Shown here: one piece after another, positions 1 through 32,074 of the stretch
Layout of the letters: the number at the start of each line of letters is the position of its first letter
Position numbering within the stretch: the first letter of the stretch is position 1
Origin: Chthoniobacterales bacterium
GTDB taxonomy: Bacteria; Verrucomicrobiota; Verrucomicrobiia; Chthoniobacterales; JACTMZ01
Direction of reading: 5' to 3'
Assembly (NCBI GenBank): GCA_021463515.1
Contig: JAJTYZ010000091.1
Span: forward strand, 1-32,074
Length of the DNA stretch: 32,074 nt
The notes under the pieces: generated by a model
The model's input: the letters and a program-made list of their open reading frames with translations, nothing else
The model's database searches: none
What the model was told of the DNA's origin: nothing
Made by a program: the position numbers and the translations under genes

Positions 1-100
1 CTTTTTTTCACGGCCTCATACCTGAGCAGTTACCAAAAATCTTCATAAAGTCATTGACAAGCGCGTTGAGGCAATTTTCGAGGGGGGCGCAGCTCTGTAT
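1..100. other. Left edge, no supported gene
   Basis: This is the 3' flank of the LacI-family gene. An open frame runs through it on the plus strand, but it continues as an antisense frame into the regulator gene and shows no recognisable motif. I see no convincing hairpin terminator. Confidence 0.3.
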
Positions 101-1237
101 TTATGGGCGGCTTCCCGCATTTCGAATGATGACACGAGAAGGGATAAATAGCGTCTCCGGCATGGGTGTCTGTGGAGCTTTTAAAAGCTGAAGCAACAGG
201 TGAATTGCTTTTGCACAGATGCCCTCGATATCCTGCTCTGCCGTGGTAAACCCAAAGGCTGGGAAGGTGCCCATACGGTCATTATCATAGCCCGTGATGG
301 CGACATCGTGTGGAATCGCAACGCCGCATTCTAATGCGGCTGCGATCGCTTCCATGGCATACATGTCGTTACGACAAATAATGGCATCCGGTAAGGAAGG
401 TTGAGAAAACAGACGCAAGCAAAGTCGGTACACTGGTTTGTCCACGATCGCATAGTCCTCCGCGTTCTGCTCTAAAATGATCCCCTCCAATTTTTCCGGA
501 CTGGCGGTTGGCCATGGTAAGCACTTTGCAAAAAACTCTTCCTCGCCAACAATCGTCCATGACCCATGTCGCTCGCAAGACCGTTGGAAGCCCGTGACGC
601 GCTGATTCCAGTTCAAGGGACGATGAGCTTCTGCAAGATGTGAAAATCTATCTATAATTTGAAGGACGCGACGATGCCCGCAGGTAAAAAGATGGTCGGT
701 GATGGCTTCGATGGCATCCGTCGCGTCGCTGCTCACCAACGTGGCATGGCGACGAGTTTCCCCATTTACAAGGACCACGGGAATACCCACATGGTAAAAC
801 TTCTCAATGTGTTCATCCTTGAAAATTGTCTGAATATGGGAAATGAGAACCCCTTCGACACGCGACCCGATGAGTGTCTCAATGAGACGATCGAGATTGC
901 CATCGTGCCAGTTCATGTCTATGGCAAGGTAATCATAGCCGATTTTCTGAAGTTGCTGCGCTAAGGTCTGATTGATCTTGCGGGCAGCTTCGATACCTGC
1001 GCCAAAATGAATGATCGCAATGATGTTGCTTCGTCCGGATTTCATCATCTGCGCTCCACGATGCGGGCGGTAATTCAAGGCACGAGCAATGTCTTCAACA
1101 CGTTTCCGTGTGCTATCTTTGTAGCGATCTGCCCGTTTACCGCCGAGAATATGCGATGCCGTTTCGCGTGACACCTCCGCCTGCTCTGCCACCATTTGCA
1201 GAGTGGGATGTGTGCTTTTATGGTTGCCTTTTTTCAC
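101..1237 (-). CDS. LacI/GalR-family transcriptional regulator
   Basis: This is a sugar-type repressor. The N-terminal helix-turn-helix is visible (TLQMVAEQAEVSRETASHIL, then the hinge-side stretch ARALNYRPHRGAQMMKSGRS). It is followed by a periplasmic-binding-protein-like effector domain with family landmarks such as RVEGVLISH, HLFTCGHRRVL, DAIICRNDMYAMEAI and DVAITGYDND. About 378 residues is a little long for the family because of a loop before the C-terminal half. The start is ambiguous: I prefer GTG at 1237 (MKKGNHKS...), but TTG at 1258 would add seven residues, and neither has a ribosome-binding site. The gene is divergent from the AGCS symporter, and the palindrome at 1371-1384 between them is a plausible operator. 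The ligand cannot be read from sequence; the neighbouring carbohydrate-type genes suggest a sugar (inference). Confidence 0.9.
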   Translation of the reverse strand: MKKGNHKSTHPTLQMVAEQAEVSRETASHILGGKRADRYKDSTRKRVEDIARALNYRPHRGAQMMKSGRSNIIAIIHFGAGIEAARKINQTLAQQLQKIGYDYLAIDMNWHDGNLDRLIETLIGSRVEGVLISHIQTIFKDEHIEKFYHVGIPVVLVNGETRRHATLVSSDATDAIEAITDHLFTCGHRRVLQIIDRFSHLAEAHRPLNWNQRVTGFQRSCERHGSWTIVGEEEFFAKCLPWPTASPEKLEGIILEQNAEDYAIVDKPVYRLCLRLFSQPSLPDAIICRNDMYAMEAIAAALECGVAIPHDVAITGYDNDRMGTFPAFGFTTAEQDIEGICAKAIHLLLQLLKAPQTPMPETLFIPSRVIIRNAGSRP

Positions 1238-1370
1238 AGAATACGTGGAGAAATACAAAAGAACCTATCGCAGAAAAAGAAAAACTCAAAATCTGAAATT
1301 CGGGAAAAAGTTGGGGCGATGCAAAATGCAGGATGCCGCAGAAAGTCATGGCGATTATTTTTTCTCCATC

Positions 1371-1384
1371 TCACAACGCTGTGA
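1371..1384. promoter_or_regulatory. Putative LacI-type operator, site 1
   Basis: The 14-bp sequence TCACAACGCTGTGA is palindromic with a CG centre (TCACA-RCGY-TGTGA), the usual architecture of LacI-family operators. It sits in the divergent region between the LacI-family gene and the symporter. A near copy (12 of 14 bases) lies at 5283-5296. Assignment to the regulator encoded at 101-1237 is inferred from proximity and symmetry. Confidence 0.5.
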
Positions 1385-1428
1385 TCTTTTCTTGATTCTG
1401 GCCGTGATTTCTTTTGTTATCTCGCTTC

Positions 1429-2865
1429 GTGAAGCACTTGAATGATTATCTCGGTGCCATCAATGGATGGCTTTGGGGAAACACCTTGGCCTACCTTCTC
1501 CTTGCTGCCGGATTGTATTTTACAATGCGCACGGGGGTGATTCAGGTTCGTTATTTTTGGCAGGGTGTACGGGAAATGATTGGGGGAACACGGCGGCGAA
1601 AGCCCGGGGACATTTCTCCTTTTCAGGCTTTTGCGACGGGCATGGCGAGCCGGGTTGGCGTAGGAAATATTGCAGGCGTGGCCATCGCGATTTCTCTCGG
1701 CGGCCCCGGAGCGGTCTTTTGGATGTGGGTGACGGCGTTGGTGGGCATGGCGAGTGCGGTAGTAGAGTGTACCTTGGCGCAGGTCTATAAGGTACGTCAA
1801 CCCGATGGGACTTACCGAGGAGGCCCCGCTTATTATATTCGGATGGGACTGGGTAATCGGCCCTTGGCACTGGCTTTCTCCGTTTCGTTGTTGCTTGCCT
1901 TTGGCTTTGCTTTCAATGCCATCCAAAGCAACACCATTGCTGATGTTTTGAAACAATCTTATGGATGGCAACCTTGGATGATTGGTGTGGCACTGGTGTT
2001 GATCTCCGCCCCTGTTCTCGGCGGCGGCGTACGTAAGGTAGGTGTGGTCGCGGAGCTTATGGTGCCTGTGATGGCGGCATTTTACTTTTTACTCACGCTG
2101 TTTGTGTTGGTGAAAAATGCGGCAGAAATTCCCGGAATGTTCCTCTTAATTGTGCAAAGTGCCTTTGGGTTTGGACCCGCGGTTTCGGGATTCGCCGGCT
2201 ATACGCTCGCGCTCGGTCTGCAAATGGGGGTGCGACGTAGCCTTTTTTCAAATGAAGCGGGGATGGGCTCCGCACCGAATGCGGCGGCCATGGCGGAGAC
2301 GGACCATCCGGCCACGCAGGGGTTTCTGCAAATGTTCGGCGTGTTTATTGATACCATCATTGTTTGCAGCTGCACGGCCTTTCTGATTTTGCTTTCCGGA
2401 GTGTTTGTCCCCGGGCAAGAAGTCGAGGGGCTGCGTCTGACGCGTGAGGCACTCCAAGCGGAGGTTGGGCCGTGGAGTCGGCATTTTTTAGCGATTGCAA
2501 TTTTCCTGTTTGCCTATTCTTCGATCATTGGCAATTACGCCTATGCGGAAGGCAATGTGACCTTTTTAACGAAGAGGCGATTTTCGGTGGTGATTTTTCG
2601 CTTGTTGGTTTTAGGCGCGGTTTACTTGGGTGCTGTCACCAAGGTAGAGTTGGTTTGGCAAATGGGTGACTTGAGCTTGGCCCTTATGATCACTCTCAAT
2701 GTAGTGGCTCTCCTCGGATTAACAGGTACAGCTCTCGTGGTTTTAAGAAATTTTGAAAGCCAACGGCGACAGGGCATACGTCGCCCGATTTTTTTCCGCA
2801 GGGAGGGCGATGGAATTCGTGGCACCACAGCCGAAGGTGTGTGGGTGGAAGGAGACAAAAGTTGA
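1429..2865 (+). CDS. Alanine/glycine:cation symporter (AGCS) family protein
   Basis: This is an inner-membrane amino-acid carrier of the AGCS family (TC 2.A.25), which typically imports alanine or glycine with Na+ or H+. The protein is about 478 residues, normal for the family, and is strongly hydrophobic with roughly ten membrane segments. Family signatures are clear: GDISPFQAFATGMASRVGVG, NIAGVAIAISLGGPGAVFWM, GTYRGGPAYYI, RSLFSNEAGMGSAPNAAA. The start is uncertain. An in-frame stop at 1405 excludes anything earlier; TTG 1414 is possible, but GTG 1429 gives the family-like N-terminus MKHLNDYLGAINGWLWG. No Shine-Dalgarno sequence is present. It is divergent from a LacI-type regulator, with a putative operator about 45 bases upstream of the chosen start. 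The exact substrate is not determined. Confidence 0.93.
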   Translation: MKHLNDYLGAINGWLWGNTLAYLLLAAGLYFTMRTGVIQVRYFWQGVREMIGGTRRRKPGDISPFQAFATGMASRVGVGNIAGVAIAISLGGPGAVFWMWVTALVGMASAVVECTLAQVYKVRQPDGTYRGGPAYYIRMGLGNRPLALAFSVSLLLAFGFAFNAIQSNTIADVLKQSYGWQPWMIGVALVLISAPVLGGGVRKVGVVAELMVPVMAAFYFLLTLFVLVKNAAEIPGMFLLIVQSAFGFGPAVSGFAGYTLALGLQMGVRRSLFSNEAGMGSAPNAAAMAETDHPATQGFLQMFGVFIDTIIVCSCTAFLILLSGVFVPGQEVEGLRLTREALQAEVGPWSRHFLAIAIFLFAYSSIIGNYAYAEGNVTFLTKRRFSVVIFRLLVLGAVYLGAVTKVELVWQMGDLSLALMITLNVVALLGLTGTALVVLRNFESQRRQGIRRPIFFRREGDGIRGTTAEGVWVEGDKS

Positions 2866-3106
2866 ATGTGGGCGCAGGGATTTTTAAGGTGAACATCTCT
2901 TGCAAATACTATACGTGGGGAGGGTTCGCGCCCGATCGCAAAAGTCGGATTCGTGCAGAATCTATCTATGATGGATGTGCTGAGGGAGTAACTTTTGGAG
3001 GGGCATCTGATGCGATGTCTGGTCATATTTGTCCGGTGCACAGGCGTTTGCCTCTTTACCCGTTCTCAACTTGAGATATTAATGACGCCCATAACAATAG
3101 CTACAA
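2866..3106. other. Intergenic region with a weak promoter-like signal
   Basis: No coding frame of note was found in this 240-base gap. Close to its end TTGAGA is followed 15 bases later by TAACAA, a weak sigma70-like arrangement upstream of the 687-residue protein. No terminator-like hairpin was seen behind the symporter. Confidence 0.25.
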
Positions 3107-3120
3107 TCACAAACTTATAA
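3107..3120. promoter_or_regulatory. Degenerate LacI-type operator-like site, site 3
   Basis: TCACAAACTTATAA has the same left half (TCACAA) as the sites at 1371-1384 and 5283-5296 and matches four of six bases in the right half. It ends one base before the ATG of the next gene, almost the same placement as the site ahead of the beta-helix gene. It is weak on its own; the shared position is what makes it worth recording. Confidence 0.25.
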
Positions 3121-3121
3121 T

Positions 3122-5185
3122 ATGAATGAAACGACATTTCCAAAATCGAAGCATTTAACTTATGTTTTGCGTCAATCATTTCCAGATCGTGCTCCTCGCT
3201 CCTTAGTAAACGATCTTATCCATGCGTGTAAGACCGCCGGTATTGAAGAAGTCCTATTTTTCCCTCTCGGAATTGGGATTTGTGACACAAACTCTGGCTT
3301 TTGGCCACAATCTCATGCGGAGAAAATTAAGGAAAATTTGATATATTATCGTGAAAGGCTTGGAGAGCATGGAATTGGCATGGGGCTAAATATTTGGCAC
3401 AATCTTGGCCATAATGACGGCGGACGAATTGCCAGCCCGGATTTTCCTTTTCGCAAATTAGTTTGTGAGACAGGCTGTGAAGCGCAGTCTCTTCCATGTC
3501 CCTTGGATAAGCGATGGCAGGAATATTTTTTACGCTGGGTGGATGTTTTTGCTTCTACCAAGCCCACGAAGATATTTCTCGATGATGATTTTCGCTGGTT
3601 GCACCATACTCAGGATAATGGGGATGGAGGCGTGAATTGTTTTTGCGAGGAACATATTCGTATTTTTAATGAAGAGTTTGGGAGTTCCCATGATCGGGCA
3701 TCCCTCGTGAAAGCCATTCTTGCCCCGGGAAAACCTCAGCCTGAAAGAAGAGCTTGGTTTGCAATGTTAAATCGGCAACTTACAGAGGTTGCGGGTGCTA
3801 TAGAGGCGCGGACGCATAGTATAAGCCCAGAGACGGAGGTTTGCTCTATGATTAGTCTTGCGGACTTGATGATCAAGGAAGGGCGTGATTTTGATGCTTT
3901 GTTAAGCCGTCTTGCGGGCTCAGGGAGGCGCATTCTCACACGGCCTTGTTATCAGGACTACAGCGAATTGCACATGCGGCAGACGGCGGAATCTTATGCG
4001 CTTTATCAGCAAATTTTTCCTTATCTTCCGGATGGGACGGTGGATTACGCCGAGATGGATAATTGCCACCCCGGTATTTTTAACCAGTCCCCCAATCACA
4101 TGGCTATGCGGATGTTCCTCATTGCCGTGACCGGGCGGCGGCGGTTTCATCTGAGTTTGTGTGGGATGATGGGAAATCGAGACACAATCACTCAAGGCGA
4201 ACCTTATTTTTCCATGTTGAAAGCATTTGAAAGGAGCACTGCGGAAATATTACAGGGCTGCGAAGGTAATGCTGTTTTGTCGGGCATTGGAATACCTGCG
4301 AATCCTCAGGCCTGTCTCGAAAAGAGGCTTCGTGAGAACGCAACGATGTCTGATTATAGCACCAATAGTTATAGTTGGGCGATGCCGCTCCAACATGCGG
4401 GGCTCCCCATTACCTTTGATCCCTCGCCGATCATGGCACTCACACGTGACAATCTTTGGGGCATGCCGGAAGCTCAGATTCGAGGAATCCTAAGCAAAGC
4501 TGTTATCTTGGATTTTCCTGCCATGGATTACCTTGTTGACATGGGATTGGGCCATCTTATTGGTGTGAAAACATGCTCGCTTTTAGATATGTCCATCCAA
4601 TCTACTCGGGGCGAGCGTATCGTAGAGGAGGAAAGCCCATTGCATGGGGACTATTTTAATCATAAGGCACTTGGCAGGCACCGGGAGGGGCGCCTCACCC
4701 TGTTAGACGCCGCAAAACCCATTACGGTTTTATGTGGAAGGGAAGGGGCGGAATACGGCCCTGGAGCGTTTACATTTCGGAATGAATATGGGGGAAACAT
4801 CCTCGGCATTCCTCTTTTCCCTGAGGCTTTAGATAGCTCGGGATTTTTGAATGTGCATCGGCTAGACTCTGTTTGGCGATGGGTGGAGCAGGCGATGAAG
4901 GACTCCGGCAAACCATTTATTATGGTCAGGGAACATCCTTATGTCCTTCCAATTCACGCACGATTTGAAGGGAAGGAAATCCTTTTGGGCATGAATTTAT
5001 ACTCTCAAAGCTGTGAGGGAATCACTATGCGCGGATACCATCTCACCGCGCCTCGTAAAGCCTATTTGTGGGAGGAATCTCAAACGCAGGAAATCGAATT
5101 CTCGGTGGAGCAAGATGGAACGATGATGCTCATTCAAACCCCCGCCCGTATCCGCCCCATGTGTGCCTGTATCTTTGTCAGCTAA
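3122..5185 (+). CDS. Putative glycoside-hydrolase-like TIM-barrel protein
   Basis: This is a 687-residue soluble protein without a signal peptide, so probably cytoplasmic. I do not recognise a named family. The N-terminal half reads like a (beta/alpha)8 barrel: a strand-helix pattern from residue 30, IEEVLFFPLGIGICD around 41-55, GMGLNIWHNLGHNDGG around 86-101, an acidic strand end IFLDDDFRWLHH at 151-162 followed by NCFCEEH, and YAEMDNCHPG further on. A DDDFR strand followed by a C-x-C segment is common in unclassified glycosidase-like proteins of Verrucomicrobiota and Lentisphaerae. The C-terminal part looks like a beta-sandwich. It lies between an operator-like site and the secreted beta-helix gene, suggesting carbohydrate metabolism. 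ATG 3122 has no Shine-Dalgarno sequence. The function is inferred and the substrate unknown. Confidence 0.6.
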   Translation: MNETTFPKSKHLTYVLRQSFPDRAPRSLVNDLIHACKTAGIEEVLFFPLGIGICDTNSGFWPQSHAEKIKENLIYYRERLGEHGIGMGLNIWHNLGHNDGGRIASPDFPFRKLVCETGCEAQSLPCPLDKRWQEYFLRWVDVFASTKPTKIFLDDDFRWLHHTQDNGDGGVNCFCEEHIRIFNEEFGSSHDRASLVKAILAPGKPQPERRAWFAMLNRQLTEVAGAIEARTHSISPETEVCSMISLADLMIKEGRDFDALLSRLAGSGRRILTRPCYQDYSELHMRQTAESYALYQQIFPYLPDGTVDYAEMDNCHPGIFNQSPNHMAMRMFLIAVTGRRRFHLSLCGMMGNRDTITQGEPYFSMLKAFERSTAEILQGCEGNAVLSGIGIPANPQACLEKRLRENATMSDYSTNSYSWAMPLQHAGLPITFDPSPIMALTRDNLWGMPEAQIRGILSKAVILDFPAMDYLVDMGLGHLIGVKTCSLLDMSIQSTRGERIVEEESPLHGDYFNHKALGRHREGRLTLLDAAKPITVLCGREGAEYGPGAFTFRNEYGGNILGIPLFPEALDSSGFLNVHRLDSVWRWVEQAMKDSGKPFIMVREHPYVLPIHARFEGKEILLGMNLYSQSCEGITMRGYHLTAPRKAYLWEESQTQEIEFSVEQDGTMMLIQTPARIRPMCACIFVS

Positions 5186-5282
5186 AGCACCCCTCGATTT
5201 CATCAAGTTGCAACACATTTGCAGGGAGCGAGGACGTTGAAATATTTTTGAGAAAAAATTATTTGACAAAGTCGCATATCTA

Positions 5283-5296
5283 TCACAAGGTTGTGA
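5283..5296. promoter_or_regulatory. Putative LacI-type operator, site 2, overlapping the RBS
   Basis: TCACAAGGTTGTGA is an inverted repeat (TCACAA / TTGTGA, two-base centre) nearly identical to the site at 1371-1384. It ends two bases before ATG 5299 and contains the AAGG that would serve as Shine-Dalgarno, so a bound repressor could block transcription and an RNA hairpin could block translation. A weak promoter-like pair (TTGAAA at 5237, 17 bases, TATTTG) lies upstream. Confidence 0.45.
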
Positions 5297-5298
5297 GC

Positions 5299-8187
5299 AT
5301 GTGCTCCCACTACCTCCTGAACGGCCTGCGTAAGAACATACACGACGGCACGACACTCGCGACTTGGTTAGCTGTTTGTGCCGCCATTTTCTTGTATGTT
5401 ATCCCAAGTAACGCTCAGGAACCTGTCCCCGAGGATGTCTGGCTCAATGCCCCGGAGTTTGCCCCCAATAGGGTACCCTACATATCCACGTACTATATCC
5501 AACCCAAAGTCCCAATTAACCAAGCAGTCACCATCAACTTTTACGTCACGGACTTCTTTCACAAGGAATATTTGAAGGATGATCACTCGGAACGTTTCAC
5601 CATTGATTATTGGGTAGATGGCCAAAAGTCCACGCTTCAAAATGTTCCGGCTGGTGGCAACAGCCTCGTCTTACCAGCGTTTCCTACCAAGAGTTCAAAA
5701 GTGCTTTTCGCGCTACAGGCGACCGATGCAAGTGGCCGTAAGTCTCATCGGTTATTTCAAGAGTTTCGCGTGATAGATCCCGCCGATGAGGTGATCCAGC
5801 CTAGTCAAATTTATAATGCTGTTCTGACCAATTCGAGCCCCCCTTGGACTATAAGTAATAATAACAATACGAATGCTGCGGCGCAAACAACAGCCGGACT
5901 TACGGCGATGCTCCGGTGGGCTTCTTCTAATAACTACCGTAAAGTTGTTTTGCCGCCCGGTGGCATCTATGTTTTGGACGAGAATGTTCCCGTACACATG
6001 GCGACGAAGCTGACTTTGGATATGAACGGCGCCACATTTAAACTGCGCCCCAGTGCGGTGGACAATACCGTCATGATGCAAATTGTAAATTGTGATGATT
6101 CCCATGTCACTAATGGCATTTTCGAGGGGGATCGCTTAACGCATCTCTATGATACCAATAACATCAGCTCCGCAGAGGCGGTCAATGGAATACTTATGGG
6201 AATGGGAGCTCAATATAGTTCTTTTGAAAATGTTCAAGTAAAGGAAGTCGCAGGCTATGGGAGTAATACGACTTATGATGGATATGATACGAATGGGAAT
6301 AAAATCTCGCCTCATTTTGCAGGTGCGGTGACGATACCAACCACAGCTTTTACCCTTGGCGAGATTGATGATAATGGTAACTTTACATCAAATTCGGTCA
6401 TTAGAGTTGCTACGCAAAACGCGATTAGCGTTACCAACTTTACCGATAGTGATAACTTTTTCCAGTTTGGGCGATATTTGGGGTTTCAGGCCATGGATGC
6501 TGGATCCTGGGTTTATAAAGCGAGCTTTTACGATCAAAGTACGAACTTTATAGAGACGATTGAAGGGCACATGTATCGACGTATGTACATCCCTGATCAG
6601 GCAAAGTTTGTAAGATTTACAGTGTATGGAGGGCCACTTACGGACTTTAGAAATCCTGGGGCGATTTCTCGACTCGGGTATCCCTCGGGAAATCTTAGTA
6701 TGTTTCGCTTTTATCAGCCTTACAATTGCGCGTTTAAGGGTATTCAGCATAATGATATACGAACAGCTGGGATGGTGCCGGGTGGATTTTACAACTTATT
6801 GGTCGAGGATTGTACTTTTGATAACTGTGGGGCCGAGATCACCAAATGTGCATTTGATGCAGAAGATGGCTGGGACATGATGCAAGACCTTACATTTCGA
6901 AACAATACATTTTATACCAATCCGAATGCGGAATTTTTAACAAAAGCCGGTGATAATTTTGTCATGGAGAATAATACCATGGGAGTGACAATGAGTGCTC
7001 GCACAAGAGGAGCTGTTTATCGAAATAATACAATAAAACCATTTACCTATACTACATGGTTTTTCCTTTCGCTTCGCACGCGAACGGGATATTTGCGCAC
7101 CTCAAATAACACCATTACAGGTGGTATAACACTCGAAACAATAACAACAAATGCGGATGCTTCGTATGCTCTTCGAGATAACCAGATCACCGGTGGTAAA
7201 GTATTCGGGTATCTTGCCCCCCCCATGTACACTAATGTTCCAATCCCTTTACAGGCCGCTTACCATTATCAAAGTACGATTGATAGTTCCACATCGCTTT
7301 CGGCTCGAGTGGTGCAATGCCTCATAACAAATAATCTAGATAATGCTGCATCTCCACCAGGAGGGAAGTCATTTCAGATTTATGATAGCATCATTACTAA
7401 CTCTATCATCGCGGCAAATAACAATGACACATGGACAAATCTCATTAGTGGTAGCGTAATTAATAACACAAAAATCGACTCGCGAAGTGGTGGTGATATT
7501 GTATTAGAGAATAATATGATGAATGAATCCTGGTTTGAGTCTGGTGCCGATTTTAGGCCGGAACGAGAGATTATTTTTCGTGGGAATACCATTGTTACTT
7601 CAGCAACTAATTTTATGAATATTGGCAATCGGTTTACCTCTATAACTTTTGAGAACAATAAAGTAACATCTAGCCAAGCAAACTTCGCCTTAATATATTT
7701 GCAAGGTCCCGGTTCTGCAACAAATACAAACCCAGTCATTACAGTCGCGGGGAATAGATTCTTGGGTAATGGTGGCTATGTAATTTCTGCTTCTTCTACA
7801 CTTAATAACATTATGCCCCTTAATCAAAAACTTTACGTGACTTATTCTAACAATGTACAAAGGGGTGGTATTGGAAGCCTAAAGTCAGTGGTAACGCTTA
7901 TAACCAATAAAATCAATCTGACAATGAGTATTCCTAAAATTTTTGAAGACCCTGTTATTTCCGTACAGGGTAGTAATTTGAGGTATTCATTTACAGCAAG
8001 TACGAATCCTGTGGCATTTTCCAAAGTGGTGACGACTACTAATATGGCACTTAGCAACTCTTGGACAACGAACAATGTGACAGCTCTTACACCCACAGCT
8101 TTAGGGGATGGGTTGATGCGCTATGAATATGAAGTGCCCATGGCAGGCAGTCCCCAGAGATTCCTACGGGCGTTGCCATCTCCATGA
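5299..8187 (+). CDS. Secreted right-handed parallel beta-helix protein
   Basis: This 962-residue exported protein is probably involved in polysaccharide binding or cleavage (pectate-lyase-like fold). A signal peptide is visible: basic N-region, hydrophobic core around 20-35 and likely cleavage after SNA at about residue 39. A beta-sandwich-like domain (about 45-190) precedes a long asparagine- and threonine-rich region with repeating short strands (FRNNTFYTN, MENNTMGV, YRNNTIKP, FRGNTIVTS, FENNKVTSS), typical of a beta-helix. The tail ends in a short domain finishing YEYEVPMAGSPQRFLRA, a style common at the C-terminus of verrucomicrobial secreted proteins. The open frame extends back to 5068 inside the upstream gene; ATG 5299 is preferred because AAGG lies eight bases before it and the signal peptide follows. 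Catalytic residues cannot be assigned. The gene is AT-richer than its neighbours. Confidence 0.8.
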   Translation: MCSHYLLNGLRKNIHDGTTLATWLAVCAAIFLYVIPSNAQEPVPEDVWLNAPEFAPNRVPYISTYYIQPKVPINQAVTINFYVTDFFHKEYLKDDHSERFTIDYWVDGQKSTLQNVPAGGNSLVLPAFPTKSSKVLFALQATDASGRKSHRLFQEFRVIDPADEVIQPSQIYNAVLTNSSPPWTISNNNNTNAAAQTTAGLTAMLRWASSNNYRKVVLPPGGIYVLDENVPVHMATKLTLDMNGATFKLRPSAVDNTVMMQIVNCDDSHVTNGIFEGDRLTHLYDTNNISSAEAVNGILMGMGAQYSSFENVQVKEVAGYGSNTTYDGYDTNGNKISPHFAGAVTIPTTAFTLGEIDDNGNFTSNSVIRVATQNAISVTNFTDSDNFFQFGRYLGFQAMDAGSWVYKASFYDQSTNFIETIEGHMYRRMYIPDQAKFVRFTVYGGPLTDFRNPGAISRLGYPSGNLSMFRFYQPYNCAFKGIQHNDIRTAGMVPGGFYNLLVEDCTFDNCGAEITKCAFDAEDGWDMMQDLTFRNNTFYTNPNAEFLTKAGDNFVMENNTMGVTMSARTRGAVYRNNTIKPFTYTTWFFLSLRTRTGYLRTSNNTITGGITLETITTNADASYALRDNQITGGKVFGYLAPPMYTNVPIPLQAAYHYQSTIDSSTSLSARVVQCLITNNLDNAASPPGGKSFQIYDSIITNSIIAANNNDTWTNLISGSVINNTKIDSRSGGDIVLENNMMNESWFESGADFRPEREIIFRGNTIVTSATNFMNIGNRFTSITFENNKVTSSQANFALIYLQGPGSATNTNPVITVAGNRFLGNGGYVISASSTLNNIMPLNQKLYVTYSNNVQRGGIGSLKSVVTLITNKINLTMSIPKIFEDPVISVQGSNLRYSFTASTNPVAFSKVVTTTNMALSNSWTTNNVTALTPTALGDGLMRYEYEVPMAGSPQRFLRALPSP

Positions 8188-8524
8188 TTTTCCGTTGTTG
8201 TATCTGCTCCATGTATGTTTGAACAGAGGTCTGGGGTACAAGGATAAGTTCTTTGGGGCATCTGCACATATGGGCGATACGAATGTCGGCGTGAAAGGAC
8301 GCGCTCCTCTCGTACTCAAATTTTGAGGTAATATCAGCTTCCGACGTATTTTGCGGTCATGGTGTCAAACTTTTTGACGGAGCCGATTGCGGGGTGGCTT
8401 TTGAGATTATAGACATCATTGCCGACGACATGCTGAAGCTTTACTCAAACTCTCGCCTAAACTCTTACTGGCTCCTCCCGTAACTTGGCAAGATCGGCGG
8501 TTCCGACGCTTTGTTTCTCGTCAG
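8188..8524. other. 337-base gap between beta-helix gene and headless LacI-like gene
   Basis: No intact gene was found. The frame of the downstream LacI-like gene stays open back to 8405 but has no ATG, GTG or TTG before 8525. Its translation is arginine- and leucine-rich and does not resemble a LacI helix-turn-helix. The other plus frames are broken by stops. I searched them by eye for a helix-turn-helix that a frameshift could have detached and found none. Confidence 0.4.
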
Positions 8525-9358
8525 ATGAAAGAAGACCCTGAGGCCTTACATTTCGGGATTATTATCAGTGGCATCTTTGATAAAGATATAAAAGGAGTCG
8601 AGATTGACAATTCTCACCCGTATCTTAACCAAACTTCTCCTTTCCGTGCTATGTCCCAATTTGCTTCTGAGCAAGAGATTCAAGTCTGCTTTTTAAGAGA
8701 CGACGGCTCTGCCGCCCATAGAGAGCGTCTCAAAAAGCGAATAGCAGATTTGAAATTAGATGGGATCATTGCCATGCGCCGCCTCCCAACTCATACCCCT
8801 ATAGATGAGATTATTACGGATTTTGTCCAATCTGGAATGCCAGTGGTTACTCTGTTTGGCGATTGTGAGCATTTGGATGTGCGTGCCATTGATCTCAATA
8901 ACATTAAATGCGGGAAAACAGTTATCGAACGATTTGCGCGCCTTGGTCATCGTCAAATTGCCGTCATCATACCAAAAACCTCTAATTCATGGTTCGACGA
9001 TTTCTACGAAGGTGCGCGATTGGCTCAAAATTCTCAAATATACAAAAAAATTTCCATTCATAAGATAAGAATGCCACTTGATGGGGAGCTTCCTGATGCG
9101 AAAAAATGGCTTTTCAACTCAGAAAATCCAAACAGGATTACTGCTTGCCTTGTTATGGCAAGCCGACTAATGCCCGGATTATTACGCTATTGTGATTCAC
9201 AAAATTACGCGATACCGAATGACCTATCGGTTATTTTGACAGCAGACCAAATCTATTTACAAGAACTCAAAAAGCATTTCGATCTGATGAGGATTAATTT
9301 TAAAGACCTTGAAAAAATGGCAATTCGTAGTCTCCTCTCTATGTGCCGGGAAGAGTAG
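8525..9358 (+). CDS. LacI-type effector-binding domain protein without DNA-binding head (possibly decayed)
   Basis: The 277 residues align by eye to the periplasmic-binding-like core of LacI/GalR regulators: FGIIISGIFDKD, then LKLDGIIAMRR, QSGMPVVTLFGD, the typical VIERFARLGHRQIAVI with its LGHR motif, and RITACLVMASRLMPGLLRY followed by YAIPNDLSVI. The N-terminal helix-turn-helix (about 60 residues) is absent. The C-terminus also stops about 20 residues earlier than usual. ATG 8525 is the first canonical start in the frame and has no Shine-Dalgarno sequence. Either this is a regulator that lost its head by deletion or frameshift, or a free-standing sugar-sensing domain. It is convergent with the dGTPase gene. 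Confidence 0.7.
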   Translation: MKEDPEALHFGIIISGIFDKDIKGVEIDNSHPYLNQTSPFRAMSQFASEQEIQVCFLRDDGSAAHRERLKKRIADLKLDGIIAMRRLPTHTPIDEIITDFVQSGMPVVTLFGDCEHLDVRAIDLNNIKCGKTVIERFARLGHRQIAVIIPKTSNSWFDDFYEGARLAQNSQIYKKISIHKIRMPLDGELPDAKKWLFNSENPNRITACLVMASRLMPGLLRYCDSQNYAIPNDLSVILTADQIYLQELKKHFDLMRINFKDLEKMAIRSLLSMCREE

Positions 9359-9482
9359 GTTCCCCGTATTCAATTGATTGATTTGAAATTTCAAAACAAC
9401 GGAACATCAGGAAAGCCTCCGATAATTCGTGCGTGTCCTCGGGGTTAGTAACAAAGTCGTTTCAGTAAATCCGCTTAGAATT

Positions 9483-10631
9483 TTATGAATTAAAATCCCC
9501 GAAAAGTCGGGCGTGTTCTTGGAGGAGGTAACGGTCTGTCATGCCGGCAATGTAGTCGGCGGCGGCGCGGTGGAGGCCGCAATTGGGGACGCGGCGGGTG
9601 GCTTCGCGTCCGATTTGATCGGGGTCGGCTAAATAGGCGGTATAGACGTCGGTAAGCATGTTGCAGGCGCGTTGATTGGCTGTGGCTACTTCGGGGTTGA
9701 AATACAGGTTGGCGTAGAGAAAAGAACGTAATTCGTGTGTTTGACGTGCCCCTTCTTCGGTGTACCCGATGAGCAATTTGGGATGACGTCGTACATCATC
9801 GGCCGATTTCACGGCACTGGCGATGATGCGGATGGCACTGGATTGTAGGACGTCTTCAATGAGACAATGCGACAACACACGGGCGAGGCTAAAGCGTGCT
9901 TCTCGGGCATCCGCTTCGTCGAGGTTTAAGCCCGCAATTTTTGCGGCTCTCGCACAGATTTCGATATTCTTTAATTCCGACGGTTCGATGAGGCCTGCTT
10001 CAATTCCGTCCTGTAAATCGTGGGCATAGTAAGCAATCTCATCCGACGCATCGGCGATTTGCCCTTCGAGGCTGGCGCACGTGTAATTACCCAAATCTGA
10101 CGATATTCGGGTGGTGGCGTGTTTTTGAAGTCCCTCGAGAACTTCAAATGTGAGATTGAGTCCGTCGCAATCGGGATAAGGACTTTCCAATAATGTCACC
10201 ACGCGCAAGCTGTGGGTGTTGTGATCAAAACCACCGTGGTCTTTTAACAGATGATTGAGCGTTTCTTCCCCCGAATGGCCAAATGGGGAGTGTCCGAGAT
10301 CGTGGGCAAGTGCTACGGCTTCCGCGAGGTCTTCATTGAGGCCGAGAGAACGTGCGAGTGTACGACTAATGGAGGCCACTTCCATGGTGTGGGTGAGGCG
10401 GGTGCGGTAGTGATCGCCGGTGCCGTTGAGAAAAACTTGTGTCTTATATTCGAGCCGTCGGAAGGCTGCCGAGTGGATGATACGGGCGGTATCGCGTTGA
10501 AATTCGGTGCGGCGTAAATGGGGAGGGTGGGGGTGTCGGCGACCTCGTGTCGTTGAAGAAAGCTGCGCATACAGGGCGAGGCTCTTTTTTTCCAACCTTT
10601 CGGAATCTTGGCGCGTACGCAGAGCAATCAT
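9483..10631 (-). CDS. dgt: Deoxyguanosinetriphosphate triphosphohydrolase (dGTPase-like)
   Basis: This cytoplasmic HD-domain enzyme hydrolyses dNTPs, classically dGTP to deoxyguanosine plus tripolyphosphate, and so tunes nucleotide pools. The metal-binding HD signature is intact: H81 in RLTHTMEV, H110-D111 in ALAHDLGHSPFGHSG, and a later aspartate in ASDEIAYYAHDLQDGIE. At 382 residues it matches the shorter dGTPase-like type rather than the roughly 500-residue E. coli enzyme. The N-terminal RRTEFQRDTARIIHSAAFRRLEYKTQVF is typical. ATG 10631 lies three bases after the stop of the upstream ABC ATPase gene, so the two are almost certainly co-transcribed. A short hairpin in the last codons may help termination. 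Confidence 0.92.
   Translation of the reverse strand: MIALRTRQDSERLEKKSLALYAQLSSTTRGRRHPHPPHLRRTEFQRDTARIIHSAAFRRLEYKTQVFLNGTGDHYRTRLTHTMEVASISRTLARSLGLNEDLAEAVALAHDLGHSPFGHSGEETLNHLLKDHGGFDHNTHSLRVVTLLESPYPDCDGLNLTFEVLEGLQKHATTRISSDLGNYTCASLEGQIADASDEIAYYAHDLQDGIEAGLIEPSELKNIEICARAAKIAGLNLDEADAREARFSLARVLSHCLIEDVLQSSAIRIIASAVKSADDVRRHPKLLIGYTEEGARQTHELRSFLYANLYFNPEVATANQRACNMLTDVYTAYLADPDQIGREATRRVPNCGLHRAAADYIAGMTDRYLLQEHARLFGDFNS
9491..9511 (-). terminator. Possible weak terminator at the end of dgt
   Basis: On the minus strand, CCCGA (9507-9511), a four-base loop and TCGGG (9498-9502) form a 5-bp GC-rich stem followed by GATTTTAATT. It lies inside the last codons of the dGTPase gene. The stem is short, so this is only a candidate. 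Confidence 0.3.
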
Positions 10632-10634
10632 GAG

Positions 10635-11756
10635 TTAATCCACGCGATGGTTGGTGGCGGGGTCGAAAAGAAGAATGCGTTGAGGGTTGGCGCGGAAGAG
10701 GAGGCGGTGGCCGGTTTCTTGAGGATTGACGGTATGGTGCGTGCGCGAAATGAGGGTGTTGGCGCCGGTTTGCAAATAACAAATCGCCTCAGCTCCGGTT
10801 GTTTCTACGATGTCGAGATGCGCGGGAAATGTCGCGGCGTCGGGCACTTCATCAGCCTGGAGCGGGTGTAGATGCTCGGGGCGCAGACCGAGGAGAATCT
10901 GCTTATCTACGAGGCGTCCGATGTCCTGACGCCGCCCTAGTTCAATTTCCACGGAGCCACCGTTGCTTTCTCGAAAAACCAGCCGCGATTCTTCACGAGC
11001 GTGAAGAGTGCCGCGAAGAAAGTTCATCGAGGGATTTCCAAAAAATCCGGCGACATAGGTATTGAGCGGCTTGTGGTAGAGGTCAAGCGGGAGACCCGAT
11101 TGTTGGATGGAGCCGTCGCGAAGAAGCGCAATGCGTCCGCCCATGGTCATGGCTTCGTATTGATCGTGAGTGACGTAAATAATGGTGGTTTGCAATCGTT
11201 GATGCAGCTTAATCAATTCCGCCCGCATCTGCGCCCGCATCTTAGCGTCGAGGTTGGAAAGGGGTTCATCAAAAAGAAAAACTTTTGGCTGACGAACGAG
11301 GGCGCGTCCGAGGGCAACGCGTTGCTGTTCGCCGCCGGATAGATCGCCGGGATGACGATGGAGCAAGTCTTCGATACCGAGAATTGATGCGGCTTCGCGC
11401 ACACGACGGGAGATTTCAGCAGGAGGGAAGCGGCGCACACGAAGGCCGAAGGCGAGATTTTCACCGGCGGTGAGGTGTGGGTAGAGGGCGTAATTTTGAA
11501 AAACCATCGTTACGTCACGGTCGCCGGGAGGGATGTTGTTGACCTCGATTCCATCAATGAAGATTTTCCCATGTGTCACCGATTCGAGTCCGGCTACCAT
11601 GCGCAGCGCGGTCGTCTTGCCACATCCGGACGGCCCGAGAAGAACGGTGAAGGAGCGGTCGGGAACTTCGAAGGATAGGTCTAACACGGCGGGAATTTCT
11701 TCCCCCCGTCGGCCACGATAGATTTTTGTGACGTTTTGTAACGCGACGCTTGCCAT
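10635..11756 (-). CDS. ugpC: ABC transporter ATP-binding protein, MalK/UgpC/MsmK type
   Basis: This is the cytoplasmic ATPase subunit that powers carbohydrate importers of the CUT1 class. All ABC motifs are present in order: Walker A GPSGCGKTT, Q-loop VFQNYALYPHL, signature LSGGEQQR, Walker B VFLFDEPLSNLD, H-loop YVTHDQ. A C-terminal OB/TOBE-like regulatory region (about 235-370) follows, as in MalK. ATG 11756 (MASVALQNVTKIY) gives about 373 residues, the usual length; GTG 11774 would add six. No permease or binding protein is adjacent, so it probably serves importers encoded elsewhere, as MsmK does in streptococci (inference). It lies downstream of glgP and immediately upstream of dgt, linking it to sugar supply. 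The transported sugar cannot be inferred. Confidence 0.92.
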   Translation of the reverse strand: MASVALQNVTKIYRGRRGEEIPAVLDLSFEVPDRSFTVLLGPSGCGKTTALRMVAGLESVTHGKIFIDGIEVNNIPPGDRDVTMVFQNYALYPHLTAGENLAFGLRVRRFPPAEISRRVREAASILGIEDLLHRHPGDLSGGEQQRVALGRALVRQPKVFLFDEPLSNLDAKMRAQMRAELIKLHQRLQTTIIYVTHDQYEAMTMGGRIALLRDGSIQQSGLPLDLYHKPLNTYVAGFFGNPSMNFLRGTLHAREESRLVFRESNGGSVEIELGRRQDIGRLVDKQILLGLRPEHLHPLQADEVPDAATFPAHLDIVETTGAEAICYLQTGANTLISRTHHTVNPQETGHRLLFRANPQRILLFDPATNHRVD

Positions 11757-11871
11757 GGGTGGAGTAGCGGGCACGACATGTGCGCCGTTGTTCAGAACAT
11801 CATGCGTGACTTGCAGAAGCGTGACCAGCCGAAACGCAGAACAAATCGCGAAGGCTCAAAGCGTTCAATGT

Positions 11872-14313
11872 TTACCGAACGCGCACGGGCTTTAATTTCC
11901 AAATTTCTTTGGCATATTCGAGAATGGTTCGGTCGCTGGAGAATTTGCCGACGCGAGCCGTGTTGAGGACGGCCATTTTCCCCCAGCGGGGTTTGTCGGT
12001 GAAGGCTTTGGAAACTTTCTCCTGCGCCTTGCAGTAAGAATCGAAGTCGGCGAGACACAGGAAGGGGTCGTGGTAGAGGAGGTTGTCGCGCAGAGGAGCG
12101 AGGGCATCGCGCGTTTCGCTCTCACTGAAAAAGTCTGATCCAAGCCAGTTGATAATTTCAGCCAGTTCGGGGTTTTCCTGACAATACTGCTGCGGATTAT
12201 AGCCCTGGGCTTGGAGTGTTCGCACTTGATCCACAGTGTTGCCGAAGATGAAAATATTGTCATCACCGACTTCCTCTCGAATTTCGACATTAGCACCATC
12301 GAGAGTTCCGATGGTGATGGCACCATTAAGAGCGAGTTTCATATTGCCGGTGCCGGAAGCTTCTTTTCCTGCAGTGGAAATTTGCTCGGAAAGGTCCGCA
12401 GCGGGAACAATACGTTGCGCGAGGGAAACGCGGTAATTGGGCATGAAAGCTACTTTGATTTTTCCCTGCACAAGGGGATCATTATTGATTTTCGCAGCGA
12501 CGGCATTGATGGCTTTAATAATGCGTTTAGCCATGTCGTATCCCGGCGCAGCTTTGGCTGCAAAAATGAAAACACGAGGCGTGAAATTCAGCTTAGGATC
12601 ATGAATGAGGCGACGGTAGAGCCACAGGATGTGAAGTAAATTAAGGTGCTGACGCTTGTATTCATGAAGGCGTTTAATTTGCACATCAAATATCGCGGAG
12701 GGGTCCACTTCGATGCCACATTCCTCGAAGATACGCTTCGCCAAGCGTTTCTTATTGGCGAGTTTGACCGCCATAAATTCCTCGCGAAAAGAAGCATCGT
12801 CCGCCAAAGGCTCAAGCTCACGAAGTTTGCTGAGATTACGCTCCCAGCCGTGACCGATATTGCGTGTGATAAGGTCTGCCAGTCGCGGATTGCAGGCGAG
12901 AAGCCAACGGCGCGGCGTAATGCCATTGGTCTTGTTGTTAATTTTTTGAGGCCAGAGGGCATTGAACTCGGGGAAAAGTTCGGTCTTGATGAGCTGGGTG
13001 TGAATGGCGGCGACGCCATTGACGGAATGACTGCCGACGACGCTGAGATGTCCCATGCGCACCATTTGATCGTGGCCTTCTTCGATGAGAGAAAGCGCAC
13101 GCTTTTTATCACCATCGCCGGGCCATTTTTTCTCCACCTCTTCAAGAAAGCTCTTGTTGATATCGAGGATAATTTGCAGGTGACGCGGGAGGACTTTACG
13201 AAGGAGTCCGACGCTCCATTTTTCGAGAGCCTCCGGCATGAGGGTATGGTTGGTGTAAGCAAAAACACGTGTGACGATGCTCCACGCTTCTTCCCACGGC
13301 AGGCCGTAATCATCGCAGAGCAGGCGTTGAAGCTCGGGGATGCCGATGGCAGGGTGCGTGTCGTTGAGTTGGATGGCAACTTTGTCCGGAAAGGTTGACC
13401 AATCCTTGTTGTCCTTTTGGAAACGACGAATGATGTCGCGCAAAGAACAGGCGGTAAAAAAGTATTGTTGGAGCAGTCGAAGTTCCTTACCTGCATCCGT
13501 CGTGTCATTAGGATAAAGAACCTTACTCACGGTCTCTGCCATATTTTTTTGGCGTACAGCCTCCTCGTAGCCGCCGCGATTGAAGGCCTCAAAGTCAAAT
13601 TCTTCGGGTGCCTCCGATTTCCACAGACGTAAAAAATTGACCGTCTCGGTGCCGAATCCCGGGATGGGAATATCGTAGGGCACGCCGATGAGTTTGCGGA
13701 ATCCTACCCAGACCGGATGTGTTTTCCCTGCGTCATCGAGATGCGTTTCGATGTGGCCATAGACGGGAATTTCCTGCTGGTGCTGTGGTCGAACAATTTC
13801 CCAAGGTGAACCATAACGCACCCAAGCATCCGGCAGCTCGACCTGATAACCATTGCGAAACTCCTGCTTAAAAAGTCCGTATTCGTAATGGATCCCATAG
13901 CCAATCGCGGGGAGATCGAGCGTTGCGAGGGAATCGAGAAAACATGCGGCGAGGCGTCCGAGACCACCATTGCCGAGAGCCATGTCATATTCCTCATCAC
14001 GCGTTTCGTCGAGGGGATGACCCAGATTCTTGAGGGCATCGCTAATTTGATCGAGGACACCCGCCGCGATCATGTTGTTGGCAAAAAGTCGCCCCATGAG
14101 GAACTCCATCGAAAAATAATAAACGCGGCGCACATTTCCCTCGTTGTGAACGGCGAGAGTCTTCATCATGCGTGCAATGATGATGCGTTGAATGGCCATG
14201 GAAGTGGCGATCCACCATTCGCGGCGCGATGCCGAGATGGAGTCGCGGGCCATGGAAAATTTCAGCTCGTCAAGAATCTGCTGCTCAAACGTGATGGACG
14301 GAGTTTTCTTCAT
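11872..14313 (-). CDS. glgP: Glycogen/starch/alpha-glucan phosphorylase
   Basis: This enzyme phosphorolyses alpha-1,4-glucan to glucose-1-phosphate, using pyridoxal phosphate as cofactor. The 813 residues match the length of E. coli GlgP. The cofactor lysine is in [15 protein letters not shown] at about K659. Other conserved blocks are [10 protein letters not shown] near the N-terminus, [46 protein letters not shown] and [16 protein letters not shown] 14313 has no Shine-Dalgarno sequence. It is the first gene of a likely minus-strand cluster with the ABC ATPase (about 115 bases downstream) and dGTPase, and is divergent from the flippase-like gene across a 98-base region. Nothing appears truncated. 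Confidence 0.97.
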
Positions 14314-14411
14314 GTGTAAATTGGCGACGATAAGGGAGCGGTGGTTAAGGGCGAAGAAAAATTGATGCAGAAAAAGGATTCATAATTTGCTAAGCATTAT
14401 CGTTTGCACGC

Positions 14412-15437
14412 ATGAGTAAAAAGAATCTGCTTACCGCTTTTCAGATTTTGGTCACGGTGGTGCTGCTGTGGTGGGTTTTTCATGATCCGACAAAGCGGCA
14501 TGAAATGTTGGAAGCCTTACGCGCGGCCGATTGGTGGTGGTTAGGTCTCGGCGTGATGGTGTTTTTTCTTTGCACTTATGTTGCGACGATTCGGTGGAAA
14601 ATTCTTCTCGCCGTACAGAACATTCCGATGGGGTGGATACGAACATGGCAGCTTTTTATGATCGGGATGTTCTTTAATCTCTTCATGCTCGGTTCCACAG
14701 GCGGCGACGTGGTGAAAATGTTTCTCACGATGCGCGAAACACGCAGTCATAAAACCGCTGCCTTGCTCACGGTGTTCATGGACCGCGTCATTGGCATGAT
14801 GGCCCTCATTCTGATTAGCGTGGCGTTTCTCTATTTTCGCTATGACATCCTTAGTCACACACCGGCAAGTGCCGCGCTGTTGCAAACTTTGCTATGGTTG
14901 TTGGCGGCAACAATCGTGGTCACAGTCGGGATGTTCGTGTCCTCCGGATTTGGTTGGGTGCATTATCTACCCTCGTGGACACCCATGCGCGGGCGCCTCG
15001 TGGAGCTTTCCGCCGCATGTCATCTTTACGCGAAATCTTGGCGTCTTACGATATGGGCTTTTGTGGTTTCGTTCCCACTTTTCGCATTATTCTTTCTCAC
15101 CTTTTATTGCGCGGCGCGGGCCTTTACCGATCAGCTTGGGTTGGTGGATATTTTTTCCATTCTCCCGATCGTCGCTGTCATTACGGCCATTCCCATTAGC
15201 GTTTCGGGAATTGGATTGCGCGAGAGTCTCTTTGTTTCTCTCCTCGCGCCTTTTGGTGTTTCTGCAGCCGTAGCAACGCTCATTTCCGTCGCTGGTTTCC
15301 TCATTAATACGGTAGGAAGCCTAGCCGGTGGTGTGGTGTTTCTGCTCTATCGCTCATCCACGCACGAGGTCATTAATCTGCGTGACATGGCCAAGGAAGT
15401 GAATCGTTTGGAAGATCAAATCGAACACAGCGAATGA
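14412..15437 (+). CDS. Lysylphosphatidylglycerol synthase TM-domain (flippase-like, YbhN/UPF0104) membrane protein
   Basis: This 341-residue integral membrane protein has about eight hydrophobic segments. It resembles the membrane domain shared by lysyl-phosphatidylglycerol flippases (MprF N-terminal part) and stand-alone YbhN-like proteins. The signature pattern is seen in TYVATIRWKILL, MFFNLFMLGSTGGDVVKMF, KTAALLTVFMDRVIGMMAL and ITAIPISVSGIGLRESLFV. The synthase domain is absent, so a role in moving a lipid or lipid-linked molecule across the membrane is the safest reading. Its stop overlaps the start of the next gene by four bases (ATGA), implying translational coupling. ATG 14412 lacks a Shine-Dalgarno sequence. 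Confidence 0.87.
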   Translation: MSKKNLLTAFQILVTVVLLWWVFHDPTKRHEMLEALRAADWWWLGLGVMVFFLCTYVATIRWKILLAVQNIPMGWIRTWQLFMIGMFFNLFMLGSTGGDVVKMFLTMRETRSHKTAALLTVFMDRVIGMMALILISVAFLYFRYDILSHTPASAALLQTLLWLLAATIVVTVGMFVSSGFGWVHYLPSWTPMRGRLVELSAACHLYAKSWRLTIWAFVVSFPLFALFFLTFYCAARAFTDQLGLVDIFSILPIVAVITAIPISVSGIGLRESLFVSLLAPFGVSAAVATLISVAGFLINTVGSLAGGVVFLLYRSSTHEVINLRDMAKEVNRLEDQIEHSE

Positions 15438-15940
15438 AGCTGCCACAAATTTCGGCTTTTTTTTCTCTTTCCCTCGATGGGAAAATTATCACCGCTGATG
15501 ATTTTTGGGAAAAGGTGCAGATAAAAGCGGATGCCGTCCTTGAGGGTGATATTGCATGTGTGAAGGCGACGATTGTGGCGCGAGGTGAGAGCGTGAAGTT
15601 TGCAAAATCAACTTCGAAAAATCATGGAACATCACGTGGAACGAGCCGATATCTACGTGGAGTTTTAGAAAATTTAGCAGATAAGCACGGCGTGCGTACC
15701 ATGACGTGTGAAGTGGGGACAGAATTATTTCATACGCTGATAAAAGGAGGCTTCGTACAAAAGCTCCATGTCGTTTTTGTGCCTGCGATTATGGGTGATG
15801 TTACGGCACCAACGCTTTTGGGGGCGGTGCCAATGGCGCATCTCACACATTCCATTCCTCTGCGGCTGGAGAGTTTTCGAAAAGTTCGCGGAAAAACGGT
15901 GGCGATTTACCGCGTGCTCAACGGACGGCAAGCTCGGTAA
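15434..15940 (+). CDS. RibD C-terminal (pyrimidine reductase/DHFR-like) domain protein
   Basis: This 168-residue protein resembles the NADPH-dependent reductase domain of riboflavin biosynthesis (RibD_C, dihydrofolate-reductase-like fold). Visible features are an N-terminal FFSLSLDGKIIT, matching the family's strand with S-x-DGKI, and CEVGTELFHTLIKGGFVQ followed by LHVVFVPAIMGDVTAPTLLG, matching the nucleotide-binding half. It is somewhat shorter than the usual 200-220 residues. The middle is compressed and contains an odd serine/threonine-rich stretch (KSTSKNHGTSRGTSRY). No other riboflavin genes are nearby, so it may be a DHFR-like reductase of unknown substrate. The start overlaps the flippase-like gene as ATGA; the 3' end overlaps the convergent M20 gene by 23 bases. 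Confidence 0.75.
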   Translation: MKLPQISAFFSLSLDGKIITADDFWEKVQIKADAVLEGDIACVKATIVARGESVKFAKSTSKNHGTSRGTSRYLRGVLENLADKHGVRTMTCEVGTELFHTLIKGGFVQKLHVVFVPAIMGDVTAPTLLGAVPMAHLTHSIPLRLESFRKVRGKTVAIYRVLNGRQAR

Positions 15941-17282
15941 GTAATGCCTGATGAAGGCGGATTCCCAGTTCGAGATTTTCCAATGGAAAGTTTTCATCCG
16001 GCGCATGGGCACGTGAACCCGGGGGCGCAAGGCCGAGGAGGAGAGTTTCACTGCCGAGCAAATCTTGAAAAGTTTGAACAATGGGAATACTGCCGCCTTC
16101 ACGCATGAGGGCAGGGGAACGCCCAAAAGTTTTTTCGAGTGCTCGCACCGCCGCCGCACCCCATGGACTGCGTGCATCGAGGGTGTAGGGCATTCCGCCA
16201 TGACCTCGAATAATCTCCATCTCCACGCTGGGCGGTTGATGATGACGAAAGAAAATTTCGACGAGATCGAGAACGCGAGAGGGTGTTTGATTGGGGACAA
16301 GGCGGAAGGTCAGTTTTGCGGAGGCCCGCGATGGGAGAACGGTTTTTGTGCCTTCGCCCTGATAGCCGCTGGTAAGGCCATTGATTTCCGCCGTCGGGCG
16401 AATACCAATGCGTTCTAATGTGGTAAAATCCGGCTCGCCGGTGAGTAGTAGGACGCCGGTGTCTCGTTGAAAATCGGCTTCTTTAAGCGGCAATGCGGCC
16501 AGAGCTTCTCGTTCCATCAAGGTAGGCGGGGTCACATTATCGTAAAATCCCGGCACCGCAATCCGGCCATCATCATTGTGCAGACGCGAAAGCAAGTGCA
16601 CGAGAGCGGTTGCAGGATTCATGACAGCACCCCCAAAAACTCCCGAATGCAAATCCAACACGGGTCCGTTAACGACAACTTCCATGGCTGCAATGCCGCG
16701 TAAACTTTGAGTGAGGGTAGGGTAGCCAGGCCCAACCATTCCGGTGTCGGAAACCGCAATGACATCACAGCGCAGCTCGCTCCGCCTTGCCCGAATGAAC
16801 TCCGCCAGATGAGTGCTCCCCACTTCCTCCTCGCCTTCGATGAGGAAAATAAGATTAACCGGCAGTGCTCCTTCCTCACGCAACGTACGGATGGCACCTA
16901 GAATATGTGCCAGAATCGGCCCTTTATCGTCCGAAGCACCACGTGCAAAAATATGACCGTTCCGAATCGCAGGCTCAAAAGCAGGCGTCGTCCAAAGCTC
17001 TGCCGGATCATCCGGTTGAACATCGTAATGCCCGTAGATAAGTACCGTCGGACGTCCCGCAATTTTCGGTCCATGGGCCAGCACTGCCGGATGTCCTCCC
17101 GTCTCTGCCACCTCCGCCTTAAATCCACCTCCATTCAACAAATCCTGCAACCACGCAGCACACCGTTTCATTTCGGGGGCGTGGTCAGGTTTTGTGGAAA
17201 TACTGCGGAACCGAAGAAACTCAAATAGGAGGTACAAGTCTGCTTTTTCAGGGAAAGATGAAGACTCGGGAAACGAAGGCAT
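15918..17282 (-). CDS. M20/M28-type metallopeptidase (dipeptidase, carnosinase-like)
   Basis: This 454-residue zinc-dependent exopeptidase of the M20 family probably cleaves dipeptides in the cytoplasm. Metal and catalytic residues are visible: H85 and D87 in YGHYDVQP, the bridging aspartate near 118 in ARGASDDKGP, the catalytic and metal glutamates in LIEGEEEVGS (about 151-152), and a C-terminal histidine in GSRAHAPDENF. A lid or dimerisation domain occupies about 190-380, with the typical LDLHSGVFGGAVMNPATAL. The length fits the carnosinase-like subgroup, commonly annotated as dipeptidase. It is divergent from smc across about 105 bases and convergent with the RibD-like gene, with overlapping 3' ends. 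No signal peptide. Confidence 0.93.
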   Translation of the reverse strand: MPSFPESSSFPEKADLYLLFEFLRFRSISTKPDHAPEMKRCAAWLQDLLNGGGFKAEVAETGGHPAVLAHGPKIAGRPTVLIYGHYDVQPDDPAELWTTPAFEPAIRNGHIFARGASDDKGPILAHILGAIRTLREEGALPVNLIFLIEGEEEVGSTHLAEFIRARRSELRCDVIAVSDTGMVGPGYPTLTQSLRGIAAMEVVVNGPVLDLHSGVFGGAVMNPATALVHLLSRLHNDDGRIAVPGFYDNVTPPTLMEREALAALPLKEADFQRDTGVLLLTGEPDFTTLERIGIRPTAEINGLTSGYQGEGTKTVLPSRASAKLTFRLVPNQTPSRVLDLVEIFFRHHQPPSVEMEIIRGHGGMPYTLDARSPWGAAAVRALEKTFGRSPALMREGGSIPIVQTFQDLLGSETLLLGLAPPGSRAHAPDENFPLENLELGIRLHQALLTELAVR

Positions 17283-17337
17283 GACACTAAATGTAGTAGG
17301 GAGAGAAAGTGTTGAACACTAGGGATTGTGTTAGGAG

Positions 17338-17366
17338 TTGCAAAGCCCAAAGATTGGCACTAACAA
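17338..17366 (+). promoter_or_regulatory. Putative sigma70-like promoter for smc
   Basis: TTGCAA (17338-17343) is followed after exactly 17 bases by TAACAA (17361-17366). This predicts a transcript start about 15 bases ahead of the preferred smc start codon at 17387. It supports 17387 over an earlier in-frame start at 17309. Confidence 0.35.
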
Positions 17367-17386
17367 TAACTCTGGCGTATTTCCCC

Positions 17387-20300
17387 ATGTTTCTAAAATC
17401 ACTCGACCTTGTAGGCTTTAAATCATTCGTTAACAAGACGCATCTCGAATTTCACGAAGGCATCACGTCTGTCGTGGGTCCCAACGGATGCGGCAAATCA
17501 AACATTCTCGATGCGATTCGTTGGTGCCTCGGGGAACAATCGGCGAAGGCACTGCGTGGCGGGGAAATGTCGGACGTCATTTTTAGCGGGACCGATTCTC
17601 GTGCAGCGGTGGGGATGGCGGAGGTGTCACTGACGTTTGGCGGTTGTGCGAATCATCTCGGAACGGAGTGGGACGAGGTGTGTGTGACGCGGCGTATTTT
17701 TCGCGATGGAAAAGGCGAGTACCTGCTTAATAAAACGCCCTGCCGCCTGCGGGACATCCATGAATTATTTATGGATACGGGCATCGGTCGCAGCAGCTAT
17801 TCAATCATGGAGCAGGGGAAAATTGACCTGATCTTGAGTAGTCGGCCGGAAGACCGTCGTGCGGTGTTTGAGGAAGCGGCAGGCATTACGAAATTCAAAG
17901 CGCAGAAAAAGGAAGCCCTCCGCAAATTGGAATACACCGAGGCCAATCTCGTTCGCGTCAATGACATCATGCGTGAGGTCAAACGTCAGATCGGCTCGCT
18001 GCAACGTCAGGCCGGAAAGGCACGACGTTATCAGGCTCTTTCGTCCGGTTTGCGTGTGATGGAACTCAATCTCGTCCGTCGTCAATACGATCATCTCGAC
18101 TCGTCGCGAAACGATTTGCATCAGCAGCTTGAAAAGCTCGAATCGCTATGCCAAGAAGCGGCGACCACATTGGAAGATGGCGAACGCGCCATTGCCGGAC
18201 ATCGGACTCGCCTTGAAGAGCTCGAACAGCATGTCGAATCCTCCCGCCTCACGATGCAGTCGCTGCGTGATCGTATGGTGCAGGCGCGAAGCCGAGCCTC
18301 GCATCATGGGGAAATTGATGCGCAATTGCGTGAAGCCATTACTCGCTGCGAGGGAGAAATCGCGGCCGCTCGTGAACGTCAGCGTGTTCAACGTGAGGAA
18401 ATGGCGCAGATTGACGAACAAATGGCGCAAACAGCCAAGGTGCTGTCGGAACATTCGTCGGCACTGGATGCTTTGCAGTTGCGTTTGCGCGAAGCTGCCG
18501 GACGCCGCGAGTCCTCACGACAGTCGTTGGAAGCTCTGCGGGCAGAGATTAGCAAAGCGGAAAATGAATCACTGCGCTTGCAAGGAGAGCTGGTCGGATT
18601 GGAGGCCCGCCGTGAATCGTCTCAAATACGCCTCGAATCGTTGGAAGCTGAAAGTCGTCAATTGCACGAACGTCAAACCGCAATTCGTCAGAAAGTAGAA
18701 GAAACATCCGTCCAAGTGACCGCAAGTGTGGAAGCAATGCAGGCGGCGGAGTCGGCGCAGGATGCCGCGACATCCGCTCTTGAACAAAGTGAACGTCAGC
18801 GGCAGCACATTGAGGAAGAACTTTCCACATCTCGTCGCTCCGTCACGCAAATACAGGCACGCCTTGAAGTTCTCGCGCAGCTTAATTTGGAAGGTGAAGG
18901 TGCGGCTCCGGGAACGCAGGCTGTGTTGCGTGGGTTGAATCGTCCGGATCATTTTAAGCCGGCAATTCGTGGTGTTTTGGGTGGCCTTTTGCAGGTGGAC
19001 CCCGGTTTTCTTCCCGCTATAGAGGCAGCTCTCGCAGAACGCGGAGACACGATCGTGCTCAATGATAAAGCAACGACTCGCGAAATTCTTGAAGCACTTT
19101 ACGAACACAAACTCGGACGTGCCAGCCTCGTCGCTCCCAATGGTCAGCACATTCCTCATGCCGCGCCGGCTCCCGAGGGCTCTCTCGGATGGGCTGCGGA
19201 TCGGGTGCGTTATAGCAACGACGACGCAGATCCTAATGCCACGAATCTCAGCCAGCTCGTACGCGGAATTTTACAAAACATTGCCTTAGCCGCTAATTTG
19301 GATCACGGCCTCGAACTGCGAGAACGTTTTCCGACGACTGCTTTTGCCACGCAGCATGGAGAATTGATTGACGCTACGGGCATCGTATCAGGCGGACGAG
19401 CGGGTGAGGGCATTACATCTGCGCTTCAACGGCGTGATGAAATTGCTTCGTTGGAAACAAAACTTTCCGCAGCGCAAGGAGAACTGACCCGCCATGAATT
19501 AGCTCGGGAGGCAGTTTTGTCTGTTCGCGAAGAGCAAAAAAGTGCTGTCGAAGTAGCCCGTATTGCGTTACGGGACCGCCAAAATGAATTGTCCGGCCAT
19601 CGCGCCAATAAAGCACTTCTCGAAAAAGAAGCGCAAGAAATTGAAGGTCGTGCCGCAGCATTTCAACGTGAACGCGAACGAGCAGAGGCCGACTTGGAAG
19701 CCGCACGAACACGTTCCGGTGTGCTTAATGAACGCATGGCCATTTGTCATCAGACCGCTGCCGAAGCGTCGGAAAAATCTGCCACTTTGATGGAGCAAGC
19801 AGAACGTGAGGCAAGTGAAGAAAAGGAAGCGTCCTCGCAGTTCAACGAATTGCGCCTCCAACTAGCCACGGCACGGCAGCAGGAAGAAAGCTTGCAATCC
19901 CGTCGCCTTCCCATGGTGGGGCGTCTGGAGGAACTTGAAGAAACAGTGCGACAGCGAGGTCTGGAAATTACGTCTGCCGGACAAAGAATCGAAACAGTCG
20001 CGGCTCAGACGGAGGCTCTCACGCAGGAGGCAAATGCCTTACAAATCCAGCTGGGCGAACATCAGCAAAGCTTGGAGACATTGCTAAAAGAGCGTGCGTC
20101 CTTGCAGTCCGAAGTTCATGCGGCGGATGCAACCCTGCGTCGCGAACGGCGTGAACATGGAGAGATGCAGGAGCAAAAGAATCGCCTTGAAGTTCAAACT
20201 GCCTCACTGCGACTGAAGGCGGAAAATTTGCAAGAGGACATTCGACGTCGCTATCAAGTGGAAGTACACGAGGCTCCGATGGACACCTATGCGCTACATT

Positions 20301-21196
20301 GTGCTATTCGTGACCATCGTAAACGCCGTAAATTAGGCTCCAATTCCAATGGTACCGGTGCGGGAGAGGATGCAGAAGTTTCTGCGGATTCTTCCGACGC
20401 AGTAGAAACTCCCACATCGGACGCGCCCACAGTCGAGGTTGCGCCATCCATGGATGCCACGCTGGATTGGGAGGAAATCGAAACTTTTGTTAGCGAACTG
20501 CGAGGAAAACTGGATTCCATGGGGCCAGTGAATATTGACGCTATTCAGGAATTTGATGATCTTCAAGATCGCCAAAAATTCCTTGATGGGCAATTTAACG
20601 ACCTCACAAATTCCAAGGAAGAATTGTTAGAGGTCATTAAGAAAATCAATACCACCACGACGGCACTTTTTGCCGACACATTTGTCAAAATCCGTGATAA
20701 TTTCCGCGAGACATTTCGCGAATTGTTTGGGGGTGGAAAAGCTGACCTTGCGCTGATGGATGATGGCGATCCGCTAGAAAGCGGCATTGAAATCACCGCC
20801 AAACCGCCGGGAAAACAATTGCAGAGCGTGTCTTTGCTATCCGGCGGAGAAAAAACAATGACCGCCGTCGCATTGCTTTTTGCTATCTACATGGTAAAGC
20901 CAAGTCCGTTTTGCATCCTCGATGAAATGGATGCGCCGCTCGACGAATCGAATATCAATCGCTTCCTCGCCATGCTGGATCGCTTCGTCAAACAAAGCCA
21001 ATTCCTCGTCATCACCCACAACAAACGCACCATCTCCCGTGCGGATGTTCTTTACGGGGTGACGATGGAAGAACGCGGGGTCAGCCGCCTCGTCGGCGTT
21101 CGTTTCGTAGATTCCACCGGAAACTTTTCCGAAGCCAAAGCACCGGAATACGCCAGTAATGGCAACGCCCCAGAACTTGTGGCAGCTTCTGAATAA
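17387..21196 (+). CDS. smc: Chromosome segregation protein SMC
   Basis: This is the condensin-type ATPase that organises and segregates the chromosome with ScpA/ScpB. It has 1269 residues from ATG 17387 (MFLKSLDLVGFKSF); an earlier in-frame start at 17309 adds 26 atypical residues and is rejected. Walker A GPNGCGKS is at 31-38 and SYSIMEQGKIDLIL follows. Coiled coils run from about 170 to 500. The hinge lies at about 504-680, ending in IVSGGRAGEG. A second coil follows, then signature LLSGGEKTMTA near 1150 and Walker B FCILDEMDAPLDE near 1178. A low-complexity acidic stretch at about 983-1025 (SNGTGAGEDAEV, then many S, D, T, P) interrupts the region between coil and C-terminal head and is not usual in SMC. 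Convergent with the rhomboid-like gene. Confidence 0.95.
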   Translation: MFLKSLDLVGFKSFVNKTHLEFHEGITSVVGPNGCGKSNILDAIRWCLGEQSAKALRGGEMSDVIFSGTDSRAAVGMAEVSLTFGGCANHLGTEWDEVCVTRRIFRDGKGEYLLNKTPCRLRDIHELFMDTGIGRSSYSIMEQGKIDLILSSRPEDRRAVFEEAAGITKFKAQKKEALRKLEYTEANLVRVNDIMREVKRQIGSLQRQAGKARRYQALSSGLRVMELNLVRRQYDHLDSSRNDLHQQLEKLESLCQEAATTLEDGERAIAGHRTRLEELEQHVESSRLTMQSLRDRMVQARSRASHHGEIDAQLREAITRCEGEIAAARERQRVQREEMAQIDEQMAQTAKVLSEHSSALDALQLRLREAAGRRESSRQSLEALRAEISKAENESLRLQGELVGLEARRESSQIRLESLEAESRQLHERQTAIRQKVEETSVQVTASVEAMQAAESAQDAATSALEQSERQRQHIEEELSTSRRSVTQIQARLEVLAQLNLEGEGAAPGTQAVLRGLNRPDHFKPAIRGVLGGLLQVDPGFLPAIEAALAERGDTIVLNDKATTREILEALYEHKLGRASLVAPNGQHIPHAAPAPEGSLGWAADRVRYSNDDADPNATNLSQLVRGILQNIALAANLDHGLELRERFPTTAFATQHGELIDATGIVSGGRAGEGITSALQRRDEIASLETKLSAAQGELTRHELAREAVLSVREEQKSAVEVARIALRDRQNELSGHRANKALLEKEAQEIEGRAAAFQRERERAEADLEAARTRSGVLNERMAICHQTAAEASEKSATLMEQAEREASEEKEASSQFNELRLQLATARQQEESLQSRRLPMVGRLEELEETVRQRGLEITSAGQRIETVAAQTEALTQEANALQIQLGEHQQSLETLLKERASLQSEVHAADATLRRERREHGEMQEQKNRLEVQTASLRLKAENLQEDIRRRYQVEVHEAPMDTYALHCAIRDHRKRRKLGSNSNGTGAGEDAEVSADSSDAVETPTSDAPTVEVAPSMDATLDWEEIETFVSELRGKLDSMGPVNIDAIQEFDDLQDRQKFLDGQFNDLTNSKEELLEVIKKINTTTTALFADTFVKIRDNFRETFRELFGGGKADLALMDDGDPLESGIEITAKPPGKQLQSVSLLSGGEKTMTAVALLFAIYMVKPSPFCILDEMDAPLDESNINRFLAMLDRFVKQSQFLVITHNKRTISRADVLYGVTMEERGVSRLVGVRFVDSTGNFSEAKAPEYASNGNAPELVAASE

Positions 21197-21206
21197 GCCA
21201 ACCAGT

Positions 21207-21223
21207 TTTACCGTGGCGGTAAA
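21207..21223. terminator. Candidate bidirectional hairpin between smc and rhomboid-like gene
   Basis: TTTACCG (21207-21213), a three-base loop and CGGTAAA (21217-21223) form a perfect 7-bp stem in the 11-base gap between two convergent genes, covering the stop codon of the minus-strand gene. There is no long U-tract on either side, so efficient intrinsic termination is not assured. Confidence 0.35.
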
Positions 21224-21981
21224 TGTTCGAGGCAAAACTCGTCGCCGGAGGCGACAACACGAAATTGAAGGTCGGGGTGGGTGAGTTCTGTACGCCCGCA
21301 TGAAGTACATGTGTGAAGTGCAAATTCCTGGCTTGCTGCGTGCGCTTCTCTCAAGGATGTTGCTTCGGCCAATCGCCGAACATGCCGAACGCCTAGGAGT
21401 GTAGGGCCGAAAAATAGGAAATAGTTAACGAGCGAAGCGGCAATCGCCATTTTAGAACCTAAGGGCATAGCGAGGAATTGCACTAAAAAAAGAACCGCTA
21501 AAACCCAAGCGAGATATTTGATCTTCATCCGCACGATAAAAAATAGGAAAATCTCGTAATCAGGTGCTACTGTGGCAAAAGCAAAGAAAAGAGAAAGATT
21601 GAGAAAGGTATTGGACGAGCCACCACCAAAAAAAAACGCAGCCACTGTACAGCCGATCATTCCCACGAGATAAAAGGCATTGAGCCGCAGTGACCCCCAA
21701 ATTTCTTCCAATGCGGAGGCGATAAACCACAAAAAAAGCAACGCGAAGATGACCCAAATTCCGGTAACTTCTGGGACAAAAATGTAGGTGACAAGACGCC
21801 AAATTTGACCGGAGCGAATTTTGTCAGGATCGAGCATCAAAACGTACTCATAAGCAGGATCAATACTGATGAGCACAAAGGTTAAGGCATTGAGCATGAC
21901 AATGGCCTTAAGAAGCCCCGGTGTGCCAAGCCATGGAGTATAACGCCCAAGAAACCGCCAAAACTTACTGTCTTCTTGCAT
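21208..21981 (-). CDS. Rhomboid-like membrane protein lacking the protease motif, with C-terminal Zn-ribbon-like tail
   Basis: The 257-residue protein has about six membrane segments arranged as in rhomboid proteases (IWRLVTYIFV in the place of the rhomboid WRLxT motif, then LFLWFIASALEEIWGSLR and AFYLVGMIGCTVAAFFF). The catalytic GxSG is missing: the equivalent loop reads SNTFLNLSLFFAFATVAPD, and no histidine is present in the last membrane segment. This makes it a rhomboid/derlin-like pseudoprotease. The cytoplasmic tail carries CTSCGRTELTHPD and EFCLEHL, a C-x2-C ... C-x2-H arrangement that could bind zinc. It lies 10 bases after the DUF1622 gene, so the two likely form an operon. Partner or substrate unknown. 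Confidence 0.75.
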   Translation of the reverse strand: MQEDSKFWRFLGRYTPWLGTPGLLKAIVMLNALTFVLISIDPAYEYVLMLDPDKIRSGQIWRLVTYIFVPEVTGIWVIFALLFLWFIASALEEIWGSLRLNAFYLVGMIGCTVAAFFFGGGSSNTFLNLSLFFAFATVAPDYEIFLFFIVRMKIKYLAWVLAVLFLVQFLAMPLGSKMAIAASLVNYFLFFGPTLLGVRHVRRLAEATSLREAHAASQEFALHTCTSCGRTELTHPDLQFRVVASGDEFCLEHLPPR

Positions 21982-21991
21982 GGATGATGAA

Positions 21992-22345
21992 TTATTCCGA
22001 AGCGGAAACCTTGGATTGCCAAGGCCAGCGCCCGTTGATTTCCAGCTCTAGGGAAAAGCTCAGGAAGGTACGAATGACCACAATGGCTGCGAGAACGGCC
22101 ATATTTTGCAAAGTCGGAGCAACGGCGACCGTGCGAATAATATCGCCAGCCACCAAAAGTTCCAATCCCAGCAAAATGGCGCGTCCTAGCCGACGGCGAT
22201 AAACCGTATAACGATCGAGTCCGGAACTCGGTGCCTGCACCAAGGACTCAATCGTCGCCACGAGAATTCCCACAACAATCACCGCAACACCCGCAGCGTC
22301 AACCGCCGTACCGACATGGTCCATCCATTCGCTAAAGTTCGTCAT
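21992..22345 (-). CDS. DUF1622 family membrane protein
   Basis: This small membrane protein is about 117 residues from ATG 22345 (MTNFSEWMDHVGTAVDAAG); a TTG at 22387 would add 14 poor residues. It has a hydrophobic N-terminal helix (VAVIVVGILVATIESLV) and two further segments. The conserved core RRRLGRAILLGLELLVAGDI is followed by IRTVAVAPTLQNMAVLAAIV and IRTFLSFSLELEINGRWPW, as I recall for the DUF1622 family. The function of the family is unknown. Ten bases separate it from the downstream rhomboid-like gene. Confidence 0.85.
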   Translation of the reverse strand: MTNFSEWMDHVGTAVDAAGVAVIVVGILVATIESLVQAPSSGLDRYTVYRRRLGRAILLGLELLVAGDIIRTVAVAPTLQNMAVLAAIVVIRTFLSFSLELEINGRWPWQSKVSASE

Positions 22346-22578
22346 ATTTACGTAGGCCAGATTGCACGACCAAGAAGACTTCGGCAAGACAAGCTTTTCC
22401 TAACAGAGAGAATAAATATGCCCAAGTTATTCACAATTCCGCAAATCCATGTTCCAAAAAGAATAAGCTATAACTCGATACAATATATGTCATGTATAAT
22501 TAAAGGGGTGAATTTCAGAGATGCAATGTTTCCAAGGCACGTTGAAAGCGTGAAGCTTTATTCCATTTCACCAAGCGT

Positions 22579-22914
22579 TCACCTCTCAAAGAAAAGCCAA
22601 CTTTGAATTGCCCGGTATTCGTTGTCATGGCCACATGTGAAATAAAAGTCGGAGGAACACTCCTCACCTCCGCTAAACTCTTTATTATCCTTCTCAGATG
22701 GTTTGGCAGCGATATCAGGACACTTACTAAAAATTCCTCGATCATAGGCAAACAAATCCAGACCCGTATCTTCAGCCAGACAGATATATTTGAACTCATC
22801 CAGCCAAAGGCGTGGGACAATCCATTCGGGATATCCATGCGCAATTTATGAGCCCACTCGGTGCTCTCCCTTGATCAGAAGATGCGCTATGAGGTTTGTC
22901 TCAACAACGATCAT
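22579..22914 (-). pseudogene. vapC-like PIN-domain toxin remnant
   Basis: The frame starts MIVVETNLIAHLLIKGEH, close to the N-terminus of VapC PIN toxins, although the usual first catalytic aspartate (VVDTN) is glutamate here. After 22 codons an in-frame TAA (22846-22848) interrupts it. The same frame resumes with YPEWIVPRLWLDEFKYI, the next PIN block, then jumps directly to LAEDTGLDLFAYDRGIFSKC, the C-terminal block, skipping about 60 residues of the domain. A premature stop plus internal deletion makes a functional RNase very unlikely. A GGAGG Shine-Dalgarno sequence remains upstream, and the start overlaps a short antitoxin-like frame as ATGA. Confidence 0.65.
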
Positions 22915-22949
22915 GAGCACCCTTCATTGATAGCTTCCTCCAAAATCAT
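22911..22949 (-). pseudogene. Possible vapB antitoxin 3' remnant
   Basis: A 12-residue frame (MILEEAINEGCS) ends in TGA overlapping the ATG of the toxin remnant, the normal antitoxin-toxin junction. An in-frame TGA lies just upstream (22953-22955), so only the last helix of an antitoxin could survive. The call depends on the neighbouring toxin remnant. Confidence 0.35.
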
Positions 22950-23188
22950 TGGTCAATATGCAGGCTAGATTATTGCAGGTTTTTATTGATAAAGCGTTTG
23001 AAACCAGTCACCACCTACCAGGGGGCGAATGTCAAGAACAGAAGGCGGGCACGGATAATACATGGTGGGGTTTCGGCAATATAATGGTTGTTAGGCTGTT
23101 AGCTGCACTGACTTGTTGAAGTAAGTCGCGGCGTAGCGTGTTGATTGGGGTGCTTTTGTAAAAAATGAGGGCGAGAGGTGCGTTTGGC

Positions 23189-23557
23189 TTATTTTTCATT
23201 TAAGACACACCCCCGTGGAAAAGGCTGCTGAGAGGAATGGCACGAAGTTAATAAATGATTAGGATGGCTTCTTCCCAATTTTGTTTTTCTGCGTTTGAGG
23301 GTACCACACCGGCCTCGGGTGTCGCCTTCGGTGCTCTCGCCGGAGGTATTGTCGTGAGACCACTCAACGATGTGCCGTGCGAGGGCGCACGGCACGACAC
23401 CCGAGGCGGGTGTGGTACCCTTCTCAGAAACGAGAACATCGAAATCTTTCCAACCACACCTTATCTTAGGGTCATTCACTGCTGAGAGCTTGTTTTGGGC
23501 GAGTTCGAAAATGCCACTTTGGTTGTTTTTGAGGCGAAAAATATAATCGGCTCCCAT
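23189..23557 (-). pseudogene. DDE transposase fragment (ISAs1/IS4-like) interrupted by a palindromic element
   Basis: The first 40 residues (GADYIFRLKNNQSGIFELAQ, ending near DFDVLVSEK) resemble the segment after the second catalytic aspartate of ISAs1-type transposases (GADYVLALKxNQ). Both the upstream catalytic part and the C-terminal part are missing. From about residue 46 the frame runs into the 122-bp inverted-repeat element and afterwards no longer reads like transposase. No terminal inverted repeats of an insertion sequence were found. The family assignment is from memory and tentative. Confidence 0.45.
23299..23420. repeat. 122-bp REPIN/MITE-like palindromic element
   Basis: Outer inverted repeats of 26 bp at 23299-23324 and 23395-23420 match at 25 of 26 positions, beginning GGGTACCACACC and its complement. 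Inside are two smaller hairpins: CCTTCGG/CCGGAGG (23325-23346) and a perfect 9-bp stem GTGCCGTGC/GCACGGCAC (about 23372-23395). The paired inverted units, each with its own small hairpin, are the architecture of a REPIN or small MITE. It lies inside the transposase remnant. No clear target-site duplication was seen. Confidence 0.75.
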
Positions 23558-23608
23558 GATCCTAAGTGATCAAGCGAGCATTTTCCTGCTTTTACAGCGA
23601 ACCAACAC

Positions 23609-23636
23609 TTGAAATTCCGAAATCGCAATATACAAT
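23609..23636 (+). promoter_or_regulatory. Strong sigma70-like promoter for the exonuclease-RecQ-UvrD gene
   Basis: TTGAAA (23609-23614), 16 bases, TACAAT (23631-23636): five of six matches to each consensus box. The predicted transcript would begin near 23643, leaving a leader of about 120 bases before ATG 23762. The leader contains a small CAACAA/TTGTTG hairpin and an 11-codon upstream frame. Confidence 0.55.
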
Positions 23637-23729
23637 CTCCTCGCAACAAGCTTCTTTTGTTGGCCTTACTTCAATTTAAACTAGCCTGCGCCACCTCAAG
23701 TAAACCTCCTCATCCTACTCTTTCACGCC

Positions 23730-23765
23730 ATGGAAAACTATCCCTCCCCTTTCCCAACGCTATGA
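23730..23765 (+). other. Possible 11-codon leader frame overlapping the helicase start codon
   Basis: ATG 23730 opens a frame encoding MENYPSPFPTL. Its TGA (23763-23765) overlaps the ATG of the downstream gene (23762-23764) in the coupling arrangement ATGA. In a genome where ribosome-binding sites are rare, such a leader could deliver ribosomes to the main start. It may also be chance. Confidence 0.3.
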
Positions 23766-26700
23766 CTAAGATCGTTTATTTTGACACAGAGGTATCTTCT
23801 GAGAGAGGTAAAGTTTGTGACATCGGAGCCATTGATGAATTAGGGAGTACCTTTCATTCTCCCTTAAAAGCGGAATTTCAGAACTTCCTGCATGACGCCG
23901 CATATGTGTGCGGACACAACATCATCCAGCATGATCTTAAGTTCGTAGGCGACTGCGTTCCACCTTCCGCCATGATCGTAGATACACTATTCCTCTCACC
24001 CTTACTCTTCCCTCATAAACCTTACCACGCATTAGTGAAGGACGACAAACTGTTCTCGGATGAACTAAACAACCCGCTAAATGACGCAAAAAAAGTAAAA
24101 AGCCTCTTAGATGACGAGCGAGCGGCTTGGCAATTATTATCCTCGGAAATGCGCTCGATTTTTACTGCCTTATTGACAAACCAATCGGAGTTCAGTGGTT
24201 TTTTTCATCTCATGAATTCCTCCCACTCTACCGTTCTCAATATACCAATAACAGAAACTATTGCGAAAATATTTCATAACTCCATTTGCGAATACTCCCC
24301 TCTCATGGCAGCGATCCAACGAGCCCCGATCGAGCTTGCTTATGCCCTTGCACTCATTCACGGGAATGACCTTACTTCTCTCCTACCACCCTGGGTCGTC
24401 CTACAATACCCACGCATTGAACGCCTCATCCGCAGCCTGCGAGCAAAACCATGCCTACACGGCTGTCCATACTGCCGAAATAAACTCGATCCGAAACGCG
24501 GTCTAAAAAAATATTTTGGCTTCGATGATTTTCGCCTTTACGCAGGTGAACCTCTCCAAGAAAACGCTGCCCGTGCGGCTCTCGAAGGCAAGTCCTCTCT
24601 CGTCATTTTTCCAACAGGCGGTGGCAAATCCATCACCTTCCAGATTCCAGCGCTGATGTCCGGAGAGTCCGAAAAAGGGCTAACGGTTATTATTTCCCCG
24701 CTGCAATCATTAATGAAAGACCAAGTGGATAATCTCGAGGCACGCGGTATTACGCGAGCCGTTGCCATCAGCGGATTACAAGATCCCATCGAACGGGCAG
24801 AAGCCATTAAACGCGTTGCCGATGGCTCTGCCTGCATACTCTACATTGCGCCGGAATCACTCCGGTCCTCAACGACGCTGAGATTGCTCCAACAAAGAAA
24901 CGTCGTTCGCTTTGTCATAGATGAGGCGCATTGCTTTTCCTCGTGGGGGCAAGACTTCCGCCCTGATTACCTTTACATTGGTGATTTTATTAAAGAGCTC
25001 TGCCGGCAAAAGTTTGGCGATACCAATCAAGGGGGTATCCCTATTTCCTGTTTTACCGCCACGGCAAAGCAACGCGTCATTGAAGACATTTGTGCTTACT
25101 TTAAAGAAAAACTCGGCACCCAACTTGAGATTTACACGGCTCTCTCACGCCGCGAAAATCTGCATTACAAGGTGATCGAATGCACAGAAGAATCTGAAAA
25201 ATACAATAGAGTTCGTATTCTCCTCGAACTCTATAAATGTCCGACCATCATCTATGTTTCACGCACGCGGCGTGCTCAAGAAATCGCCGAAAAGTTAGTC
25301 CAAGATGGGTTCTCCGCTCTGGCTTTTCACGGTAAAATGGAGCGCGAGAGAAAGACTCATAATCAAAACAGTTTTCTATCCGGTAATACACAAATCATGG
25401 TGGCAACCACGGCTTTTGGCATGGGCGTGGACAAGAAAGATATTGGCCTCATCATTCATTACGACATCTCCGATTCGATCGAAAACTATGTTCAAGAAGC
25501 TGGCCGTGCCGGTCGTGACGAAAATATTCAAGCCCAATGCTACATATTGTTCAATGAGGGCGATCTCGACAAACACTTCCTTCTCCTCAACCAAACAAAG
25601 CTCAACTTCTCAGAGATACAACAAATTTGGAAGGCCGTGAAAGAGTGTACAAAAGCTCGCTTATCCGTTCAGCAATCTGCACTCGAAATTGCACGCACTG
25701 CCGGGTGGAACGATACCGCAGGAACGGAAATGGAGACGCGAGTTATTACTGCAATCACCGCCCTCGAACAATCAAACTATCTGAAACGCGGGCAAAATTC
25801 ACCGCGCATCTATGCCAGTAGTATTCGTTGCAAGTCCATGACAGAAGCTTCACAAAGAATTACCGCCTCACCTCGCTTTTTGAACGAAGCTCAGCGCAAC
25901 CATGCCAGCCGCATCATGGCCAATCTATTTAGTGCACGTAGTCGGAAAAGCAACGAACCCAACGAAGCAGAAAGTCGGGTAGATTATTTATCGGAAAACC
26001 TCGGAATTGTTCGGGAAGATGTCATACGCGTCGTGCAAATATTGCGCGAGGAAAAAATCCTCGACGATCAACAAGACCTCTCCGCCCATTTCACCAACGA
26101 CGCAAATCAAAATCGTTCACTCCGCATTCTTAACGAATACCTCGAAATTGAGCTCTTCCTCCAAAAATTTATCACTGAAGAAAAATCGGTGATCCATATA
26201 AAGCGCCTAAACGAAGAAGCAGAAAAGGCAGGTTGCCGTGCGTGCAACACAAGGATCATTCATACATTGCTTAATTATTGGGAAATTAAGCACTTGGCAC
26301 GACGGCAGTGGGATAGGCTTAATAATGCCCATGTCACTGCCGTCTTGCCCCCGGCGGCATTTGTCGGAGCCATCAATAAGCGCGGCGAAATCGCACGAGA
26401 AATCGTGAAATATCTTCACCAAAAGATTGTCACTGAAGAAAAGCCCGAACCTGATCAGAAAACGGTATCCATCACTTTTTCCGTGATCGAACTCGCCCGA
26501 AGCATTCACGCCAATGCAGGCCTCTTTCAAATTCCGATGACTTCTGTGGAAATTGAGGACGCACTCTTCTACCTATCCCGAATCGGAGCCATGAAAATCG
26601 AAGGCGGATTCATGGTGGTTTACAACCGGCTCACGATTGAACGTAAGGAACCCGACTTGCGTGTTCGCTACAAAAAGGACGATTATAAAAAACTCGATGA

Positions 26701-28600
26701 TTTCTATAAAAATCGCGTACAACAGATTCATATCGTCGGAGAATACGCCAATAAGATGTTGGAAGGCACACCGCAGGCTATCCAATTTGTAGAGGATTAC
26801 TTTCGCCTCAATTCCCCCTCATTCATGGAACGATATTTCACGAAAGCTCGCCAACTTGAAATGCGACTTAATATCACTCCAAAAAAGTATCGCGAACTCT
26901 TCGACTCACTCTCCGATACCCAGAGACGCGTGATAGACGACCGAGAATCACGTGTCATTGTCGTAACCGCCGGCCCGGGAAGCGGAAAAACTAAACTGCT
27001 GGTGCACAAACTTGCGGCCCTTCTTTTAATGGAAGATGTTAAGCACGAGCAGCTACTAATGCTCACCTTTTCCCGTGCTGCGGCGACTGAGTTTAAAGCC
27101 CGGTTGGTCTCTCTCGTCGGAAATGCCGCAAATTTCGTCGAGATTAAAACCTTTTATTCATGGTGTTTCGACCTCCTCGGGCGCGTTGGCTCTCTGGAAA
27201 ATACAGATAATATCATAGGCGAGACCATTCAGAAAATACGAGCGGGGGAAGTTGAGTCCAGTCGCATTTCGAAAGCTGTATTGGTAATTGATGAAGCCCA
27301 AGATATGTCGGGGTGCGAATACGAACTCGTACGTTTACTCATGGAGTACAATGAGGCAATGCGCGTCATCGCCGTCGGTGATGATGATCAAAATATCTAT
27401 TCTTTTCGCGGCTCCGACTCGAAATATTTCGCCGCGTTACTCCAAGCCAAAGGAGCAACAGGCTATGAACTTGTGACAAACTATCGAAGTGCTCCCAACC
27501 TCGTCGCATTTTCAAACCAATTTCTTTCGACGATTAAGAATCGGATGAAACACCAACCTATCGTCGCGCAGGCTTTACAAAATGGAACACTCACCCTCCA
27601 ATATCACACTTCTCCGCACCTCGCCCAACCCCTCCTGCACGAAATTCGTAACAGCGGCCTTACAGGCTCTACCGCCGTACTCACCTTCGATAATGTCACC
27701 GCCACAACAATCACCGGGCTGCTTAACTACACAGGGTTTCCAGCTCGCCTCATCCAAAGCAACGATAGCTTTTCATTAGCCGATATTGACGAAGTAAAAT
27801 TTTTCTCCCGACAAATTGCGGATTTTGTATCCATACCCAAAGAGGAATGGGAAGCCGCGAAACGACGCCTCCACCAGGACTATCCTTCTTCCAGTCGTGG
27901 TCTTGAAGTATGTACGGCCATTATAAAGGACTTTGAATCGGCCAACACCCATTCGCGATACCGAACCGACTTTGAAGTCTTTGTACGCGAGTCTCGCTTA
28001 GAAGACTTCTTCTCTATCGCCTCACGCGAAGTGATTACGGTCTCAACCATGCATAAGTCGAAAGGCCGTGAATTTGACAACGTATTTTTACTCCTCCCTC
28101 GAACACCCACGACTGACGAAGAACGCCGCTTGATCTATGTTGCGATGTCCCGTGCCCGATCGCGCCTCGTTATCCTGACCACCTCGCGGGCCTTTAACTT
28201 CATTCAAACCGAAGATTTTCTTCGAAAAACAGACCGTCACAACTGGGGCGAGCCATCCTCACTCACCCTCTTCCTTACACACCGAGATATTTGGCTTAGC
28301 TCTTTTAAAAAAGTACAACCTGCGGTAAACAAACTCTACTCCGGAGACGACCTGAAAGTAGTAACCACAGAAAAGGCGGACCAATACATTTGTACGAACA
28401 AAAACGGCCAAGTTGTCCTGCATTTCTCCAAAAAGTTTCAAGCAGAACTAAGGAATCATAAGGCTCGCGATTACATCCCAACCTCCGCTCGCATCAATTT
28501 TATTCTCTGGTGGAAAGAAGCGGACAACCCCGACAAAACAACCCCAAACAATCCCTGCAAAATCATCCTCCCTGAACTCCACCTCCAAAAGTCATCCTGA
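23762..28600 (+). CDS. Exonuclease-RecQ-UvrD fusion helicase-nuclease
   Basis: A 1612-residue fusion of three DNA enzymes. Residues 1 to about 125 form a DnaQ/Werner-type 3'-5' exonuclease: VYFDTE (D8, E10), GHNIIQHD (D58), and a likely last acid in NPLNDAKK (D108). A linker carries a C-x3-C-x2-C motif (C231, C235, C238). A RecQ-type SF2 helicase spans about 262-600: Walker A FPTGGGKS near 286, IDEAHCFSSWGQDFRPDY near 387, AFGMGVDK near 551, EAGRAGRDE near 580. The usual RecQ zinc module is not seen; a long helical, winged-helix-like region (600-1050) follows. A UvrD-type SF1A helicase completes it: GPGSGKTK near 1071, DEAQD near 1177, GDDDQNIYSFRG near 1206, NYRS near 1240, STMHKSKGREFDNVF near 1427, YVAMSRAR near 1459. 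ATG 23762 (MTKIVYFDTE) is preferred over upstream TTG 23609, which coincides with the promoter. Function: repair or defence (inference). Confidence 0.9.
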   Translation: MTKIVYFDTEVSSERGKVCDIGAIDELGSTFHSPLKAEFQNFLHDAAYVCGHNIIQHDLKFVGDCVPPSAMIVDTLFLSPLLFPHKPYHALVKDDKLFSDELNNPLNDAKKVKSLLDDERAAWQLLSSEMRSIFTALLTNQSEFSGFFHLMNSSHSTVLNIPITETIAKIFHNSICEYSPLMAAIQRAPIELAYALALIHGNDLTSLLPPWVVLQYPRIERLIRSLRAKPCLHGCPYCRNKLDPKRGLKKYFGFDDFRLYAGEPLQENAARAALEGKSSLVIFPTGGGKSITFQIPALMSGESEKGLTVIISPLQSLMKDQVDNLEARGITRAVAISGLQDPIERAEAIKRVADGSACILYIAPESLRSSTTLRLLQQRNVVRFVIDEAHCFSSWGQDFRPDYLYIGDFIKELCRQKFGDTNQGGIPISCFTATAKQRVIEDICAYFKEKLGTQLEIYTALSRRENLHYKVIECTEESEKYNRVRILLELYKCPTIIYVSRTRRAQEIAEKLVQDGFSALAFHGKMERERKTHNQNSFLSGNTQIMVATTAFGMGVDKKDIGLIIHYDISDSIENYVQEAGRAGRDENIQAQCYILFNEGDLDKHFLLLNQTKLNFSEIQQIWKAVKECTKARLSVQQSALEIARTAGWNDTAGTEMETRVITAITALEQSNYLKRGQNSPRIYASSIRCKSMTEASQRITASPRFLNEAQRNHASRIMANLFSARSRKSNEPNEAESRVDYLSENLGIVREDVIRVVQILREEKILDDQQDLSAHFTNDANQNRSLRILNEYLEIELFLQKFITEEKSVIHIKRLNEEAEKAGCRACNTRIIHTLLNYWEIKHLARRQWDRLNNAHVTAVLPPAAFVGAINKRGEIAREIVKYLHQKIVTEEKPEPDQKTVSITFSVIELARSIHANAGLFQIPMTSVEIEDALFYLSRIGAMKIEGGFMVVYNRLTIERKEPDLRVRYKKDDYKKLDDFYKNRVQQIHIVGEYANKMLEGTPQAIQFVEDYFRLNSPSFMERYFTKARQLEMRLNITPKKYRELFDSLSDTQRRVIDDRESRVIVVTAGPGSGKTKLLVHKLAALLLMEDVKHEQLLMLTFSRAAATEFKARLVSLVGNAANFVEIKTFYSWCFDLLGRVGSLENTDNIIGETIQKIRAGEVESSRISKAVLVIDEAQDMSGCEYELVRLLMEYNEAMRVIAVGDDDQNIYSFRGSDSKYFAALLQAKGATGYELVTNYRSAPNLVAFSNQFLSTIKNRMKHQPIVAQALQNGTLTLQYHTSPHLAQPLLHEIRNSGLTGSTAVLTFDNVTATTITGLLNYTGFPARLIQSNDSFSLADIDEVKFFSRQIADFVSIPKEEWEAAKRRLHQDYPSSSRGLEVCTAIIKDFESANTHSRYRTDFEVFVRESRLEDFFSIASREVITVSTMHKSKGREFDNVFLLLPRTPTTDEERRLIYVAMSRARSRLVILTTSRAFNFIQTEDFLRKTDRHNWGEPSSLTLFLTHRDIWLSSFKKVQPAVNKLYSGDDLKVVTTEKADQYICTNKNGQVVLHFSKKFQAELRNHKARDYIPTSARINFILWWKEADNPDKTTPNNPCKIILPELHLQKSS

Positions 28601-28785
28601 ATACTTACTTGATAAATTCCGCACGCTCAAGGCATCAGGAGTCGAGAGAAGGTTTTGAAGATTTCATGAAATTCGCCATGCTAAAAACGGAAGGCCATAA
28701 CATTTTGATGGCACAAACACAACGATACGTCCGCGCACAAAATTCGCGTCTTCCGAAATGCCATTGCGTCCCCTAATATCTTTCC

Positions 28786-29481
28786 ATGCCTGAAACAGAC
28801 TATTTTTCAAAGTATCGCGCTTACTTTTTGAGTCAGAATGATGCACCTCGTAGTGACGCGGGGGCGCATCCGCCATTTGTGACAATCTCACGTGAAGCCG
28901 GCAGTGGTGCGGAAACGGTTGCTCATCTGCTTGCGGGAAAACTCAACGCTAAGCGAAAGCCGGACGAACAGCCTTGGATGGTGTTTGATAAAAATCTCAT
29001 CAGTAAAATGCTCGAGGACCAACATCTCCCCCAGGCGATTTCTCAGCTCATCCGCGAAGATACTGACGCCACTGTGGAATCGCTCGTGGGAGAATTGCTG
29101 GGGCTGAATCCTTCCATGTGGACGCTGTTTCACCACACGAGCGATACTATTCTCAAGCTCGCACGTCTCGGGCGGTGCATCATCGTCGGGCGTGGCGGAT
29201 GCATTATTACGGCGAAATTGCGAGGCGGACTTCATGCGCGTTTGGTTGCGTCTAATGCACAAAGGCTTGCCCACCTCAAAAGTCATTTTGGCTATGATGA
29301 CAAAGCCGCTGAGCAATATCTGCGCGAAAGTGATGCCGGTCGGCGACGATATCTCAAAGCCAACTTTGACCACGATCTTGATGATCCGTTGCTCTACCAC
29401 GCAACGCTTAACACCGGGTTGTTAGGCTTCGAAGAAACCGCAGATGCCCTTGCTATATTGCTTGGTTCTCAGCACGCCTAA
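28786..29481 (+). CDS. Cytidylate kinase-like family protein
   Basis: This 231-residue P-loop protein of the cytidylate-kinase-like group (PF13189-type) is related to CMP kinase but not the canonical enzyme. The nucleotide-binding loop is ISREAGSGAETVAHLLA at about 34-50. KNLISKMLEDQHLP follows, then CIIVGRGGCIIT, and the arginine-rich lid in ESDAGRRRYLKANF, ending with DPLLYHATLNTG. These features fit the group. Its substrate is not established. A hairpin followed by a T-rich stretch overlaps its stop codon, and rnr starts 23 bases after it. ATG 28786 has no Shine-Dalgarno sequence. The 185 bases upstream hold no supported gene. Confidence 0.85.
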   Translation: MPETDYFSKYRAYFLSQNDAPRSDAGAHPPFVTISREAGSGAETVAHLLAGKLNAKRKPDEQPWMVFDKNLISKMLEDQHLPQAISQLIREDTDATVESLVGELLGLNPSMWTLFHHTSDTILKLARLGRCIIVGRGGCIITAKLRGGLHARLVASNAQRLAHLKSHFGYDDKAAEQYLRESDAGRRRYLKANFDHDLDDPLLYHATLNTGLLGFEETADALAILLGSQHA

Positions 29482-29504
29482 GGCGCAAGGCGTCTTCCTA
29501 TTTT
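29474..29504 (+). terminator. Candidate intrinsic terminator/attenuator between cytidylate-kinase-like gene and rnr
   Basis: ACGCCT (29474-29479), an eight-base loop and AGGCGT (29488-29493) form a 6-bp stem followed by CTTCCTATTTT, directly before the rnr ATG at 29505. Termination here would separate or attenuate rnr. The stem is moderate and the T-run is interrupted. Confidence 0.4.
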
Positions 29505-31688
29505 ATGCCCTCTCCTCGCCGTCAAAAACCCTCTGCTCCCCCCAAGAAAACAACTCGTTTCCCTCGAGACAATGACGATTCTTCGCTTTCAGTCCGCGCC
29601 TTAGCGTTTGTGCGCAAGCAGCAGAAGTCGCCTCCTTCGGCGCAAGAAATCGCACGAAATTTACATCTATCGCCTAAAGAAATTCCACGTCTCACGCGCC
29701 TTCTTCACACGCTCGAAAAGTCCGGTGATCTCGCCCGTGTGCGAGGCGATCGCTTCACTTCTCCCTCCGATGCTGACCTTGCTGTTGGCACCATTCAAAC
29801 GCATCGTGATGGTTCGGCGCATTTGCTACGTGATAAACGCGGCGAACCGGAGTTTTACATTAGCCCCGAAAATGCAGGGACGGCTCTCCCGGGTGATCGT
29901 GTTGTGGTTCGGTATTTACGAGACAAAGCTCTACATCGTGGTTATCAGCCTTGCGGGCGTGTGATTCGCATTCTCGAACGCGGCACAACAACGGCTGTGG
30001 GGACATTGCAAAAATCCAAACGGTTTTGGTGCGTTGTTCCCGATGATCGCCATTTCTCCCACAACATCTATGTCCCCTCCCCTGCGCCACCGCTTCATCC
30101 CGCCCAAGGCGACAAAGTCGTTGTCCGCCTCGGAGAATGGACCTCGCGGCATAGTGCGCCGGAAGGCGAAATTATTGAAGTCCTTGGTCCCGCCAACAAA
30201 CCCGGCGTGGACATTGAATCCATCATTCGAAAATTTGAAATCCCTACGCACTTTCCGGAAGATGTGATTGCGGAGGCGCAAGCTTTTCCTTCGGGTGTTT
30301 CTGCTTCTGCCATGATCGGACGTGAGGATTGTCGCGACACCCTGGTGGTGACGATTGATCCCGATGATGCACGAGATTTCGATGATGCTATTAACGTAAT
30401 GCCAACAGCTGACGGTTGGAAACTGACCGTTCACGTGGCCGATGTTTCGCATTACGTGTTGCCCGGAACGCCGCTGGATGCGGAGGCTTACAAACGCGGC
30501 AACAGCGTGTACCTTCCAGGCCGCGTGATCCCCATGCTGCCCGAGGCACTGAGCAATGGCTTGTGCAGCTTAGTGCCCAACGAAGACCGCCTCACTTTTG
30601 CGGCCTTTCTCGATGTCGCCCGCGATGGCAAAATTCGTAAAGCGCGTTTTGCCAAAGCCGTCATTCGCAGTGCCCGCCGCTATACTTACCAAGAGGCTTA
30701 TGCACGATTGAAAGTTCCGCCAAAGGACAAATTTGATCGCTTGCTGCACGAAGCGTGGACCATGGCTTCCGTCCTGCGTAAAAAGCGTTTTGATGCCGGT
30801 GCCCTCGATCTCGATTTTCCCGAAGTGAAAGTTTACCTCGACCCACAAGGTATTCCCATTCGCCTTGAACGCGTGGAGAACGACATTTCACATCAGCTCA
30901 TCGAGGAATGTATGCTCGCCGCCAATGAGTCAGTCGCTCGCTTATTTCGCATGACACCTGCGGCTGGCCTTTTCCGCATTCATGAAAAGCCGGACGACGC
31001 TAAACTCAACGAATACCGCGAGCGTGTGCAAATGAGCGGCTATCGCGTGGGCAATCTCTCGGTGCGCAAAGAATTGACGCGCTTCCTGCGCACCTTGGGT
31101 GGGAAACCCGATGAATATGCATTGAAAACCGCGTTGCTCAAAAGTCTCAAACGCGCCAGCTACTCGGCGGAGCCTCTTGGCCATTACGGTTTGTCAAAAA
31201 GTGACTACACGCATTTCACCAGTCCGATCCGCCGCTACGCCGATCTTATCGTTCACCGCATACTCGCCGCCACCTGCGGCGTTGCTCCCAAACGTACAGG
31301 GAAGACCCCGCGGCATTTGTCGCTTGATCAAATTGCCCGCCACCTTTCTACGACAGAACGTCGCGATTCGGATGCGGAACGCGAGGCAGTGCAGTTGAAA
31401 AAGTTTGAGTTTTTCCGTCGTCAGTTGTCCAAGCGTACAGGCCAACCTTTTCGCGCCGTCATTCTCGAAGCCCGCACCTTCGGAATGTTTGTCGAATTGC
31501 CGGACGTTATGGCCAGCGGCCTTATCCACGTTTCGGCACTCGGGGATGACTTCTATACCTACGATCAAAAACGGCAGCGGTTTGTTGGACGCCGCACCAA
31601 AAAAACCTACAAGGTCGGTGATGAAATCGAGGTGGTCATTGCTCGTGCCGATCCGTTTAAGCTGCAGCTTGATTTTGCACCGGCTTAA
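29505..31688 (+). CDS. rnr: Ribonuclease R
   Basis: This 3'-5' processive exoribonuclease degrades structured RNA and takes part in RNA quality control. The 727 residues contain a basic N-terminal tail, a winged-helix domain (about 28-85), and cold-shock domains with GTIQTHRDGSAHLL and PGDRVVVRYL. The RNB catalytic domain has the metal-binding TIDPDDARDFDDAI at 283-296 and HVADVSHYV, GNSVYLPGRVIPMLPEALSN and SPIRRYADLIVHR. A C-terminal S1 domain starts near 640 (FRAVILEARTFGMFVELP ... GLIHVSAL). The C-terminal basic tail of E. coli RNase R is missing, common in shorter homologues. It lies 23 bases after the cytidylate-kinase-like gene, with a hairpin between. Confidence 0.96.
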   Translation: MPSPRRQKPSAPPKKTTRFPRDNDDSSLSVRALAFVRKQQKSPPSAQEIARNLHLSPKEIPRLTRLLHTLEKSGDLARVRGDRFTSPSDADLAVGTIQTHRDGSAHLLRDKRGEPEFYISPENAGTALPGDRVVVRYLRDKALHRGYQPCGRVIRILERGTTTAVGTLQKSKRFWCVVPDDRHFSHNIYVPSPAPPLHPAQGDKVVVRLGEWTSRHSAPEGEIIEVLGPANKPGVDIESIIRKFEIPTHFPEDVIAEAQAFPSGVSASAMIGREDCRDTLVVTIDPDDARDFDDAINVMPTADGWKLTVHVADVSHYVLPGTPLDAEAYKRGNSVYLPGRVIPMLPEALSNGLCSLVPNEDRLTFAAFLDVARDGKIRKARFAKAVIRSARRYTYQEAYARLKVPPKDKFDRLLHEAWTMASVLRKKRFDAGALDLDFPEVKVYLDPQGIPIRLERVENDISHQLIEECMLAANESVARLFRMTPAAGLFRIHEKPDDAKLNEYRERVQMSGYRVGNLSVRKELTRFLRTLGGKPDEYALKTALLKSLKRASYSAEPLGHYGLSKSDYTHFTSPIRRYADLIVHRILAATCGVAPKRTGKTPRHLSLDQIARHLSTTERRDSDAEREAVQLKKFEFFRRQLSKRTGQPFRAVILEARTFGMFVELPDVMASGLIHVSALGDDFYTYDQKRQRFVGRRTKKTYKVGDEIEVVIARADPFKLQLDFAPA

Positions 31689-31760
31689 AATGGGATTAAT
31701 TTTTCGATTTTGACGGTCTTTACTTGACTCTTTTTTTTGATAGGTCATTGGTTGCGCATT
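31689..31760. other. Short intergenic region upstream of ABC exporter
   Basis: An AT-rich 72-base gap containing two TTGAC-type hexamers (in TTTTGACGG and ACTTGACTC) but no convincing -10 box at the right distance. No hairpin terminator was seen behind rnr. Confidence 0.25.
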
Positions 31761-32074
31761 ATGAGTTCGAGATTTCATCAAGACCCTAGAGACGACCCAG
31801 ACCGAAGTAGGAAAAATGATAAGCACTCACAGAAGGCAGCGCCCGTTAACTTCGGGCGCTTTGACGTACGACGCACCGCAGTGGATGGAAATGATGACGA
31901 GGACGAGGCACATGTCACGCGCCCGGATACGCCGCGACGTTTTTGGGAAATCCTTCGACGTTACAAGAACCTCATTGCCGTCGCCATCGTAGGAAATATT
32001 TTTACGGTGCTTCTCATTATGGTCGTACCGCTTTTTGCAAAGCTCATCATTGATGAAGCGATTCCGGCAAAAAA
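31761..32074 (+). CDS. ABC transporter permease/ATPase (exporter type), N-terminal part only
   Basis: The gene runs off the right edge; 104 residues are visible. A charged N-terminal extension of about 62 residues (MSSRFHQDPRDDPDRSRK, then acidic VDGNDDEDEAH) precedes RPDTPRRFWEILRRYKN and the first membrane helix LIAVAIVGNIFTVLLIMVVP, ending LFAKLIIDEAIPA. The helix followed by P-L-x-x-K-x-I-I-D-E is the standard start of the first membrane domain in MsbA/LmrA/bacteriocin-type exporters. The ATPase part would lie outside the window, so the substrate is unknown. ATG 31761 has no Shine-Dalgarno sequence. Confidence 0.72.
   Translation, partial: MSSRFHQDPRDDPDRSRKNDKHSQKAAPVNFGRFDVRRTAVDGNDDEDEAHVTRPDTPRRFWEILRRYKNLIAVAIVGNIFTVLLIMVVPLFAKLIIDEAIPAK

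Follow-up and report, generated by a model that had tools for sequence, protein, structure and literature searches.

A horizontally mobile bacterial fusion of a predicted DEDD exonuclease with RecQ and UvrD helicases as a single-gene candidate for defence against invading DNA

Why should one bacterial protein carry a nuclease together with two helicases of different superfamilies, and does such a protein serve in DNA repair or in defence? The question is raised by a gene of a Chthoniobacterales bacterium that lies in a window of 32,074 nucleotides (the whole stretch of contig JAJTYZ010000091.1 that was analysed). The first-pass annotation had read it as a fusion of an exonuclease, a RecQ helicase and a UvrD helicase with all key motifs intact, and had suspected an acquired defence or repair module. 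Translation gave one stop-free frame coding for a single protein of 1612 residues (Table 1); the frame extends upstream to a TTG at 23609, and the conserved N-terminus of the relatives starts at the ATG at 23762. The reading as a three-enzyme fusion held, since the exonuclease fold and the RecQ and UvrD domains were all found in this single chain, and the key motifs of both helicase superfamilies and of the nuclease were near-invariant across 85 full-length relatives. Based on the results presented below, the protein is best regarded as a self-sufficient, horizontally mobile single-gene helicase-nuclease, most likely acting in defence against phage or other invading DNA, a reading to which a probability of roughly 0.55 is given.

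Table 1. Layout of the fusion gene and its predicted domains (positions in the window)
Feature	Position	Strand	Basis
Whole gene, DEDD exonuclease - RecQ - winged helices - UvrD	23762..28600	+	Open frame; same architecture in relatives
Predicted divergent DEDD 3'-5' exonuclease domain, residues 1-~230	23762..24451	+	D8, E10, D58, D108; Asn103; H89
Three-cysteine cluster C231, C235, C238	24452..24475	+	Between exonuclease and RecQ; each Cys kept in 83-84 of 85 relatives
RecQ-type SF2 core, residues 245-620	24494..25621	+	GGGKS 286-290, DEAH 387-390, TAT 432-434, QEAGRAGR 578-585
Tandem winged-helix region, residues 621-1040	25622..26881	+	AlphaFold2 and Foldseek; replaces RecQ Zn/RQC/HRDC domains
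UvrD/Rep/PcrA-type SF1 helicase, residues 1044-1475	26891..28186	+	GPGSGKT 1071-1077, DEAQD 1177-1181, GDDDQNIY 1206-1213
C-terminal tail, residues 1476-1612, no domain assigned	28187..28597	+	Family-wide in alignment

The RecQ core and the UvrD_C domain were both recovered, far above cut-offs, in the kind of domain search that had been proposed earlier. The Pfam matches were DEAD (residues 264-442) and Helicase_C (489-585) in the first motor, and UvrD-helicase PF00580 (from 1051) and UvrD_C PF13361 (1349-1475) in the second. The protein belongs to the RecQ family by TIGR00614 (283.2 bits against a curated cut-off of 219.8), while the model of canonical bacterial RecQ, TIGR01389, scored 305 bits where 640 are required and its match stopped at profile position 348 of 591. 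Both UvrD domains and the SF1 motifs, among them YRS, KGREF and YVAMSRAR, place the second motor in the UvrD/Rep/PcrA group of SF1A. The RecQ and UvrD families are 3'-5' motors, and the same polarity would be expected for both parts of the fusion. Between the motors, residues 620-1040 were modelled by AlphaFold2 as a chain of winged helices (pLDDT 84.6) and not as the zinc, RQC-plus-HRDC set of RecQ; RPC62 and PadR, both winged-helix proteins, were among the Foldseek matches of this region. In the 85 full-length relatives, which come from several phyla, the lysine of each Walker A motif, the boxes DEAH and DExQD and the arginines conserved in the helicase motifs examined were invariant or nearly so.

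The exonuclease region was more divergent, and exonuclease profiles, on which its assignment had been made to depend in the first-pass annotation, gave a divided answer. No Pfam model scored this region of the window protein in the profile search, but a profile built from the relatives gave weak matches (E 0.003 to 0.03) to DnaQ-like exonucleases, PolC among them, and these matches became weaker with fewer rows. Structure prediction had been suggested for about residues 1-260 and 600-1050; the latter gave the winged helices described above, and the AlphaFold2 model of the N-terminal domain showed a DEDD fold with a mean pLDDT of 92 and a pTM of 0.88 (54 relatives; the alignments for structure prediction were taken without plasmid rows). 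Foldseek searches with this model returned proofreading domains of family-B polymerases, Pol II, DinG, NrnC and other DEDD enzymes, with probabilities up to 1.00 but E-values of only 1e-3 to 1e-1, and the viral structure library gave the same picture. Because these E-values are modest, the assignment relies on the predicted fold, the order of the motifs and the invariant acidic residues taken together, and by this model the N-terminal domain is a predicted member of the DEDD exonuclease superfamily (RNase-H-like fold, four acidic residues).

Three of these acidic residues (D8, E10 and D58) were invariant or nearly so, and D108 was present in 84 of the 85 relatives. Position 103, which by its spacing of five residues before the last Asp corresponds to the His of the DEDDh type, was Asn in 81 of the 85 aligned proteins, Ser in three, Lys in one and His in none. 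Membership in the DEDDh subfamily (DnaQ, TREX) was rejected accordingly, with the position of the expected catalytic His assigned by spacing; H89, further upstream, is invariant across the family alignment. The nuclease could be weakened or altered by this substitution, a point that counts against a defensive role. The three cysteines that follow the domain are probably metal-binding.

At least 580 encoded relatives were found in one genome collection by a genome-contig scan with N-terminal alignment, and 80 loci out of these matches were read. Complete relatives were mostly 1577-1640 residues long and had the same architecture; a distant, longer branch (about 1540-1830 residues) occurred on plasmids of Pseudomonadota and Cyanobacteriota, on viral-labelled contigs and in some genomes of the phylum of the window. 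In RefSeq the members are labelled "RecQ family ATP-dependent DNA helicase", with the exonuclease and UvrD parts unnamed and no function given. By their sequences, RefSeq proteins of about 1540-1760 residues, such as those of Bacteroides finegoldii (WP_022275194.1) and Aliarcobacter cibarius (WP_151029446.1), which are 47% and 33-34% identical, are assigned to the same family with the same full-length architecture. The sequences were already known and the architecture is common, being fixed in hundreds of species. In line with the earlier remark that large RecQ/UvrD fusions occur in other bacteria, the fusion is not rare. No description of this fusion was found in the literature, as searched in open-access papers of PMC.

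Such a protein could be an accessory DNA-repair or recombination enzyme for stalled forks or 3' ends, of occasional advantage under DNA damage, that is, a bacterial Werner analogue in work but not in descent. Both helicase families are classical motors of repair, and the DEDD fold is common to proofreading domains and DinG, but the distribution of the gene makes this explanation, a main rival of defence, the less likely of the two. In the order of the window the fusion was present in one of 213 genomes, the window's own, and was absent from the other 212, all further matches being to RecQ cores; it was found in 16 of 388 genomes of the phylum and in 11 of 200 genomes of Flavobacterium. Ten of the Flavobacterium copies were intact and one (L233:9623-10427) was degraded, with no more than residues 1-271 left, in broken frames. 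Among the ten, one pair shared most flanking genes, a second pair two and a third pair one, so that most copies lie at different sites. Moreover, a separate PcrA/UvrD was encoded in 39 of 40 carriers, which speaks against the repair explanation and rules out a housekeeping stand-in for PcrA.

Transfer of the gene across families also argues against a repair enzyme. Among 29 genomes compared, the fusion was 84-88% identical in genome pairs whose PcrA was only 49-55% identical, and the two identities were weakly correlated (r = 0.26 over 406 pairs). These comparisons are strong evidence for horizontal transfer, with the caution that the fusion and PcrA may evolve at different rates. In a quick tree, families were mixed within Bacteroidota and the window protein joined a protein of Lentisphaerae, although long branches make its placement unsure. 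The gene is accessory, patchy and horizontally mobile, and the earlier idea of an acquired module is supported by its patchy presence, transfer, mostly unrelated sites and absence of a fixed partner gene.

The genes around the fusion likewise revealed no repair operon among 81 loci. No recurrent neighbour and no conserved operon partner were found at these loci, where only 9 of 67 upstream and 9 of 69 downstream neighbours were same-strand genes no more than 60 bp away. The gene is solitary, one ORF of nearly fixed length whose neighbours do not recur. Whether homologues are enriched in defence islands had been put forward as a test of function, and the survey gave a mixed result. PADLOC families matched at E<=1e-15 numbered 85 for 140 neighbours at 36 loci and 18 for 140 pcrA neighbours in carrier genomes; what was counted is families, among which models are redundant, rather than proteins or loci, so that the true excess is smaller, and the controls are pcrA loci and not random loci. 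The matching neighbours included McrBC and HNH restriction genes and restriction endonucleases for PT-DNA. Most neighbours named by Pfam, on the other hand, were ordinary genes, and many neighbours are metabolic or housekeeping genes, which weighs against defence and in favour of repair.

Several loci had a more specific defence context. Immediately upstream of the fusion, a conjugative plasmid of Scytonema carries drmA-drmB-drmC of DISARM and a protein that matches PADLOC HEC-05 (L245:3243-11206). Near the fusion there are type I restriction genes together with HNH on an Allochromatium plasmid, type I-D CRISPR genes on a Thiothrix plasmid, a WYL/CARF regulator in Pseudanabaena and toxin-antitoxin genes on other plasmids. 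These named contexts belong mostly to the longer distant branch on plasmids, which counts against a defensive role. Of the earlier alternative between a defence and a repair module, the defence half is thus favoured by defence-gene contexts and the PADLOC excess, with many ordinary metabolic neighbours on the other side.

Copies on plasmids next to parA, parB and rep genes could also point to a function in the replication, transfer or competition of plasmids or integrative elements, and three viral-labelled contigs carry the fusion near serine recombinases. This explanation is improbable, because at most loci neither an integrase nor a partition gene recurs (only 5 of 118 loci have serine recombinases), no neighbour is shared and many copies lie on large contigs of isolates. 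Tandem or single serine recombinases were seen near the fusion on Clostridia-like contigs (L043, L048, L049 and L129), and on L049 a PrimPol gene is also close by. Thirteen IMG/VR contigs encode the fusion; a phage-borne gene was rejected, as annotated phages gave only partial matches to the RecQ core, all of them below 80% query coverage.

In the window the gene lies between smc, rhomboid and DUF1622 genes on one side and cmk and rnr on the other, and its GC content is 3 points lower than that of the flanks. The DUF1622 membrane protein (21992-22387) stands beside a rhomboid/DER1-like protein. The toxin-antitoxin remnant and mobile debris described earlier could be traced in part: a PIN-domain (VapC-like) toxin-like fragment on the minus strand at about 22500-22930, starting MIVVETNLIAHLLIKGE, is interrupted by a stop as read by eye, and a long near-perfect palindrome at 23235-23480 (predicted RNA folding energy -109.5 kcal/mol) recurs about 20 times elsewhere in the host genome and is MITE- or REP-like. 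The claim of a separate promoter was not sustained, as seven consensus sites were counted against 6.5 expected by chance from shuffled sequence. No complete defence gene was found in the window's own flanks, a point against defence. Reconstruction of the empty site within the same genus was unsuccessful: of six genomes, two have cmk near rnr, and in none does smc adjoin them. Finally, although the genome is a draft (140 contigs, 66% complete) and the gene is flanked by conserved ones, a housekeeping gene, chance ORF or assembly chimera is hardly credible, because the fusion is absent from the 212 remaining genomes examined in the order and because the 85 full-length relatives, whose alignment rules out a chance ORF or chimera, have the domain order and near-invariant motifs in common.

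Defence is therefore preferred over repair because of the distribution, the transfer, the redundancy with PcrA and the context, even though no phage test of the fusion was found in the open-access literature, which counts against it. In the defensive reading, the winged helices and the Cys cluster could grip a forked, nicked or gapped DNA end, and RecQ and UvrD, as two putative 3'-5' motors, might then, one or both, unwind or track along the captured DNA. The DEDD domain would trim the exposed 3' strand, by which the replication intermediates of the invader would be destroyed or stalled. More tentatively, the family may be a widespread but so far unnamed immune system made of one protein, whose two helicase superfamilies and Asn-substituted DEDD exonuclease form one machine acting on the replication forks of invaders.

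The gene is carried by hundreds of bacterial species, and its RecQ label hides two of the three enzymes. Should its role be defence, a single gene would encode a compact immune machine in which an SF2 motor is unusually paired with an SF1 motor, and the nuclease would reveal whether DEDD enzymes can function with Asn as a substitute for the general base. Natural carriers include the culturable genera Flavobacterium, Bacteroides and Desulfosporosinus.

Among known defence systems, no PADLOC model describes the whole protein, the partial matches falling on generic helicase cores, which also counts against defence. The UvrD-type SF1 motor resembles the GajB models of Gabija, but in the fusion it is joined to RecQ and an exonuclease and a partner gene for the OLD-type nuclease GajA is missing; no gajA-like ORF lies beside the gene in the window. 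The best PADLOC scores for the RecQ core were those of DpdF and PsyrT, limited to residues 243-633, and neither a dpd cluster nor psyrA recurs as a neighbour among the 81 loci. The fusion is thus excluded from Gabija, Dpd and PsyrTA, as it lacks the partners or nucleases that define them.

Outside defence, the order of an N-terminal DEDD exonuclease followed by a RecQ helicase is that of WRN, as had been pointed out. This resemblance holds for the order but is loose otherwise, since the fusion has no RQC-plus-HRDC set, has Asn at the position of the DEDDh His, the fifth catalytic residue, and carries an additional UvrD motor; the two proteins were probably assembled independently. DinG with an N-terminal DEDD exonuclease, as in Staphylococcus and Bacillus, is likewise a bacterial fusion of a DEDD exonuclease with an SF2 helicase and was among the Foldseek matches, but its helicase is XPD-like and there is no UvrD motor. 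A precedent for defence by one protein is Hna, in which an SF2 helicase and a 3'-5' nuclease in one chain, encoded by a single gene, act against phages (PMC13381803). The fusion would act in a similar manner to Hna or Gabija but is not a member of Hna, which combines a single motor with a PD-(D/E)XK nuclease at the C-terminus, whereas here the C-terminal part is a second, SF1 motor of the UvrD type and the predicted nuclease is an N-terminal DEDD domain.
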